Shown here one piece after another: positions 1 through 64,000 of a stretch of 64,000 bases of DNA (position 1 is the stretch's first letter; every line of letters starts with the position of its first letter). The stretch lies in IMG/VR virus record IMGVR_UViG_3300043411_000921, positions 62,001 through 126,000 of that record; one strand, written 5' to 3'. The position numbers and the translations under genes are program-made. The notes under the pieces are model-generated. The model was given only the letters and a program-made list of their open reading frames with translations, was not told where the DNA came from and made no database searches. The DNA is from a virus.

Positions 1-83
1 GGGATGCGGTCAACACTCCAACCTGGAAACAACTCATCGAATCAAGAACTCTCGTCCGAGCATATCCAGCCAACAAACCATGA
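1..83 (+). CDS. C-terminal fragment of an unidentified protein
   Basis: The window opens inside an open frame (codons start at base 3) that reads DAVNTPTWKQLIESRTLV and ends with the TGA at 81-83. The stop overlaps the ATG of the next gene in an ATGA junction, the coupling seen throughout this genome, which supports the frame. Only about 26 residues are visible, so no function can be assigned. Confidence 0.55.
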   Translation, partial: DAVNTPTWKQLIESRTLVRAYPANKP

Positions 84-661
84 AACTCTCTGAAATCCTC
101 TTTCCCAACGAAATCACATCAGCACTCAGAGACTTCTTTGAAAACAACAACAAGGAATCGCTCAGGAAGGTGTTTTCCAGGCTTCCAAAATCCCCAGACG
201 GACTCAGGGTCTATCGGGGAATGAAAGTCACAGATAAGGCGTATAGAGCCCTTAGCGACGATGTGACATTTTCAAGGGAAGAAACAGACCGAAATGGAAC
301 CGAATATAAACTCTTCAAAGGAAGGGGAATGGTTCCTGGTCCTGGAGATATTCAAAGCTGGACTACCAACCCTGGTGTCGCCATTCAATTCGCTGTTGAC
401 CCAGAAAGAAGTGGTGAAGAAGGCGGTGAGATTATCGTCGTCTTTGTTGCTGAGACGGGAAAGGGCGGAAATGATTTTGCTGGAGAACCTGGAAAGCTTG
501 CTCAGGGGACTTCAAGAGAACACGAACGGGAAGTTGTTTCTTATGGTCCTGTGGGGTTTGTTGGCTTTGCTGTGTCTATCCCGGCAGACGATGGTTTCTT
601 CGGAAGGAATCCAACACTTGTCAATGTTTCCGTGCTAAAACAGATGTTGTCACAATCCTAG
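80..661 (+). CDS. putative mono-ADP-ribosyltransferase (R-S-E class fold)
   Basis: The 193-residue protein has the ordered landmarks of arginine-type ADP-ribosyltransferases: VYRGM near residue 46 (the NAD-binding R), SWTTNP at 93-98 (the STS-like strand, on FAVDP) and EHEREVV at 147-153, which holds the ExE pair. T4 phages use such enzymes (Alt, ModA, ModB) to modify host RNA polymerase and other host proteins. The N-terminus, MKLSEILFP followed by a charged helix, resembles the short amphipathic capsid-targeting peptide on T4 Alt, so the enzyme may be packaged and injected; that is inference. The start ATG overlaps the stop of the preceding gene. It converges with the minus-strand operon, overlapping it by 12 bases. 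Confidence 0.6.
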   Translation: MKLSEILFPNEITSALRDFFENNNKESLRKVFSRLPKSPDGLRVYRGMKVTDKAYRALSDDVTFSREETDRNGTEYKLFKGRGMVPGPGDIQSWTTNPGVAIQFAVDPERSGEEGGEIIVVFVAETGKGGNDFAGEPGKLAQGTSREHEREVVSYGPVGFVGFAVSIPADDGFFGRNPTLVNVSVLKQMLSQS

Positions 662-1234
662 TCTCTTCCCACCAACAACAACCACCCAAGCATCAGCAGC
701 ATCCTTCATCTCTGGAACAGGGATTTCTTTCCCCTTCATCTTTCCAGCTTTTGGAATGTAAGTCTTCCAAGGAAACTCAGGATGAAGTGTTTGAACAAAC
801 TCAAACACTTTGTCTTTTACAGGGCGTTTGTCCGCCTTGGTGTTTTTGAAACCAATCGCTCCACGAGCTTTGGTGACATTGACCGAAGAGACGTTTGGAG
901 TGAATTGTTTGTAACAGAGATATGAGATGAGTGCGTTGAACTTTGCAAGAGTCATAAGCACATCTGCACTGCTCAAACCACCAGCAAACATCTTTGCGTT
1001 TTCCTCCACAAACACTTTCTCTGGTTTTTTAATCCCATTCCTCAACAAATAACCACAAACTTCATCAATCACATAATCGGCCTTCTCAAACAAAGAAAGG
1101 TCTGCTGGGACTTTGATGTAGTCCAGCAGAACCAGTTCTTCTGTCTTTGAGTCGATGATGCTGATTCCAGTACAGGAAGTGGAGATGTCAAGACCAATCA
1201 AATAGGACTTTTCGCTTTCAGGAGTGTTTGTCAT
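650..1234 (-). CDS. RuvC-like RNase H-fold nuclease (Holliday junction resolvase family)
   Basis: The 194-residue protein starts with the first strand IGLDISTSCTGI (D16), has VEEN at 77-80 and ends with DAADAW (D178, D181). This is the D-E-D-D carboxylate pattern of RuvC/RNase H-fold resolvases. A role in resolving branched replication or recombination intermediates before packaging is the likely one, as for T4 gp49, though the fold differs. I chose the ATG at 1234; the upstream GTG at 1252 would lengthen the overlap with the gene before it. It is the last gene of the minus-strand string. Confidence 0.65.
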   Translation of the reverse strand: MTNTPESEKSYLIGLDISTSCTGISIIDSKTEELVLLDYIKVPADLSLFEKADYVIDEVCGYLLRNGIKKPEKVFVEENAKMFAGGLSSADVLMTLAKFNALISYLCYKQFTPNVSSVNVTKARGAIGFKNTKADKRPVKDKVFEFVQTLHPEFPWKTYIPKAGKMKGKEIPVPEMKDAADAWVVVVGGKRLGL

Positions 1235-2465
1235 TCTTATGTTGTAACACACTCTTCCAGGTTGATTTCAGAGATTCCTTTACAAAATGCTTGATCGTTC
1301 TTTCATTGACTTGGTTTGATGCCATGTCAAAGATTTTCTCATAGGTGAAGCCTGGATTGGCACGCAGAATTTCATTCTTCTGGTAGTAGTCAAACACACT
1401 CTTGAGACGCTCGTAAATGTCTGCGGGTGGATTTGGAAGGGTGGCGGAATCAACCTGATCCTTCAACACAGCTTCATGACCATTGGTGTAATAACTCTTG
1501 CCATTTGGAAGCTGGAGTAGGAAGTAAGCGTCATAAGCAAAACCGCTTGTTGAGGGTTTCTGAATCCTTTGAAACTTGACAGGATTCAGAAGTGCTTTCA
1601 GCTTCAAAGCTGTTGACTTGTTGTTGTATGCGTCAATCGGAGCATCAAGAACCTTGGAAAGATCAACAACATAGTCGAGGTATTCATCTTTTGGTTCTGT
1701 GCTGCCTTGCCCTTCAATCCCGGAGATTCTTTTCTCTGTTGGGGAATAAGTCGCAACGACATGAGGAGTTCCCTTGGGATCAAACAAGCTGATTATTGTT
1801 CGTTTTGGGTCAGTTCCCATAACGCCCACACTTCCACAATTTTTCATCTTCTTCCCAAGAATCTCGCACTTGTCCCCGGCATCAATCCACTTCCAGCCGT
1901 TTCCGTAAGTTTTGATCGGTGTTTTGTCAGAGAAAAGGAATTTCTCTTCGTATTTGTCACTGGCTTTTTCATAAGCCAACCTGGAATATGGAGCAAGATC
2001 GGTAAGCTTCCCGGAAACAATGTCTCTGACTAGTGGTCTTCCAAAAAACAGTTCCTTGAAAAACTCATCAGCGATGTATCCCTTTATCCTTGTCAGTTGG
2101 ATGCCGGGATCATCCTTCTCATCAAAGGAAGCAAAATCAAGTCGATCCCGAATTTCATTGTATTGCTCCAGCGAAATCCTTCCCTCGGCAAATGATTTGG
2201 TAGCATCATAAAGCCTTGCCAACACAACCGCGTTCGCCTTCTCAAAACCATGAGAAGCATTTCTCCACCAATTCTCATCTTCTGGGTTGTGTGCATTGGT
2301 TTCTTTGTACCATTTCGCAAGCAATGGTGCCTTCTTTCCAAACTTCTCATAGAAGAGCGAAGCGATGACCTCTGGGTATCCCAGCTTCATCAGCATCTGC
2401 TTTGATTCAAAAAGAATGTCTTGGGAAGGAGAAGGGGTGGAGAAAAGGAGGGAGATAAGTTTCAT
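1218..2465 (-). CDS. PcfJ-like domain protein of unknown function
   Basis: From the ATG at about 2465 (MKLISLLF) the protein has about 415 residues. The central part reads KMKNCGSVG, then IISLFDPKG, PHVVATYS and IEGQGSTEPKDEYLDYV. This N-C-G, short beta hairpin, G-Q-G and Y-x-x-Y pattern resembles the PcfJ-like domain found in plasmid and phage proteins, whose biochemical role is not known. The N-terminal third is charged and helical. The hydrophobic N-terminus MKLISLLFSTP is similar in style to that of the ADP-ribosyltransferase. It overlaps the RuvC-like gene by 17 bases, so the two are translated from one message. Confidence 0.5.
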   Translation of the reverse strand: MKLISLLFSTPSPSQDILFESKQMLMKLGYPEVIASLFYEKFGKKAPLLAKWYKETNAHNPEDENWWRNASHGFEKANAVVLARLYDATKSFAEGRISLEQYNEIRDRLDFASFDEKDDPGIQLTRIKGYIADEFFKELFFGRPLVRDIVSGKLTDLAPYSRLAYEKASDKYEEKFLFSDKTPIKTYGNGWKWIDAGDKCEILGKKMKNCGSVGVMGTDPKRTIISLFDPKGTPHVVATYSPTEKRISGIEGQGSTEPKDEYLDYVVDLSKVLDAPIDAYNNKSTALKLKALLNPVKFQRIQKPSTSGFAYDAYFLLQLPNGKSYYTNGHEAVLKDQVDSATLPNPPADIYERLKSVFDYYQKNEILRANPGFTYEKIFDMASNQVNERTIKHFVKESLKSTWKSVLQHKNDKHS

Positions 2466-2507
2466 TGGTGTTGAGCAGTAAATAACCACATAACAAGCCT
2501 TTGATCT

Positions 2508-2813
2508 TTATTCGTCTTCTGTTGAAGTTTCGACTTTCAAGAAGATTGCAGGATTCCCAGCAAAGTTAACAAAATCACCTTCTGGACCAAGTGCTGATAC
2601 CTTCACCCGTGTTGTCACTGGGCCAGTGCGGACAATGTGAGATTCTCCAGTAAGAGAGTAAAGCATCCTTGCGTCTTGTTCCGACTGAAAGGTTGAACTC
2701 AACAGAAGGAAAGATACTTTCTTTTCCCAATATTTGGAAGGACCAGAACAAAGATCGGGAAATCCATAGTCAATCTGGAAAAGAGTTCCAGGAACAAATT
2801 CATCGTGCTTCAT
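2508..2813 (-). CDS. hypothetical protein, paralogue of its upstream neighbour
   Basis: The 101-residue protein starts at an ATG in an ATGA overlap with the upstream gene. I do not recognise a family. It shares a layout with the protein encoded just before it: a VPGTLF/VPGALV turn near residues 7-12, a hydrophobic FLLLSS/FLFLSL strand mid-way and a C-terminal beta hairpin. This suggests an old tandem duplication of a small beta-rich domain. It is acidic at the very C-terminus (TSTEDE). Confidence 0.55.
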   Translation of the reverse strand: MKHDEFVPGTLFQIDYGFPDLCSGPSKYWEKKVSFLLLSSTFQSEQDARMLYSLTGESHIVRTGPVTTRVKVSALGPEGDFVNFAGNPAIFLKVETSTEDE

Positions 2814-3145
2814 TTTTGATCTCCCTGTTCCGTGTCACACACTTTAAGGCACACAACCAAGTCCATACAAGTGAAAACCTTTCCTCTGGCATTTAACCCT
2901 TTGAACCACACCAAAGGATTTGATTGATGATCCAACCCATCATCACTGACTCTGTATTCAATCAAAGACAGAAACAGGAAAGGTTCTTCGTAAGCTGGGA
3001 AGTCTCCTCTTCCCGCTGACAAAACGTTGTAGGAAGTCAAACCACCAGAAAACTTTTGGAGATATACAAGGGCACCTGGAACCAGGGTTTTGATGTTTGC
3101 TGTCTTGGCCGCAAACGCGGGGGATTTTTTTGATGTGGTTCTCAC
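2810..3145 (-). CDS. hypothetical protein, tandem paralogue
   Basis: The 111-residue protein begins at a GTG at 3145; no in-frame ATG precedes the conserved part. The basic N-terminus RTTSKKSPAFAAKT is followed by the VPGALVYL and FLFLSLIEYRV segments that it shares with the next gene downstream. Function unknown. The ATGA junction with the downstream gene indicates coupled translation. Confidence 0.5.
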   Translation of the reverse strand: MRTTSKKSPAFAAKTANIKTLVPGALVYLQKFSGGLTSYNVLSAGRGDFPAYEEPFLFLSLIEYRVSDDGLDHQSNPLVWFKGLNARGKVFTCMDLVVCLKVCDTEQGDQK

Positions 3146-3159
3146 ACCACGTTATTGTT

Positions 3160-3750
3160 TCAACTCAACTCTCGGAAATGACAGCCGTAATACTTCTCCA
3201 ACTTCCTCTTCGTTTCTGGAAGAAGGTTGGAAATCTTGTAGTCCAACATGCCAGTTTTCACAAGTGTGTCTTTGCTCAAGACAGCTTCCTCTGGATTCCA
3301 GAACTCAACACCAAACTGGTTCCTGAAAATCTCTTGAATCCTATCCGAGACATTGCAAGCAAGCAGCATTTTGTTGTTGTTTTTCTTCGTGTCCTTGGTT
3401 TTGGGCTTTCCAAACGGAACAGTCATTCGATGAGTTGGCTTTGTGACAACGAACTTGTTTTGGAAAGCCTTGAGATCGTTTTCGGTCCACTTTGCCAATG
3501 TCGATTCCAGCCAACTTGTTCCATCGGTTGTGTAGAAAACCATTGCGTCCGTACCAAAGCCCATTTGAATATACCAGGGAGAACCACGAGAAACACTCCC
3601 AAGCTCAAACATGTTTTCAATCCGATTCTTTTCAATCAACCTCTTACTGAGAAGATCAAGAGCGGATTGGTGAGAAGTGATTTGGTGGATTTCCTTGTTG
3701 GTTCCAACGACGAGGGGAATTGATTTTGCAACTGTTGTGGCTGTGCTCAT
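3160..3750 (-). CDS. hypothetical protein
   Basis: The 196-residue protein starts at the ATG at 3750 (MSTATTVAK), ten bases after the stop of the upstream nuclease gene. A TTG at 3786 would overlap that gene. It is mixed alpha/beta with a K-rich stretch (KPKTKDTKKNNNK) near residue 125, and no signal peptide or membrane segment. I recognise no family. Its position in the operon suggests a role linked to DNA or head metabolism, but nothing in the sequence shows it. Confidence 0.5.
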   Translation of the reverse strand: MSTATTVAKSIPLVVGTNKEIHQITSHQSALDLLSKRLIEKNRIENMFELGSVSRGSPWYIQMGFGTDAMVFYTTDGTSWLESTLAKWTENDLKAFQNKFVVTKPTHRMTVPFGKPKTKDTKKNNNKMLLACNVSDRIQEIFRNQFGVEFWNPEEAVLSKDTLVKTGMLDYKISNLLPETKRKLEKYYGCHFRELS

Positions 3751-3760
3751 GAGAGCAGGT

Positions 3761-4207
3761 CTAGCACCCGGCTTTTTTGGCTTCAACCAGTTTCCTAAAA
3801 CCCATCACAACGGCATCAGTCCAAACCTCAAACTCCCATCCTTTTCCTTCTTTGATGATCCAGGAACGGACAGCAGCATTTTTCAGCATGACCTTTTTGG
3901 TTGCGAGCTTGTCTTGTCTTTTGACTTCAACAATAACGGTTCTACCTGACTTATAGCGGACCAGAAAGTCTGGGTAGTAGGTGTGACCCTTACCTGCCAT
4001 CACATAAGGCACCATAAGGCTCTCATATTCATACGAGACCACTTCTGGATTATTGTCCAGAAACTCAGCGACCGTCTTCTCCCAGCCCGAACGATAATGA
4101 ATCGGCGCAGCACACTTCGGAGAGTGATGGATTCCTGTTTTGTAGTGCTTCCGTTTCCGTCTCTTCTTTGATAAAGTCGTGATTTTCTTTGTTCTCAATT
4201 TCAACAA
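3761..4207 (-). CDS. TnsA/T4 gp4-like PD-(D/E)XK nuclease, probable head-completion protein
   Basis: The 148-residue protein has a basic N-terminus (KKRRKRKHYK) and then the nuclease core YRSGWEKTVAEFLDNNPE (E43), YYPDFLVRY (D80) and VIVEVKRQ (E94, K96). T4 head-completion protein gp4 has the same order: YRS-W-E-K, NPE, D, E-x-K. TnsA transposase subunits share the fold. I infer trimming or protection of packaged DNA ends. The only plausible starts are TTG codons (4207 or 4204) behind a GGGGA Shine-Dalgarno, overlapping the upstream stop. A related nuclease domain recurs at about 51.5 kb. Confidence 0.6.
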   Translation of the reverse strand: MLKLRTKKITTLSKKRRKRKHYKTGIHHSPKCAAPIHYRSGWEKTVAEFLDNNPEVVSYEYESLMVPYVMAGKGHTYYPDFLVRYKSGRTVIVEVKRQDKLATKKVMLKNAAVRSWIIKEGKGWEFEVWTDAVVMGFRKLVEAKKAGC

Positions 4208-4686
4208 TTTTTCCCCGAAAGCCGTCTGTTGGCTTTTTCGTGAATTCCTGGTGGAGAATCAACAAACTCGAACCCTTCGTCTTCATCAACCACAAATTCT
4301 CCTTCGTAGTCACCATTGTCGGTTGCATAGCGGAAGTGGAGATTTACAAACCCATTGATCACCTCCACGGAAACTCCAAGGAAGTTCACATCAACTCCTT
4401 CAATCTTCAACAACGCTCCAGCAAGACTGTTGATCTGTCCGAATAGTATTTTCAGATTTTTGACAGCTTTGAAGCGGTTTTTGGAAACTTCTCTGGAGTT
4501 TGATGCAGTGCGATCCTCGAAGTTTTCTTGGGTGGAGTTTGCTCTATCTACTGCATTCTGCAAGTTAACAAACTTTTGAAGTATCTCCGAATGTTTCGAC
4601 TGCAACAACGGTTGATTCATCCTTTTCCATGCAGCGGAAAGGAACTCTTCGCGTATAGTATCTCCGATGAACTCTCGCAGATTCAT
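4201..4686 (-). CDS. hypothetical protein with possible capsid-targeting N-terminus
   Basis: The 161-residue protein starts at ATG 4686. The N-terminus MNLREFIGDTIREEF is an amphipathic helix much like the MKTYQEFIAEA-type capsid-targeting peptide of T4 internal head proteins, a resemblance in style only. A helical central part (residues 40-85) is followed by a beta-rich, acidic C-terminal domain. No family is recognised. It lies just upstream of the gp4-like gene, which fits a head-associated role as inference. Confidence 0.45.
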   Translation of the reverse strand: MNLREFIGDTIREEFLSAAWKRMNQPLLQSKHSEILQKFVNLQNAVDRANSTQENFEDRTASNSREVSKNRFKAVKNLKILFGQINSLAGALLKIEGVDVNFLGVSVEVINGFVNLHFRYATDNGDYEGEFVVDEDEGFEFVDSPPGIHEKANRRLSGKNC

Positions 4687-4793
4687 GGTTTTTGTTACTT
4701 CCAAGCGCGACACGACCACTTTTTAACAATGTCGTAATTTAGTGACATTAAACTCTTGAGATGACTCAAACAACATGTCTTCAATTTTCATGT

Positions 4794-5258
4794 TCACAAC
4801 GGCAACCTTTCGTTCCCATATCCAGATGTGAGAACAGCGTCTTTTGAAACAACAACGGGAACAATCCTGTGCTTCTCTTTGTATTGAGTCAGAATCCTTG
4901 GGTTGGGATCGGCTTGAAACCACCAAACCATTTTCCCATCGACCATCAACTTTTGAATTGGTTCACGATTGCTGATCCGAACAGACCAACCCTCTTCCTC
5001 ACATTCCCGCAAAACCGCTTCCAAAGGATCTTCACCCGGATCCAACTTTCCCCCAGGCAACCCTATTTTCCCAGCTTGTCCTCGGTCTGCTGGACGTGTT
5101 GTGGCTGCATATCCACCTGACCCCACCCTCGCTAACGCAAAAACAGCAAAGGGACTTTCTGACCCAGACTCGGGAGGTGCATCCTCCACGACTTGCTCAC
5201 CAAGATACAAAAAACGCTTTAGATTAGGCACTTGAACTCCTTCAGTAAGTATTGGCAT
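4794..5258 (-). CDS. NUDIX hydrolase
   Basis: The 154-residue protein contains a complete NUDIX box, G-K-L-D-P-G-E...REC-EEEGW, matching GX5EX7REUXEEXGU at about residues 77-98. Such enzymes hydrolyse nucleoside diphosphates linked to another group; substrates include oxidised nucleotides, ADP-ribose, NADH and RNA caps, and the substrate cannot be read here. T4-like phages encode NudE and NADAR/NUDIX genes of NAD metabolism, and an RNA ligase and an ADP-ribosyltransferase lie nearby. I chose the ATG at 5258 (MPILTEG). A TTG at 5309 would start inside the dispersed repeat and is probably not used. It is the first gene of the minus-strand operon. Confidence 0.8.
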   Translation of the reverse strand: MPILTEGVQVPNLKRFLYLGEQVVEDAPPESGSESPFAVFALARVGSGGYAATTRPADRGQAGKIGLPGGKLDPGEDPLEAVLRECEEEGWSVRISNREPIQKLMVDGKMVWWFQADPNPRILTQYKEKHRIVPVVVSKDAVLTSGYGNERLPL

Positions 5259-5281
5259 GACCCTTGTCTCATCCCTCGTTA

Positions 5282-5344
5282 GTGGAAGATAACCAGAAGA
5301 GGGATCCAAGAGAGGGAACCCTATAAGAGAAGATGTTTTGGAAC
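5282..5344 (+). repeat. dispersed 28-bp-core element, copy C (intergenic)
   Basis: The core at 5282-5309 contains ATAACCAGAAGAGGGATCCA exactly as in the copies at 20719 and 27851. It lies between the divergent NUDIX and RNA ligase genes, oriented so that a transcript running into the RNA ligase would carry it in sense, as in the three genic copies. It is upstream of the recognisable promoter at 5394, so it may instead lie antisense in the NUDIX leader. After the core, AGGG-AA-CCCT can form a small hairpin. Confidence 0.8.
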
Positions 5345-5348
5345 TTCA

Positions 5349-5371
5349 GGGGGGCCTCCCCCGGCCCGGCC
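5349..5371. repeat. GC-only inverted-repeat island
   Basis: Twenty-two of 23 bases are G or C, in a genome that is otherwise clearly below 50% GC. Six Gs, CC, T and five Cs fold into a tight hairpin, followed by the palindromic GGCCCGGCC. It sits between element copy C and the sigma70-like promoter in the divergent control region. It could insulate the two transcription units, but there is no T-tract on either side. Confidence 0.6.
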
Positions 5372-5393
5372 AGGATAAGGTCAAAGAAAATCC

Positions 5394-5422
5394 TTGACAC
5401 AACCTTCATCTCATTGTAGGAT
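5394..5422 (+). promoter_or_regulatory. sigma70-type promoter for the RNA ligase operon
   Basis: A perfect -35 box TTGACA (5394-5399) is followed after 17 bases by TAGGAT (5417-5422), a four-of-six match to the -10 consensus. The start of transcription would be near 5430, about 30 bases before the RNA ligase ATG. This is the clearest promoter in the window and points to use of the host vegetative sigma factor, that is, early expression. Confidence 0.65.
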
Positions 5423-5458
5423 CCCAACACAACATCAAGGCAGCGAGATAACAAAAAC

Positions 5459-6535
5459 ATGAGTACGCACGAAGTAAAAGTGATTCGAGTTGAAGAGGTA
5501 AGGGTGCATCCGAATGCAGATGCACTTGAAATCATTCCTGTTTGGGGATACCAAGCGGTTGTTCGCAAGGGACAGTTCCAAGTTGGTGATTTGGCTGCGT
5601 TCATTGAACCAGACAACACCGTGAAGCTCTCTCGTCCCGAGTTCCAACACTTGGATAAGGGAAAGGGTCGTGAACGTCATCGTCTTACGGTCGTTCGTCT
5701 CCGTGGTGAACCCTCTTATGGACTTTTGATCAAAGCTCCAGATGGTGCCAACGAAGGAGATGATGTCATGGAACAACTGGAAGTGGAGCATTACGATCCT
5801 CCAACTTTCTTCAGTGGAACCAAGGCTGGAGTTGCAACCCAAGGCCCAGAGTATGTCGAAGCCCCAGTTTACAAACTGGAGAATTTCAGGAAGTATCATC
5901 GTCTTTTCAACCCAGAAGATGAAGTGAATGTTTCCGTGAAGATTCATGGAACCAACGCACGATTTGTTTTTGATGGTGAGAAGATGCACGCTGGGAGTCA
6001 CAAAACTTGGAAGAGGAATCCAAGTGGAGTTGAGCCTCGTCAAATCACTTACACCAACAAGGAAGGTGAAGAAGTTACAAAGGTTATTGGACCCGAGTCT
6101 TGTCTTTGGTGGGAAGCTATTCGACAGAATCCTTGGATTGAGGATTGGTGTCGAGCGCATCCCAAGGCTGTTCTTTACGGAGAGATTTATGGTCCCAATG
6201 TCCAGGGAAGCCAATTTGCCTACGGAAAGAAAAATGGCGAATATGGTTTTGCTGCCTTTGATGTGATGGAGAATGGCCGTTGGGTTTCCAATGGAGAAAT
6301 GCTGGATAATCCAGTTTACTCAGAGGGGATGAAGGAAGTTGTTCCAGTGTTGTTTCGCGGGAAGCTTTCCGAAGTGAACCTTTCGGAACTGGCAGAGGCG
6401 AAGGAGACTATGTTCCCTGGACAGGTTGTTCGTGAGGGTGTTGTCGTGAAGTTGAATCAAGCTGAGAGGTTTGATTCCAAGCACGGAAGGGTAGCCCTCA
6501 AATATGTTTCTGATGTTTACCTCTCCATGAAGTGA
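5459..6535 (+). CDS. ATP-dependent RNA ligase, DRB0094/Rnl5-like
   Basis: The 358-residue protein has an N-terminal OB-like domain (HPNADALEIIPVWGYQAVV..GDLAAFIEPDN, residues 17-55), typical of the Deinococcus DRB0094 family. The nucleotidyltransferase domain follows: motif I KIHGTN with adenylated K161, motif III-like GFAAFDV near 265, motif IV REGVVVK near 325 and motif V ALKYVS near 350. It would seal RNA 3'-OH/5'-phosphate ends through ligase-AMP and RNA-adenylate intermediates. In T4, RNA ligase repairs tRNAs cut by host defence nucleases, and a similar role is plausible. It is the first gene behind the promoter at 5394. Confidence 0.85.
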   Translation: MSTHEVKVIRVEEVRVHPNADALEIIPVWGYQAVVRKGQFQVGDLAAFIEPDNTVKLSRPEFQHLDKGKGRERHRLTVVRLRGEPSYGLLIKAPDGANEGDDVMEQLEVEHYDPPTFFSGTKAGVATQGPEYVEAPVYKLENFRKYHRLFNPEDEVNVSVKIHGTNARFVFDGEKMHAGSHKTWKRNPSGVEPRQITYTNKEGEEVTKVIGPESCLWWEAIRQNPWIEDWCRAHPKAVLYGEIYGPNVQGSQFAYGKKNGEYGFAAFDVMENGRWVSNGEMLDNPVYSEGMKEVVPVLFRGKLSEVNLSELAEAKETMFPGQVVREGVVVKLNQAERFDSKHGRVALKYVSDVYLSMK

Positions 6536-6545
6536 AACAGGCAAC

Positions 6546-6881
6546 ATGAAAGAAGGAATCGGCCTGAATTTCTCCGGTAAAGTCATCAAGAATAGAGATT
6601 TTTCTACTTGTTTCCTCGTTAGAGCAAACTTCCGAAAAACCGACCTCGTTCAGGTGATTTTCAATCACGCTGATCTTCGCTTTGCTGATTTTCGAGGATC
6701 GTTTATAGGTTATGCTGACTTTAGCGATGCTGATCTTCGTGGTGCGGCCTTAGATGGCGTGTATTTGAAATATGCAATCATTCGAGATGCGAACCTCATT
6801 GGTGCATGGTATGACAAGTTCACAGATTTTCCAGAAGGATTTGATCCAAAAAAGCCGGGATGTTTTGCGCAGATTAGCTAG
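6546..6881 (+). CDS. pentapeptide-repeat protein
   Basis: The 111-residue protein carries about eight tandem A(D/N)LxF-type pentapeptides from residue 35 to 90 (ADLRF, ADFRG, ADFSD, ADLRG, ANLIG), which fold as a right-handed quadrilateral beta helix. Members such as MfpA and Qnr mimic DNA and bind gyrase, but most have no known role, so I infer no target. It starts ten bases after the RNA ligase stop and is co-transcribed with it. Its end overlaps the convergent peptidase gene by eight bases. Confidence 0.8.
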   Translation: MKEGIGLNFSGKVIKNRDFSTCFLVRANFRKTDLVQVIFNHADLRFADFRGSFIGYADFSDADLRGAALDGVYLKYAIIRDANLIGAWYDKFTDFPEGFDPKKPGCFAQIS

Positions 6882-7248
6882 ATTTCAGATCCTCATAGAT
6901 CACTCTGTTCTCACGTCCCCAGAACCTAACCAATTGGCCAGATTTTACATTTGCTGCGTCTTCGTATGGTTGCAAACCTTCATCATCATTTGGGAACACA
7001 ACGCCCGCTTGACCTTGTTTGCAATGAGTCAACTCATGAGCCAAGGTTCTCAAGCAATCGGCCATTGCCCTGTTCTTGATAGCAACGAAAACTGTCATCC
7101 CATAAGGATCACAATATCCAGCGGTTGGCATTCCAGTTGTTTGTCTCTCAGATAGAGTGATGGTTATTTTTCCACGCAGCCCAAGTTCTTTGGCACAATG
7201 TTGAATGAACCGTTTGATGATTTCCAGGTTTTCTTTGGTGAGTTTCAT
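6874..7248 (-). CDS. small HExxH zinc metallopeptidase-like protein
   Basis: From the ATG at 7248 the protein has 124 residues with LAHELTHCKQG at 69-79 (zinc ligands H71 and H75, catalytic E72). A downstream YEDAAN helix could give the third ligand. It resembles compact metallopeptidase domains of phage and SprT/M78 type. It is a lone minus-strand gene between plus-strand genes, suggesting a separately acquired cargo gene. The longer frame starting at 7317 would overlap the divergent neighbour and is not supported. Confidence 0.65.
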   Translation of the reverse strand: MKLTKENLEIIKRFIQHCAKELGLRGKITITLSERQTTGMPTAGYCDPYGMTVFVAIKNRAMADCLRTLAHELTHCKQGQAGVVFPNDDEGLQPYEDAANVKSGQLVRFWGRENRVIYEDLKSS

Positions 7249-7302
7249 GGAGCAAGTGGAAATAACTAGAACAAGGGATTCTGCTGGGGTAGGCTTGAAC
7301 TC

Positions 7303-8313
7303 ATGGCATATATTCATCCGACCCCTTCATACGAATATTCTGACGTTTTCATCGTCCCCAACCATTCCACTGTAACCTCCAGGAAACAAGTCAACACTGA
7401 GGTTCAACTGGCAAGTCCAAACAGTGATCTCTCCCTTTCCATTATGGTTCCAGTTGTTTCGGCAAACATGGACACTGTGACAGGATCAAAGATGGCAATT
7501 GCTTTGTGGGAAGCCGGAGCAATTGGCGCACTTCACCGATTCAATTCAATTCCAGAAGCCGTTGAAGACTTCTTAGAAGTCCAGCGTGCTCAAGCAAACT
7601 GTTTTGTTTCTTTGGGTGTGAATTCAAACTGGCAAGAGAGAGCTTCTGCACTTTATGAAGCAGGAGCAAGGTTTTTCATTGTGGACATTGCTCATGGGCA
7701 TAGTTCAATGATGGAAAACACTGTCAAGTGGGTTAGAAACCGCTTTGGGCGAGATATTTTCATTGTTGCTGGGAACATTGGGACTTCTTGGGCTGTTGAC
7801 TCTATGAAAGATTGGAAGGTTGATGCGGTTAAGGTTGGGATTGGAGGCGGGAAGGTTTGCTTGACAAAGAATGTGACTGGAGTTGTTACTCCAATGTTTA
7901 CAACAGTGTTGGAGTGTTCTCAACGTGCTAGTAAATGGGGAATCCCAGTGATTGCAGATGGTGGAGCAAGGGAATATGGAGATGTTGCAAAAGCAATTGG
8001 TGCTGGAGCAACTGCTGTGATGTCTGGATACTTTTTTGCTGGATGTCCAGAATCTCCTTGTGTTGGTGGAACAACTGAGAAAGGCGAAGTGATTTATCGT
8101 GGTATGGCAAGCAGTGAAGCGGCAGTCAAAGTTCGGAGTGTTGACACACTTCCAACACCGGAAGGCGAGAGTATTTTCGTTCCCAAAAAGCCTTCAGCAA
8201 AAGAAGTTGTGGAGCTTCTCAAGGGTGGTTTGCAATCAGCGTACTCCTACGTCGGCGCAACATCCACTCATGAATTCCGAGAAAACATCTCGTTTGGTAT
8301 CCGTGGAAGGTAA
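7303..8313 (+). CDS. GMP reductase / IMP dehydrogenase family enzyme
   Basis: The 336-residue TIM-barrel protein carries SANMDTVT near 54, VDIAHGHS near 128, the active-site loop [12 protein letters not shown] (C186, T188), VIADGG near 217 and YRGMASSEA. It has no CBS domains. The spacing of C186 and T188, the EGES motif near residue 288 (E289) and the total length match E. coli GMP reductase closely, so deamination of GMP to IMP is more likely than IMP oxidation; the exact reaction is inference. It would shift purine pools during phage replication. It diverges from the peptidase gene by 54 bases. Confidence 0.8.
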
Positions 8314-8317
8314 CACT

Positions 8318-9055
8318 ATGACAAAACAACCAAAAACAAATCATCCCCTGAAAGCACGTCTTTTCATTGGTGGACTCAAATCCCTCTTCGGAGACATGCA
8401 CGACATGCTTGAAGAAGTCGAAAAGACTGGGCAAATGTCGAGAGATATGATTACCAGCCTTACCGATGTTCACGAAGCAATTGATCTTGCTGTTGATGAA
8501 CTCAAGAAGGTTATGTCTCCTTGTTGCGATCATAGTCCAGACGCACATCAGTGTGATGACACTTGCAACGACGAAACAACAACTGTTCCGTACACGGGGA
8601 AAGTGGTTGGGGTGGAAGGTTCGCCAACACAGTCGCCAGGAGGCCCAGAAGCTTTTGTAATCGACGAGGATGAAGAGGATGACCAGGAACCCGTCGAAGA
8701 AATTCAAGGGCAAGGAAAAGCCTCCTGGAGCGTTTGTGATGTGTGTGGATGTGACGGTTGTTGCGAACCGGACGAGCAACGTGGATGCGACGTTTGCGGG
8801 TGCGGCTGTTTTGTGGAAGAAGATGCCACATTCACACCTTCTCTGAAAGGACCATCCCCAAGCGATTTCTCTTCAATAGTAATGGATCCAGAAGATATTC
8901 CTTATGATTCTAAGAGACACTTGAGAGTTATTCGTCACAACACTCCGAGTGGAACCTTTCCCACCGAAGAAGACCTTGATTGCAAGCAAGATGTTTCCGA
9001 AGTTCCTACAACTGACAAGAAACAGCCGAAGAAAAAGTCGAAGACAAAGAAGTAG
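8318..9055 (+). CDS. Cys-rich acidic hypothetical protein
   Basis: The protein starts at ATG 8318, four bases after the GMP-reductase stop, and has 245 residues. A helical N-terminus (residues 10-70) precedes a Cys/His patch CCDHSPDAHQCDDTC near 75-90, an acidic DEDEEDDQEP linker, and two near-repeats CDVCGCDGCC and CDVCGCGCF near 145-170. A lysine-rich tail (KKQPKKKSKTKK) ends it. The paired CDVCGC modules suggest metal binding (zinc or iron-sulfur), but I know no family with this arrangement. No signal peptide or membrane segment is visible. Confidence 0.6.
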   Translation: MTKQPKTNHPLKARLFIGGLKSLFGDMHDMLEEVEKTGQMSRDMITSLTDVHEAIDLAVDELKKVMSPCCDHSPDAHQCDDTCNDETTTVPYTGKVVGVEGSPTQSPGGPEAFVIDEDEEDDQEPVEEIQGQGKASWSVCDVCGCDGCCEPDEQRGCDVCGCGCFVEEDATFTPSLKGPSPSDFSSIVMDPEDIPYDSKRHLRVIRHNTPSGTFPTEEDLDCKQDVSEVPTTDKKQPKKKSKTKK

Positions 9056-9078
9056 TGTTGGTGTATGGTGCTCTTAGC

Positions 9079-10059
9079 ATGAGCACTTTACCAAAAAAAC
9101 CAAGATCAACAACCTCAGATTCCCCTCCCAACTTCACAAAGAAGCATCTCAAAATCATTCAGACAAGCACGGAAAACATTCGTACTTCTGATTCGATTGA
9201 TTCTCTCCTTGAAGGAACAACAAAGATTGAACCTGTTGGATTGGACTTCTCTGCTCCAACCAACATGGATTATCTTTCAATCCGTGGCAACATCTCTTTC
9301 TCCGAGCTTTCTACCTGGAGAACGTGTGCTTTTCGTCACAAGCTGAAATACCTGGACAAGATCAATGGTGGAGCACTTGATGGTCCATCTGAACACACAG
9401 AGTTTGGTCATGTGATTCACACGGCCCTCGAAGTGTTTCTGGAAACTCGAAAGATGCCATCCTATGATGATGTCAAGGTCGGCCTTTCCTACGCATTCAG
9501 CGAACTTCCAAACGTTGCTTCTCTGAAAGAAGAAGAATGGCATGGTGTCGTTGAACCAATCCTTTCGGAAGTCCCAGCGTTTATGGACGAAATGTTTGGA
9601 AAAGACTGGAAGTATGTTGCCAGTGAATATCCATTGATGGAGCCAATTGAAGGACACAATCATCTCTTCAAAGGTTTCATTGACGGCGTGATCACTGCAA
9701 TGAACAAAAGAGGTGAGGAAATCACCTATTTGGTAGACTGGAAAACGGCCAGTTATTCTTGGCCTGTTTCCAAGAAAACAGATCCAAACAAGACAATGCA
9801 GTTGGTTCTTTACAAACACTTCTACTCCCAGAAAACGGGTATTCCTCTGGATAAAATCCGTTGTGCCTTTGTTGTTCTCCGCAGGTCTAAAAAACCTGGG
9901 AACTGTGAGTATGTTTCAGTATCTGTTGGACCCAAGGCACTCAGCAACGCTCTGGAATCCGTTGACTCGATGTTGGGTCATGTGAAAAGGAAGATTTTCC
10001 CCAAAAACAGGCAAAACTGTCGGTTCTGCCCCTATGCCAACACTCCTCATTGCCCTTGA
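9079..10059 (+). CDS. Cas4/AddB-like PD-(D/E)XK nuclease with Fe-S cysteine cluster
   Basis: The 326-residue protein has the RecB-type nuclease order: ISFSELSTWRTC (C83), GHVIHTALE (H114), a GFIDGVI strand, LVDWKTA (D and K of the active site), then MQLVLYKHF (motif QxxxY-like). The C-terminus has CRFCPYANTPHC, which with C83 gives the four cysteines of a 4Fe-4S cluster as in Cas4 and AddB. Single-strand exonuclease activity in recombination or end processing is expected for the family. The ATG at 9079 was chosen over a GTG at 9055. Confidence 0.8.
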   Translation: MSTLPKKPRSTTSDSPPNFTKKHLKIIQTSTENIRTSDSIDSLLEGTTKIEPVGLDFSAPTNMDYLSIRGNISFSELSTWRTCAFRHKLKYLDKINGGALDGPSEHTEFGHVIHTALEVFLETRKMPSYDDVKVGLSYAFSELPNVASLKEEEWHGVVEPILSEVPAFMDEMFGKDWKYVASEYPLMEPIEGHNHLFKGFIDGVITAMNKRGEEITYLVDWKTASYSWPVSKKTDPNKTMQLVLYKHFYSQKTGIPLDKIRCAFVVLRRSKKPGNCEYVSVSVGPKALSNALESVDSMLGHVKRKIFPKNRQNCRFCPYANTPHCP

Positions 10060-10076
10060 AAGAAAAAACACAAGAC

Positions 10077-10841
10077 ATGGAAACAGAATTTCTTGACGAA
10101 TTGATCCCACTTCTTCCAGAAGAACCTATCATCATTTATCAGTCACCTCTTGGTCACAGAGAGAAGAGAGATTATTCAGGAAGCAAAAAGGAGCTTGTGA
10201 TTCTCCTATCGGATGAATCACATCAGCCTGTTGATTTCAAAAACTGTTTGGTGTTTAGGAATTACATTCCCTCAAAACCAGCAGCCAACGAAAGACCAAT
10301 TCCTCTTCCATTTGCCTCTGGATTCAAGAGTGATTTAACGGAGCACTTGTCATTCAATGACAGGAAATACATGATGGCCTTTGCTGGTTTTGTGGGCGAT
10401 ATGCGGAGGCAACAAGCTGTCAATGCCATGTCCACCATTGGGAAGCAATTAAATCGTGTCTATATTCGTCCTAGTGAGGGTTTCTCAAAAGGATTGACGC
10501 GACAGGAATATAGTGAAGTGATGTGCAATACCATGTTGGCAATCTGTCCACCTGGAGGAAGTCACGAATCATTCAGGATGACAGAGGCTTTGAAAGCTGG
10601 ATGTATTCCTGTGTTGTTGAACAAAAAAGATCGTCAGTGGTATGACCCGGACTTCAAGACAGCTTTTTGGTTGCAATCGTGGGATGAACTTCCAGGGCTT
10701 GCTTCCTGGGTCATTAATACCGATCCAATGATTTTGAAGGAACGCTCCAAGGCTTGTAGAGAATTTTACAAGACTCATCTTTCACCAGAAGCAGTCGCAG
10801 GATATATCACAAGAGAATGGTACAAGGATCAAACCAAATGA
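10077..10841 (+). CDS. exostosin-like (GT47-type) glycosyltransferase
   Basis: The 254-residue protein has the exostosin signature in its second half: YSEVMCNTMLAICPPGGSHESFRMTEALKAGCIPV, with the SFR, EA and GCIPV elements at about 145-180, and a preceding YMMAFAGF strand. It would transfer a sugar from a nucleotide donor. It is the first gene of the glycan cluster and overlaps the epimerase gene in an ATGA junction. I start it at ATG 10077 rather than at an upstream TTG. Confidence 0.75.
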   Translation: METEFLDELIPLLPEEPIIIYQSPLGHREKRDYSGSKKELVILLSDESHQPVDFKNCLVFRNYIPSKPAANERPIPLPFASGFKSDLTEHLSFNDRKYMMAFAGFVGDMRRQQAVNAMSTIGKQLNRVYIRPSEGFSKGLTRQEYSEVMCNTMLAICPPGGSHESFRMTEALKAGCIPVLLNKKDRQWYDPDFKTAFWLQSWDELPGLASWVINTDPMILKERSKACREFYKTHLSPEAVAGYITREWYKDQTK

Positions 10842-11800
10842 AAAAAAACAGAGCGGCGATTGTCACAGGTGGAGCAGGCTTCATTGGAAGCAATCTCGTC
10901 GATACCCTCATTGCCAAAGACTTTCAAGTTATCTGCATCGACAATGAATCAGCAGAAAGCAATTCACAGTTTTACTGGAATCCAGCAGCACACAACATCA
11001 AAGGAAATGTCTGTCACCAAGACAGCATTCTTTCAGATGTTCGTTGGATTGCCAATGAACACAACTTGAATATTGAGACGGTTTATCACCTTGCAGCAGA
11101 AGCAAGGATCCAGCCTTCCTTCAAGAAAAAGGATCTGGTGTTCAGAACCAATGTGATGGGAACGGTTTCGATGTTGGAAGTGGCAAGGGAGTTGAAGGCA
11201 AGCAGGTTTGTTTATTCTTCCACTTCTTCGGCATACGGGAACGCTTCTATTCCTTTCGATCAATACACTCCAACGAAGTGTTCCACGCCTTATGCGGCTG
11301 GGAAGGTGGGTGGTGAGCTTGCTTGCTTTGCTTATGATACAACAGGTGCAGAAGATGAACTCCAAACGACTGTGTTGAGGTACTTCAACGTTTATGGACC
11401 AAGACAGCCAATCAAAGGGCAATATGCCCCAGTGGTTGGGTTGTTCTTGCGCCAAAAAGCAGAAGGAAAACCTCTGACGGTTGTTGGTGATGGAAAGCAA
11501 ACCAGGGATTTTACCCACGTCGATGACATTGTTGCTGGAACAATTGCCGCTGGTGATGTTTCCAACTTTATTCCAGAGAGCATTAGGAAGAATCCAATCA
11601 ACCTTGGGACAATGGAGAGATATAGCATCCTCTATCTGGCAGAAATGATCGGTGGAGAAATCGTTCATGTGCCCGAGAGAAGGAATGAAGCTCGGCATAC
11701 CCAAGCTGACATTTCTGTCGCCCATGTTTGGTTGAACTATCAACCAACTGTTAAACTAACCGATTGGATCAAAGAGGAATTGAAGAAGGTGAAGAAATGA
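10838..11800 (+). CDS. NAD-dependent nucleotide-sugar epimerase/dehydratase
   Basis: The 320-residue extended-SDR protein has the NAD motif VTGGAGFIGSNLV at residues 8-20, YHLAAEA near 86, YSSTSSAYG with the catalytic Ser, and YAAGK with the Tyr-Lys pair near 148. It ends with the NVYGPRQ and TRDFTHVDD substrate-side motifs. This is closest in pattern to UDP-glucose/UDP-GlcNAc 4-epimerases (GalE/WbpP type). With the UDP-glucose dehydrogenase and two PLP-fold enzymes further on, it supplies modified sugar donors. Confidence 0.8.
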   Translation: MKKNRAAIVTGGAGFIGSNLVDTLIAKDFQVICIDNESAESNSQFYWNPAAHNIKGNVCHQDSILSDVRWIANEHNLNIETVYHLAAEARIQPSFKKKDLVFRTNVMGTVSMLEVARELKASRFVYSSTSSAYGNASIPFDQYTPTKCSTPYAAGKVGGELACFAYDTTGAEDELQTTVLRYFNVYGPRQPIKGQYAPVVGLFLRQKAEGKPLTVVGDGKQTRDFTHVDDIVAGTIAAGDVSNFIPESIRKNPINLGTMERYSILYLAEMIGGEIVHVPERRNEARHTQADISVAHVWLNYQPTVKLTDWIKEELKKVKK

Positions 11801-12519
11801 CAATGACTGTTTTGGTAAAGTTTCCGACAAGAGGAAGGCCGGACAGGTTTTTCCCTGTGTTGGACAGGTATTACTACGGATCCAAGAAAAAGAATGCAAC
11901 CAAGTTTCTTGTGTCGTGTGACCTGGATGATCCCAGCATGAACAATGATACTGTAAGACAGAAGTTCTCTCAGTATCAGAATCTTGAAGTGTGCTATGGT
12001 AACTCCAAAACCAAAATTGAAGCTGTGAATGCTGACATGGATAAAGCTGGGGAATACGATATTCTCCTGCTCGCCTCAGATGACATGATCCCAGAGGAAA
12101 GAGGATACGATGAGATCATCAGAGGAAAGATGGAGGAGTTGTATCCAGACACCGATGGTGTTCTTTGGTTTTTTGATGGGTACCGAAAAGACTTCAACAC
12201 TCTCTGTATTCTCGGAAGGAAATATTACGAGCGGTTTGGGTACATCTATCATCCAGATTACAAGTCCTTCTGGTCTGACAACGAGTTTACCGAGGTTGCG
12301 AACTCTCTTGGCAAGCAGACTTTCATTGACAAGGTAATCATTAGACACGTTCACCCCGACTGGATTCAAAGAGATCCAGCAACGAAAACGCTGTTCCAAC
12401 AGATTCATCCAACCACAACGAATATCGGGCTTGATGAAACCTTCATGAAGAATCTGCCCTACGAAAGACAGGATGCTGCTGTGTATCTCCAGAGAAAGGC
12501 AGCAGGGTTTCCTAGATGA
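11797..12519 (+). CDS. glycosyltransferase-like protein (GT-A type)
   Basis: From ATG 11797 the 240-residue protein reads VKFPTRGRPDRFF at the N-terminus, the typical nucleotide-binding first strand of phage and bacterial GT-A enzymes. LLLASDDMIPEERGYDEII near 88-105 provides a DxD-like SDD motif. The C-terminal half has aromatic and His residues (HVHPDW). It fits a small inverting glycosyltransferase, donor unknown. ATGA-type overlaps on both sides place it firmly in the cluster operon. Confidence 0.6.
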   Translation: MTMTVLVKFPTRGRPDRFFPVLDRYYYGSKKKNATKFLVSCDLDDPSMNNDTVRQKFSQYQNLEVCYGNSKTKIEAVNADMDKAGEYDILLLASDDMIPEERGYDEIIRGKMEELYPDTDGVLWFFDGYRKDFNTLCILGRKYYERFGYIYHPDYKSFWSDNEFTEVANSLGKQTFIDKVIIRHVHPDWIQRDPATKTLFQQIHPTTTNIGLDETFMKNLPYERQDAAVYLQRKAAGFPR

Positions 12520-13169
12520 AAAAGATCATCTCGTTCTGTCTCTGGGGAAATGATCCAAAGTACACGATTGGAGCTTTGAGAAACGCAGAGCTTGCCAAGA
12601 CAGTTTATCCTGGGTGGACTCCAAGGTTTTACGTTGGTTCTTCCACTTCCCCAGCCGTAACAAAACAACTTCTTCGTGCAGGCGCAGAGGTTGTCAACAT
12701 GACCGAACCTGGAGATTGGAGAGGAATGTTCTGGAGGTTTTATCCTGCTGGGGAGCCTGATGTCGAAGTAATGTTGTCCAGAGACACAGACTCAAGACTT
12801 TCCATGAGAGAAAGGGCTGCCGTTGATGAATGGCTCTCAGACCCAGAGAAAGTGTTCCATATCATGAGAGATCATCCAGCACACAAAACAGAAATTCTTG
12901 GTGGGATGTGGGGTGCAAGAGGAGGATTCCTTTCAGAGATGAAACAGTTGATCGACGAATATCCAGCAGGAGACTTCTGGCAGGTTGATCAAAACTTCCT
13001 CAGAGAGAAGATTTATCCACTCGTCAAACATCGTGCAAAAGTTCATGATCCCTTCTTTGAGAACAAACCTTTCCCAACACCAAGAATTGGAACAGAGTTT
13101 GTTGGTGACGTGTTTGATTCGACCGATGTAAGACACCCAGAATATTGGAAAGCAATTCCCCAACAATGA
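12516..13169 (+). CDS. putative glycosyltransferase with DxD motif
   Basis: The 217-residue protein begins FCLWGNDPKYTIGALRNAELAKTVYPGW, has GDWRGMFWRFYP, and then VEVMLSRDTDSRLSMRE with the DTD metal-binding motif near 92-94. FHIMRDHPAH and WQVDQNFL follow. This order (WGxxPKY, W-R, RDxD, D-Q) is common among small capsular and phage glycosyltransferases. Donor and acceptor are unknown. Confidence 0.65.
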   Translation: MKKIISFCLWGNDPKYTIGALRNAELAKTVYPGWTPRFYVGSSTSPAVTKQLLRAGAEVVNMTEPGDWRGMFWRFYPAGEPDVEVMLSRDTDSRLSMRERAAVDEWLSDPEKVFHIMRDHPAHKTEILGGMWGARGGFLSEMKQLIDEYPAGDFWQVDQNFLREKIYPLVKHRAKVHDPFFENKPFPTPRIGTEFVGDVFDSTDVRHPEYWKAIPQQ

Positions 13170-14044
13170 AAATCCTCATGATTCAAGAGCGTGGCAGGCA
13201 CGAAGCAAACAGAGAGTTTCGTGAAAGTGAAAACTTCCGACGTTCCTTCGAGCGAATTGGTGTTGAGTCTGAGGTCTGGGGAATCAACCAACCAACCTTT
13301 TCAATCCCATTCCATGAAATGATCAAGGACTATGATGTGATCTTTGCGATGGAGAACTACGACGAATCTGGTTGGCTCCCAGACCTTTCTCAAATCACAA
13401 ACAAATTCAAGGTGTTCTGGAGTATTGACTCTCACCTCGCTTTGGGTCAGCACGTTTTCTTTTCCAAGCGAGCCAAGTTTGACTTGCATCTCAACAGCAC
13501 GGAAGGATACCTCAAACACTTCCTCCGTCATTCTCCGACTTGTCTCTGGTTTCCCAATGCTTATCCCGATGATCTGATTGATCATATTCCACATGCCTCT
13601 AAATCGCACGACGTTGGCTTTTGCGGGTCACTGATTGGTGGAAGGGGTCAGTGGTTGGAAAATATTTCCTCTGCCTCTAATAAGGCGATTAGACGGGATG
13701 CTGGGGTTCTGGGAAGAGGGATGGTGGAAGCCATCAACTCCTACAAGGTTGCCTTGAACCAAAGTCTTCTGGATGACATCAACTACCGAGTGTTTGAAAC
13801 TCTTGGAGCAAAAACATGTTTGCTCACCAACACCGTTCCTGGGTTGGATAAGCTTTTCATCCCAGGCAAACACTTGATGACTTACAGTAATCAGCAAGAG
13901 CTTGTTGAAAAACTGCATTATCTTCTGGGGAAGCCAGAAGTTGTTGAAGAAGTTGCTGCTGCTGGGTATGATCACGTTAGAGCAAATCACACTTATGATG
14001 TGAGAGCCAAACAACTGATGGAGATTTTGAAGGAGAAGGTATGA
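13166..14044 (+). CDS. CgeB-like glycosyltransferase
   Basis: The 292-residue protein begins MKILMIQERGRHEAN and has a GT-B-like C-terminal half: DVGFCGSLIGGRGQW, then YKVALNQSLLDDINYRVFETLGAKTCLLTN and a final helix HTYDVRAKQLMEIL. This N-R-x-FE...G segment is the hallmark of CgeB/glycosyltransferase 1_2 family proteins with a DUF3880-type N-terminal part. I chose the ATG at 13166, in overlap with the preceding stop. It adds a sugar to an unknown acceptor. Confidence 0.75.
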   Translation: MKILMIQERGRHEANREFRESENFRRSFERIGVESEVWGINQPTFSIPFHEMIKDYDVIFAMENYDESGWLPDLSQITNKFKVFWSIDSHLALGQHVFFSKRAKFDLHLNSTEGYLKHFLRHSPTCLWFPNAYPDDLIDHIPHASKSHDVGFCGSLIGGRGQWLENISSASNKAIRRDAGVLGRGMVEAINSYKVALNQSLLDDINYRVFETLGAKTCLLTNTVPGLDKLFIPGKHLMTYSNQQELVEKLHYLLGKPEVVEEVAAAGYDHVRANHTYDVRAKQLMEILKEKV

Positions 14045-14862
14045 AGATTTTGAAACCAGTGGTAGGTGGACACGATGGAAGTTCTTTCAGAGAACTTCTT
14101 GATATTTGGGAAGAAATGGGGCTGTGTGAGGTTGTTCCAGGACCAACGCCAACACAAACATATCCAGGGTTGGATCATATTTCACAATATCCAGAGTCAA
14201 GACCTTGGGTTGATCGGGTTGGAGGAATCCTTCTCTATGACAACCCAATCCTCGACAAACTATCTCAGCACTTGACTTGGGAAATGGCTTTGTGGGCCAA
14301 TCAAGTTCACAAGGGAGAAAATTGTTTTCCTTGGACCTTCTGGGCAAAGCATCCAAAGGTCATGGAAAAGATCAGGAAAGAAGGTATCCCGGATTATTCC
14401 GGTCGTGCCTTTGAAAGCATTTTCATTGGAACATTCACAACAGGACTTCGTGGCGGACATGATTGGTCAAAAGCCATTCAGAAATACTGGATGGGGCAGC
14501 ATAGCCAACGAATTGTATCCAATGACCAGTATCTCAATTTGTTGAAAAACAGCAAGTTTGGCTTGTGTCTCCCTGGTGTTGGACCAAAGTGTTTGAGAGA
14601 TATTGAGTTGATTGGAATGGGAACAGTTCCAGTGTTTACCCCTGGAGTTTCTACTGATTACTACAACCCTCCACAAAAGAACGTTCACTACCTCTACGCC
14701 GAATCCCCTGAAGAAGTGCGAGAAGTTATTTCCAAATGTTCTCCTGCTCAATGGACAGAGATGAGTGAAGCTTGTCTGGAATGGTATGAAGCTAACTGCT
14801 CTCCTCAAGGTTCCTTCAACCTCACCCAAAAAATCATTGAAGACAACAGGAGGAAGAAGTGA
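14041..14862 (+). CDS. putative glycosyltransferase (exostosin-like C-terminus)
   Basis: The 273-residue protein has a conserved C-terminal block, YLNLLKNSKFGLCLPGVGPKCLRDIELIGMGTVPVF at about 163-200, equivalent to the donor-binding segment of exostosin-type enzymes (K-F-G-L-C-x-G, R-x-x-E, G-x-x-P). It has no DxD. It starts in an ATGA overlap behind a GGAGAAGG Shine-Dalgarno sequence. It is probably a glycosyltransferase, substrate unknown. Confidence 0.6.
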   Translation: MKILKPVVGGHDGSSFRELLDIWEEMGLCEVVPGPTPTQTYPGLDHISQYPESRPWVDRVGGILLYDNPILDKLSQHLTWEMALWANQVHKGENCFPWTFWAKHPKVMEKIRKEGIPDYSGRAFESIFIGTFTTGLRGGHDWSKAIQKYWMGQHSQRIVSNDQYLNLLKNSKFGLCLPGVGPKCLRDIELIGMGTVPVFTPGVSTDYYNPPQKNVHYLYAESPEEVREVISKCSPAQWTEMSEACLEWYEANCSPQGSFNLTQKIIEDNRRKK

Positions 14863-15644
14863 GCAAGAGCGACAACCTTGTTTTTATTCCTCACATGGGG
14901 CTTGGTGACGTTATTCTGGTAAATGGTTTGCTGCGTTATCTTGCCAAATCTTACAAAACCGTAGTGATGCCATGCAAGGAGAACAACCTTCTCACCGTAA
15001 GACGAATGTTTGAGGATATGGAGAATCTGTTCCTCCTTCCAGTTGTTGGTGGTTTGAAATACACTTCTGCACAAGAAGATGTCAAGCAAGCTCAAATGCT
15101 GGGGAAGACCTACAAACTCTATGGATATGATCACATCGGGCTTGGTTTTTTTGGAAATAGGTTCCGTGAGTTCGAACAAACCATTCACAACAAAACAATG
15201 ACTTATGAGGAATTCTTCTATCTGGAGGCTGGGGTTCCTTTTGAAGAGAAGTGGAATTCATTCAAACTAAACAGGAACCCGTGGAGGGAATTAGATTTGT
15301 TTGATAGGTTTGGCGTGTCTCCTGGGGAATATGTTTTTTTGCATGATGACCCGGATAGAGGAAGAGTTATTGACAGAAGCATTTTTCCTCCTGGGTTGCC
15401 TGTGATCACTCCGAAGGAGATGTTCTATCGTGGAGACATTCTGGATTACGGGTATGTCATGGAGAACGCCAAAGAACTTCACATGACAAACAGCTCATTT
15501 GCTGACTTGGCTGATTTCTTCAACCTCCCAGCAGACCAGAAGAAGTGCATTCACCTCTACGCTTTGACAGAAGGACACTTTCATTGTCCTGTAAAATACA
15601 AGCATAACTTCCAGACGATTTACAACTCTCCGTCCAATCCTTAG
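14859..15644 (+). CDS. GT9-like glycosyltransferase-fold protein
   Basis: The 261-residue protein opens FIPHMGLGDVILVNGLLRYLAK, the G-x-G-D-x-(I/V)-x-x-x-x-x-(L/I)-x-x-L signature of heptosyltransferase-type (GT9) enzymes, and has a second Rossmann-like half ending MTNSSFADLADFF. The start is a GTG at 14859 behind a strong AGGAGGA, in a GTGA overlap with the previous gene. It is shorter than typical heptosyltransferases (about 340 residues). It may add a heptose-like or other sugar. Confidence 0.55.
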   Translation: MSKSDNLVFIPHMGLGDVILVNGLLRYLAKSYKTVVMPCKENNLLTVRRMFEDMENLFLLPVVGGLKYTSAQEDVKQAQMLGKTYKLYGYDHIGLGFFGNRFREFEQTIHNKTMTYEEFFYLEAGVPFEEKWNSFKLNRNPWRELDLFDRFGVSPGEYVFLHDDPDRGRVIDRSIFPPGLPVITPKEMFYRGDILDYGYVMENAKELHMTNSSFADLADFFNLPADQKKCIHLYALTEGHFHCPVKYKHNFQTIYNSPSNP

Positions 15645-15667
15645 ACGCGCTCGCAACATTATCGGGC

Positions 15668-16069
15668 ATGACTGAAATTCTCATTCCCGTCTCCGCTGGT
15701 GAGCTTTTTGACAAAATCACCATCCTCAAAATCAAACTCCAAAAGATTCAAGACCAAGCCAAACTCAGGAATGTTCATTCGGAACTCTTGAAGCTGGAGA
15801 AGGTTGTTTCGGATAATGGACTTTCCATCCCAACAGAGCTTTTTGATAGGCTAATGGGAGTCAACAACCGTCTGTGGGAAACCGAAGACCTTATTCGTGA
15901 AAAAGAGTCCAAAGGTCTTTATGATGATGACTTCATCAGGTTTGCTCTGCTTGATGCACAACTCAACGATTTGAGATTTGTTGTCAAGCGAGAGATCAAC
16001 AACCTGTTTGATTCTTCTGTAAAGGAAGAGAAGTCATACAGTGAAGAAGTTCTCAACAGAAAGAAGTGA
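15668..16069 (+). CDS. DUF6165-like protein
   Basis: The 133-residue all-helical protein starts ILIPVSAGELFDKITILKIKLQKIQD. The (S/A)xGELxDKITILxIKxxKI pattern is that of DUF6165, a family found beside glycosyltransferases in polysaccharide clusters and in phages. Its biochemical role is not known. A coiled-coil-like heptad pattern runs through residues 15-60 and 95-115. The aminotransferase gene follows four bases after its stop. Confidence 0.7.
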   Translation: MTEILIPVSAGELFDKITILKIKLQKIQDQAKLRNVHSELLKLEKVVSDNGLSIPTELFDRLMGVNNRLWETEDLIREKESKGLYDDDFIRFALLDAQLNDLRFVVKREINNLFDSSVKEEKSYSEEVLNRKK

Positions 16070-16073
16070 GCTT

Positions 16074-17204
16074 GTGGCAACACCAATCATTCAAATTGAA
16101 CCTTGGATTGATGAGATTGAGGAAGGTCTCCTAGTTGATTCAATTCGTACGAAGTATGTCACAGAGCACGAATTTACCAGCCGCTTTGAAAGACAAATAG
16201 AAAACCTTACAGGTGCCAAACACGCTGTTGCTATGACAAATGGAACAGCAGCCCTGTTTTGTGCCTTCAAAGCCTTGGGACTCCAGCCGGGAGATGAGGT
16301 CATCGTTCCCAATATCACCTTTGTTGCAACAGCCAACGCGGCGATTATGGCGGGCTTGAAACCCGTCTTGTGTGAGATAGAACAAGACTACTTCTGCATT
16401 GACACAGAAAAAGCTTCTGGGCTTATTACGGAGCGAACCAAGGCCATCGTCCCTGTTCACCTCTATGGCCAAAGCGCCAACATGGGCAAGGTGATGGCAT
16501 TTGCCAAAAAACACAACCTCTTTGTTGTTGAAGATGCTGCTCAGGGCGTTGGAGTGATGCACAAAGGCCAGCACGTTGGAACGATTGGAGACATTGGAAT
16601 TCTCTCCTTCTATGGAAATAAGACAATCACTTGTGGGGAAGGTGGAGTTGTCATCACCAACAGCAAAGAACTCAGAGACGCTTGCTACCGTCTGAAAAAC
16701 CACGGCAGAGACAAAAAGGGAATATTCATTCACCAAGAGATTGGTTTTAACTTCGCTTTCACCGAGATGCAAGCCGCAGTCGGCTTGGCTCAAATGACAA
16801 AACTGAACAATGTCATCAATCAAAAGCGAAAAATTCACGAGAAGTATGTCCGTGAATTGGCTGGGATACCGGGGTTCCAGTTTTGCAAGATCAACCACGA
16901 AGTTACAACTCATCCAGTTTTTTGGTTCACTTCTGCGCTGGCTGAGAAAAGACAGGAGTTGCAGGATTTTCTCTCCGAAAGAGGGATTGGAAGCAGGTTG
17001 TTTTTCTATCCCATGCACCAACAACCATGTTATGCTGGAATGAAGAGGGAGATGGGGATTCGAGAGGATGACCCAGGACAGTTTCATTACAGTGAGTTTG
17101 TGTACTCCAGGGGAATATCCTTGCCATCCTCTTACAACCTGACAGACGAGCAGCAAGACAGAATTATCGGGGCTGTAAAAGCCTTCTACGAGGGAAACAA
17201 ATGA
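16074..17204 (+). CDS. DegT/DnrJ/EryC1 PLP-dependent sugar aminotransferase
   Basis: The protein has about 376 residues. TNGTAALFCAFKALGLQPGDEVIVP binds the cofactor phosphate, VVEDAAQG supplies the pyridine-binding Asp and SFYGNKTITCGEGG carries the Schiff-base lysine. It is therefore an active-type nucleotide-4-keto-sugar aminotransferase, such as those making perosamine or 4-amino-4,6-dideoxy sugars. I place the start at the GTG at 16074, just after the preceding stop; a GTG at 16041 would overlap by 29 bases. It pairs with the next gene, which has the same fold but no lysine. Confidence 0.8.
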   Translation: MATPIIQIEPWIDEIEEGLLVDSIRTKYVTEHEFTSRFERQIENLTGAKHAVAMTNGTAALFCAFKALGLQPGDEVIVPNITFVATANAAIMAGLKPVLCEIEQDYFCIDTEKASGLITERTKAIVPVHLYGQSANMGKVMAFAKKHNLFVVEDAAQGVGVMHKGQHVGTIGDIGILSFYGNKTITCGEGGVVITNSKELRDACYRLKNHGRDKKGIFIHQEIGFNFAFTEMQAAVGLAQMTKLNNVINQKRKIHEKYVRELAGIPGFQFCKINHEVTTHPVFWFTSALAEKRQELQDFLSERGIGSRLFFYPMHQQPCYAGMKREMGIREDDPGQFHYSEFVYSRGISLPSSYNLTDEQQDRIIGAVKAFYEGNK

Positions 17205-18355
17205 TCGAGCTTGTGAAAGATACCATCGACAAGAAAGACATCAACCAACTCATCAAGTGGTTGAAAACATATCCAAGACTCACCAAGGGTGAATTGACAA
17301 CCAAATTTGAGGAGAAGTGGTCGAAAATGCTGGGAGTTGAACACAGTGTTTTTGTGAACTCTGGTTCGTCTGCAATTCTCATGATGCTCCAAGCTCTTTT
17401 GGAATCTGGAAGAGTTCAACGAGGAAGTAAGGTCGTTGTCCCAGCTTTATCCTGGGCAACTGACTTTTCTTCTCCTGTTCAACTTGGCTTTGAACCAATT
17501 GTTTGTGATTGCAACCTGGAGGATCTCTCTGTTGACTTGAATCAGTTGAAAGAAATCTTTGAAGTTGAAAAGCCCGCAGCCTTGATTCTTGTTTCTGTTC
17601 TGGGATTGGTTCCAGACATGGACGCTGTTGTCCAACTCTGTCAAGAACACAATGTTATTCTGCTGGAAGATGTGTGTGAGTCTTTGGGCTCAACCTACAA
17701 AGGCAGGCAACTCGGAACCTTCGGTGCCATGAGCATCTTTTCCACTTACTTCGGTCATCACATCAGCACGATTGAAGGCGGAATGGTTTGCACCAATGAC
17801 CCAGAACTTAACATGGTTTTGAAAGCAATCAGAAACCACGGGTGGGATAGAGACCTCACAACAGAACAAAAAACAGAACTCAGGACCGCGTTCGGCGTTG
17901 ATGACTTCAGTGCTCTCTACACGTTTTACTTCCTTGGGTTCAACTTCCGTTCAACCGATCTCCAGGCGTTCCTTGGAATGGGACAACTAGACAAGCTTCC
18001 TTCGATTGTAAAGAAGCGCAACAAAAACTTCTTGCAGTATAAGAAGGAGATTTACAATCTCTGGTCTCCGCAAAGCTCTGAGGGTGGGTTTGTTTCCAAC
18101 TTTGCCTATCCAGTGCTTCTCCAGAACAAGGAAGAGGCATTGGTGAGATTAAACGCTGCTGGGGTTCAAGTGCGTCCTTTGATTTGTGGGAGTATGACTT
18201 CCCAGCCGTTCTACACGAAGAACTTTCCAACACCAAAATATGACACGCCAAATGCAAGGCTTGTTGACAAGCACGGCTTCTACCTTCCAAATCATCCAAA
18301 GCTGACACGAAAAGAAATTTCTGTTGTGTGTGCAGCTATCAAAGACCTCTGGTAA
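17201..18355 (+). CDS. ColD-like PLP-fold sugar 3-dehydratase (His in place of Lys)
   Basis: The 384-residue DegT-fold protein keeps the cofactor contacts NSGSSAIL near 53-60 and LLEDVCESLGS near 154-164. The usual Schiff-base lysine is replaced in STYFGHHISTIEGGM (H186-H187). This FGHH-x-(S/T)-T-x-EGG motif is characteristic of ColD (GDP-4-keto-6-deoxymannose 3-dehydratase) and RfbH-type enzymes, which use PMP and a catalytic histidine to remove the 3-hydroxyl. The product would be a 3,6-dideoxy sugar such as colitose or a relative. Overlap with the aminotransferase gene suggests a joint pathway. Confidence 0.75.
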   Translation: MIELVKDTIDKKDINQLIKWLKTYPRLTKGELTTKFEEKWSKMLGVEHSVFVNSGSSAILMMLQALLESGRVQRGSKVVVPALSWATDFSSPVQLGFEPIVCDCNLEDLSVDLNQLKEIFEVEKPAALILVSVLGLVPDMDAVVQLCQEHNVILLEDVCESLGSTYKGRQLGTFGAMSIFSTYFGHHISTIEGGMVCTNDPELNMVLKAIRNHGWDRDLTTEQKTELRTAFGVDDFSALYTFYFLGFNFRSTDLQAFLGMGQLDKLPSIVKKRNKNFLQYKKEIYNLWSPQSSEGGFVSNFAYPVLLQNKEEALVRLNAAGVQVRPLICGSMTSQPFYTKNFPTPKYDTPNARLVDKHGFYLPNHPKLTRKEISVVCAAIKDLW

Positions 18356-18360
18356 ACCAA

Positions 18361-19269
18361 ATGGCAATCAACATTTCACTGGAAACTCATAGACCTCTCT
18401 ATGAGGACTTCTACGCTTGCCTTGATTTTCTTCATGGTGTGAAAGACGAGGATTACTCCTACCCAGACAGGATTGTCCCTTTTCACATTTACTCTGAGTT
18501 TAAGACCGACAAAGAGATCGTCAGCTTGATGTCTTACTTCGCCACACAAAACCTTGAGAAAACCAAGGTGATTGTTTGGTCTGACTATGACATCACCAAC
18601 GAACCAAGAGTTCAGAGGTTCAAACACTTGGTTGATTTCAGAGTTTGGAATGCTGAGAAGGAAGCGGTTGGAAGTCCGATTGAAGGAGACACGAGAATGT
18701 TTCGGGCTGCTGATCAGAAACATTATCTCCAGAGTGATCTTTTGAGACTGCTTGCTTTGTGGAAGTACGGAGGCGTCTGGATCGACATGGATATTATCCT
18801 CCTCAGAGATTTCAAACCTCTTTTGGATCAAGAATGGATGTATATGTGGGGAAGTGAAACAGACTTCAAAGCCCAAGGAGCCTGTGCCTCTGTTCTCAGT
18901 CTCCAGCCAAAGTCGTACCTTGCAACAGAGCTTCTTGTTGAAGCACAGAAGATGCCAATTGTTCCCAACTCTACATGCTGGGGCAAGGATATGTTTGCTC
19001 AACTTTACCGCAGATTACCTTTCCAGGTGATGCCAGCAACGTTTTTCAACATTGAATGGTGTATGAACAAGCGTATTCCCGGAGCTGGCGACGCTGCTGA
19101 GTCCGGTTGGTTCAAGAGCCTTCCCAGCAACCACAAACACTTGTTCCCAGAAACGTTTGCTTGGCATTGGCATAACAGCAGCAAGAAGGATTTGATTGTT
19201 GAGCCAGGATCCAAGTTTGATCTTTTGACCAAGTTGACAGAACAGAAACTGGTTGATCGAGGTCTTTGA
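18361..19269 (+). CDS. GT32-like DXD glycosyltransferase
   Basis: The 302-residue protein has the DXD sugar-transferase signature YLQSDLLRLLALWKYGGVWIDMDIILLRDF near 118-148 (D-L-x-R-x-x-x-L-x-x-x-G-G-x-W-x-D-x-D). This is the mark of GT32 and related retaining enzymes. The C-terminal AWHWHNS matches the family's H-x-W-x-x-S motif. The ATG at 18361 was chosen over an overlapping ATG at 18328. Confidence 0.8.
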   Translation: MAINISLETHRPLYEDFYACLDFLHGVKDEDYSYPDRIVPFHIYSEFKTDKEIVSLMSYFATQNLEKTKVIVWSDYDITNEPRVQRFKHLVDFRVWNAEKEAVGSPIEGDTRMFRAADQKHYLQSDLLRLLALWKYGGVWIDMDIILLRDFKPLLDQEWMYMWGSETDFKAQGACASVLSLQPKSYLATELLVEAQKMPIVPNSTCWGKDMFAQLYRRLPFQVMPATFFNIEWCMNKRIPGAGDAAESGWFKSLPSNHKHLFPETFAWHWHNSSKKDLIVEPGSKFDLLTKLTEQKLVDRGL

Positions 19270-19286
19270 GAGTCAATACATAAACA

Positions 19287-19311
19287 ACCCACAGAATCAA
19301 TCCTTGTGGGT
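19287..19311 (+). promoter_or_regulatory. hairpin just before the methyltransferase start
   Basis: ACCCACA (19287-19293) and TGTGGGT (19305-19311) form a perfect 7-bp stem with an 11-nt loop, ending two bases before the ATG at 19314. No good Shine-Dalgarno lies between hairpin and start, so the hairpin probably tunes initiation. It has no T-tract and is an unlikely terminator. Confidence 0.5.
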
Positions 19312-19313
19312 AA

Positions 19314-19958
19314 ATGCCAGAAAACAAACAATGGGCAACAAAAGAGGTAGCAGTTCAACACGGTTATCTCTCCCCACCTTCCCAACCCCTTCCCAGCCAT
19401 CTAGCAGCAATCCAAGCAATCAAACCATTCCTTCTTCAACTTCGCAAGTCTGATAAAGATAAACTCTACGTCAGTGACTTGGGCTGTGGAAATGGAAGAA
19501 TGATCCTTGCTCTCGAACAAGTGCTTGGTCCTTCTGTTCCATTTGGTTATGTCGGATACGATTTCAACGAATCTTGCTTGGAGGAAGCGAGAAGGAATTT
19601 CCCAGATCGCTTTTTCATGACAATGGATTTGGATGCTTATGATGGTATGGCCCCAACCCATTCAGATTTGGTTATCCTTGACAGCACCTTGTCGATGGTA
19701 GAAAGACCCAAAGAACTCCTCCTCGGGCTTCTAAAAGCCAACAGAGCGGTTCTGGTGGAGCGTATCAGAACCGGAGAAAAAACAGTCAGAGAAGAATATG
19801 TTTGGGGAGGAATGACTCAGCCATCAGTCAACTGGGCATTCCACCCTTCCTTCTTCTTTGAAGTTGCCAATGAATCAGGTTGCATGATCGCTCACAGAAG
19901 CGACACACGAATCCTTTTTGTGAAAGATGAAGACGAAGAAAACAGCAATGATGAATAA
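19314..19958 (+). CDS. class I SAM-dependent methyltransferase
   Basis: The 214-residue protein has the SAM-binding motif VSDLGCGNGRMI near 52-63, an acidic second strand GYVGYDFNESCLEEA near 77-91 and a DLVILDS strand near 117. It is a small methyltransferase, likely acting on a sugar or sugar-linked group because it lies within the glycan cluster; the target is inference. The acidic C-terminus (DEDEENSNDE) overlaps the start of the dehydrogenase gene. Confidence 0.75.
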   Translation: MPENKQWATKEVAVQHGYLSPPSQPLPSHLAAIQAIKPFLLQLRKSDKDKLYVSDLGCGNGRMILALEQVLGPSVPFGYVGYDFNESCLEEARRNFPDRFFMTMDLDAYDGMAPTHSDLVILDSTLSMVERPKELLLGLLKANRAVLVERIRTGEKTVREEYVWGGMTQPSVNWAFHPSFFFEVANESGCMIAHRSDTRILFVKDEDEENSNDE

Positions 19959-20871
19959 CAATCAGACAACAACAATCAGTGTGATCGGGAATGGATTTGT
20001 GGGTGGCGCAGTTGCCAATGGCTTCTCAAGGCTCAATCCAAAGGTTTACGACATTGATCCGAAAAGATCAACGTGCTCCCTAACAGAAGCTCTTGAATCA
20101 AAATTCATCTTTGTCTGTCTTCCAACCCCAATGGTAAGTGCAGAAGGTGGAGAAGCAAATCTCTCCATCATCGAATCCTTCTTTCAACAAGCATTCCAAC
20201 ATTCCATCAATCCCTCTTCTGTCTTTGTCATCAAATCAACAGTTCCAGTAGGAACAACCAAAAGACTTCAGAAACAATTCCCTGGTTTGAGGTTGGTTCA
20301 CAATCCAGAGTTCCTGACAGCAGCAAGGGCCAACCTGGATTTCATCAATGCAGACAGAACTGTTTTGGGTGGTGATGACCAGGATGCCCTTCAATCGCTC
20401 CAGGAGCTTTATGCGGGCGAGTTCCCTCATGTTCCTACCCTTACCATGTCCAGCACCGACAGCGAGCTTGTAAAATACTCTGCGAACTGTTTCCTGGCAA
20501 CCAAGACCATGTTCTTCAACGAGATCAAATTCCTCGCTGAGAAAATGGGTGCAACCTATGAGAACGTTGTCGCGGGAGTTGTCTCCGACAAAAGAATTGG
20601 TCCGAGTCACACAAAAGTTCCCGGACCTGATGGAGACTACGGGTTTGGTGGTACCTGTTTCCCCAAAGACATCAATGCCCTTGTTTCAACGATTGAAAGT
20701 TGTCAAGAAGATTGCTTAGTGGAAGATAACCAGAAGAGGGATCCAAAAGGGACTCATATAGTTCCTTCACCTTCGTCTAAGATTTTCAAAGCTGTCTGGG
20801 AGAGGAACAAGGAAGTTAGGAAGAACTGGGATTGGGCATCCAGTCCATCTGCCGTGAAAGGTCTGTCGTGA
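19951..20871 (+). CDS. UDP-glucose/nucleotide-sugar 6-dehydrogenase, short phage type, with 21-residue insertion
   Basis: The 306-residue protein has the NAD motif VIGNGFVGGAVANGF (11-25), IKSTVPVGTT near 94, NPEFLTAARA near 118 and the catalytic GGTCFPKD (C236). It oxidises a UDP-sugar, normally UDP-glucose to UDP-glucuronate. The length fits the compact phage form that ends shortly after the K-x-x-x-E-x-N-x-x-V-R helix. Residues 257-277 (VEDNQKRDP through SPSSK) split that C-terminal helix region and correspond exactly to the dispersed element copy A. Without them the flanks align as one continuous segment. The stop is followed in frame by a nuclease remnant. Confidence 0.75.
   Translation: MNNNQTTTISVIGNGFVGGAVANGFSRLNPKVYDIDPKRSTCSLTEALESKFIFVCLPTPMVSAEGGEANLSIIESFFQQAFQHSINPSSVFVIKSTVPVGTTKRLQKQFPGLRLVHNPEFLTAARANLDFINADRTVLGGDDQDALQSLQELYAGEFPHVPTLTMSSTDSELVKYSANCFLATKTMFFNEIKFLAEKMGATYENVVAGVVSDKRIGPSHTKVPGPDGDYGFGGTCFPKDINALVSTIESCQEDCLVEDNQKRDPKGTHIVPSPSSKIFKAVWERNKEVRKNWDWASSPSAVKGLS
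20719..20781 (+). repeat. dispersed 28-bp-core element, copy A (in frame in UDP-sugar dehydrogenase)
   Basis: The core at 20719-20746 contains ATAACCAGAAGAGGGATCCA. The insert is read in the frame GTG-GAA-GAT-AAC (VEDNQKRDP). After the core, AAGGGACT-CATAT-AGTTCCTT forms an 8-bp stem with one G-T pair. The 63-bp length comes from the break in the dehydrogenase's conserved C-terminal segment and equals the best length for copy B. Confidence 0.85.
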
Positions 20872-21117
20872 AAGTCAAGACGGCACTGCAATCCAAAACC
20901 GTACTCGAAAGACTACTATCATAAAGTCAAAGGCATTCCCGCCAAAGAAGTCTGGAAAAGGGACAAACAAAGAGTCAAAGCCTTGAAAGCTCTTGGTTAT
21001 TCAGTCTTCGTTGTTTGGGAAAATGATTTCAAAGATGAGCGAACTAAGACACTGGAAGGTGTCAAAGAATTTCTAGGGAAAGAGAATGAATCAACAACAA
21101 CTTCAACAGCCTGTTAG
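20872..21117 (+). pseudogene. C-terminal remnant of a Vsr-like endonuclease
   Basis: Directly after the dehydrogenase TGA, and in the same frame, 81 codons stay open to the TAG at 21115-21117. They encode HCNPKPYSKDYYHKVKGIPA, then EVWKRDKQRVKALKALGY and VFVVWENDF. This matches the C-terminal part of Vsr/very-short-patch-fold nucleases, including many phage homing endonucleases (W-x-R-D-x-x-R...L-x-x-x-G-Y-x-V-x-x-x-W-E). The N-terminal half with the catalytic acidic residues is absent and no credible start codon exists, so it looks like a truncated relic. Its end overlaps the first exon of the intron-split glycosyltransferase. Confidence 0.6.
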
Positions 21118-22649
21118 GAAAAACAAGATCCTGGTATTGAGCGACCATCCATTAAACTGACTTGTGACAGTGGATGTAAAATTGGGTGAATTGCTGGAAA
21201 CTCCTGAGAGCAGCACACGCAACAGCAAAACTGGAAACGGTATGTGCGATTGCAAAAAAGATGTGTTGATTGGACAATCAGCAGCCAAGCTCCTGTCTGG
21301 AAACAGTGGAGAAGGTTCAACGACTACGGTTAGCCTAAAAGCTCTTGCTCATGGCGATGATCCGACAGCGCCCAGCAATTCGACAATCGAATTGATGATA
21401 TAGTCTGTTCGTTGGTGAAAATCAGCGAGTAAACGTGTGTACTTCGGGTGTTGGTACCCAAAGCCGCTTTCTTATTCATGGTCTTGTAGCAACGGGAAGA
21501 TATTCGTTCCGTTGTCTTGGAGGAGCGATCAAACACCCGAACTATGATCCAATCGTAGTAAACCCAGATTTCATCATCAAACCTGTTGATGGCTTCGGAG
21601 ACAGGAATATGATCAGGAACCTCCTGATCAATGAAAGACCAGACGCGGTTCTACTGTTCACAGATCCAAGACAGTTTATGTGGCTTTGGGAAATGGAAGA
21701 TGAGATTCATCAGGTTTGCCCTATCGCTTATTGGCACGTCTGGGACAATGATCCATACCCTGCATTCAACGATGTTTGGTATCACTCAACAGACCTGATC
21801 AACTGTCTTTCTCACAAAACCTACGAGCTTGTCAAACCTCATTTTCCAGAGAGAACAAACTACATTCCTCACGCCTTTCCGAAAGAGGTTTATCATCCTC
21901 TTCCAGCAGAGACAGTAAAACAACTGAGGAGTGTGAATTACAAGGAGCGTGCTGACTGGTTCATTGGAGCTTGGATCAACAGGAATGCAACCAGGAAGAT
22001 GCCAAACGATGTCTTGATGTCTTGGAAGATGTTTTTGGATGATCTGGAGAAGAAGGAAGGTCACAGGAAGGCAATGCTCGTGATGCACACTGACCCACAA
22101 GACACAGAAGGACCAAACCTTTTTGCAACCGTCGAGAACCTTGGATTGACCAGTAATGTTGTGTTCTCAACTCAAAAGGTTGATTTCAACGACATGAATG
22201 CGCTTTACAACTCAGTTGATTTTATTGTGAACGTGTCGAAGGCAGAAGGGTTTGGATTGGCAACCTTGTCTGGTTTGATGGTTGGGAAACCGATCATTGC
22301 ACTGAAGACTGGGGGAATGACACGTCAGGTTGTGGATTATCGAGATGGAACAGAGCATGGGGTTGCCATTGATCCAGCTTGCAGAGTTCTTGTTGGCTCT
22401 CAGATGGTTCCTTACATCTTCGACGATCACTTCAAACATGAAGATTTGTCAGCAGCCTTTCTAAAGGTTTATTCCATGTCTCCAGAAGAGAAAGAAGTGC
22501 TTACCAAAAAGAACATTGCTTATGCTGAACACGAGTTCGGTTATGAGAAGATGATCTCTGAGTGGGATAGGACTCTGGATAAAGTGATCAGAGATTTCAA
22601 GAGCAACCCACCAAAACGCTGGACATGCTCCAAACTCAACAACAAGTGA
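21086..22649 (+). CDS. GT4-family glycosyltransferase split by a group I intron (exons 21086-21152 and 21436-22649)
   Basis: Exon 1 starts at ATG 21086 behind an AGGGAAAGAGA Shine-Dalgarno and encodes 22 residues ending KILVLSDHP. Exon 2 continues CTSGVGTQSRFL. Splicing T21152 to T21436 restores the LSDHPLxxSGVGTQ motif common in phage GT4 enzymes. The C-terminal donor domain reads VNVSKAEGFGLATLSGLMVGKPIIA (E-x-F-G type) near residues 275-300. The mature protein has about 427 residues. Unspliced, translation stops at TGA 21158-21160. A GTG at 21435 opens the 3' frame but would lose the first strand, so splicing is needed for a full enzyme. Confidence 0.85.
21153..21435 (+). ncRNA. group I intron, 283 nt, without internal ORF
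   Basis: P1: exon bases CATCCAT (21146-21152) pair with the internal guide GTGGATG (21170-21176), giving the conserved U-G pair at the splice site. P10: TGT of exon 2 (21436-21438) pairs with ACA (21167-21169). P4: TGCTG (21192-21196) pairs with CAGCA (21279-21283) within the Q element. The R element GTTCAACGACTA (21315-21326) gives P7, GACTA with TAGTC (21401-21405). P8: CAATTCG/CGAATTG (21376-21394). P9: a 7-bp stem with a GAAA tetraloop (21410-21427). The terminal G is 21435. No homing endonuclease ORF fits inside. Confidence 0.92.
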
Positions 22650-22660
22650 ATAACAACACA

Positions 22661-23878
22661 ATGAACACTTCATCCACAAAGAAAACTGTTCTGCTTAGGG
22701 GTCCATTGTTGGTACATGCCGGTTACGGCGTGCATACCCGTCAAATTGCTCGTTGGCTGTTTCGTGTTGCATCCGAACAACACGATCTTGACATTACAAC
22801 CGAACCACTTCCTTGGGGAGACACACACCTTCTCGTAGACCCAGAAGCAGAAGATGGACTCATTGGACAAATCCTTCAAGCTTCGGGAAACAAGAAGTCC
22901 TTCTACGATGTAACAATCCAAGTCCAGCTTCCAAACGAATGGAATCCTTTCTTGGGAAATTTTAACGTTGGTGTGACTGCTGGAGTTGAGACAGATAAGT
23001 GCAATCCAGCTTGGATTGATTGCATCAACAGGATGGACATGGTTGTTGTTCCCAGCACCTTCACCAAAGAAACCTTCATGGCAACAGGTGAAATCAAAGT
23101 TCCTGTTGCTGTGATCCCAGAAGCGTTTCCAGACGCAATGCAAGACCAGAACCAACTTATTCCAGAGGATCCAGACTTGGATTTGGGGTTGACAACAAAG
23201 TTCAATTTGTTGGTTGTTGGTCAGTTGACAGGAACTAATCCTGAGAATGACAGGAAGAACCTTCCTTACACTCTCAAGTGGATTGCTGAAACTTTTGCAG
23301 GCAACAAAGATATTGGTGTGATTGTCAAGACGAATGCTGGAGCACAGACACAACTTGACAAGAAGAACGTTGAAGGAATTTTCAAGAAGCTTGTTACCGA
23401 GATTCAGCCTGCTGGTGTTCCTGGTCCAACCTTTTATCTTCTTCATGGTCACATGACTGATGAAGAGATGAACAGGCTGTATCGGCACAAGGAAATTGCA
23501 GCCCTGATTTCTTTGACACACGGCGAAGGTTATGGACTTCCCATTCTTGAAGCTGCTGCTTGCGGTCTTCCAGTGATTGCAACAAACTGGAGTGGGCATC
23601 TTGAATTCCTGAAGCATGGAAAGTTTATTCCGGTTGACAGGATGTTGGGAGAGGTTCCAGCTTCCAGGGTCGATGGTCAAATCTTCCTTGCTGGAATGAA
23701 GTGGGCCAACCCAGTTGAGATTGACGTGAAGAGAAGGTTGAGGAAGTTTTACGAGTCTTCTTCTATGCCAAAGCAATGGGCGAGGGAATTGGCTCGTGTG
23801 ATTCAGAAGGAATACTCGTTCGACGCGGTATCCAGTATTTACTCAAAAGCCCTTGGTGGCGTTTTGGGGAGTTCCTGA
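22661..23878 (+). CDS. GT4-family glycosyltransferase
   Basis: The 405-residue GT-B protein has the N-terminal VLLRGPLLVHAGYGVHTRQIARWL glycine-rich segment, NLLVVGQLTGTNPENDRKN in the linker, and the donor-site block ISLTHGEGYGLPILEAAACGLPVIATNWSGHLEFL near 285-320 with the E-x7-E-type residues. It is a paralogue in fold of the preceding intron-split enzyme. The ATG at 22661 avoids the 25-base overlap that the ATG at 22625 would create. Its stop overlaps the next start (TGATG). Confidence 0.8.
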   Translation: MNTSSTKKTVLLRGPLLVHAGYGVHTRQIARWLFRVASEQHDLDITTEPLPWGDTHLLVDPEAEDGLIGQILQASGNKKSFYDVTIQVQLPNEWNPFLGNFNVGVTAGVETDKCNPAWIDCINRMDMVVVPSTFTKETFMATGEIKVPVAVIPEAFPDAMQDQNQLIPEDPDLDLGLTTKFNLLVVGQLTGTNPENDRKNLPYTLKWIAETFAGNKDIGVIVKTNAGAQTQLDKKNVEGIFKKLVTEIQPAGVPGPTFYLLHGHMTDEEMNRLYRHKEIAALISLTHGEGYGLPILEAAACGLPVIATNWSGHLEFLKHGKFIPVDRMLGEVPASRVDGQIFLAGMKWANPVEIDVKRRLRKFYESSSMPKQWARELARVIQKEYSFDAVSSIYSKALGGVLGSS

Positions 23879-24201
23879 TGTTCCTGTATGTTTTTCTTCT
23901 GGCTCTTGTTGTCGCAACGGGGTTTGCGGCCTTCTTTGCTATTCGCTGGGCGAAGATTATCTTTCTTCTTGAGGATGATTTGTCGGAGGCGATTGAGATT
24001 CATGAGAGGACCGCAGCGACGCTAGAAGGCATTTTGAAGACGCCAATGTTCTTCGACTCACCAGAGATCAAGCGAGCTGCAACGGAGGCTCTGGATAATG
24101 TCAAGGTGTGTCAGACAGCCACCCAGAAATTGGTTTACAACTTCACACAACGCAGCAAGCAGCGATATGTCAGGATTGAAGAAAGCGTAGAATCAGAATA
24201 A
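23878..24201 (+). CDS. small single-pass membrane protein
   Basis: The 107-residue protein starts with a hydrophobic segment, FLYVFLLALVVATGFAAFF (residues 2-20), and then a basic/aromatic IRWAKIIFLLED. The remainder is helical and charged, consistent with an N-terminal anchor and a cytoplasmic coiled domain. Function is unknown. It lies between the glycan genes and the late sigma factor. The frame could be opened further upstream, but the TGATG overlap with the glycosyltransferase supports this start. Confidence 0.6.
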   Translation: MFLYVFLLALVVATGFAAFFAIRWAKIIFLLEDDLSEAIEIHERTAATLEGILKTPMFFDSPEIKRAATEALDNVKVCQTATQKLVYNFTQRSKQRYVRIEESVESE

Positions 24202-24202
24202 C

Positions 24203-24997
24203 ATGCCACCAGCCGGAAGAAAAATCATCAAGCGCAAACCAAAAGGTGGCGCGACTCCCCAAGAGTTCTATTTCAACGCAGGAACACAAGACTCCATCGT
24301 CGAGTTCAACAACGAAAAAGATGTCAAGATAAAGACCAAAATCTTTGTCGAAGGAATCCTTCCAGCATTCAACAAACTGGTAGAAAACCTCATCAACGTC
24401 TATGGCTTCCAAATTCAATACGAAAGCAGACACGATCTTCAGGCAGAGACTGTTCAGTTTCTCTATGGAGCACTTGCCAAGTTTGATCCATCCAAAGGAA
24501 CCAAAGCCTTTTCTTACTTCAATGTCGTTGCCAAAAACTTCCTGATTTGCCGTTCCAAGCAAAGTCACAGGATTATCAACACTTTCACTTCCCTCGATGA
24601 TCGAGAGACTCTTTCCGCTCACGATTTGGAAACGATTGAAAACCACAACATCTCTATCTCCCCAGAAGAAGCATTGATCAATGAACACAATGCCAAAAAG
24701 CTTGCTCGTCTCCTTCAACTGATTCAAGACCAAACAACAACAGAAAATGAAGTGGAAGCTTTCAAGGGAATTCGTGTTCTGTTTGACAACTTGGAAGACT
24801 TGGACTTTTTGAACAAGCGAGCGGTGATGCTTTATCTGAGGGAGATAACCACCCTGAAAAGCCCAAAGCAACTCAGCAGTGTTCTTACCGTCTTGAAGAA
24901 GTATTACAAAACAGCAAAGGAACAACTGGAAATTCAGGAAGGTGAAAGGTTGGCCCCTGCTCAACCAGAAGAGGAAGAAGTTGAGTTGCAGTCATGA
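24203..24997 (+). CDS. late-transcription sigma factor, T4 gp55-like
   Basis: The 264-residue protein has a sigma region-2-like core: ETVQFLYGALAKFDPSKGTKAFSYFNVVAKNFL near 93-125, with the FDPxKGxxxxSYF pattern of gp55-type and sigma70-family factors. An N-terminal basic stretch (RKIIKRKPKGG) and an acidic C-terminal tail (QPEEEEVELQ) flank it. T4 gp55 directs host RNA polymerase to late promoters and contacts the sliding clamp through its C-terminus. It is longer than T4 gp55 (185 residues). It heads the late structural block that it probably activates. Confidence 0.75.
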   Translation: MPPAGRKIIKRKPKGGATPQEFYFNAGTQDSIVEFNNEKDVKIKTKIFVEGILPAFNKLVENLINVYGFQIQYESRHDLQAETVQFLYGALAKFDPSKGTKAFSYFNVVAKNFLICRSKQSHRIINTFTSLDDRETLSAHDLETIENHNISISPEEALINEHNAKKLARLLQLIQDQTTTENEVEAFKGIRVLFDNLEDLDFLNKRAVMLYLREITTLKSPKQLSSVLTVLKKYYKTAKEQLEIQEGERLAPAQPEEEEVELQS

Positions 24998-25431
24998 CAG
25001 CAGAAAGCAAAACCATTCTTTCAAACATTGAATTGGTGGGAGAACTCCCTCATCCAAGTTCCAGCATGAAGAAAGCAATCAGAGATACGGACGAAGACCT
25101 GAACGACTTCTCTCTTCTCTTGGATTCAATCACAACGATTGATGAGAAGTTGAAGATGCTCTGGAAGCAGATTTATAGCAACAGCCTAGAAGATCGACGG
25201 AATGCCCATCTTATTTGGCTGGATCTTTATACTATCGTCATGGGTAATCCAGAGCAGCATGTTATTCATGGAGATCACTTGAGCAAGTATCTTGAGCGTA
25301 TGGAAAAAGCAAACACGCAACTGTTGAAGTTGGCTGAGTTGGTTTACAAGGCCAAAGAGAAACAAGAAGCGGATGAGCTTCCTTCAAGTGGAAACTTGTT
25401 TCAGCAACTCAAGAGCAATATGCGGGGATGA
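24994..25431 (+). CDS. hypothetical helical protein coupled to the sigma factor
   Basis: The 145-residue protein is almost entirely helical with few aromatic residues, and ends SSGNLFQQLKSNMRG. The start is in an ATGA overlap with the gp55-like gene, so both proteins are made together. In T4, gp55 works with the small co-activator gp33, and this position makes a transcription-related role worth considering, but no sequence motif shows it. Family not recognised. Confidence 0.5.
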   Translation: MTAESKTILSNIELVGELPHPSSSMKKAIRDTDEDLNDFSLLLDSITTIDEKLKMLWKQIYSNSLEDRRNAHLIWLDLYTIVMGNPEQHVIHGDHLSKYLERMEKANTQLLKLAELVYKAKEKQEADELPSSGNLFQQLKSNMRG

Positions 25432-25456
25432 CGTTTTGGCTACTTAGGAGCCTTAG

Positions 25457-27232
25457 ATGTCATCTCACACAAACATTAACGTTGGTCGTGTTTTAGCTGG
25501 TGCAACAACACCAGTTCTCGACCTTTCCAAACCAACCGTAGACCTTCTCTCCTCTGGGACTCCTCCAACCTTCCAAAAAGGCGTTGTAGAGGAAATCGTC
25601 TGGAATCCAAAGGCACTTAACTCCCTCGAAAAAGACAGACTTCGTGCTCTGGTTGTCAATCCAGAGTCCGTTGAAAACATTGCTGCAAACAGTGTTGTTG
25701 CTATGATAGTTTCTGATGGTGTCAGTGATGCCACAGCAACAAGGGTTCTTCTTTCCCCCTTCTTCCAAAGTCACTTCATGCTCCCAGTTCAAATTGGAGA
25801 GCAAATAACCGTTGTGTTTGAGGACTTCCACAAGTACGGTTATAGAAGTGGGAAATGGATTACAAGATCTCCAGAAGGTTTCATGGTTGAAGATGCCAAC
25901 TTCACTCACGGAGACAGACGTTTCTTTGTTGAAACAATCAATGGCGTTTTAAGAACAAGTTCTTCTCTCGCAAGACAATCGACACAACCTGGAAGTTTTT
26001 CTCCTGGGTTTCCGAACGGTGGGGGAACAGCAGAAACAGCAACTCTTCCACAAGCAGGATCAACAAACCCTTTTGATCTTCTTTATCAGAAGTCGATTTC
26101 TGGGTCCATGAAGCACACCTACGAGGTTGTTCCAAGGTGGACAAAACATCCTCAAGAATTTGTCATCCAGGGAATGAACAACGCTCTGATTGTTTTGGGC
26201 CAAGACCGACCAGGAGGCTTATTAGAGCCCGCTGAGGTTCGTCCTTATGCTGGGTGCATTGATATGGTTGCAGGGCGCGGAAGGTACCTTCTCGAACCAG
26301 CAACGGCCACATCCACAACCTCCTCTCCACTCACAGCATTCAACTCCAGAAGCCTGCTCGAAACAGACAAGACACCCAAGCTGAATGGCAAACCAGGAGA
26401 GAACCTCAACGAAGGTGAACCTGATTTGGCAAGAGATGCTGTGAGACTTCATCTCTCAATGAGAACTGAAGGCGATAAAAACTTCAGGTTGCAGAGAACA
26501 ACTTCTGGGGCTGCAAACAACGCAATGCAACCAGCAGGATTAAACTTCTCAACCAATAGTCTTTTTCCAATTCAATTCCCCTCTTCCAGCAACGGAACAG
26601 GAAATTCATATCTGGTTGGAAAAGCAGATCATGTGCGCTTGATCGCAAGACGTTCATTGCCTTCGGATAATGCAATTGAACCGATAAGTGGAAGTGTTTT
26701 GATTTTGAAGGAAGGGAAGAACAGAACACCTGACAGTGCAAATGCTGGTGCGCCTCCAAATGACTCGTTGGCTTATTTGTATATGTCTCCAGAAGGAAGA
26801 GTCCAGGTTGATGGGTTGCAGATTTTCCTTGGTGGAGCCTCTCTCAACCCTCTCAACAATGGAAATCAACAACCTCCACCTGATCGACCAAGAAACCCAG
26901 AAGGTTCAACAGCAGAACTCACCATTGGTGAAGAAAATAGGTTTGCTGGGTTGGAGCCTTATATCAAGTGGACAGAGTTCAAAAAGGTTGTGGAAGGCTT
27001 GCAACGGCAAGTTGATGCACTGCAAACAGCTTATTCTGCTCTTGTAGAAGATATGAAGACTGCTGGGCAGTTGAGTGTGTGTTCTCCAGGGGGACCAGAT
27101 ACCGCTTGGGCAACCCTAAACCCAAACATCACTCTCAGAAGAAACAACTTGAGAGCAGCTATCAACCAGCACAGAGTTTCAACCAACCAAGCTGTTTATC
27201 GAAGCCGTAGTTCCAAAATCTTTGGACAATGA
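25457..27232 (+). CDS. baseplate/tail spike-like structural protein with OB-like N-terminal domain
   Basis: The 591-residue protein has an N-terminal beta domain (residues 35-150) that ends in PVQIGEQITVVFEDFHKYGYRSGKWITR, the layout of the OB fold at the tip of gp5/VgrG-type spike proteins. Low-complexity Ser/Thr/Gly/Pro linkers follow, then a C-terminal helical part with a coiled stretch (WTEFKKVVEGLQRQVDALQTAY). No lysozyme motif is visible. The gp25- and gp6-like genes downstream support a baseplate role. An AGGAG Shine-Dalgarno lies partly inside a GGCT...AGCC hairpin just before the ATG. Confidence 0.5.
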   Translation: MSSHTNINVGRVLAGATTPVLDLSKPTVDLLSSGTPPTFQKGVVEEIVWNPKALNSLEKDRLRALVVNPESVENIAANSVVAMIVSDGVSDATATRVLLSPFFQSHFMLPVQIGEQITVVFEDFHKYGYRSGKWITRSPEGFMVEDANFTHGDRRFFVETINGVLRTSSSLARQSTQPGSFSPGFPNGGGTAETATLPQAGSTNPFDLLYQKSISGSMKHTYEVVPRWTKHPQEFVIQGMNNALIVLGQDRPGGLLEPAEVRPYAGCIDMVAGRGRYLLEPATATSTTSSPLTAFNSRSLLETDKTPKLNGKPGENLNEGEPDLARDAVRLHLSMRTEGDKNFRLQRTTSGAANNAMQPAGLNFSTNSLFPIQFPSSSNGTGNSYLVGKADHVRLIARRSLPSDNAIEPISGSVLILKEGKNRTPDSANAGAPPNDSLAYLYMSPEGRVQVDGLQIFLGGASLNPLNNGNQQPPPDRPRNPEGSTAELTIGEENRFAGLEPYIKWTEFKKVVEGLQRQVDALQTAYSALVEDMKTAGQLSVCSPGGPDTAWATLNPNITLRRNNLRAAINQHRVSTNQAVYRSRSSKIFGQ

Positions 27233-27250
27233 AGGAAAAGGAAGTTTTCA

Positions 27251-28012
27251 ATGTCACAAGATGACTTGGCAAGGATCAGAGCAGAATCAACTGCTCAAAC
27301 CTTCAGGGAAACACAAAACACTGCAAATGTTGCTGCGAACACAGCAAAACTTGCCGCTGTTTCCACTGCAATAACAGCACTCCCAGCACCCGTGAATGCA
27401 GCAACAAGGATTTTGGGTGATGGTCTTTACGCAGCTTTCAAATTTCCTGTGACTGGAGTGAGGCAACCCGCTCCAGTTTCAGCAGATCCAATCAAACTGA
27501 TGGCTTACGCAATGGCTTTCTCTATCCTGAAAGCCTTGTGGTGTTTTATCAAGTCGCTCTTGAACCCTTTGCCATTCATTGGATCTTTTTTCCCTCTGTG
27601 CCCAAATGACCCTGACGGGGTTGGGTCTGATAGTTCTGACCCGGACAACATCAAGCTGAACCAAGCGAGCATGGCATTTGCTGGCGCTGTGGGGAATATA
27701 GAGAGCCTCCAAGGGGTCCAAGCACCTCCGGGACCATCCGGGGATTTCGGAGGCTCTATTAATCCTCCTGGAGCGATTCTCGATGCCGGGGAATCTTTTG
27801 AGGAGTACATTTCAAGAACTGCTGGTTTTTCAGGGGTTACATCTTCGGGAGTGGAGGATAACCAGAAGAGGGATCCAAGAGAGGGATTAATACAGATTGT
27901 TCCCACTTCTCAAACTCCGACAATCAATCCACCTGCTGAACCTGAGAGTTCCAGGGGATCTGGGTACGGGGAAGAATTTGCGAATGATTTGCGGAGAGGA
28001 TTTGGTCTATGA
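27251..28012 (+). CDS. baseplate-region protein of unknown function carrying element copy B
   Basis: The 253-residue protein has an N-terminal helical region rich in Ala/Asn, one hydrophobic stretch (LMAYAMAFSILKALWCFIKSL) near residues 85-105, and then a Pro/Gly/Ser-rich tail with a collagen-like APPGPSGDFGGSINPPG segment. Residues 201-221 are encoded by the dispersed element. It overlaps the gp25-like gene by ATGA. A membrane or tail-tip contact role is possible but not shown. Confidence 0.5.
   Translation: MSQDDLARIRAESTAQTFRETQNTANVAANTAKLAAVSTAITALPAPVNAATRILGDGLYAAFKFPVTGVRQPAPVSADPIKLMAYAMAFSILKALWCFIKSLLNPLPFIGSFFPLCPNDPDGVGSDSSDPDNIKLNQASMAFAGAVGNIESLQGVQAPPGPSGDFGGSINPPGAILDAGESFEEYISRTAGFSGVTSSGVEDNQKRDPREGLIQIVPTSQTPTINPPAEPESSRGSGYGEEFANDLRRGFGL
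27702..27757 (+). repeat. intragenic 9-bp perfect inverted repeat
   Basis: AGAGCCTCC at 27702-27710 pairs perfectly with GGAGGCTCT at 27749-27757, around a GC-rich loop with a repeated TCCGG. It lies inside the open frame (ESLQGVQAPPGPSGDFGGS), about 100 bases before element copy B. Codon choice here is more GC-rich than in flanking genes. Confidence 0.6.
27851..27913 (+). repeat. dispersed 28-bp-core element, copy B (in frame in baseplate-region gene)
   Basis: The core at 27851-27878 contains ATAACCAGAAGAGGGATCCA and is read GTG-GAG-GAT-AAC (VEDNQKRDPREG), the same frame as copy A. After the core, GGGA-T-TAAT-ACAG-ATTG-T-TCCC can fold into a stem with a 4-nt loop. The protein segment (VEDNQKRDP...IVPTSQ) is parallel to that of copy A (VEDNQKRDP...IVPSPSSK). 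Confidence 0.85.
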
Positions 28013-28491
28013 CAACAAGGAGTTTCAAGAGTTCGGGTATAACTGGAGCTGATCTTACGACACAAAGGCAAGCAGTAGCTCCAGCGCCAAAACCTGTTGG
28101 CATCAAAACACCATTGCGACAAGGAACCAATGGAAGTGGTATCCTTGACATGCACTTCTCTGTTGCAGATCAGATGAAGAACAACCTCAGAGACTTGATT
28201 TTAACAAATTGGGGAGAAAGACTTGGATTGTTTGATTACGGAGCAAACCTTCTTCCGTTGGCTGCTGAGTATGAGAGAGGGAAGGATTGGTTTGATGATG
28301 AAGCGGTTGTGAGGATTAGGGCTGCTGCTGCAAAATACATGCCATTTGTTGAATTGGAGACTTACGAAAGTGTGTTTGTTGAAGGTGGATCAACCGATGG
28401 GTTGGGGATTGTCAGAATCACTGTTTATTACAGTATTCCAAGGGCTTTGGTTCCAACGACGGCTCTCCAAGTAACCTTTGCGGTGTCATAA
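28009..28491 (+). CDS. gp25-like baseplate wedge protein
   Basis: The 160-residue protein has the gp25/GPW core: SVADQMKNNLRDLILTNWGERLGLFDYGANL near 50-80, then RIRAAAAKYMPFVEL and a final beta strand VRITVYYSIPR. gp25 is a small sheath-like wedge component that starts sheath assembly in T4-like tails. The N-terminal 40 residues are basic and disordered. The order gp25 then gp6 matches T4-like baseplate operons. Confidence 0.8.
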   Translation: MTTRSFKSSGITGADLTTQRQAVAPAPKPVGIKTPLRQGTNGSGILDMHFSVADQMKNNLRDLILTNWGERLGLFDYGANLLPLAAEYERGKDWFDDEAVVRIRAAAAKYMPFVELETYESVFVEGGSTDGLGIVRITVYYSIPRALVPTTALQVTFAVS

Positions 28492-28499
28492 CTAAACCC

Positions 28500-30359
28500 G
28501 TGGATACACGCAACAACGCTTCTTCTCAGCCCATTCGGGCAAGAAAATACATCAACAAGGACTTTGATTCTTTCAGAGCAGACCTTGAAGAATACGCACG
28601 AACCTTTTTTCCCAACCAAATTCAAGACTTTTCTCCAAACGGCTTTGGTGGTTTGCTCATCGAACTTGCAGCTTATGTTGGTGACGTTCAATCTCTCTAT
28701 CTCGATCATCAGTTCGGTGAACTTAATGCTGAAACAGCAGTCGAGTCAAAAAACCTTGAGAAACTTTTGAGAGAGGCTGGGGTTCCGATTGTCGGAGCCG
28801 CTCCAGCAGTCCTTCCCGTCACCTTTTACGCAAGGATCCCAGCCAATTCACAAGGTTCATACGACACAACAGCCCTGCCAATCTTCAAAGAAGGAACCAT
28901 TGTCAACTCAAATCCAGGCATTCCCTTCCAGCTTCTTTCAGACGTAGAATTACACCTAACAAAGAGCGATGGAACTCCAGCCGCTGGAATTTCTTACTCC
29001 ATTGGTGAAGTTGACAACAATGGGAATCCAGTCAACTACATCTTCTCAGCAAATGGAACATGCCTCTCCAGTACAACAACTTCTGAAACCTTCAGCGTCT
29101 CTGGATTTGAACCGTTCAAGACCTACACACTCACCAACCGAGATGTAAACGAAATCCTTTCCGTTGTTGACAGTGATGGAAACACTTACTACGAAGTTGA
29201 ATTCCTAACACAAGACACCGTTTTCAAATCAATCGCAAATAACATTCCACGAGGAGAATCCAGCCCGACTCAACAATACGTCGAGTCAAACCTGGAAATC
29301 CTTCCTGCGCCTTATCGTTTCTTCAAAACAACATCTCTATCAACAAGGTTGACAACGTTGACATTTGGCGGTGGTTCTGGAGCAACGATGGATGATGATT
29401 TGGTTCCAGACCCAAGCGAGGCTGCTTTGCCATTGTTTGGCAAGACAAGTTTTTCCAGGTTTTCAATTGATCCAAACAATCTTTTGAGGACATCGACGCT
29501 GGGAGCTATTGCACCTGATGTTTCAATCACTGTGACTTATAGACACGGTGGAGGTCTCAATCACAACATCCCACCAAACAACGTTTCTGAAATATCCACA
29601 TTGATCATGGAGTTTCCGAACAATCCTTCCGCTGCTGTTGCTTCTGCTGTCAGAGCTTCTGCCGATGCTAACAACAACACAAGAGGAAAAGGTGGAGATG
29701 ATCCTCCAACTCTGGATGAACTTCGTCTTCAAATTCCTTCCGCCAGGAACTCGCAATCCAGGATCGTTTCGAAAGAGGACTTGCTGGCAAGGGTTTATTC
29801 ACTTCCAGCAACCTTTGGTAGAGTTTACAGGGCAAGTATTAGAACCAATCCAGACAACCCAAACGCTGCGTTGTTGTTCCTGTTGTGTAGAAATGATTTG
29901 GGTCAGTTGACCGTTGCTCCTGACATGTTGAAGGATAACCTCGCAACGTATCTCAACCAATTCAGAATGATCTCAGATGCAATTGATATTCTGGATGGAA
30001 GAGTTGTGAACCTCCAGATCAACTACGATATCACAGTGGATCCCAGCCAAAACAGGCAACAAGTTCTCCAGAACGTTCAAAGTAAGCTGGTTCAATACTT
30101 CAACACGAACAACTTTCAAATGGATCAACCATTGTTCCTGGATGATGTGCGGAATATCATTTACAACAACATCGGTGTGCTCTCGGTGAGAGGAATCACA
30201 GTGAGGAACTTGACTGGGAATATTGGAGGCAGGGAATACAGTTCTGTGAGTTACAACGTTGATACCAACTTGGCAAATGGCTCCATTCTGATCCCTCCAA
30301 TGGGTGGAATGTTTGAGTTGAAGTTCCCAGCGTTTGACTTGATTGGTAGGGTCAGTTAG
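28500..30359 (+). CDS. gp6/baseplate J-like wedge protein
   Basis: The 619-residue protein starts at GTG 28500. The N-terminus reads DFDSFRADLEEYARTFFPNQIQDFSPNGFGGLLIELAAYVGD, a typical gp6 opening. The C-terminal half has DLLARVYSLPATFGRVYRASI and INYDITVDPSQNRQQVLQNV, as in the baseplate J family. It forms the wedge dimers that connect neighbouring baseplate wedges in contractile tails. No lysozyme or adhesion domain is fused to it. Confidence 0.8.
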   Translation: MDTRNNASSQPIRARKYINKDFDSFRADLEEYARTFFPNQIQDFSPNGFGGLLIELAAYVGDVQSLYLDHQFGELNAETAVESKNLEKLLREAGVPIVGAAPAVLPVTFYARIPANSQGSYDTTALPIFKEGTIVNSNPGIPFQLLSDVELHLTKSDGTPAAGISYSIGEVDNNGNPVNYIFSANGTCLSSTTTSETFSVSGFEPFKTYTLTNRDVNEILSVVDSDGNTYYEVEFLTQDTVFKSIANNIPRGESSPTQQYVESNLEILPAPYRFFKTTSLSTRLTTLTFGGGSGATMDDDLVPDPSEAALPLFGKTSFSRFSIDPNNLLRTSTLGAIAPDVSITVTYRHGGGLNHNIPPNNVSEISTLIMEFPNNPSAAVASAVRASADANNNTRGKGGDDPPTLDELRLQIPSARNSQSRIVSKEDLLARVYSLPATFGRVYRASIRTNPDNPNAALLFLLCRNDLGQLTVAPDMLKDNLATYLNQFRMISDAIDILDGRVVNLQINYDITVDPSQNRQQVLQNVQSKLVQYFNTNNFQMDQPLFLDDVRNIIYNNIGVLSVRGITVRNLTGNIGGREYSSVSYNVDTNLANGSILIPPMGGMFELKFPAFDLIGRVS

Positions 30360-30363
30360 CAGG

Positions 30364-30387
30364 GGGTTGTATTTATCGGAATAACCC
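30364..30387 (+). promoter_or_regulatory. hairpin between Shine-Dalgarno-like AGGG and start codon
   Basis: GGGTT (30364-30368) pairs with AACCC (30383-30387), extendable by a G-T and a T-A pair, around an A/T-rich loop. The ATG follows at 30389 and the AGG at 30361-30363 precedes the stem. Folding brings the Shine-Dalgarno next to the start codon, an arrangement known from T4 gene 38. Confidence 0.5.
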
Positions 30388-30388
30388 G

Positions 30389-31993
30389 ATGTACCGAAAA
30401 CTCCGTGCTGACAAAGACTCATACGTCACAAAAAAAATCATCGACAGCAGCAGACCAACACTCTCCAGGTCAACGGATGCCAACGTCGGGCAAGCTGGAA
30501 CCCTTGATCTGTTCAAACTCTACAACGCAACTCCAGTTCCCTCTGGAACTTCAGGGGTGGAACTTACCAGAGCAGTCATTCACTTCAACCTCGATCCGAT
30601 TGCCTCCTTAACAAGTTCAATCATCAACCCCAACCATTCTTCCTTCAAATGTTTCTTGTCGATGAAGGATGTGAATGGTGGTCAAACTGTTCCCTCCAAC
30701 TTCTCTCTTGTCGTCAACCCTTTGGGAAAGGCTTTTTCAGAAGGAAGAGGAAATGACGTTGTTGGATTTAGGGATTTGGATGCAGTGAACTGGTTTACAG
30801 CTTCCATTGATGGTGGAGTTGTTACCCCTTGGACCAGTGGTGGGATTGGCTATGGTGGGGAATCCTCCGATGGAAGTGCTGACTATATTACTCATCTTTC
30901 TTCCCCCTCTCTTGGTTATGTTCCACTAACCTTCTCCCAGAGCTTTGCCAGAGGTGACGAAGACCTTCTCATCGACATTACTTCTTTTGTCAGTGTTTCT
31001 CTTGCTGGAGCAGTTCCAAACTACGGCTTTAGGATTGCTTTTAGCGGCTCCCAGGAAACGGACACGGTAACAAGATTTGTCAAAAGGTTCAGCAGCAGAC
31101 AATCCAGAAACAGTAACCTTCATCCGACTCTTGTGGTGAAATACAACGATACCTTCTTCGACAATCAAGCACACCTTCTTCTGGACAGAAACAATAAGGT
31201 TGGCGTATACAACTCGGTATTCGGATCCCCAGCCAACTTTATTTCTGGAAGCACGCCTGTTTCCGGTTCAGGAAGCATCATGCTCGAACTGGTTGCAAGT
31301 CAAAGTGCTTATGTCACGGCAACAACGTACAGCTTCAGCCACCAGAGAACGATCACCTACACTTCCTCAAGCTGGAACTATTTTTCCCAGAGCTTCACAG
31401 GTTCTCAAATCTCTTTTGCTGGGAATGGGATTTATCAGACCGGAAGTTATTATGCCGACGTGTTTATCCAGAAGGCAGCAGCAGGCTTATCTGGGGTCTT
31501 GAAGCCAGATGGCTCCGTTGATATGATCCCGGTCTGGAAGTCGCCGGATAATGCCGTTACGTTCGACGTAGGCCCATCCCTGACCTTCTTCCCCCAACAA
31601 GGGAAAGCCTCCGTTGCTGGATCGAGGAACTACATCACAAACGTTGTGAATCTACAAGAAGTGTATGGAAATTCTGATGTTGTGGCAATGAGAGTTCTTA
31701 CAGTTGACTTTGATACGACCCTAACAAGCTTTTACAGTCCATACCAAATCAAACCAAAACTGTTTGAGAATATGCAGTGGAGAATTATTGATCCGTTTTC
31801 CAAGGAAGTGATCATTCCCTTTGATGAAGTCGGAACAAAGTTGTCTGCTGATGGTGAAGGCATGTACTTCAAGGTCTACATGGAAGATCTACCAATCAAC
31901 AGAATTTATGAACTTGAGTTCTTGATCAAAGAGAACGGCGAAGCAAACCTCGTTCAAAACAAAGGGTTTACCTTCATGGTGATTCAACAATGA
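30389..31993 (+). CDS. structural protein with DNRLRE-like N-terminal domain
   Basis: The 534-residue protein begins RADKDSYVTKKIID and continues DANVGQAGTLDLFKLYN, ELTRAVIHFNL, LLIDITSFVS and RFSSRQSRNSNLHPTLVVKYND. This order of motifs is that of DNRLRE-type beta domains of surface proteins (residues 5-240). A Ser/Thr/Gly-rich central part and a beta C-terminus follow. I infer a tail-fibre or baseplate-peripheral role. Around 31485-31600 codon use shifts and a small hairpin appears (ATCTGG/CCAGAT). Confidence 0.55.
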   Translation: MYRKLRADKDSYVTKKIIDSSRPTLSRSTDANVGQAGTLDLFKLYNATPVPSGTSGVELTRAVIHFNLDPIASLTSSIINPNHSSFKCFLSMKDVNGGQTVPSNFSLVVNPLGKAFSEGRGNDVVGFRDLDAVNWFTASIDGGVVTPWTSGGIGYGGESSDGSADYITHLSSPSLGYVPLTFSQSFARGDEDLLIDITSFVSVSLAGAVPNYGFRIAFSGSQETDTVTRFVKRFSSRQSRNSNLHPTLVVKYNDTFFDNQAHLLLDRNNKVGVYNSVFGSPANFISGSTPVSGSGSIMLELVASQSAYVTATTYSFSHQRTITYTSSSWNYFSQSFTGSQISFAGNGIYQTGSYYADVFIQKAAAGLSGVLKPDGSVDMIPVWKSPDNAVTFDVGPSLTFFPQQGKASVAGSRNYITNVVNLQEVYGNSDVVAMRVLTVDFDTTLTSFYSPYQIKPKLFENMQWRIIDPFSKEVIIPFDEVGTKLSADGEGMYFKVYMEDLPINRIYELEFLIKENGEANLVQNKGFTFMVIQQ

Positions 31994-34900
31994 CACCAAT
32001 CCAGAGGCTTTTGAAACTCAAGCCAAGCCTTTTCAGCCCTTCTGTTGTTCGTGGAGTAACAAATCCCGATGGTGGTTTGTCCTCCTTCTCTTCTGAGAAC
32101 GGACAATATGTTGTTGATTCCGCAATTGGAGAAACCGGATCATTCAGATATGATCCCATTGGTTCTGGAATCAAGTCAACACAACAACTGAATGTTGACT
32201 GGACTGCGTTCGAGAACCATGTGTTTTTTAACTCTGCTGAAGTGAAGGTGAATGCTGCCTTCAACAAGATTTTCGACAGGTATCCTTTTGATGGAACCAG
32301 GAGAGAAACGGAGTTGTTCTTTGATGGAATGACTGGATATGAAAACTACGTCTACACCAACCTTCCAAAAAACAAAGGATACCTCTTCTTCTCTGGATCA
32401 AACCCTGGAGACGCAAACGGCAGAGGAACTTTTGTCACAGTCAAAGACTCGGCAGGTTCTTCCTTTCCTCTGTTGACAAGAGTTCCGAATGGAGCGTCAA
32501 GGCTGGATCCCACAACAAGCTCAATCAGCTTTGAAATGCAGATTTGTGTTGCAACAGGCTCAAACCTGAATCAAATCGTGTTTCAGAAGTACAACCCAGC
32601 ATTAGAACAGGGATTTGGATGTTTTCTTTCACAGAGTTCTAATCCACTCACAGCGGACCTTACATTTTTCGTTGCTTCCGGTTCTGTTTCAACCATGTCC
32701 ACTTCTTTGCCTTTGGTGAAAGGAGTATGGACACCTGTTTCATTTGTTTGGAATCGTCGAAGCGGCAACAACAGGATTTTTGGTTATGTCAGTGGATCAT
32801 TGGTTGCAAGCAGCAGTCAAGTGACCATCAGAAGCCTCGGAATAACCTCTGCGAGCTTTATCCTGGGCTCTGGAAGCAATATCACCACTCCAGTGTTCGA
32901 GCCACAACAAACATTTTCTGGGGCCATTGACGAGTTCCGATACTGGAAGAAGATTATTGCCCCAGCCGACATGGTTTTGAACCAAAGCGGAAGTGTTTAT
33001 GCGCAGCCGGATTTGGCTCTGTACTTCAAATTCAATGAACCAAGTGGAAGCTCAACCAACCTTGTCTTGGATCACAGCGGGCAAGGAATGCACGGAACGC
33101 TGAATTCGTATGCTCTTTCAACTCTCAGAGTTAGAAACATTGCAACAGGAGCTTACTTTGGTCCAAGTCCAATGATCTATGAAGATGAGAGGAAGTGCCC
33201 AATCCTCTTTCCAGATCAACCAGATGTTGTTTCTTATAGAGAAACTCTGCTGGATGATGCAACCTCTTATGATTCCTACAACCCGAATCTCATCATCAAG
33301 CTTGTTCCAAAACACTTTCTCACAATGGGGCAAGAAGAAGATGCCCTGGAAACAGAAGAAGGTGGAATCAACACCTTGGAGTATGGTTCTGAACCAAACA
33401 CGGCCAGATTGGGTGGAACCCAATCCATTCTATCTCTGCTTTATCTTTGGGCCGGATTCTTCGATGAGTTAAAATTGTTCCTGGATGCTTTTTCAACGTT
33501 GAGACACGTTGACTATGATTCAGAAGACACGGTTCCCGATGCGTTTTTGATGCAGTTGGCAAAGTTCTATGGTTTGGAGCTTCCTCCGTTGTTCAACAAC
33601 TCCTCAATCAACCAATTCATCAATGGTTCAAACATCACCCCAGACATCGTGAATTCCGAGAACACCCTGCAATATCTCCAGAATCAAGTTTGGAGAAGAA
33701 TTCTTGTGAATGCGAATGACATTCTGAAGAGCAAGGGAACGGTTCACGGAATCAAGGCATTGTTGAGGGCTGTTGGTATTGAAGGAGACAACATCTTCAG
33801 ATTTAGAGAGTATGGAGGACCAACACAAAGAACTTTGACAGGACTCCGTGAAACCAGAAATGAAGTTGGAGCGATGTTGAGTTTCTTGAGTGGTGGGTAT
33901 ATCCGCTCCCCCGAACTCTCAGGAAGTAGAATAGAACCAGGAACGCCACTACCCATTGGATCATTTGTTTATGACTCAAATGGAAAGCCAACCGACACAA
34001 CAAGTCGGCACGATGGTTTGTTCACAAGCGGCTCTTGGACCTTTGAAGCAATCTACAATTTTCCTGGATTGCCAACAACTAGTTCCATTCAAAGTTTGGT
34101 TCGTGTTATGTCAACTGGTTCAACTGCTGATGAAAACGTTCTCCTGAATCTTGTTGCCACTTCTGGATCTGGCTTGACATTGGTCGCTAGACCAAACTCA
34201 GCGATGAATGCAACTGTCCTTACAATGTCTCTTGGAGTCCCAACCATCATGGATGGACAGCCCTGGAATATCTCTTTTGGTAGAACCAGAGGAGATTTGA
34301 TCGGTCAAGTGTCCTCTTCTTACTTTCTTAGGGCTGGAAGAAATAGTTTGGGTGTTGTTGCCGAGGTTTACACAACCTCTTCATTGTTCGACGACAATTT
34401 CAATGGAAATCCAGCCAATAACCTTTGGCAAGTTAGAGATGGCACGGGAAGTGTTCCGTTCCTTGCTATTGGCAGTGGAAGCAACGCTATCCCAACCAAC
34501 ACAAACTTCGCCAATGAAAACAATCTCCAGATTTTCACTGGAAGGGTAGGTCAGATTCGTTGGTGGACCAAGGCATTGTCAGTAGACGAATGGAGCGAAC
34601 ACGTCAGAGACTACAAATCCCTGGGTGTTTCTAACCCGAAAGTCAACTTCAACTTTGACACAACAATTTCGGGATCATTTGAAAGACTCAGAGGGGATTG
34701 GTCAACGGATCAACCAACAATCCAGACAACAAACGCCGGAACCTTGGAAGTGTTTGACTTCTCACAAAACAACTTTCACGCAACCGGATCAAGATTTCCA
34801 ACAAGTAGCACTGTTGTGCTTCCTCAAAGGTTTTACTATTCCTTCCTTTCCCCAAGCTTTGACGAAGGTGTCACCGCCGAGAAAGTTAGAGTCAGAAGTT

Positions 34901-35418
34901 ATCAAGATTTGACGAATGTACTGGGGGATGAAGCACAATATTCTTCTCTTGCTCCTGTCTATGAAATCTCTCAAGAACAGATTCCCCAAGACACAGGAAG
35001 GTTCAGCATCGACTTCAGTCTAACGGACGCTTTGGACCAAGACATTATTGGAATGTTTTCCTCTTTGGATGAATTCAACAACTACATTGGGAGTCCAAAC
35101 CAAATGTTCTCTGAGGATTATGTTGACTTGGAGAACCTTCAAGACATCTACTTCCATCGGCTCACAAGCAAATTGAACGTGCGTGGATTCTACGACTTCT
35201 ACAAGTGGTTCAACACCAATCTTGGAAGCCTGATTGAACAACTTATTCCAGGCAAGACTTCGTTTGATGGCATCAACTATGTCGTTACCAGCCACGTTCT
35301 TGAAAGAAACAAGGTGCGTTATCACTCCGAAGACATGTACCTTGGGGAATCAAACAGAAACAAACAAAAAGAACAACTCTATCTCCAGTTGTTCACAGGA
35401 ATGCTGAGGAAATACTGA
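31990..35418 (+). CDS. large tail/baseplate protein with two LamG-like domains
   Basis: The 1142-residue protein holds a first concanavalin/LamG-like domain at about 170-330 (SFEMQICVA, WTPVSFVWNR, FSGAIDEFRYWKK). A helical part follows at about 475-600 (FFDELKLFLDAFSTLRHVDY, PDAFLMQLAKFYGLE), resembling a baseplate-wedge assembly segment. A second LamG-like domain lies at about 670-870 (SWTFEAIYNF, GRVGQIRWWTKALS), and the C-terminus is conserved and helical (YDFYKWFNTNLGSLIEQLIPGKTSF). Such proteins bind glycans or other virion proteins. The position and helical segment suggest a gp7-like peripheral baseplate role; this is inference. Confidence 0.55.
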   Translation: MTPIQRLLKLKPSLFSPSVVRGVTNPDGGLSSFSSENGQYVVDSAIGETGSFRYDPIGSGIKSTQQLNVDWTAFENHVFFNSAEVKVNAAFNKIFDRYPFDGTRRETELFFDGMTGYENYVYTNLPKNKGYLFFSGSNPGDANGRGTFVTVKDSAGSSFPLLTRVPNGASRLDPTTSSISFEMQICVATGSNLNQIVFQKYNPALEQGFGCFLSQSSNPLTADLTFFVASGSVSTMSTSLPLVKGVWTPVSFVWNRRSGNNRIFGYVSGSLVASSSQVTIRSLGITSASFILGSGSNITTPVFEPQQTFSGAIDEFRYWKKIIAPADMVLNQSGSVYAQPDLALYFKFNEPSGSSTNLVLDHSGQGMHGTLNSYALSTLRVRNIATGAYFGPSPMIYEDERKCPILFPDQPDVVSYRETLLDDATSYDSYNPNLIIKLVPKHFLTMGQEEDALETEEGGINTLEYGSEPNTARLGGTQSILSLLYLWAGFFDELKLFLDAFSTLRHVDYDSEDTVPDAFLMQLAKFYGLELPPLFNNSSINQFINGSNITPDIVNSENTLQYLQNQVWRRILVNANDILKSKGTVHGIKALLRAVGIEGDNIFRFREYGGPTQRTLTGLRETRNEVGAMLSFLSGGYIRSPELSGSRIEPGTPLPIGSFVYDSNGKPTDTTSRHDGLFTSGSWTFEAIYNFPGLPTTSSIQSLVRVMSTGSTADENVLLNLVATSGSGLTLVARPNSAMNATVLTMSLGVPTIMDGQPWNISFGRTRGDLIGQVSSSYFLRAGRNSLGVVAEVYTTSSLFDDNFNGNPANNLWQVRDGTGSVPFLAIGSGSNAIPTNTNFANENNLQIFTGRVGQIRWWTKALSVDEWSEHVRDYKSLGVSNPKVNFNFDTTISGSFERLRGDWSTDQPTIQTTNAGTLEVFDFSQNNFHATGSRFPTSSTVVLPQRFYYSFLSPSFDEGVTAEKVRVRSYQDLTNVLGDEAQYSSLAPVYEISQEQIPQDTGRFSIDFSLTDALDQDIIGMFSSLDEFNNYIGSPNQMFSEDYVDLENLQDIYFHRLTSKLNVRGFYDFYKWFNTNLGSLIEQLIPGKTSFDGINYVVTSHVLERNKVRYHSEDMYLGESNRNKQKEQLYLQLFTGMLRKY

Positions 35419-35419
35419 C

Positions 35420-36247
35420 ATGACAATCCAGCCGTTTAACGATATTCCTTTTCACTATGGAAAGGTCAACAGGAGGATGGTTGTGTCTGGTGGTATTGAC
35501 ACAACAGCGATTGACAATTTCAGGGAAGGTGTTTCGGTAAGAACAACCCAAGACATTTACGGATCCAATCAAATCAAGATCTTTTTCTGTGATCCGGTAA
35601 CTCAACCCAACGGCCTTGCCACCCACGAAGCGCCTTTCGTCAACAGCTTTGGGCAACCTCCTTTGATCGTTGGCACCCCAACTTTCACCGATTCGACCCT
35701 TCTGATTGAAGGAGAAACCTCAACCAATCAAATCCCAAGGATGGTTGATTACCTCATCTCTTCCGACAAACCAACAACTGGTTCCTATAAGACTTACACC
35801 AACGCAGGGAATGGTTTTAGGGAAGAAGCAATCATTCCCAGCCCAACAACTCATGGAAACCTTGAAAATGGTTCCCTTTCTTCTGTTGGAAACCCGGAGG
35901 TTGAACAGATGGTTTTCAGGCGGAAGAATGGGTATGTCAGACCTTTCCTGGAGCAAGATGCTTGGGTGCTTTCGACCAACAATGTCATCTCAACTGGGCT
36001 GACTGTTTCCGACAAACTGATTCCAGAGATTGTTCCTTGGACTGATGAGGGTGAAGGGAATTATTTCCCGGAACTTCTTGGGGCTTCTGATCTTGTCAAG
36101 GGCAACGAGGCTTACAACCCTTCAGATTCATTTTTGCAGACGAGAGATAAGAAGAGTGCGACTGCTGGGTATTCGTACTACGGAGGCAATGCAGCCGTTT
36201 ATGGAACTGATTCTGTGGCTTTTGGAGGGTTGTTTCGGGGCAGTTGA
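35420..36247 (+). CDS. structural protein of unknown function
   Basis: The 275-residue protein reads IPFHYGKVNRRMVVSGG at the start, has many short beta strands and ends SYYGGNAAVYGTDSVAFGGLFRGS, a Gly/Tyr-rich tail. No family is recognised. It sits two bases after the LamG protein and before another large structural gene, and probably forms part of the same appendage. Confidence 0.5.
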   Translation: MTIQPFNDIPFHYGKVNRRMVVSGGIDTTAIDNFREGVSVRTTQDIYGSNQIKIFFCDPVTQPNGLATHEAPFVNSFGQPPLIVGTPTFTDSTLLIEGETSTNQIPRMVDYLISSDKPTTGSYKTYTNAGNGFREEAIIPSPTTHGNLENGSLSSVGNPEVEQMVFRRKNGYVRPFLEQDAWVLSTNNVISTGLTVSDKLIPEIVPWTDEGEGNYFPELLGASDLVKGNEAYNPSDSFLQTRDKKSATAGYSYYGGNAAVYGTDSVAFGGLFRGS

Positions 36248-36272
36248 AGGATTTCCTACTTAGGGCATCGAC

Positions 36273-38504
36273 ATGGCCAGAACCCAAAAAGGCACGAGAG
36301 CAAGAGGTCTTCCTCCCAAACTCCTCTTGTCCAGAAAACAAGAAACAACTGGAAGCTTCCCAACCGTCTGGAGAACTTCTTCTGACAATCGAACAGGAAG
36401 GTATGGCAGGTTCTTTGATGATGCAAAAACCATGCCATTTGATCAACAAGTCACCTATGACACCAACCTGTTTGCAGCCTATGAAGAAAAAGAAGTCACA
36501 GTAACTTATCCTTCTTCCACAGCTTCGGTTGGATTTGATTATTCCTTTGGCGGCAATCCAATTGTTGTCATTACAGAACTCTCTGCCTCTGATGGAAGTA
36601 CGGTCAACAGCTTTATTTCCTCCCTCTCGGGTTCCAGCTTTACAGCAAGTTTCTCGGCTCCCTTCGCGGGAAGTTTTGTTTATAGAGCACTGTATGATTC
36701 TCCTGTTGGAGAAGTGAGAACCGTCGTCAGGTCGCCAAGGTTTCCATCTTCATATTCCAAGGTGGTTGCCACATTCGCAGCTATGGGTGGAGTAAACACA
36801 GCAGAAGGAACCTTCTCCGACTTCGGTTCAACACCTTCCAGCAGCTTTGTTACCTTCTACGATCAACTTCAAACAGGTCTTGCAAACGTTTCTGCAAGTG
36901 TAACCTACCTCTCAAACACATCCTTCGCCCTGACTTCTAGCGCCAACACAGACGCAGAAGCCTATTTTCTTGGTTCTTCAAACGCAACAACGATTCCTAC
37001 CCCGCAAGGGATTGTGTATCCCCTGGTTATGACACCAGAAGCCATCTCCAAGGGCCTTTCTGGAGAAGATCAAGCCGAGCTTTACAAACAAGCTTACCTT
37101 ATCTCTGGAAGTCTTGTAAACCAACCCATTGTTACTTCTGGAAAAATGGTTCGGAACGTTTCTGATGCGTTCGTGACATTCACCCCAGGACAATATCTGG
37201 AGCCTTGGGAGGTAAGGGAGGGTAGATTCCCTTCAAGTTCTTTTTACCTGACCGGAAGCGCCGTTTCTGTGGCGGGAACGGGGTTCCAACAGCCTCTCTG
37301 GTCGAAGAATATGATTGAGATGGATTTGACTCCTTCAACAGGGCAGACTTTTTCAGCGTTGAAGGGTCCAGGGAATGGGAGTTATCCAATGGCTTACTGG
37401 AATCCCACTTCCAAGCTTTATGAGGGGATTGGATCCGGCAAAGGTATTGACAGTTATTCATCGGGTTTAACGGGTTTGAGAGATGCTTTGGCTGAACAGG
37501 TTTTTGGTTTTGCTCCTTCTGTTGATGATGGAGCAGCCCTGAAAGCGTTTCCACAGGGAGCCTACAACATCATCGGAAGACCTATAAGCAACTACGGTTT
37601 CCCATATCACTCAAAATTCCAACCAACCTCCTCTCAATTGATTCCAGCATCCAACATCATTTCCGAGCCGTTTCTTTTGGAGAAAGTTGTGCTGGAGATA
37701 AGTGGAACGCTCACCGTCCCAGCCGTTTCCTCCACAGCAGTGATGACTTTTTTTCTTTTGAATCGTCGTGCTGCGACCCCGAATCAAATCATTGGGCAAC
37801 AGACGATTGGCTACGTTGCTAGCTCATCAGCAAACGTGCTGACAACTACAACATCCTCAGTTTCCAGCACAACGTTCTTGGACTTGGTGGATCACATGCA
37901 ATTTTCCTTGAGTGCAAGTGCTGACACAAGTGCTTTCCTTCCAAGAAGAGAAGCGTTGCTGATCAAAACAACCCCTTGGGCAGGAATTATCAGTCAACAA
38001 GTGAGAATGGAATCGGTCGTGAAAAATCCAGTTGGCTACGAAGAGAGTTTTCTCATGCCGTTTAACGGGGCCTTGACAGCATACAACGCTGTCAAGTGTC
38101 AGTTGAAGTCTTCTGGTCGTAATCAATATACGGAAACAAATGGACGGGACTGGACCAACTCGTTTGTTAAACCCATTGTGATTGGAACGGCGGCGGAAAA
38201 CCTTGGTGTGACGGATGATCGTTTCCCAATCAGTAGCACATACACAAAACCAAATCCCTACATCCTCCTTCCGGGCGATCAACTTGTATTCGGATTCCAA
38301 CTTCCCGTTAGCAGGGTGAACAACGAAACAACCCACTCTTCTTTTCAGTTTGCAACCACGGGCGTAAACAGAATCACCCTCTACGGATCAACTCTAAGGT
38401 TCAATGAAGAGACAGGACAACTGGAAGAGTATCACGAAGACACACTCAACCAGCTTCTGTGTTCAGACATCATCCATGAAACCGTGATTGGAACAGAGGG
38501 ATAA
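36273..38504 (+). CDS. large beta-rich structural protein
   Basis: The 743-residue protein has a basic N-terminus (RTQKGTRARGLPPKLLLSRK). A beta domain near 70-150 (GFDYSFGGNPIVVITELSASD...FVYRALYDSP) resembles small receptor-binding or H-lectin-like tail domains, and long Ser/Thr-rich beta segments follow. C-terminal residues 690-720 contain YILLPGDQLVFGFQLPV, common in phage tail proteins. A perfect 9-bp hairpin lies at 38072-38096. Exact role unknown. Confidence 0.5.
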   Translation: MARTQKGTRARGLPPKLLLSRKQETTGSFPTVWRTSSDNRTGRYGRFFDDAKTMPFDQQVTYDTNLFAAYEEKEVTVTYPSSTASVGFDYSFGGNPIVVITELSASDGSTVNSFISSLSGSSFTASFSAPFAGSFVYRALYDSPVGEVRTVVRSPRFPSSYSKVVATFAAMGGVNTAEGTFSDFGSTPSSSFVTFYDQLQTGLANVSASVTYLSNTSFALTSSANTDAEAYFLGSSNATTIPTPQGIVYPLVMTPEAISKGLSGEDQAELYKQAYLISGSLVNQPIVTSGKMVRNVSDAFVTFTPGQYLEPWEVREGRFPSSSFYLTGSAVSVAGTGFQQPLWSKNMIEMDLTPSTGQTFSALKGPGNGSYPMAYWNPTSKLYEGIGSGKGIDSYSSGLTGLRDALAEQVFGFAPSVDDGAALKAFPQGAYNIIGRPISNYGFPYHSKFQPTSSQLIPASNIISEPFLLEKVVLEISGTLTVPAVSSTAVMTFFLLNRRAATPNQIIGQQTIGYVASSSANVLTTTTSSVSSTTFLDLVDHMQFSLSASADTSAFLPRREALLIKTTPWAGIISQQVRMESVVKNPVGYEESFLMPFNGALTAYNAVKCQLKSSGRNQYTETNGRDWTNSFVKPIVIGTAAENLGVTDDRFPISSTYTKPNPYILLPGDQLVFGFQLPVSRVNNETTHSSFQFATTGVNRITLYGSTLRFNEETGQLEEYHEDTLNQLLCSDIIHETVIGTEG

Positions 38505-38507
38505 CTC

Positions 38508-39692
38508 ATGCCGCAATTCGACAACGAATCCAGACAATCACTGTATGGAACCTACACCGACAATATCATTGCTGGAAGCTCTTCGATCAATCCAGAAAGA
38601 CCTTGGACAAGAGGTGTGTATGGAAGTGTCTCTTCAGGATCCAGTGAGTTTCAGCAAACAACAAAGCTGAGTGAATATCAGCTTCAGACTGTTTACCCTT
38701 TTTACAAGAGTGGAACAGCGAGATTTTTGAGGTTGCAGAGTGTTGGACAAGTGCTGGAGGATTCGATTATGCCCAGTATCCCTTCTTTAGTTTTGACTGG
38801 GACTTATGGTTCGGGGAAAATTGGACTTCCTGGAATCTGGCCAGGTTATACGGATGAACTTGCAATGGCGAACATCATCCTTCTTTCTTCTCCTGGGGAA
38901 ACAAATGCTCTCACGTCCAGCGTTGGTGGTTTGAGAGTAAACAACATTGAATGGTGTTATTCAAGCCCGTTTGAAAAGAAGTTCTACGCCGTTCCAAAAT
39001 TTGATACATGGCCTTATCCAATCACATTTGGGCCTCTGCAAAACTCGCCACCCGTTGATGAACCTCTGTGGAAAGACAGTTCCGGGGTTACTGATGTCAA
39101 AAAATACAATCTCATTTTCATCAGGCAGCCCGAATTGTTGGGCACGAAATATTATGATTCGTTCGTCGAACGCTCTGGGTCTGGTGGAGTTTTTGGAGCA
39201 CCCAACTTTCCAACCGCAGTTACGAGTGACACTCCTCTTCTCGCAGCCAAAGTGTTTTTTGGTGTTGAACCAACAGCTATCTCAGCGGGAACCGTGATTC
39301 TCGGAACGGGTTCGGTTTACACTCAATGCTCGGGTGCAATCATTCGTGGTTGGAAATATGGTGTTGCAAGTGGTGTGCCAACCAAGTTCTCTTGCGTTTT
39401 TCGCAGAGATCGCTACGGACAACCAAGAGACATGCTAGAGGGAAGACCTTACACCAAAACCTATGCCAATCCAGAAATTGGTGGACCTTTTGATGAAGGT
39501 GGAGGAATTCGCTTTGTTTCTGGAAGTGCTCTGGCTGGGGAGAGTGACAACTGGCTGACAGCAAGCATCTATTCCAGCAATGATGTGGCAGCAGCATATC
39601 GAGCTAACCCATACGGCTCTGGGTTGTTCGACAAGGAATACAGGAGTGCCCTGCCGTGGTTCGACAATGACCCTAGAAGGGCCGGAAGGTAA
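38508..39692 (+). CDS. structural protein of unknown function
   Basis: The 394-residue protein starts PQFDNESRQSLYGTYTDNII, is Gly/Ser-rich with many aromatic residues, and ends YGSGLFDKEYRSALPWFDND. It reads as a beta-structured virion protein following the preceding one by three bases. It has no signal peptide or enzyme motif. I recognise no family. The compact spacing and shared composition suggest the three proteins from 35420 to 39692 assemble together. Confidence 0.5.
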   Translation: MPQFDNESRQSLYGTYTDNIIAGSSSINPERPWTRGVYGSVSSGSSEFQQTTKLSEYQLQTVYPFYKSGTARFLRLQSVGQVLEDSIMPSIPSLVLTGTYGSGKIGLPGIWPGYTDELAMANIILLSSPGETNALTSSVGGLRVNNIEWCYSSPFEKKFYAVPKFDTWPYPITFGPLQNSPPVDEPLWKDSSGVTDVKKYNLIFIRQPELLGTKYYDSFVERSGSGGVFGAPNFPTAVTSDTPLLAAKVFFGVEPTAISAGTVILGTGSVYTQCSGAIIRGWKYGVASGVPTKFSCVFRRDRYGQPRDMLEGRPYTKTYANPEIGGPFDEGGGIRFVSGSALAGESDNWLTASIYSSNDVAAAYRANPYGSGLFDKEYRSALPWFDNDPRRAGR

Positions 39693-39701
39693 AAGAACAC
39701 A

Positions 39702-40760
39702 GTGGGACTACTCAACCAAAAGCAACGCCTTCTTGACACCATTCTGACCGATGAAGGACGTAGGCAACTTGGCACCGGAAAATTCGTGCCAGTGTTTTAT
39801 TCCTTTGGCGACTCAAGTGCTGTTTATTCTCCTGGAGACACCAACGTCACAGGATCGTCTCCAGATCAAACACTTTCAACAATTGTTACTTTTGAAGCGT
39901 TTGCTCTTCCCCAAGACCAAGTGGCTTATGAAGCCGATGACTCTGGTGCCCTAAACGTTGTTGGAAACAACAACATCTTTTCCTCTTCTCAAGGTCCAGT
40001 AAGGGTCATCTCCGGACAACTTGTCAAAGGTTGGGAAACAGGAACGCCTCAGATCCTGTCGTCTTCAGCAGAGTTCGCATCAACAGCAGAAGGAATTGTT
40101 GCAGATGCAGCAAACAACTTCAGAAAGTTGATGATTTTGAAGAGCCCAGACCTTCTCCACTCCAACAGAGATGAATTCATTCTCAATAAGAACAGGATTG
40201 ATTTCAGGGTTGATGACAACACGACTCTTCCAGGCTGGGTTACTGTTGGAAACCTGGAAGCAACAGAGAACCTTTTTTTTGATAGGAGGTTGAGTCATGT
40301 GGACAACTTCAAATTCCTTCCACCTGTCAACAAAGAAACAAATATACCTGTCGGAAACTATGCGGGATCCATCGCTGGAAACAGGCAAATTCTGACTTAT
40401 GAGGATTTGAGAGCAGAATTCCAAAACACAGTTGTGAATGATGGGACCGTTCAGAGACGAGTTCCACTGCAAAGAGACACGATCTACTTCTCGGAAACAT
40501 CAATCACAAACAGGTTGATGGGACAAGTCTTTGAGATTGCTAACGGTAAAATGAGCAAGCTGGATGTTGTTGATTTTGGCGTGTTTACAATCAAGAAAAC
40601 AGATCCACCACTGTTTCCTGATGCTGTTCCTGTTCCATTGAACCCTGACATCATTGCTTCGACAACGAGGATTCATGTTTATTTTGTCGGAAAGGTTATG
40701 CTTGATGCAACTGGAAGTGAGAAGTTCCTCCAGATGTTTACACTCGTCTTTCAGGTGTGA
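39702..40760 (+). CDS. structural protein with ILTDxGRxxLxxG N-terminal module
   Basis: The 352-residue protein starts at GTG 39702 with GLLNQKQRLLDTILTDEGRRQLGTGKFVPVFYSFGDSSAVY. The same module (D-x-x-L-T-D-x-G-R-x-x-L-x-x-G-x-F...F-x-x-G-D) opens the protein at 48615 and recurs in many phage tail proteins. The rest is beta-rich. It ends at TGA 40758-40760. A +1 shift at TTT-C-AGG would add 36 acidic residues (see 40753-40863). Confidence 0.55.
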   Translation: MGLLNQKQRLLDTILTDEGRRQLGTGKFVPVFYSFGDSSAVYSPGDTNVTGSSPDQTLSTIVTFEAFALPQDQVAYEADDSGALNVVGNNNIFSSSQGPVRVISGQLVKGWETGTPQILSSSAEFASTAEGIVADAANNFRKLMILKSPDLLHSNRDEFILNKNRIDFRVDDNTTLPGWVTVGNLEATENLFFDRRLSHVDNFKFLPPVNKETNIPVGNYAGSIAGNRQILTYEDLRAEFQNTVVNDGTVQRRVPLQRDTIYFSETSITNRLMGQVFEIANGKMSKLDVVDFGVFTIKKTDPPLFPDAVPVPLNPDIIASTTRIHVYFVGKVMLDATGSEKFLQMFTLVFQV

Positions 40761-40863
40761 AGAAGAGGAAGATTTGGGTTGGGAAGTAGTCTGTCACATT
40801 CCAGATTCAGTGATACCAGGAGATGCGGATTGGCACTTGGAACCCTGGGAACTCGAATTTTAG
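40753..40863 (+). other. possible +1 frameshift extension or mini-ORF
   Basis: Just before the stop of the preceding gene, skipping C40752 after TTT joins the frame to AGG-TGT-GAA and stays open to TAG 40861-40863. It would encode RCEEEEDLGWEVVCH followed by a Trp/Asp/Glu-rich segment. The 118-bp interval is otherwise empty, which is unusual in this compact genome. A separate mini-ORF starting at TTG or GTG is the alternative. Nothing here proves translation. Confidence 0.3.
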
Positions 40864-40878
40864 CTACATATTGGGATC

Positions 40879-43248
40879 ATGCAGGTCAAACTTGGAACCT
40901 TGCCAGTTCTCTCTCTACCCACAGATTTCCTCACACTAGAAGAGATAAACTCCAAAGGGTTCTCTTATCTTCTCTCGGTCAACATCAACAAAGAGTTGGT
41001 GAAATCTTCTCGTGCTGCTTCTCTTGTTGTCAAAACATACAGATCCAATCCCAAAAACACATTCAGCACAAGTGTCCTTTCTAACACCAACAATTCTTCT
41101 TTCGGCAGTTTGTCTGGTGTGAGCAGCACGAGTCTTGTTAGAAGCATTCAATCCAGAGCAATCTCAACTTCAACAAAGATCAGTCAAACACGAAACGATT
41201 ATCTCACCACAGACTCCTACGGAATTCAGGATCTCATCACCAAGTTTGGAACAGGAATCTCATACTCGAAAGAAGAATCTACTTTTTCTAGTGGTGTGAA
41301 GAACTCCGTGCTTGCTTCCACTTCTGGAGAGTCTGTTGGGGCAAGGCTGGAAGAAGATGTGACCATTCCACAACTGTGTTTGGAAGCGATCTCAAACCAG
41401 AAACAAGACCCAGCCTCTTTGGTGAGTCAAAGAGTTTGGGCAAGACCAACTGCGCTGCAAACCAACAATGGCACACCAAGTCAATTCAGCAGACCAACAA
41501 ACTCCGTTGCTTCTTCCCTGATTGCTTCTTCTGTTGTTGCACAACCTCCAACGAATTCTACTGTGTTGGCAAGAAGTAAGTCGGAGTTGACCGTTGTGGA
41601 AATCGAATTACCACTGTTTTTCTATGAAACAGCGATAGGAACTGATGATTTCTTTCTTCTGGTGAGCCTTTTGGATGGGAATGGAGTCTTGATCCAAGAA
41701 GAGGTTGGCTTCGTCAAGCACAAAACCAACCAAGCCATTCTCACAAGGGTTCAAACCCCACCTTCTTTCCAAATTAGGAGAAGGCAGGATGGAATGCTGG
41801 TTGCAAACGTGAAACAGATGGACAGATATGCAACAACCGTGACCTTGTTCAAAACCGAAATGGACAGCACTCCACGGCAAGAAGTTGTGTCGGTTGTTGG
41901 TGTCCCATTCCCAGAAGAAAGAACAATACTCCTTCCAGACACATCACAAACAACTACGCTTTATCGTGCTGTCGCTTACAATGATCTTGGAATTGGCGGA
42001 GTGTTCTCTGGGCAAGTTCTCGAACCGGCAACCAGTTCCAACACACGATTCAAATTTGTTTCCCTCCGCTCAAAGAACACAGATACGGGACTGAACCTTG
42101 TTGTTTCCTCTCTCCCAGAAAACACTTCTGTGGTCTCTTTGTTCCGAGAAGAGGTCGGGAGAGAGGGAGAAGAAACACGACTGATGGATTTTCTGGTGGC
42201 TGGTGGAGCTTCAACAAGCCAACTGACTTATCTGGATACCAGCCTTATTCCCTGGAAATCATATCGGTATTTCTGTGAACTGACAGACACCAGAGGGAAT
42301 GTCATTCCGGCAAATGCTTCCGTTGAGGTCGTGTATCGGCCAAAGACAAGAGATTACGCCGCCGTCTCTGTAACGCCTCCAGTTGTAACAACTGTTCAAT
42401 TACCTGGAAATAATACTCAGTTCTTTGATGTTTCTTTCCAAGTCTCTTACGCTGTGACAAAGAAGCTGGAGGATGGGGTCAGGGAGTTTCTTCTCGGCCA
42501 AGGGTTGCTGGAGTATTATGGCGGAGACATTCAAAGAGAAAACCTCAAAGACCTTCTGATCACCAAAGTGGAACTTCGTGACTTGGAAACCAACGACGTT
42601 TCCTTCCTTGGTTATGTCGATGGAACATTTGTTCAAAGCACGACAAAATATGGGCTCCTCAGCAAGCCATCGTCGTATCAATACGAACTTACTACTTTCG
42701 TGAGAACTCCAGATACGCTCCTTTCCAGTGTTGAACTTACCAAAGAATCAACACCAAGAAGCAGTGGCGCAGACAAGGAATATTCTCTTGTACCATTCAA
42801 CTCTCTGCACCCTTACGGCCTTCTCACAGGAACCAATCCAAAGAAGTCTGGAAATGAGTTTACCAACCTCATTGGACTCCAGCAGTTTGATTTTGGTGAC
42901 ATAACAGATGTGAGCTATCTCCAGGTTGAGTTGAAACCACCAAGCCCTTCTATTAACAATCAAAGAGCTTCGGTTTTCAACAAGAGATTGGTTGAAGTTT
43001 CATGGTCTGTGAATGGAGAACAGGAACAAATCAGTCACTTTATCGTAAGGCGGCAAAATGTTGTTACTGGTGAAACAGACCTCTCTGGAGTTGTTCATGG
43101 AATCAATCCAAAGAACGCTTATCTGTTTGTGGATGAAATAAGGCCCACGGACACGGGTCTGTTCCGTTATGTCATTACACCCCAGTTCTTTGAGAACATG
43201 ATACTCGGAACAAGTGTCCAGACAAATGACGTGGAAGTGAGTGTTTGA
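40879..43248 (+). CDS. large structural protein with FN3-like beta modules
   Basis: The 789-residue protein has a Ser/Asn/Thr-rich, probably extended N-terminal 230 residues. Repeated beta-sandwich-like modules from about 240 to the end follow: TTTLYRAVAYNDLGIGG, WKSYRYFCELTDTRGN and LVEVSWSVNGEQEQISHFIVRRQ with TGLFRYVITPQ. The V-x-W...Y-x-V-R...Y-x-Y-x-I-x-(A/P) pattern is FN3-like. It is likely a fibre or neck/tail appendage protein. A TTGGGA Shine-Dalgarno precedes the ATG. Confidence 0.5.
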   Translation: MQVKLGTLPVLSLPTDFLTLEEINSKGFSYLLSVNINKELVKSSRAASLVVKTYRSNPKNTFSTSVLSNTNNSSFGSLSGVSSTSLVRSIQSRAISTSTKISQTRNDYLTTDSYGIQDLITKFGTGISYSKEESTFSSGVKNSVLASTSGESVGARLEEDVTIPQLCLEAISNQKQDPASLVSQRVWARPTALQTNNGTPSQFSRPTNSVASSLIASSVVAQPPTNSTVLARSKSELTVVEIELPLFFYETAIGTDDFFLLVSLLDGNGVLIQEEVGFVKHKTNQAILTRVQTPPSFQIRRRQDGMLVANVKQMDRYATTVTLFKTEMDSTPRQEVVSVVGVPFPEERTILLPDTSQTTTLYRAVAYNDLGIGGVFSGQVLEPATSSNTRFKFVSLRSKNTDTGLNLVVSSLPENTSVVSLFREEVGREGEETRLMDFLVAGGASTSQLTYLDTSLIPWKSYRYFCELTDTRGNVIPANASVEVVYRPKTRDYAAVSVTPPVVTTVQLPGNNTQFFDVSFQVSYAVTKKLEDGVREFLLGQGLLEYYGGDIQRENLKDLLITKVELRDLETNDVSFLGYVDGTFVQSTTKYGLLSKPSSYQYELTTFVRTPDTLLSSVELTKESTPRSSGADKEYSLVPFNSLHPYGLLTGTNPKKSGNEFTNLIGLQQFDFGDITDVSYLQVELKPPSPSINNQRASVFNKRLVEVSWSVNGEQEQISHFIVRRQNVVTGETDLSGVVHGINPKNAYLFVDEIRPTDTGLFRYVITPQFFENMILGTSVQTNDVEVSV

Positions 43249-43253
43249 AATAA

Positions 43254-46200
43254 ATGGCAAAGACAACATCAAGAGGGACAAAGTTTGGTGGTGTGCAGAT
43301 TCAACCTGCGCCACAAACTTCCGTCGTTACATTCACACCTTCAACAACACCTGGAGGATTGCAGTCACAAACCGAGACACAGAGAGGAACAGTCACAACC
43401 TTCACTCCACAACCAAGACAACCCGCCATTCAACCTTTGACTGAGGCACAGCAGGGAACGGTTGTAACTTTCACTCCACAAGCTCGCCAGAGAATAACCC
43501 TGGTCGATCAAAACGTTCAGCCACTCAATCCCGTTGTGGCAATGCAAGGCGTCAGAAATCCTCCTGTCGCCACTCCCGTATTTTTCCCACCAACAAGATC
43601 AGAACTCTCCCAAGTAGATTTTGAGGAAGAAGCTCTTTCTCTGGAGACATACACCTACCGTAACGGTCAGGTCATTTCAACGATCGCTTCTGTTAGACCA
43701 GAAATTCTCCTCAGTACCAACATCATCCCAGCCTTCTCTCAAACTGGGGACAGTCAAACTCGTTTTGGGGTTTACCTCGATGATCTTTACCAATCCTCAT
43801 TGGTTCGAGACACATATCGTCGTTACCTCATCCTCAACAGAGCAAACAACGACAACAGCTTCCAAGGAACACTCGAAGCCGTTGGAAAAAGATTGAATGA
43901 TGACATTGCAGCAGTTGAAAGAACCATTGCTGGGATGGATTCATTGATCGGGAAGAACAAAGAACTTCAACGTGCCCTTGATTTGAAATCAATCCTGGAA
44001 AACACCAACAGATTTGTCAGACCTTTCACAGATGTGAAGAGTTTTATGACTCAAAGACTGCTGTTTTCTGATAGAGCTTACACCAACTTTTCCGACACAA
44101 AGGTTGCGTACCAACTTCTCTCAGACCTCAGTGGAATGCTCCAGAAATGCTCATTCGGCTTGATTGATGGGTTTACAGACAATGATCGGTCAACAGAAAC
44201 AAACACTCTGAAAAAACAGAATGCTCAAGATCCTATCACACTGGATTTGACTTATGGTGATGGGTTGAGATATTCACCCAGCCTTGTTCGTGGGAGATAT
44301 GTCAACACCTATTCGTCATTCAACACCATCGTCAGCTCTCTTCCATCTGCAACAACAGATCGAATCAAGTTCATCATCAACCTGTTGAGCAGAGAACTCA
44401 AAGTCTCCAAAGGTCTTGGAAAATACAAGCTTCCGCAAGAATCAGAGTTCTTTGGGTTTGGTGACAAAGGAAATCCCTTTGACAACATCATTGGAGCGCC
44501 GCCATCAGACATCTTCCTCCAACCAGGAGGAAGAAACAGTCTTTCTTCCTTGTTCTTTCTGAGAACAGGGCAACAAAACGCTGTTGTTCTGCCCTATGAA
44601 AGCCGACAAGTCAACGGAGATGGTCAAACAGTCTTCATTCCAGGTTCTGTTTACTTCGGAGATGGTGTTCTCAATGGAGATTTCACCATTCTTCAATCCT
44701 ATCGTGAATCTTTTTCAGAAAGGCTTGCACGGGCACAGACTGTTTTTAACAGACTCTTGTTGGAACAATCTAAACTTGATCAAACTTCCAAACTCCTTGA
44801 TCCAGTTGATTTGTTCAAGAGTGTTCTGGAGTCATACCAAGCTGCTCAGGCTCTCGTAAGAAAAAACAACAACGATGCAACCGCAATCCTCTCCTTTGCC
44901 TTGTTCCTTTTAGGAGCAGACAAGCCAAAGGTTAGGTTTGAGGTTTTCAAGTTGTTGTTGCTTGTGCTTCTGTATGACACAAGACCTTCTGTGACGGTTG
45001 ATGCAACCAACACAGACAAATTCCGCGACCTTCTCTTCTCAGAACTATCGCAGGAGCCACTACAAGGCTTTTCTGAGCCCTTGAATGAGTCTGGTATACC
45101 CAAGGCCATAGAGGTCCAAATGGAGGCCGTAAAAAGCCTCCTGGTGGCAAACACAAAAACTCTGACCGACTCCTTCCAAGGAAAGACCAATGTCGCCCAA
45201 ATCCAACTCCAGCAATTCGAGAGTTTGGCTTTTTCCCTGAGAACAACTCCAAACCTGTTCAAAGGTGTTTCGGATGTTGTTAAAGCTGTTTTTTCTGCTT
45301 GCAGTGGAAACGAGGTTGTCTTTCACTTGGTTGAGGGTTCCTCTGTTACAAGATTCAATGGAATCACCACGACCGGCTTGGTTCTCTTTGTGTTTGAACT
45401 CTTCTGTGCTGTTGCACAAAGGTTTGCAAACAAGAACATGTCATTCGGGCTGAGAGATTCCATCGGAGGCAGACAAGAATCCTCCAGGTTCCTCGAAGTT
45501 GACTTCAACCCAGAAGAACTGGCAACCATCAACACCAACATCTCCAACTTTGTTGCTGGGAATAAGACGAATGAGAAGACCCTAACAAATGTTTCCAGTG
45601 CTCTTCTTCAAGAAGAAGCAAACATCGCCAACATTCTTCAGTTCTTCACCCAGTTGAATGAATCCCTTGGAAGAGTGACGGCTCCAAACAACCTTGAGAT
45701 TTCCTTGTTTCGTTCCACAAATCCAGGAGACGCTATCACTGCAAACACAGCAAGGTTGGCAAAGGGAATTTTGAGGAGTGTTGTCGATAAGAGGGCTGGA
45801 TATAATCCGACCAACAACCGAGCACTAGAATTTTACCTTCCGAACACAAAACCAATCTCTTCCAACTCTTGGACGGTTTTGAAGTCCGCTCTTCAGTCAA
45901 ACAACCTCTTCAAGCAAGAAAGAGCAAAAATCCTTTCTGTTGGCGTTCCAAAAAACTTCGTTAACTCCGTCTTGGGAATGCCAATCAAACCAGAGGAAGC
46001 ATTTACAGGAAAGCTCAACACCAACACCAGTAACGATCTCGTTTCCTTCCATGTTCACAGGTTGGATAAGGTTGATGAAGGCATCATATACAAGCCATTG
46101 ACCAGAAAGTTTGATCTTTCTCTTTTCCCCAAGGGATTTGATTCTTACCAGCCCGTCTCCTTGGCTGGGAAACCTTATTCGAACTTGGTTGAGATGTTTC

Positions 46201-46763
46201 AATACTATGACTTTGATGAAGACTTGCCATATTCCTCAGTTGTTGCAGAGTCTCTCAGTGACAGAGTTTCTGGAACCAGTAGAGAAGCAGTGGAAAACCT
46301 GTTTCTTAGTTGGTTGCTTGGTCTTTATCAGAACCTTGCAACGGGGCTGAATCCCTCAGAAGAAGTTTTCATTGAATACACCGAGAAAGAAACGGATGAG
46401 TTCTCAAAGCAGTTGCTGGCTGGGAACCTCTCACTCTCCAGGTTCATGTCTCCAGAGTATGTTCCACTGCTCAATTCCTTTCCAGATGGATCGGATGCTC
46501 AGAAAGTCATCTTGGGACTGACCAACGATATTCCAAAGACGGTGTTGCGTGGGAAGGAATATGACCGTGTGTTTTTCATGGCTGTGAACCCAGACCAATT
46601 TCCAATCGACGTTGTTGCTATGAGACAGAACAAAGACACTCAGAGGATTTTGGAGGGCTTGTATTCATCCAGACGGGTAGTAACCGATCCGATCACTGGA
46701 GAGGTCTACAAAATCCCCGAGGCTTTTTCTATGGATAGCTACTTTGTTTCGGTGGAAGTATGA
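43254..46763 (+). CDS. very large virion protein with TFTP repeats at the N-terminus
   Basis: The 1169-residue protein starts with a basic, disordered tail in which three VVTFTP/VTTFTP repeats spaced about 22 residues lie at residues 22-85. A mostly helical body follows (for example RYLILNRANNDNSFQGTLEAVG, SERLARAQTVFNRLLLEQSKL), unlike the beta-rich neighbours. This could be a tail-associated scaffold or injected protein. I do not recognise a family. It overlaps the next gene in an ATGA junction. Confidence 0.5.
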   Translation: MAKTTSRGTKFGGVQIQPAPQTSVVTFTPSTTPGGLQSQTETQRGTVTTFTPQPRQPAIQPLTEAQQGTVVTFTPQARQRITLVDQNVQPLNPVVAMQGVRNPPVATPVFFPPTRSELSQVDFEEEALSLETYTYRNGQVISTIASVRPEILLSTNIIPAFSQTGDSQTRFGVYLDDLYQSSLVRDTYRRYLILNRANNDNSFQGTLEAVGKRLNDDIAAVERTIAGMDSLIGKNKELQRALDLKSILENTNRFVRPFTDVKSFMTQRLLFSDRAYTNFSDTKVAYQLLSDLSGMLQKCSFGLIDGFTDNDRSTETNTLKKQNAQDPITLDLTYGDGLRYSPSLVRGRYVNTYSSFNTIVSSLPSATTDRIKFIINLLSRELKVSKGLGKYKLPQESEFFGFGDKGNPFDNIIGAPPSDIFLQPGGRNSLSSLFFLRTGQQNAVVLPYESRQVNGDGQTVFIPGSVYFGDGVLNGDFTILQSYRESFSERLARAQTVFNRLLLEQSKLDQTSKLLDPVDLFKSVLESYQAAQALVRKNNNDATAILSFALFLLGADKPKVRFEVFKLLLLVLLYDTRPSVTVDATNTDKFRDLLFSELSQEPLQGFSEPLNESGIPKAIEVQMEAVKSLLVANTKTLTDSFQGKTNVAQIQLQQFESLAFSLRTTPNLFKGVSDVVKAVFSACSGNEVVFHLVEGSSVTRFNGITTTGLVLFVFELFCAVAQRFANKNMSFGLRDSIGGRQESSRFLEVDFNPEELATINTNISNFVAGNKTNEKTLTNVSSALLQEEANIANILQFFTQLNESLGRVTAPNNLEISLFRSTNPGDAITANTARLAKGILRSVVDKRAGYNPTNNRALEFYLPNTKPISSNSWTVLKSALQSNNLFKQERAKILSVGVPKNFVNSVLGMPIKPEEAFTGKLNTNTSNDLVSFHVHRLDKVDEGIIYKPLTRKFDLSLFPKGFDSYQPVSLAGKPYSNLVEMFQYYDFDEDLPYSSVVAESLSDRVSGTSREAVENLFLSWLLGLYQNLATGLNPSEEVFIEYTEKETDEFSKQLLAGNLSLSRFMSPEYVPLLNSFPDGSDAQKVILGLTNDIPKTVLRGKEYDRVFFMAVNPDQFPIDVVAMRQNKDTQRILEGLYSSRRVVTDPITGEVYKIPEAFSMDSYFVSVEV

Positions 46764-48562
46764 CCAACAACATTCAATCCTTGCCATCTGTTCCAGTAAC
46801 AGCAGCAGATACCCCAGAAATCACAACCTTCACTGCGGAGTTTGTTTACAACTTCTTCCGTGCTGACGAGTTGACTAACTCATCTCAAACCACAGCAGCA
46901 GCCCAGAACTCTGTTGAGTTCTCCAGAACTGTTCCGAGATACGTTCGGTTGAAATGGAACAAAGTTGCCAACAACCAACAAAAATTCACAACGGTTTCTA
47001 TCTCAGACAACCAAGCCAAAATCATTGACGAACAAGATCTGTGTTCTTCCTTCTTCGGAAGATACAACCAGCAAGAAATGAGCTTTGTCTCTGAAAGAAG
47101 GAAATATCTGAGCCAGTTGTTTGAACAGCTTGGAGTCAATCGTTCTGGAGCGGGATTGGTTGATGCTGTGAGAGACCTTCACAACGCAACACCAGAAGGT
47201 GTAAGTCAAGAATTCCTGCTGCGTTACCTGAACTACGCTCAAAGTGAAAACACATCCACCGAAACAACCCCAGAAGAACTGTCTGACAGCCTGGAGCAAG
47301 TGAAGGTTGGTGTCTCTGTTTCCAAAAAAGTTCTGGGAACATTGATGCACGACAAGACAACAACAGATACCCTAACACCATCAACCAACGGAGTCATTTC
47401 CAGCGTTTCTTCCTTGTTTGATGCTCAAAACAGCATCAAACCACAGATGAATAAGTTGGCTGGAAACCAGTACGATCTAAACCTGCTCACTCCTGTTCGT
47501 CTTACATCGGCAGAACAAACCCAAGAATTTGGCACAGTGTTCGGAACACTTGGATACATCATCGAAAGACACAGAATCTTGGATGATGGAAGTCTTGTGG
47601 AAAAGACAGAGTTTGTCATCGAGGAATCGGACACAACTGAGCACTTTGACACCTTGGTTGCATATAATCAGAAGTATCTCTATCGAATCAAGGTGATCAC
47701 TGGGGTTCAGACACTTGCTTTTGACTCATCCAGCAGAGTAAATGTTCTTGCTCTTTATCTTCTTGGAAGCCAAACGACTTCGGTTGTTGTTTCTTGTGTG
47801 GACAGGAAGCCATCAGAGCCACCAACGGACTTTTTTGTTCGCTGGGATTATGGGCTCAACAAACCAGTTCTCACCTGGAACTTCCCAATCGACACCAGAA
47901 GACATATCAAATACTTCCAAATCTTCAGGCGGGAAAACAATGACAGACTCAGACCTGTTCAGCGTCCATTTGAATTGATCAGGATGTACGAGTTCAACGA
48001 TCTCCAGAATGGGGAGGGAACATTCTTTTCCAGGCCACCACAAGGCTCAGGAGGCGTCTTCAAATTCCTTCAAGGGGAAGACGCCATTGAAGCCGATTTG
48101 GTTGTCAACGAAAACAACCTGAGAGGATTGAACGCATTCACTCCAACCTGTTTCATTGACGAAGACTTCAACAAAGAGAAATACTACATCTACGCTGTTG
48201 CTGCTGTTGATGCTCATGGAATCACAACTGGGTATAGCAACCAAATTGGTGTGAAGTTCGACAAACGCAGGAACACAATTGATCGCGTAGACATCTCTGG
48301 CCCAGGTGCCCCAAAGCCATATCCAAATCTTTATCTGAACAGAGATACCTTTGTGGATACGATCAAGAACGAAGGTTACAGCCAAATGACTGTTGTCTTC
48401 AATCCTGAGTTTTATGAACTTTCAAGACAAGGTTCTTCAACCAACACCAAACTCATTCAGTTTGGACCTGACAACAAGTACAGAATCCAGTTGATCAACA
48501 CTGACTTACAAGAAGATCAATTTGTGGATGTTGTCGTAACTGATGGAAGAACCTCTTCGTGA
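46760..48562 (+). CDS. structural protein with FN3-like domains
   Basis: The 600-residue protein has a helical N-terminal third and then FN3-like modules from about 240: YIIERHRIL...YLYRIKVIT and FFVRWDYGLNKPVLTWNFP...YFQIFRRE...YYIYAVAAVDAHGITTGYSN. The W-x-x-P and Y-x-Y-x-V-x-A-V-D motifs are typical of FN3. It resembles the protein at 40879 in organisation. A 9-bp hairpin (48053-48085) lies in the coding sequence. It is probably a virion surface or appendage component. Confidence 0.5.
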   Translation: MTNNIQSLPSVPVTAADTPEITTFTAEFVYNFFRADELTNSSQTTAAAQNSVEFSRTVPRYVRLKWNKVANNQQKFTTVSISDNQAKIIDEQDLCSSFFGRYNQQEMSFVSERRKYLSQLFEQLGVNRSGAGLVDAVRDLHNATPEGVSQEFLLRYLNYAQSENTSTETTPEELSDSLEQVKVGVSVSKKVLGTLMHDKTTTDTLTPSTNGVISSVSSLFDAQNSIKPQMNKLAGNQYDLNLLTPVRLTSAEQTQEFGTVFGTLGYIIERHRILDDGSLVEKTEFVIEESDTTEHFDTLVAYNQKYLYRIKVITGVQTLAFDSSSRVNVLALYLLGSQTTSVVVSCVDRKPSEPPTDFFVRWDYGLNKPVLTWNFPIDTRRHIKYFQIFRRENNDRLRPVQRPFELIRMYEFNDLQNGEGTFFSRPPQGSGGVFKFLQGEDAIEADLVVNENNLRGLNAFTPTCFIDEDFNKEKYYIYAVAAVDAHGITTGYSNQIGVKFDKRRNTIDRVDISGPGAPKPYPNLYLNRDTFVDTIKNEGYSQMTVVFNPEFYELSRQGSSTNTKLIQFGPDNKYRIQLINTDLQEDQFVDVVVTDGRTSS

Positions 48563-48614
48563 GAAACAGTCGGGTCGGTATTTACAGCTACAAAGAAAGA
48601 ATATAGGAACAAAA

Positions 48615-49316
48615 ATGGGTTTCCTCCAACAGGACCAACAGAACATAGTCGTGGACGCCGTGTTGACAGACATCGGTCGCCAGAAGCTCGCACAAGGAAA
48701 CTTCAACATCATCAAGTTTGCTGCTGGGGATGATGAAGTCGATTACGGAATGATTGTTCGCTATGGCAGAACAGTCGGGCAAGAGAAGATTGAAAAGAAC
48801 ACTCCTGTGTTTGAAGCTGTTACCAACAACAAACTTGCTCTTGTTCGCCCACTGGTCTCCCTCCCAGATCCAAACAGATATACCCTTCCCAAATTCGCCC
48901 TGGCTGCAACACAAGGGTTGACTGGAAATGTTTTGTCTCTTGGAACAGGAGCAACCAACAAACAAACCGTCATCGTCCAGCAAACTTTGACAGGTGGAGA
49001 AACAGTTCCGCAAGAGCTTGTTGACAATCAATTCATGGTTGTGTGTGATGACAGATTTATTCGAATCATCGGCAGCACACCTGTGATTGATAGAAACAGA
49101 ATGGCTTCTTACATCCTCACAAGAGATGGCTCAACTTCCAGCCAAGGTGGTGCAACCGTTTCTATCGCCGTGAATGCCAAAGCTATCACAGATGCTCAGT
49201 TCTTGATCTTTGGTCAGCCGAACGCCAAGACGATTATCAGAACGGTTCTGAGGGTTACTGGAATGAGTTCTGGTGCCAGTGTGGACTTCGTAGCTTCTAT
49301 CACCAAAAACGCATAA
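48615..49316 (+). CDS. structural protein with ILTDxGRxxLxxG N-terminal module, second copy
   Basis: From ATG 48615 behind AGGAAC, the 233-residue protein opens GFLQQDQQNIVVDAVLTDIGRQKLAQGNFNIIKFAAGDDEVDYG. This is the same N-terminal module as in the gene at 39702, with a different beta-rich remainder. The upstream frame from 48543 would overlap the preceding gene and lacks conservation. It likely sits at an equivalent position in the virion, such as a fibre-attachment or baseplate decoration. Confidence 0.6.
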   Translation: MGFLQQDQQNIVVDAVLTDIGRQKLAQGNFNIIKFAAGDDEVDYGMIVRYGRTVGQEKIEKNTPVFEAVTNNKLALVRPLVSLPDPNRYTLPKFALAATQGLTGNVLSLGTGATNKQTVIVQQTLTGGETVPQELVDNQFMVVCDDRFIRIIGSTPVIDRNRMASYILTRDGSTSSQGGATVSIAVNAKAITDAQFLIFGQPNAKTIIRTVLRVTGMSSGASVDFVASITKNA

Positions 49317-49331
49317 AGGTAACACACCAAC

Positions 49332-50555
49332 ATGGCAACATTTGAATTTTTCAACCCCGCTTCCGACAAGAGAACACAAAGCGATGTTCTTGAGCAACTC
49401 GTTGACGTGATTGGAGATGACGTTTCTTCTTCTCTCACCAGAAGGAAGTATCAGGTTTGGGTTACTGGCTCAGGAGCAAGTGCTGGAGTCACCAGTTCTC
49501 TTTTTCAAACAGTCTATGATCAAGATTTCACTCTTCAAACAGCGAACCCTGTTTTTGATGTGACCATTGGAATCCACACAAGCTCTGTTCTCATCCCAGC
49601 ACTCACAACCTCTTATGACTCTGTGAATGATCAATACTACTTCCCTTCCTCATCCATGATGATGAGAGAAAAGATTGATCTTTACCGAACATTCGCCCAG
49701 CAGCTCCTTGGCAACGACAATCAAGCCTTTGCCTTTGTCTCAGGTGCTTTGGCAGGAACCACTATCAAAGAAGCCGTGTTTCTTTCTTTCAAACGCCTGT
49801 TTGCAAGAGATCAAGTCAAAAGGGAAACCTTCGCTCTTCGCGCATTTCAATCAGCTTCCCTTTCTGGTCTTGTGAACCTGGAGAGACAAGGCATTGGTGA
49901 AGCGATTTATACTGACCTTGGTTCAATAATCAATGTGAACTATTCTTTCCCAGGAGGATCAGTTGGAACTATTGTCAACACTTCCAACACTTCTTCCGTT
50001 GGTTTGGTTTGGCACGATCAAGGAATTGTTGTGCTGGATGCTTCGAGAGTTTTTGATTCCACCGAACAAATCACCGGATCCATCAATAGTATCAACCTAA
50101 CCAACGAACCTTTCACTGGTTCCTTGCTTTATAGTGGAACTGGCCCATGCAACGCACTGTTCGCCAGTGCTTCCGTTGATGATGTTGTCGATCATATCTG
50201 CTCCACAAGGTTCACTGGATCTGATGCAACCGTGATGGCCTTCCAAAACCAAACAAACATCAACAGTTCTGTCTTCTTCTGCAAGTTTGAAGCTGACAGG
50301 TTCAATTATTCTAGCAACCCAACCTACACCGATTCTTCTGGTCGTATCGTCGTCATTGATCCAGGACAAGAAGATGTTCAACGCTCCTTCTCCTTCATCA
50401 CTTCTATTGGCTTGTATGACGCAGACAACAACCTCTTGGCTGTCGCCAAAGCCTCTCGACCTATTTTGAAAAACTATCAACGTAGTTTCACAATTAAAGT
50501 TCGGAACGATTTTGCCAAGAAGCCACGATTTTCAAACTCCAAGATTCGGAAATAG
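49332..50555 (+). CDS. structural protein with shared LYDxxNNLLAVAK C-terminal module
   Basis: The 407-residue protein ends with FITSIGLYDADNNLLAVAKASRPILKNYQRSFTIKVRNDF. This is the widespread phage-tail C-terminal motif (Y-I-T-x-I-G-L-Y-D...L-L-A-V-A-K-x-S-x-P...V-K-x-D-F) and is also the end of the protein at 52187. The N-terminal 100 residues are beta-rich and the middle has a helical section (EKIDLYRTFAQQLLG). A virion role is clear from context; the exact component is not. A TAAAGGT Shine-Dalgarno precedes the ATG. Confidence 0.55.
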   Translation: MATFEFFNPASDKRTQSDVLEQLVDVIGDDVSSSLTRRKYQVWVTGSGASAGVTSSLFQTVYDQDFTLQTANPVFDVTIGIHTSSVLIPALTTSYDSVNDQYYFPSSSMMMREKIDLYRTFAQQLLGNDNQAFAFVSGALAGTTIKEAVFLSFKRLFARDQVKRETFALRAFQSASLSGLVNLERQGIGEAIYTDLGSIINVNYSFPGGSVGTIVNTSNTSSVGLVWHDQGIVVLDASRVFDSTEQITGSINSINLTNEPFTGSLLYSGTGPCNALFASASVDDVVDHICSTRFTGSDATVMAFQNQTNINSSVFFCKFEADRFNYSSNPTYTDSSGRIVVIDPGQEDVQRSFSFITSIGLYDADNNLLAVAKASRPILKNYQRSFTIKVRNDFAKKPRFSNSKIRK

Positions 50556-50648
50556 CGGTTAGTCGTCGTCGAAACCACATTTCTTCCTCTCCCCAATTCT
50601 TTCCCAAGACCCCAGTCCCAGCTCACTTACAAATTGATACATCTACTT

Positions 50649-51788
50649 ATGTTTTCAACAATGAGACAACAGAAGATGTATGATTATCGGTGTTTTTCTT
50701 GTGGAAAAGAGTTTGCACACAGGAAACGAAACAAGATTTACTGCTCCCGAGATTGTTACTTTGCAGAGAAGGGAAAAACAAAGGAGTGGAGAGCACAAGA
50801 GAGAATTTGTTTGTTGTGCGGTGAGTCTTATTTGCCTTCGCACAAGGAGCAGATGTATTGCGGAATAAAGTGTTTTGCTGAGAAGAAGTTGAAAATTGAC
50901 CTAAGCAAATCTTTGCCAGTTGAGTGTTTCAAATGCGGCAAGGAATTTCTGAGAAGGCCGTCTGCATTTTCGGAAAAGAACTTTTGTTCTAGGGCATGTA
51001 TAAAACTAGATCCCGAGACGAGAAACTGCCCAGCGTGTAAGGAAGATTTTGTTGTTAATTGGCCTGGAAGTAAGAAGAGATTCTGTTCCAAATCTTGTTC
51101 TCGCAGCGGGGAGTTCCATCCAATGTATGGCAAACGTTTTTCCTTACCAGAAGGATATGAACCTTGGACGAAGGGAAAAACGGCAGAAACTGACGAGCGC
51201 ATCGCGGCATTGGGTAGGAAAATTTCGGAAAAAATCAAAATCCAATATGAAAACGGTCTAAGGTGTGTTGATGGCCCAAAAAACCCGAACTATGGAATCA
51301 CACGAGATCAACGAACACCCGAACAGTTGGAAAGATATTCAAAGGCCGCCGCAAAAAGAGTTCAGGAAGGAGTGCTTGATAAGGCACACCCGAGATTTTT
51401 GCGGGGCAAACATCGAAGTGAAAAGATAGGCCGGGAAATCTTTTTCAGGTCTTCTTTGGAGAAACGTGTAATGGTTTGTTTGGACGCGGATCCGACTGTC
51501 TTAACTTACGAGTACGAGCCCGTTCAGATAAAGTACGACAACGGCAAACGATACATCCCAGACTTTATCGTATCCTACTCGAATGGAAGAAAGGTTCTTT
51601 TGGAAGTCAAGGGAGGTCAGTATTTGGAAACCACAGCCACTCAACTCAAGGCACAAGCCGGACAAACTTACTGTCACTTACACAACTTGAGTTATGTGGT
51701 CATGGCAACCAAAGACATCATAGTCCTTGAAAACTCTCTTGGAATCAAGTTTTCTTACCACGATCTAAAGGAATCTCTGAAAAAATGA
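50649..51788 (+). CDS. free-standing endonuclease: four zinc modules, NUMOD3-like motifs, TnsA-like nuclease domain
   Basis: From ATG 50649 (379 residues) there are four CX2C...CX3C modules at C15/18/32/36, C54/57/71/75, C93/96/113/117 and C127/130/146/150. Two NUMOD3-like motifs follow (HPMYGKR near 157, NPNYGI near 212), then a PD-(D/E)XK domain: SSLEKRVM (E271), YIPDFIVSY (D305), LLEVKG (E319, K321). NUMOD3 motifs are DNA-binding parts of homing endonucleases. The nuclease domain is related to the gp4-like one at 3761. The gene interrupts the late block and has weak start signals, both signs of a mobile insertion. The true start could be ATG 50676. Confidence 0.7.
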   Translation: MFSTMRQQKMYDYRCFSCGKEFAHRKRNKIYCSRDCYFAEKGKTKEWRAQERICLLCGESYLPSHKEQMYCGIKCFAEKKLKIDLSKSLPVECFKCGKEFLRRPSAFSEKNFCSRACIKLDPETRNCPACKEDFVVNWPGSKKRFCSKSCSRSGEFHPMYGKRFSLPEGYEPWTKGKTAETDERIAALGRKISEKIKIQYENGLRCVDGPKNPNYGITRDQRTPEQLERYSKAAAKRVQEGVLDKAHPRFLRGKHRSEKIGREIFFRSSLEKRVMVCLDADPTVLTYEYEPVQIKYDNGKRYIPDFIVSYSNGRKVLLEVKGGQYLETTATQLKAQAGQTYCHLHNLSYVVMATKDIIVLENSLGIKFSYHDLKESLKK

Positions 51789-52129
51789 ATGTGAAAATAG
51801 GAGCGCGTAGCTACGCTGTTAGCTTTGTTAGTTTGGAAGACGAAGAAAACAAGATTTGTGGTTATACTGACTACCACAAAGGAGAAATCATCTTGAACGA
51901 TTCACTTGTTGATGATGCAAAAATGGAAGTGCTTTTGCATGAGATGCTTCATTGCCTGCTGGACAACGCAGGTATAAACGAGATCGCAGCACAACTCAAA
52001 AACAGCAAAGGCGACGAAGAACAAAATCTGGCTGAGTTAATTTGCAACGTTTTAGCTCCAAGGCTTCATGCTTTCCTGTTGGACAATGATGTCCAACAAT
52101 TGCTGAACTTTTGCAAGTCTGGTACTTAG
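51785..52129 (+). CDS. small HExxH metallopeptidase-like protein
   Basis: The 114-residue protein has VLLHEMLHCLLDNAG near residues 49-63 (HEMLH, zinc ligands plus catalytic Glu) and a downstream acidic helix, EEQNLAELICNVLAP, that could hold the third ligand. The pattern is that of compact ImmA/SprT-like domains. It overlaps the endonuclease gene in an ATGA junction, so the two form a cargo pair within the structural block. It is unrelated in detail to the HExxH protein at 6874. Confidence 0.6.
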   Translation: MNVKIGARSYAVSFVSLEDEENKICGYTDYHKGEIILNDSLVDDAKMEVLLHEMLHCLLDNAGINEIAAQLKNSKGDEEQNLAELICNVLAPRLHAFLLDNDVQQLLNFCKSGT

Positions 52130-52186
52130 GACTACTTTCCTTTTTTGACGGACAGCAAAGCAGTTTGAGAAAACGAGAAGGGCAGC

Positions 52187-54604
52187 ATGTCCATTCAAAA
52201 GTTCAGACCGGGTGATATTGAGTTCTTCACAGTTCAAACAACACCCGGAACATCTTTCATTTCCAGCAGCATCACTGGCACAACCGGATCGGCTTATGTC
52301 TACCCACGCCGTTCCTCCATTCTCAAAGATCAATTCGCAATCGTAACAACAGCAACAGGAGCTTTCACCAAAACTTCAAACGTTGGTGAAATACTCCAGT
52401 TTGCCAAACTTGCTCAAAACACAACTGAACTGACGGATAGAATCAAAACATATCTCGGCGTTGTTGGAGAGCTTCCAGAAAATCCAAGGAATCAAGCAAA
52501 GCAGGAAGTGGTGAGGTATACACCAGGAGTCAACCTGGATCTCAACATGACCAGGAAGTTCGTAACCACAAATGTTTTGATGCCTTACTGTGCTGCGTAT
52601 GGAACAAACTACAACTTCGGGTTCACCAACTATCATTCCCTGAACTTTTTGACAGCAAGTGGTCTTCCCACAGGATCGGCTTTTCTGTACCCTTCAAGCG
52701 GTTCAGCCACCCTGGGGTCAGGAGCCGTCGTCTCTGCCTCCTATATTCCTTCTGGTGCCTTTACCTTCGACTTCTATATCAACCCGAGATATTCCATCGA
52801 CCAAGAAAGCTCAGAGTTCAAAGCTGGAACCCTTCTTCACATGTCTGGAGCTTACGCTCTTTCACTTGTGACAGGCTCCAGTAGAGATCCAAATGGTTTG
52901 TCTGACGGTTACAGAATTATGCTGCAACTCAGCAGTTCTGCCACCAGACTTCCATCGACCATTGATCCAACAAGTCCTCCAGCACTTACTTTCCTCTCCG
53001 ATGATAACTCTCTTTCAAGAGGAGCATGGCAGCATGTTTCTATTCGCTGGGGAACAGAGTCTTACAACTTTGGCTCAGGCTCCTTCCTCGTCGATGGAAC
53101 AGAAAAAGGAACGTTCTATATTCCTTCTGCCTCAGTTGCCCCCAAAGAACAAACAGGAATCCTGAATCCTTGTGTCTTGACAGTTGGAAACTTCTTGGAG
53201 TGTGCTCAAACAGGACAAGCGGCGCTGTTTTTCTCTGACAGAGCACAAACACGTTATGGAATTCCTGTCAATGGTTCTCCGCTGACAACAGATCCATTGT
53301 TAGATGCTCCCAGCGTTTATTCTCTCAATCATCCTCTGAATGCAGAAGTGCATGAGTTGAAGATTTACAACCGTTACCTCTCTCAAGAAGAAATTCATTC
53401 AAGAAGTCTGACTGGCCCTTCCCTTCCAGACCCTTCTCTCCTGTTTTACCTTCCTCCATTCTTCTGTGAAGAATCTCCAACGAGGTCTGTTGATTCCATT
53501 GGAGGAGTTGGCGGTGTTCTTGTTCATCCTTTCCAGGCTGTTGATGGAACCACACGTCATCCTTTCAATGTTGATTTGTCTTTCGACACTGGTGGTCATT
53601 ACATCAACCTTGAAAACTTCTCCAGAGACTTTGCAACTGGGAACTATCCAAGGCTTATCAACCTTTCAGGTCAAGCACTCAATGGAAACACAGAACAGTT
53701 GACCTGCAATGGTTTTCTATATGCCTCTGGATCGAACAGAAAGGCGTCATTAAGCGTCTTGCCGAATGATAACGGGGTCTTTATGCCAAATTGGTTTGCG
53801 GCCCTAGAAAAGCTTTCTACGGGCTCCTACGTTACCGATAATGGCGACAAGGCACTCAACCATGTCTCCCTCAGAAATCTTTATTCCCTTGACAGCATCT
53901 ACGACCTCGTTCCACCATCTTCTGGTTCGGCAACCCTAAACACAGACACAACCTCCAGAAGTTCAATCATTGCCTCCATCTCTGGATTCGATGTGACAAG
54001 CTCTTTCGGAACCTTGAGTCCACAAAGAACCCCGACAATCCTTCAGAGAACTCAAGAAAACAGTTCTCTTCAAGTTGTGATGTTTGATGTCAGCAACCTG
54101 TTTTATGGCAACAGGATTTTGCCAGGAACATTTGTGCTGAGGGACACAAACCTCTCAAACAGTTATGGCAAGGTTGCAATCACGCTGAAAGATGATGGTT
54201 TCGGGAGTTTGTATCGTGCTGATTGCACTGGTTCTCAAGCTGCTTACAACCATGTTGGCAATGTGTTCTATGATAACGGAGTTGTTTTGATCAGCAATCC
54301 CAGCCTTTATTGGTTCGGGGAGAATGGGTTTGAATGTTCGTTCAAGGGAGAAAGAGGTGTGCATGTCATGAAAGCACGTCTCAGGGCAAATCCTTTGGAG
54401 CTTGTCTCTTCTTCTAATCCTGGTTGGTCTGCTTCGCTGCAAGCCACGGATAATGCCTCTCAGTTCGATCAACGATATGTTTATATCACCGATCTCTACC
54501 TCCACGATGACAACCTGAATGTGATCGCAAAAACCAAACTAGCTCAACCCGTTCTGAAAAGATCGGGTGAGAAGTTGGTGTTTGATGTTACGCTGGATTG
54601 GTGA
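52187..54604 (+). CDS. LamG-domain tail/fibre protein
   Basis: The 805-residue protein has a concanavalin/LamG-like domain at about 185-405 (GAFTFDFYINPRYS, GAWQHVSIRWG, GSFLVDGTEKGTFYI, NAEVHELKIYNRYLSQEEI). Long beta stretches follow, and it ends YVYITDLYLHDDNLNVIAKTKLAQPV...FDVTLDW, the C-terminal module shared with the protein at 49332. It is probably a glycan-binding appendage protein. A codon-usage shift is visible at about 53735-53850. A GAAGGG Shine-Dalgarno lies 5 bases before the ATG. Confidence 0.55.
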   Translation: MSIQKFRPGDIEFFTVQTTPGTSFISSSITGTTGSAYVYPRRSSILKDQFAIVTTATGAFTKTSNVGEILQFAKLAQNTTELTDRIKTYLGVVGELPENPRNQAKQEVVRYTPGVNLDLNMTRKFVTTNVLMPYCAAYGTNYNFGFTNYHSLNFLTASGLPTGSAFLYPSSGSATLGSGAVVSASYIPSGAFTFDFYINPRYSIDQESSEFKAGTLLHMSGAYALSLVTGSSRDPNGLSDGYRIMLQLSSSATRLPSTIDPTSPPALTFLSDDNSLSRGAWQHVSIRWGTESYNFGSGSFLVDGTEKGTFYIPSASVAPKEQTGILNPCVLTVGNFLECAQTGQAALFFSDRAQTRYGIPVNGSPLTTDPLLDAPSVYSLNHPLNAEVHELKIYNRYLSQEEIHSRSLTGPSLPDPSLLFYLPPFFCEESPTRSVDSIGGVGGVLVHPFQAVDGTTRHPFNVDLSFDTGGHYINLENFSRDFATGNYPRLINLSGQALNGNTEQLTCNGFLYASGSNRKASLSVLPNDNGVFMPNWFAALEKLSTGSYVTDNGDKALNHVSLRNLYSLDSIYDLVPPSSGSATLNTDTTSRSSIIASISGFDVTSSFGTLSPQRTPTILQRTQENSSLQVVMFDVSNLFYGNRILPGTFVLRDTNLSNSYGKVAITLKDDGFGSLYRADCTGSQAAYNHVGNVFYDNGVVLISNPSLYWFGENGFECSFKGERGVHVMKARLRANPLELVSSSNPGWSASLQATDNASQFDQRYVYITDLYLHDDNLNVIAKTKLAQPVLKRSGEKLVFDVTLDW

Positions 54605-54646
54605 ATTATAGTTTTCGGAGGAAGGCTTTGAGGAGGGAATGTGATG

Positions 54647-54670
54647 TTGCCAGCATAGATTTACTGGCAA
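54647..54670. terminator. hairpin between convergent transcription units
   Basis: TTGCCAG (54647-54653) pairs perfectly with CTGGCAA (54664-54670) around a 10-nt loop, in the gap between the plus-strand structural block and the minus-strand recA. Its position fits a shared terminator, but neither strand has a long T-tract, so the assignment is moderate. Confidence 0.45.
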
Positions 54671-54685
54671 ATAACTAGAAAAGAA

Positions 54686-55984
54686 TCAGTCGTGGAGGAT
54701 TTCTCTAGCGCCCTGCTCCATCCTCAACGCTTCCATTTCAGCGGCAGAAGATGTATCAACAGAGGCAATGGTATGATGCTCTTCATGGTTTGACTTCATG
54801 ATAAAGGCAGCATCCATCAAGTGCATCACATAAGGCAAAAGGTTCGGATCGTTCAAAACCTTTGACTGGAAATCAGACTTGTAGAACTTCACGTCTTGAA
54901 AGATTTCTCCTGTTTCGTGATCTGTTACCAGAAGGTTTTTCCAGGCTCCTGTTCCTGCGATTTCAACTTTCTTTCCATCCATGAGGACTGGATCGGAAAC
55001 CTTGTCACAGTATTGCCGAAGTTCATCGAAGAGTTGTTCAGATTCCATGATACCTCTTCCAAAGTGAATTTCGAAGGAGACTTCACGCCAAGGACGAGCG
55101 ACTTTGTTTTTGATGGTTTTGGCTGTGACTTCGATTCCGATGACAGCTTCTTTCCCATTGATGGTTTTTTTGAGTTGTTGTCCTCCAGTGAGTTTGATAC
55201 GGACGGAGGAGTGATATGGGATTGCCATACCCCCAGGGGTTGTGTGCGGGTCTCCGTATAAAACGCCTATTTTCTGGCGCTGCTGATTTACCAAGAGCAA
55301 GCAAACGTTTTTGTCACCAATCACATGAGTGATTTTTCTGAAGCCCTTAGAAAGCACCCTGGCGGCAAGACCAATGGTGTTTTGATCGTACTCACCATCA
55401 ATCTCAGCCTTGGGAGCACTCGCAGCAACAGAATCCCAAATCACAGTAACTGGAACGTCTGCTTTGAGGTTCCTTGCCTTCTCAATCGTGCTCTCAATAA
55501 CCTTGAAAATCTCTTCAATACAAGTCTCTTGAATGAACACGAAACGCTTGCGAACATCAACACCAACAGACTCAAGGTTTTCAACAGATGTAGCGTTCTC
55601 TGTGTCGATGTAGACAACAATCCCACCCATGCGCTGTGTTGCCTTTGCAACCTCATAAGTCAAGTGAGACTTGCCGATAGAGGTTGGACCTTGAATTTCG
55701 ATAATGCGACCTTCTGGGAGACCACCGTTCCTTCTGTTGGAAATGATGTAGTCAAGCTGTCTGGAACCCGTACTGATCCAGCGTTTCACGGTCGTTGGCG
55801 CTTCATCCGTTCCAAGGTTGAAGGCTTTTCTCATTCCAGCTTCTTTGTTGACTTGCTTGATAAGGTCAGCAGAGAAGTCATCATCTTGAATATTAGATGA
55901 TTGAGTTTGTGAAGAGGCAAAAATCGTTTGTGTTTGTTTGTTGGATGCTGCTTGTTGTGGTTGTTGTTTTTTTGGAGGAGCCAT
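54686..55984 (-). CDS. recA: RecA recombinase
   Basis: The 432-residue protein has a Gln/Ser-rich N-terminal extension (residues 1-35) and then the RecA core: Walker A GPTSIGKS (99-106), VVYIDTENA, Walker B VTVIWDSVAA, LLLVNQQR and the L2 region DPHTTPGGMAIPYHSSVRIKL. The TTPGG L2 motif is bacterial-RecA-like rather than T4 UvsX-like. It drives strand exchange for recombination-dependent replication and repair. The C-terminal tail is acidic and longer than usual. A strong hairpin separates it from ssb upstream. Confidence 0.85.
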   Translation of the reverse strand: MAPPKKQQPQQAASNKQTQTIFASSQTQSSNIQDDDFSADLIKQVNKEAGMRKAFNLGTDEAPTTVKRWISTGSRQLDYIISNRRNGGLPEGRIIEIQGPTSIGKSHLTYEVAKATQRMGGIVVYIDTENATSVENLESVGVDVRKRFVFIQETCIEEIFKVIESTIEKARNLKADVPVTVIWDSVAASAPKAEIDGEYDQNTIGLAARVLSKGFRKITHVIGDKNVCLLLVNQQRQKIGVLYGDPHTTPGGMAIPYHSSVRIKLTGGQQLKKTINGKEAVIGIEVTAKTIKNKVARPWREVSFEIHFGRGIMESEQLFDELRQYCDKVSDPVLMDGKKVEIAGTGAWKNLLVTDHETGEIFQDVKFYKSDFQSKVLNDPNLLPYVMHLMDAAFIMKSNHEEHHTIASVDTSSAAEMEALRMEQGAREILHD

Positions 55985-56055
55985 TGTATTTCGCTTTCCT
56001 ATTCTTCAAACTAACAGAACTGTTTTCTGGAATCAATGTGATTGCAGAAACGGAA

Positions 56056-56099
56056 AGAACCCTCCAGAGGGACAGGGTTGTCGTTCTCTGGAGGGTTCT
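56056..56099 (-). terminator. 14-bp hairpin between ssb and recA
   Basis: AGAACCCTCCAGAG (56056-56069) is perfectly complementary to CTCTGGAGGGTTCT (56086-56099), with a 16-nt loop. On the minus strand it follows the ssb stop and is trailed by a T-rich run (TTCTTTCC). It probably attenuates transcription from ssb into recA or stabilises the ssb message, giving much SSB and less RecA. Confidence 0.6.
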
Positions 56100-56117
56100 C
56101 TTAGTTTTGGTTTTGTA

Positions 56118-56957
56118 TCAGGTCAAATCGCTGAAAGCATCATCAAGTTGATCTTCTGCTTCGGAAGTGCTTGCTGGATTTGCACCTCTTGTTGAGTTAT
56201 GGTCTGTTCCTTCTGCGGAAGGTTTGGCAGAACCACCAGAGAGACCGGCGACAAAGTTTTCCAGGATCTCTGTCAATTCTTCGTTGGTCTTGCATTGCCG
56301 ACCAAACATCTCTTCAAACTTCGGAGTTGCAGCGAGCCATTTGGCAGCCAGAGCCTTGTCTTTGGAAAGAGGACTTGGCTTTTTCCGAGGTTGAACGTTG
56401 ATGTTCTTCACTGGAGAACCATTCCAGAGCTTTGGCTTTCCACCTTCCATTGCTGGAGTGACAGTCAGAGTAAAATCATAACCGTCAGTGGTTGAGAGCA
56501 TGTCTTCATCAACGTTGTCCTTGTGGGTGAGAATGCCGTAAATGGCATCTCGAATTTCCTTGCTGAACTCCCAGACTTGTGGACCCTTGTCTTCCTCACC
56601 ACGAACGATGATTGCAGCGTAAAAACGATCCTTGCTGCGGAGATGCTTTGCGATTGCCCAGCCGTCTGGATGTTTCTTGGATTGACGAAGTTCTTCGTAT
56701 TGCTCCTTGATAAAGTCAGGCTTGCCCATGCAGAAGGGAGCAACGATTCGCTTCTCAACGAGAGGCTTGTCATAATAAGCGACCGTCATAAACGGCTCAC
56801 CCGTTGAAGACTCGATTGGGAGAAAACGAATATCGTGTTCGCCCATTGTAGCCTTCCAGTAAACAGTCTTGGTGAATCCTGCACCAGAGTTGGAGTTGGA
56901 ACCTTTTTCGCCTTTTGTGAGAGCCGCTTTGATTGCACTGAGATCGTATGTTGCCAT
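56118..56957 (-). CDS. single-stranded DNA-binding protein, T4 gp32-like
   Basis: From ATG 56957 the protein has 279 residues. It keeps the gp32 outline: a basic/Ser-Gly N-terminus, YWKATMGEHDIRFLPI and KHLRSKDRFYAAIIVRG (the OB-fold strands matching gp32 YSLVKRKTSYWANILVV), then a low-complexity linker and an acidic C-terminal tail (AEDQLDDAFSDLT) for partner contacts. gp32's zinc-binding cysteines are not present: only one Cys is seen in the corresponding region. It coats ssDNA during replication and recombination with RecA and the polymerase encoded beside it. Confidence 0.75.
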   Translation of the reverse strand: MATYDLSAIKAALTKGEKGSNSNSGAGFTKTVYWKATMGEHDIRFLPIESSTGEPFMTVAYYDKPLVEKRIVAPFCMGKPDFIKEQYEELRQSKKHPDGWAIAKHLRSKDRFYAAIIVRGEEDKGPQVWEFSKEIRDAIYGILTHKDNVDEDMLSTTDGYDFTLTVTPAMEGGKPKLWNGSPVKNINVQPRKKPSPLSKDKALAAKWLAATPKFEEMFGRQCKTNEELTEILENFVAGLSGGSAKPSAEGTDHNSTRGANPASTSEAEDQLDDAFSDLT

Positions 56958-57082
56958 GATGTGTTTCTCTTTATTCTTTCTTGGTTTTCTTGTGACCACT
57001 ATTGTCTTTGTTGGTTTGATGCTGGGACCGAGTGTGGTCTATCCTCATTACCAGCATTTTCGGGTTACTGATTTGATTGATG

Positions 57083-57718
57083 TTATTGAACCGGAATTGT
57101 TCCTTCTTTGTTTTTCCCTTGCATACAAGCGGCTTTTACTGCTTGTGAAAGCACAACTGAAAGCCAAGTTGCTCCTGGTGTTGGAAGATCCTCTTGAATG
57201 TTTTTTGCTCCGATTGAAGAGATGGCGTACCACTCGTCCATTTCGAGTTGAACTCCAGCATTGTTCAGCAGCATCAAACTCATTTGTGATACTGGCATGT
57301 GCTGGAATCTCTCTTGGATGTTGTAATAAACACCGAGTTTCTCTCTATGCCAATCAGACTCATTGTGGACGTAATAGTCCTTTGTCTGTGTTCCCATCTT
57401 TCCAATGTCGTGGAAGAGGGAGACAAGGATCAGACTAGGGATTGAAATTACCTCAGTCAACGAATAAGCCTGACGGAGTTTTGCTCCGTTTTGAAGAACA
57501 CGAAGAGAATGCTCAACCAAGCCGCCTGGATGGCAGCAGGTATATTCTCTCCGCGTCGAAGCTGGAGCAACCATGATCCTCTCAGCATTCTCATCAATCA
57601 CAGAGAGAAGGTTGCCGAGTTTTGGATTGCCAATTTTGGCTGCTTGAGTCTTGAAAAGCTCAAAGTTCTTGATGATGGTTTTTTCGAGGTCGTCTTGTTT
57701 GGTTTTGTTTGGTGTCAT
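57083..57718 (-). CDS. HD-domain phosphohydrolase
   Basis: The 211-residue protein has HPGGLVEHSLRVLQN (H63, H70) and LVSLFHDIGKMG (H103-D104), the metal-binding H...HD...D arrangement of HD hydrolases. Family members act on nucleotides or cyclic nucleotides, and near a phage polymerase a nucleotide-processing or anti-signalling role is possible. The ATGA overlap with the polymerase gene indicates coupled translation. Confidence 0.75.
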   Translation of the reverse strand: MTPNKTKQDDLEKTIIKNFELFKTQAAKIGNPKLGNLLSVIDENAERIMVAPASTRREYTCCHPGGLVEHSLRVLQNGAKLRQAYSLTEVISIPSLILVSLFHDIGKMGTQTKDYYVHNESDWHREKLGVYYNIQERFQHMPVSQMSLMLLNNAGVQLEMDEWYAISSIGAKNIQEDLPTPGATWLSVVLSQAVKAACMQGKNKEGTIPVQ

Positions 57719-58893
57719 TTATGGTTTGGGATGGTAAAGTTTTCGTCGATGGCCATAAAGAAACGAGTTTCTGGGAAGCCTTCAATCTCAACGCTTCCAA
57801 CTTTAGCCAAGGCAAAAAGACCATTCAATGAGTTTGGGTGACAGTCCAGGACCACCGCATCGTGGTTGAAAAACAATGGAAAAACTGTGTTGTGGAGCCT
57901 TCCTTGTTCTTCTAAGTATCTGATAACATTAGTAAATCCGAGAAAAGAGATGTCAGCAGCGGTGCTTTGGATGTAGTGGTTGACGAGAGTATGCCTAGTC
58001 TCCGTTGCAATCCTCCGACCATAGAAATTCGTAATAAACTTTCTATTGCTGGTTTCCCATTCGATCTTTAGTTTTTCTTGAAGAAGATCCAGCCCGAAAA
58101 ATTCTCTTGCGCTGGAGATGAGATCTTCAATTTCTGATTGAGAGAGGCCGAATGGGAGGAGTTGCTGATTGAGTGCATCTAGTCCGATCCCATAAAGCTG
58201 GGAGATGACTGCCTTCTTCACGACCTCTCTGGGAAGGTCTGAGTTGAAATCGCTGTATATGTCTGGATTGCATCCCTTGGATCCCTCTTCTGGTAATCCT
58301 CCACAAAGCAACTCTCGTGCCACCCTCGCAACCCTTGGTTCCAAGCACTTATAGTCCAGTGCCACAACCAAACCACCCTCATCCTTCCACCTGGACTCCA
58401 GCAAACCCCTATAAACCTTTGGGAGATGAAGCAAGGCAGGCCCAGCAACCGTGTGAAGCCTTCCAGTGACTGTGGTCACACGATCATATTCCACAACCCT
58501 TGCAAACCCATTCGAATCAGGCTTGAAAGTCCCAGTGTGCCCCGTCTTATCCAACCCAGAAAACCTTTCAAAAGCATCCAGGTTGATTTTGGCAGGACGC
58601 AGTTGATCAAAAACCCAAGAGGTCGGTTCCCAGACTTTTTGAAGGTAACTCGTGTCGAGGGATGCAACCTCCCGATGGTAGTCTTGGACATGCCCCGTAA
58701 TCGCTCTATACGCCTTATCTGGGCAGGCAAATTGCCAGGGCACCCTGGACCCTTGGAGAGATGGTGCAAGCCCCCTATAAGCCTTCTGGATGGCTTCTGG
58801 TGCAAGGGGGGGTTCGGGGATGAGAAAGAGTTTACTGATGAGAAATGGATCCATATACTGGCGAGGGGTAACACTCAGAAAATCAAGTGGCAA
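57715..58893 (-). CDS. family A DNA polymerase, polymerase domain only, carrying element copy D
   Basis: The 392-residue protein has TVTGRLHT near 142, motif A VVALDYKCLEPRVAR (D180), motif B PREVVKKAVISQLYG near 221-235, NFYGRRI, NHYIQSTAAD and motif C FFNHDAVVLD (D345). The last reads HDA rather than the usual HDE. No 3'-5' exonuclease domain is present, so it is either a split enzyme or relies on a separate exonuclease. The segment CGGLPEEGSKGCN (197-209) is encoded by the dispersed element and lengthens the loop after motif A. Start: TTG 58893; ATG 58854 is the alternative. Confidence 0.8.
   Translation of the reverse strand: MPLDFLSVTPRQYMDPFLISKLFLIPEPPLAPEAIQKAYRGLAPSLQGSRVPWQFACPDKAYRAITGHVQDYHREVASLDTSYLQKVWEPTSWVFDQLRPAKINLDAFERFSGLDKTGHTGTFKPDSNGFARVVEYDRVTTVTGRLHTVAGPALLHLPKVYRGLLESRWKDEGGLVVALDYKCLEPRVARVARELLCGGLPEEGSKGCNPDIYSDFNSDLPREVVKKAVISQLYGIGLDALNQQLLPFGLSQSEIEDLISSAREFFGLDLLQEKLKIEWETSNRKFITNFYGRRIATETRHTLVNHYIQSTAADISFLGFTNVIRYLEEQGRLHNTVFPLFFNHDAVVLDCHPNSLNGLFALAKVGSVEIEGFPETRFFMAIDENFTIPNHK
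58266..58304 (-). repeat. dispersed 28-bp-core element, copy D (in DNA polymerase, alternate frame)
   Basis: The core (58304 down to 58277 on the minus strand) matches the other copies except for one change in the coding-critical triplet: TTA at 58296-58294 where copies A, B and C have TAA. In this gene the core is read GGA-GGA-TTA-CCA, a frame in which TAA would terminate the polymerase. A shorter tail (GGAT-GCA-ATCC hairpin) follows, so only about 39 bp are present. Orientation is sense to the gene, as in copies A and B. Confidence 0.85.
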
Positions 58894-58904
58894 GCGAAAA
58901 GATA

Positions 58905-61900
58905 TTACCGTCTTGGTGGATTCTCTGCTGCTCTTGGAATATGAGCAATGGTTCTTGCACCAACATTCAACTGACCAATCAGGTTTCTGTATTGGCCGAA
59001 AGCATCATTGGCTGTGAGTTTGATTGTGGAGTCAAAAGAACCTCCCTCAAACTTGTGTGTGAGCCCAGTGATGTAATAAATGTTGTCAGCAGTTGTGTTG
59101 GTGTTGAAGTCAATGAAAAGTTCCTGGCCGTAGCGAAGCATAGGACAACCAAGGGAAGTCATTGAGAGTTCAACTGGATAAATGGAAAGAGGAACACCTC
59201 CGGGTTGTTCGCCATTTGGAAGAACAGGGTTAGCGTTCAAACTTCTTTGCATGTTGATTGTGTTCAGTGCGGGGTCAGACATCGTACTCAACTCAGAAGA
59301 TTTAATCGTTGTTCCCATGCAACCATAGATGATATGAGGAACATTCTTCATCACAAGCTCTTTCAAGCGTTGTGGACCTCCAACAAATCTCCATTGCTCA
59401 ACAGTAGCTTCTCTTCTTGCTTCTGGTGAAGCATCTTGACTCATGGATAGAGGATTCACAAGAGCAATCAAACCCCTGGAAGATGCTTCTCGAACGACAC
59501 CCTCATGCAACTCTCTCCAGTTGTTTCTCAACTCATCCCTAATCTCATTTTGTCTTTGAGCACTACGAACACCTTCAACAGCAGAACTTTCATTTGCTGC
59601 TCGCTGCGTATCGTCCCCAGGAAATGTGGAAAGAGTTGCCATCAGGTTGTTTGTTGACAAAGACAAGAGTTCTCTGAAAGAACTGTTAGGAGAGCAAGCC
59701 TTGTCATAAATGTGGATTTTGAGGATTGTTTTTCCTCTTCCATTCTCAATGCTTCCTTGTAAATCACCTTTTCCTGAGCCAATAACGGCTGGGACAGCTT
59801 CAAGATCGAAGGTGAGTTGAGGCATCATGAAGTCTGTGTGCCTTCCGATGTTATTTGCCCGCATTCTAGCAAGCATTTGTTGATCGAAGTTTCTTGGGTT
59901 TGCAGCCGTGAGTTCGTTTTGATTCCTTCTATAAAGGTCTGAAATCTTGTAGGCTGGATTCATCACATCATCAACAATCCTTGTCGAAAGGAAGTTCATG
60001 AATTCCGCAACGCTGAGGTTGATTGTCCTCCCAGCGTTTTCCATACGGAGTCTGGAGTATTCTCTAATGAAATACTTCACGTTTACTGGGAATTGGGAGA
60101 TGTTGCAGCGACTCATCAGGCTTGCTTTGTTGTTGAAGTTGTAAAACCAAAGCTGAACCTCATCAAATCTTGGTTCTGTGGGCCCAGCAGTCATTTCCGC
60201 AAGAGGTTTTGCAACAAAGGCAGAAATCAAAGTTCCAAGAGAAACAACCTTTTTCCCAGACCATTGCTCGACTGTTCTGTTTAGAGCACCAGCGGCGTTG
60301 TTTCCACCCGAAGGAGCATTTGGTGATGCAAGCTGTCCGACGACAGCATCTTCGACTCTAACTCCATCAAAGTGTTCATTGTCGATTGGTTGTCCTTGTT
60401 GGCTGGAAACAAGTTTGGACCAAACATCACTTGGAATTGATTTGAGAAAGGCATCGCCATAACGACTCTCTCTCAATTGCGATTGGTTCGTATTAGTTTC
60501 AGCACTGTTGATTCGGTTAAGAGTGTTTCTGATTTCGTGGTTGATAGAACGTTGCAAAGAACCAACAGCAGAATTTCCAGAAGGTGCTCGATTGGTTCCA
60601 GTGTTTCCAATAAGATCGGTGATCCGGTTTTGGAGTTGAGTTGCTGCTGTTTGAATATCTCTTCCCAAACCACGATCTCTTGCTCTCGCTTGGAGAGTTG
60701 AACGAAGATCTCTCATTTGAGTCAAGAGTTCTCTGGTGAGAATAAGGTTGTTGGTTGCATCACTTGCAGCACTCAATCCTTGTTGCCCCCTGATTTCTCT
60801 TCTGTTGGCTTGTGCTTGAGCATTGCCGACTGTTTCTGGTGGTCGTGGAAAAGCTCGTGCTGCCAAATCGTTGATCGTTCTGGAAATCTTTGAAAGCTCA
60901 CTGATTTGGTTTTGAATTCTTCCTGCTGCACCTGGACCAACGATTGAAAGCTCACTGATTTCAGAAGCACCTCTTCCCATGCAAGACAGAGTGATATTCA
61001 CTTGTCCAACATCATCGAATTTGAAGTTGCTGGAGACGATGTTGAAGTGTTCTCTGGAACGAGTGAGGTTTAGAAGATCAGCAAAGGGGTTGTTGTCGTC
61101 TAATGTGTCTGGATGACTCCAGCCATACTCAATTTCCAAGAAGGCAGTTCCATATCTGTCTGGTTTCACGAAGTCAACGAAGTCACCGAGGCGAGAACGA
61201 TCATGTAGGACCAATTCAAGAGTTGCTGTTCTTGTTCCTTGAAGACCATAAGCACTTCTCACATCAATCGTAAAAGACTTCAGAGATGCAAGAGGTCTTG
61301 TTGGATCAATGATTGGAGCCAGATGGAGAGAGGAATCTTTCGCCGCTTCGTAGTTGATAAGAGTTTGAGGAGAGCGGAACAATTCAATTCCGGTGACAGT
61401 GTAGTTCTCAAAAGCCTGATCGGTTTGTCCAAACAGAGAAGCAGAGACCTGACTCCCCAGCGCAATAACATTCTGTGTTGGATCAGCAGAAACTTCAGAA
61501 GTTCCTTCAATGAATTTTTGGAGGGTGATTGCAGCCAGTTTTCCTCCTTCGATTGCTGGTCTGGCGGAATAAATGGTGACATTCATCACCGGAGTTGCCC
61601 TTGTCATCTCCAGTGTTGGCATTGAGTTGAAAAACACTGAGAGAAGTTCTGCATTTTTCTCTCCCGGTGCAAGGACGGGATGTTCCAACCTCAAGGCAAC
61701 AACATTTTTCTTGGCAAATGAGTTTGGATCTTCGACTTCGACGGGGAGAGCACCACCAAGATCGTTCAAAAAGATCCCATTGCTTCCTGGTTCAATGGAC
61801 ACTCCTGCTTCTGGATGAAAGTGAATCTTCACACACCTTTCAACCTGTCTTGCTCTTGTTTCAATCGTTGTTCCCAGGTTGGTTCCACGGAGAAGAGATT

Positions 61901-62288
61901 GAAGTGCTTCCTTAATGGTTGCTTCTCTTCCTTCACCAACATCAAGAACCTTTTTTGCTCCATCTCCAGGATCCAGAAGCTTTACAAACACAAGAGACAA
62001 GCCAGTGTCAGCACGAACACCTAGAAACCTTCTGTTTCTTGCAACGTCACCGGGAACAGTGGAAGCCCCAGCTTCTGGTGTTCTTGCGGTTTCTTCTTGT
62101 CTGTTGTTGAAGTCTCCAGTTGCCTGTTGAAGAGCAATGGCGGAAGCAACATCTTGACCAGATGTGAAACCGTAATAGTCTCCCAGAGTCCTTTTTAGCT
62201 CGGAGAGTCTTTGGTTGCGGAGTGCTCTTAGAGCAGAAGGGCTTTCAACTCCTGTGGAGATTGGTGGTCTTTGACCAAGTGTCAGCAT
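58905..62288 (-). CDS. large baseplate hub-like protein
   Basis: The 1127-residue protein has a mid-part with FTIDVRSAYGLQGTRTATLELVLHDRSRLGDFVDF and FLEIEYGWSHPDTLDDNNPFADL, followed by FNIVSSNFKFDDVGQVNITLSCMGRG. The C-terminus reads ELFIDFNTNTTADNIYYITGLTHKFEGGSFDSTIKLTANDAFGQYR. The last block is the typical end of gp27/gpD-type hub proteins (Y-x-I-x-G-x-x-H-x-F-x-G-G). A long helical, Gln/Arg-rich region (about 500-680) sits between. It is much larger than T4 gp27 and may fuse hub and needle functions. Its start codon is preceded by a hairpin. Confidence 0.6.
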   Translation of the reverse strand: MLTLGQRPPISTGVESPSALRALRNQRLSELKRTLGDYYGFTSGQDVASAIALQQATGDFNNRQEETARTPEAGASTVPGDVARNRRFLGVRADTGLSLVFVKLLDPGDGAKKVLDVGEGREATIKEALQSLLRGTNLGTTIETRARQVERCVKIHFHPEAGVSIEPGSNGIFLNDLGGALPVEVEDPNSFAKKNVVALRLEHPVLAPGEKNAELLSVFFNSMPTLEMTRATPVMNVTIYSARPAIEGGKLAAITLQKFIEGTSEVSADPTQNVIALGSQVSASLFGQTDQAFENYTVTGIELFRSPQTLINYEAAKDSSLHLAPIIDPTRPLASLKSFTIDVRSAYGLQGTRTATLELVLHDRSRLGDFVDFVKPDRYGTAFLEIEYGWSHPDTLDDNNPFADLLNLTRSREHFNIVSSNFKFDDVGQVNITLSCMGRGASEISELSIVGPGAAGRIQNQISELSKISRTINDLAARAFPRPPETVGNAQAQANRREIRGQQGLSAASDATNNLILTRELLTQMRDLRSTLQARARDRGLGRDIQTAATQLQNRITDLIGNTGTNRAPSGNSAVGSLQRSINHEIRNTLNRINSAETNTNQSQLRESRYGDAFLKSIPSDVWSKLVSSQQGQPIDNEHFDGVRVEDAVVGQLASPNAPSGGNNAAGALNRTVEQWSGKKVVSLGTLISAFVAKPLAEMTAGPTEPRFDEVQLWFYNFNNKASLMSRCNISQFPVNVKYFIREYSRLRMENAGRTINLSVAEFMNFLSTRIVDDVMNPAYKISDLYRRNQNELTAANPRNFDQQMLARMRANNIGRHTDFMMPQLTFDLEAVPAVIGSGKGDLQGSIENGRGKTILKIHIYDKACSPNSSFRELLSLSTNNLMATLSTFPGDDTQRAANESSAVEGVRSAQRQNEIRDELRNNWRELHEGVVREASSRGLIALVNPLSMSQDASPEARREATVEQWRFVGGPQRLKELVMKNVPHIIYGCMGTTIKSSELSTMSDPALNTINMQRSLNANPVLPNGEQPGGVPLSIYPVELSMTSLGCPMLRYGQELFIDFNTNTTADNIYYITGLTHKFEGGSFDSTIKLTANDAFGQYRNLIGQLNVGARTIAHIPRAAENPPRR

Positions 62289-62306
62289 GTTCTGTAAATA
62301 CAGAAC
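62289..62306 (-). promoter_or_regulatory. hairpin separating Shine-Dalgarno from the hub start codon
   Basis: On the minus strand GTTCTGT-ATTT-ACAGAAC is a perfect 7-bp stem directly adjoining the ATG at 62288, with AAGG just before it. The stem folds out the spacer and brings the AAGG next to the start codon, as in T4 gene 38. The stem is too close to the start to be a terminator. Confidence 0.6.
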
Positions 62307-62312
62307 CTTGGA

Positions 62313-62609
62313 TTAGCCCAAATAAGCAAGAGCTTGCTGGAGATTTGGAATCACAATTCTTGTGTTTGGTTTCAGTTGAAGTCCCCAGCCAATGTCACTT
62401 GCCGCTGCAATGAGCCAGTAATACCTTCCATCTCCGTAATACTGACCCGCAAGCACATCCAGCCGAATAACTTCTTGAAGGAATATGACTGTGGTTTGGA
62501 TTCTTCCAGCTTTGACAGCAGCACGGATTTTCTGAACAGTGTCAGAGGTTCCATACCTGAATCCAAACTCAAGTCTTGGTGTTTGTGAATATCTGCTGAT
62601 TGCTGGCAT
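62313..62609 (-). CDS. gp53/tail protein X-like baseplate protein (LysM-like)
   Basis: The 98-residue protein reads VIRLDVLAGQYYGDGRYYWLIAAASDIGWGLQLKPNTRIVIPN, which is the LysM-like pattern of phage tail protein X and T4 gp53 (R-x-D-x-L-A-x-x-Y-Y-G-D...W-x-I-A-x-A-N-x-I...P-x-x-L-x-I-P). gp53 joins baseplate wedges around the hub in T4. It is located between two hub-associated genes and starts 5 bases after the preceding stop. Confidence 0.75.
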   Translation of the reverse strand: MPAISRYSQTPRLEFGFRYGTSDTVQKIRAAVKAGRIQTTVIFLQEVIRLDVLAGQYYGDGRYYWLIAAASDIGWGLQLKPNTRIVIPNLQQALAYLG

Positions 62610-62614
62610 GACCC

Positions 62615-64000
62615 TTATCCTTTCCTGTTTACGAAGAGTGTCTTGCGTCCAGGATCGTAGTAGTCAACAGGGCTTGGATTGCCAGCAGTGGGCCTAGAAG
62701 GATTATCCTGGCCGTTGTTGGCAAAGAAGGTAGAACGATGACCAACGGGCCAAATGGGCGCCCACATAATCCCTTTAGCGTCAAGACCAGGAGTGATGTC
62801 GTGGATAACTGCCATTGCCATTGTGACTGTGACAAACTTTGGAGCACGAAGATAGTCACCGCCATCAGTTCCCCATTGTCCCTTGGCTTCTGAATAATCA
62901 ACCTTGAAACTCGTCACAACCCCGGCAAGACCTTTTCCTCCCGAAGATTTGAAAGCACGAACGATTGGGTTTTTGCTTTCATCGTAGAACATTGCCGGAT
63001 TCATGTCCGCTGCTCTGACTTCTGAGACAGCTTCGGGATTGTTTTCATTCGTTTGCTGTGTTTCTGTGCTTTGAGAAGCTCGGAACAACTCGACTGCTGT
63101 CATTGTTCTGTTCAAACACGCCTGGGCGCCGTTTAGCTTCCCTATTGGAACTATGATTTCGTCACTTCCTCCATTTGATGGAGTGATGGGTATTGGTGTT
63201 GAGTTTTCGGAAGCAAGATATTGAAACGGTTTCAAAACGACGGTGGCTGTGGTGTTGGAATTCCCCAACGTTCTTCGACTTCTCACTCTCTCACGACCGA
63301 CTCTTGTTCCAACCCACCTTGCTTTAATACGAACTCCTCTACCGCCCCGAACAGGGACGGAACGCCCGTTTATTGTAACTCGAAAACGATTTATTCCAGG
63401 TGTGTGCGCTGGATCCAATACAACAATGTCGTCAGGTCTGAAAACGTCGGAAGGGTTTAGTGTTCTATCGTTTGAAACCCCGGCAGTGAACGGTTTCCCT
63501 GAACGAAGAAGAGCGATGCTCTGAGTTCTTGGTGCCGCATCAAGGAATTCTCTCTCTGCTGTGGAGGTTTGAGAATTTGTTGTTGGCTGAGAAACATTTC
63601 CTGCCGTCCTGGTTCTTTGGTATTGACCATTGACATTGTATTCTTCGTCCGTAGTGATACCAAACAACCTAGCAACAGCCATCTTGCTGTAATTTGACTT
63701 GAACAAGTCTCCAAGTCTCAAGCGAATAACGGGTGTTGCTCCTGGAATCTGTGAGAACGGCTGGATGAAGTGAAGGTTGCCAACTTCAATCTTTCTTCCT
63801 TGAGTCCATTGAGGGTAAATGAACATGGCGAGTCTGTTCAGCTTGTACCACATCAAATCATGGTCTTCTGGGTTGGTTGCAACCATTTTGAACGAAACGT
63901 TGATGTTCCTGGTTGCACCCTTGTAGATCTGGACCTTATCCATGCGTCCATAACCTTCTTGAGCACTGTATTCCACACTGAAATCATCAGCAACATCCTC
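62615..64000 (-). CDS. baseplate/tail protein, 5' end outside the window
   Basis: The open frame continues to the window edge (EDVADDFSVEYSAQEGYGRMD...), so the GTG at 63976 is not necessarily the start. At least 460 residues are visible. Landmarks include IYKGATRNINVSFKMVATNPEDHDLMWYKLNRLAMFIYPQW and FIQPFSQIPGATPVIRLRLGDLFKSNYSKMAVARLFGI near the N-terminus, and SKFVTVTMAMAVIHDITPG-like text near the end. The layout resembles hub-adjacent tail-tube initiator or baseplate proteins of T4-like jumbo phages; exact identity is inference. Confidence 0.5.
   Translation of the reverse strand, partial: EDVADDFSVEYSAQEGYGRMDKVQIYKGATRNINVSFKMVATNPEDHDLMWYKLNRLAMFIYPQWTQGRKIEVGNLHFIQPFSQIPGATPVIRLRLGDLFKSNYSKMAVARLFGITTDEEYNVNGQYQRTRTAGNVSQPTTNSQTSTAEREFLDAAPRTQSIALLRSGKPFTAGVSNDRTLNPSDVFRPDDIVVLDPAHTPGINRFRVTINGRSVPVRGGRGVRIKARWVGTRVGRERVRSRRTLGNSNTTATVVLKPFQYLASENSTPIPITPSNGGSDEIIVPIGKLNGAQACLNRTMTAVELFRASQSTETQQTNENNPEAVSEVRAADMNPAMFYDESKNPIVRAFKSSGGKGLAGVVTSFKVDYSEAKGQWGTDGGDYLRAPKFVTVTMAMAVIHDITPGLDAKGIMWAPIWPVGHRSTFFANNGQDNPSRPTAGNPSPVDYYDPGRKTLFVNRKG

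Follow-up and report, generated by a model that had tools for sequence, protein, structure and literature searches.

A group I intron in a phage glycosyltransferase gene as the probable half of a collaborative-homing element with a Vsr-like endonuclease

The 64,000-nucleotide stretch of viral DNA analyzed here, hereafter the window (positions 62,001 to 126,000 of IMG/VR record IMGVR_UViG_3300043411_000921), carries a 283-nt group I intron without an open reading frame (ORF) on the plus strand at 21153–21435, within a glycosyltransferase gene. We consider it likely that this intron is one half of a bipartite collaborative-homing element whose other half, a nuclease resembling Vsr and I-Bth0305I, has decayed in the window phage. 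The intron itself, which an initial annotation had proposed at these positions from pairings drawn by eye, is confirmed by covariance-model searching and by comparison with relatives.

One of the checks proposed in that annotation, a search against the group I covariance model, gave an RF00028 match at 21123–21427 that spans the full model (1–253) with a score of 84 bits (gathering score, 50; E 6.5e-20). An RF00028 search of the whole 241,399-base phage record revealed no other group I intron. The splice sites (T21152 / 21153…G21435 / T21436) fall exactly where they were first placed and are fixed by 14 other introns at the same site, together with intronless homologues (~76 distinct sequences in IMG/VR) whose reading frames continue uninterrupted across the same codons. 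Splicing joins 21086–21152 to 21436–22649 and creates a 427-aa ORF from ATG 21086 with LSDHPLCTSGVGTQ restored, the motif that splicing had been expected to rebuild; without splicing, translation from this ATG stops after approximately 23 codons. As previously claimed, no endonuclease is encoded inside the intron. A 79-aa ORF within it (21164–21403) could start only at a GTG; in the other introns at this site, the stretch contains insertions and deletions.

We used a hand-drawn structure to compare pairing among 14 introns at this site. For P1, P3–P8, and P7.1/P7.2, 96% of cells pair, compared to 27–47% in a control with partners slid by 1–3 columns, and 20 pairs show changes on both sides. 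The P1 exon strand CATCCAT (21146–21152) pairs with the intron guide strand GTGGATG (21170–21176), with two-sided changes among relatives. The two strands of P4 (21192–21197 and 21278–21283) and of P7 (GACTA, 21322–21326, and TAGTC, 21401–21405) are invariant in the 14 introns, and the P8 hairpin (21376–21394) shows two-sided changes at five pairs. The comparison supports the P1, P4, P7, and P8 pairings originally drawn by eye, and the predicted P9 with its GAAA loop was located at 21410–21427 by the RF00028 alignment; some relatives lack this hairpin. The conserved ribozyme core (P3, P4, P6, P7, P8) was recovered by both RF00028 and covariation. P7.1–P7.2 lie between P7 and the 3' strand of P3, which we take to suggest subgroup IA. 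Two features are common to all introns compared, namely a U·G pair at the 5' splice site (T21152 with G21170 in the window) and a G as the last intron base (G21435).

The pairings that span the splice junctions vary with the host exon. P10, formed by the intron strand ACA (21167–21169) and TGT of exon 2 (21436–21438), has three pairs in the window, in line with the original proposal, and up to six in relatives. Exon 2 starts differently in different phages (TAGCTC, TAAGTC, TAATGC, TGAGCA, TAAGCA) and the intron P10 strand varies along with it: introns form 4.9 consecutive pairs on average with their own exon compared to 2.9 when exons are swapped, and the observed sum was not attained in any of 100,000 permutations, a result that overstates independence given that some introns are closely related. 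For P1, the exon of locus L115 reads ATGCCGT rather than CATCCGT and its guide reads GCGGCAG rather than GCGGATG, such that two pairs have changed on both sides. These changes in P1 and P10, matched to the host exon, provide strong indirect evidence that the glycosyltransferase introns splice. The GTG at 21435 is in frame with the downstream ORF, and one could instead suppose that the protein begins there and that exon 1 is unrelated sequence. This reading is hardly tenable in light of the 84-bit Rfam match, the exact re-creation of the conserved motif by splicing, the relatives with introns at the same site, and the compensatory changes among those introns; the Rfam match, the intronless homologues, and covariation rule out GTG 21435 as the protein start.

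The initial assignment of the host as a phage glycosyltransferase gene is upheld by exon 2 (21436–22649), which matches Glyco_trans_1_4 above threshold (37.4 bits; cut-off 27) and is 70–76% identical to IMG/VR relatives. Exon 1 runs from ATG 21086 to the first base of a leucine codon (21086–21152), placing the intron within the conserved SGVG motif of what, once spliced, is a 427-aa GT-B glycosyltransferase. A full-text literature search returned no earlier report of a group I intron in a phage glycosyltransferase gene; the initial annotation considered a sugar-transfer gene an unusual host. The gene belongs to a run of sugar genes at 18328–23878 that comprises a DXD-type glycosyltransferase, a methyltransferase, a UDP-glucose dehydrogenase, and two GT-B glycosyltransferases. 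The UDP-glucose dehydrogenase gene (19927–20871, plus strand; UDPG_MGDP_dh_N and UDPG_MGDP_dh above cut-off) ends just before the endonuclease remnant described below. In Microcystis phage Mel-JY01 (L137, 1998–3489), a homologous glycosyltransferase is annotated as two consecutive ORFs.

Introns occupy the same nucleotide in 16 further IMG/VR contigs and are ORF-less where complete. They include L001, L002, and the contig-truncated L013, as well as L105/L126, L106, L107, L112, L115, L117, L118, L124, L128, and L130, which were found by a DNA pattern extending from the P7 3' strand into exon 2 and independent of any endonuclease sequence; an endonuclease search added L143, L145, and L146. All relatives used are metagenomic contigs, and many loci are near-copies. 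The 15 complete introns measured are 255–287 nt long, all interrupt one and the same leucine codon between its first and second bases, and none contains an endonuclease ORF (0/15). On a gene tree of 95 sequences, intron state changes at least nine times, and a single gain followed by simple inheritance is therefore unlikely. The ribozyme core resembles those of introns in the Lactococcus AM1 tape measure, Serratia Totoro RNA polymerase, and Vibrio 1.232.O capsid genes (70–76% nucleotide identity over about 100–150 nt), whereas the genes and insertion sites differ. Several of these other introns have a nuclease-like gene close downstream, and in a tree the glycosyltransferase introns are neither joined to nor separated from them with confidence (AU p 0.45). 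Additional elements were seen in two contigs: L124 has a second RF00028 match away from the glycosyltransferase gene (8442–8646; 51.8 bits), and in L128 the glycosyltransferase gene (8054–10351, minus strand) contains an intein with a LAGLIDADG-like domain besides its group I intron, while an upstream PD-(D/E)XK nuclease gene (11670–13445, minus strand) contains a second LAGLIDADG intein.

Directly after the UDP-glucose dehydrogenase stop codon, the window contains the C-terminal remnant of an endonuclease gene (20872–21117, plus strand; 81 codons and a stop) that overlaps exon 1. The remnant is 40% identical over 65 aa to the intact endonuclease of L001 (E 1.5e-14). The initial statement that the intron has no homing endonuclease consequently holds for its interior, but not for its surroundings, where a truncated gene lies directly upstream and intact relatives occur in other phages. 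L001 and L002 have an intact 307-aa endonuclease ORF at this place, likewise overlapping exon 1, and intact genes situated outside of and next to an ORF-less intron are found in L001, L002, L112, L117, L130, L143, L145, and L146. E185, D215, E226, H233, and D259, possible counterparts of the E, D, H, and D active-site residues of EDxHD homing endonucleases, are invariant in 11 endonuclease relatives. The window stump has no in-frame ATG start and lacks the residues aligned to E185, D215, and E226, for which reason it should be inactive; no second endonuclease copy was found in the record. The stump contains AGGGA upstream of ATG 21086 and may owe its survival to the ribosome-binding region that it provides for the glycosyltransferase gene. 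Decay is also seen elsewhere, with C-terminal stumps in L105 and L115 and a pseudogene with a stop codon and an internal deletion in L128.

The complete endonucleases are 269–341 aa in length and have cysteine-rich N-terminal parts. In an AlphaFold2 model (mean pLDDT 81; pTM 0.42), the C-terminal domain matched 1vsr (Vsr), 3r3p (the I-Bth0305I catalytic domain), and 1cw0 with a Foldseek probability of 1.00, at modest E-values (0.004–0.03, none below 0.001) and with a TM-score on target of 0.71 for 3r3p. A sequence profile search returned Vsr at E 0.028 and no I-Bth0305I match up to E 1, and PHROG matches included families named homing endonuclease and HNH endonuclease. We describe the endonuclease as Vsr/EDxHD-like rather than as a proven member of this group. 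Only distant nuclease-domain matches were obtained from bacterial and archaeal genomes. In Tenacibaculum phage PTm1 (L135, 1455–4261), a gene annotated as a VSR endonuclease, distantly similar to the upstream endonuclease, is flanked on one side by a split DNA polymerase fragment that contains an intein and on the other by a DNA polymerase gene.

Intron and endonuclease are closely associated. An endonuclease gene or remnant lies directly upstream at 13/13 intron loci (the window, L001, L002, L105, L106, L107, L112, L115, L117, L118, L124, L128, and L130), all identified independently of the endonuclease and on contigs that extend upstream, compared to 1 of about 75 intronless loci for which 300 nt or more of upstream sequence was available (Fisher p ~1e-12, a value inflated by relatedness). 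The partner is Vsr-like at 12 of the 13. At L106, it is Endo VII-like and truncated where the contig ends (1–288; PHROG 1035, E 8.8e-10), and L036 is alone among the ~75 intronless loci in having a Vsr-like gene upstream. Conversely, when IMG/VR relatives of the endonuclease are ranked, the top 12 all lie at this glycosyltransferase gene (12/12), compared to none of the next 68 (0/68). Intronless loci among these 12 are L022 (record of L147), L036 (record of L148), L141, and L149, the last with a broken gene, and in the endonuclease tree, loci with and without an intron do not form separate groups. The glycosyltransferase genes of L035 and L036 are near-identical; L036 has the endonuclease directly upstream and no intron, whereas L035 lacks the endonuclease. 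Between the two, the sequence at the intron site is unchanged and a short, mostly silent patch differs in the first codons, upstream of the site.

Contig comparisons also reveal apparent footprints of transfer. L130 aligns with the empty allele L033 at 89.4% identity upstream and 88.1% downstream of an extra block of approximately 1.25 kb (reverse-strand positions 916–2166), which includes the endonuclease gene, exon 1, the intron, and approximately 20 nt of exon 2. Similarity to the intron-bearing L117 follows a different profile: 82.6% in the upstream flank, lower than to L033, then 86–89% in the endonuclease region, 100% in the last 40 nt of exon 1, and 96% in the intron. Exon 2 of L130 is approximately 80% identical to L117 and 88–89% identical to L033 and L097, and diagnostic bases place the switch approximately 20 nt into exon 2. 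The recipient allele of L130 thus appears to have gained the endonuclease and intron together, in one clear case among metagenomic contigs. A chimeric assembly could in principle mimic such a single transfer; independent contigs agree on the wider pattern. The same contrast is seen for L145 and L146 (95% identity in the intron, 60–84% in exon 2). L001 and L002 share ~99% identity over most of the locus and its surroundings, apart from a 105-bp patch immediately past the intron where they diverge. Together with the nine or more changes of intron state, these footprints fit repeated homing of a joint unit.

In the mechanism that we favor, the intron's mobility partner would be the free-standing endonuclease gene directly upstream, whose 3' end overlaps exon 1 in the window phage. 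During co-infection, the endonuclease would cleave a glycosyltransferase gene that lacks the intron, at the insertion site or close by, and repair from the carrier would copy the endonuclease, exon 1, and the intron into the cut allele. The intron, by interrupting the target, would protect the carrier from the endonuclease, and RNA splicing would keep the glycosyltransferase gene working. With its endonuclease reduced to an 81-codon stump, the window intron should still splice, and would be unable to home by itself. We infer cleavage at the intron site, for which the crossover position in L130 is suggestive only, and the position of the cut is where we see most room for doubt; the unchanged site beside the endonuclease in the L035/L036 pair suggests that in that lineage the cut is perhaps not at the insertion site.

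That pair speaks for a somewhat unlikely alternative, in which the endonuclease drives intronless homing by cutting near the gene start and the intron is merely carried along in the co-conversion tract, its site not being the target. The four endonuclease loci without an intron (L022, L036, L141, L149) would also be explained, as would the mostly silent patch upstream of the unchanged site. Against this, the L130 block ends approximately 20 nt past the intron and reaches far to the left, a pattern that a break at the intron site would produce, and the patch between L001 and L002 begins right at the intron end. Nor does a cut elsewhere explain why intron loci near-constantly have an endonuclease or its stump. 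It is more doubtful still that the intron once had an internal endonuclease, lost it, and later acquired a free-standing one, a turnover suggested in general terms in PMC10448857. The Endo VII-like gene in place of the Vsr-like one at L106 does indicate that partners can change, and in related phage introns at other sites, nuclease-like genes lie near the core; however, no endonuclease ORF was seen in 15 complete introns, and some loci have a same-family endonuclease alone at this position. The window alone, where just a stump is left, might equally suggest a plain intron relic that neighbors an endonuclease by chance and never moved with it. This is very improbable given the 13/13 versus 1 of about 75 and 12/12 versus 0/68 contrasts and the L130 footprint.

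Collaborative homing, reviewed in PMC3984707, is already known; what appears to be new is the host gene, the type of nuclease that acts as partner, and the range of states found at a single site. Collaborative homing is established for cyanophage S-PM2 (Zeng et al., 2009; described in PMC6083498), whose psbA intron, like ours, interrupts a conserved gene next to a free-standing endonuclease gene, F-CphI, is missing from alleles in other phages, and is expected to block cutting. By that description, the two systems differ in gene (psbA versus glycosyltransferase) and nuclease (an Endo VII motif in F-CphI versus a Vsr-like fold), and cleavage, proposed for the glycosyltransferase system, was measured for S-PM2; the glycosyltransferase site, unlike the S-PM2 system so described, also occurs in endonuclease-only, decayed, and swapped states. 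In T3/T7-like phages (Bonocora and Shub, 2009, as cited in PMC10448857 and PMC3984707), a free-standing endonuclease and an ORF-less intron likewise converge on one conserved target, though in other phages and, per these reviews, other genes. Collaborative homing has also been proposed for the ICP1 terL intron (PMC10448857), which has an adjacent T5orf172 endonuclease and splices as shown by RNA-seq and RT-PCR; gene and nuclease type differ from ours, and no series of states is described there. I-Bth0305I, among the EDxHD homing endonucleases (PMC3943268), shares the fold of the nuclease domain and a long multi-domain architecture with extra DNA-binding regions, whereas the glycosyltransferase-linked proteins are free-standing. 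As far as our searches reach, the glycosyltransferase host, the Vsr-like partner, the overlap of the endonuclease gene with exon 1, the replacement of the partner, and the same-family endonuclease-only loci at the same place are new within the literature searched.

Five states were observed at the site: empty, endonuclease alone, endonuclease with ORF-less intron, decayed endonuclease with intron, and swapped endonuclease with intron. A single nucleotide position in one gene family thereby offers nearly all possible states, natural pairs of empty and filled alleles, and a readable footprint, and these pairs and footprint make the cleavage site and order of assembly directly testable with synthesized DNA. 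Phage introns gain a sugar-transfer gene among their hosts and, to our knowledge, collaborative partnerships gain a Vsr-like nuclease. We tentatively raise the possibility that this one gene position captures every stage in the assembly and life of a mobile intron, beginning with an endonuclease whose cut site the intron later came to occupy. If true, this endonuclease-first order would answer how the collaborative arrangement arises.
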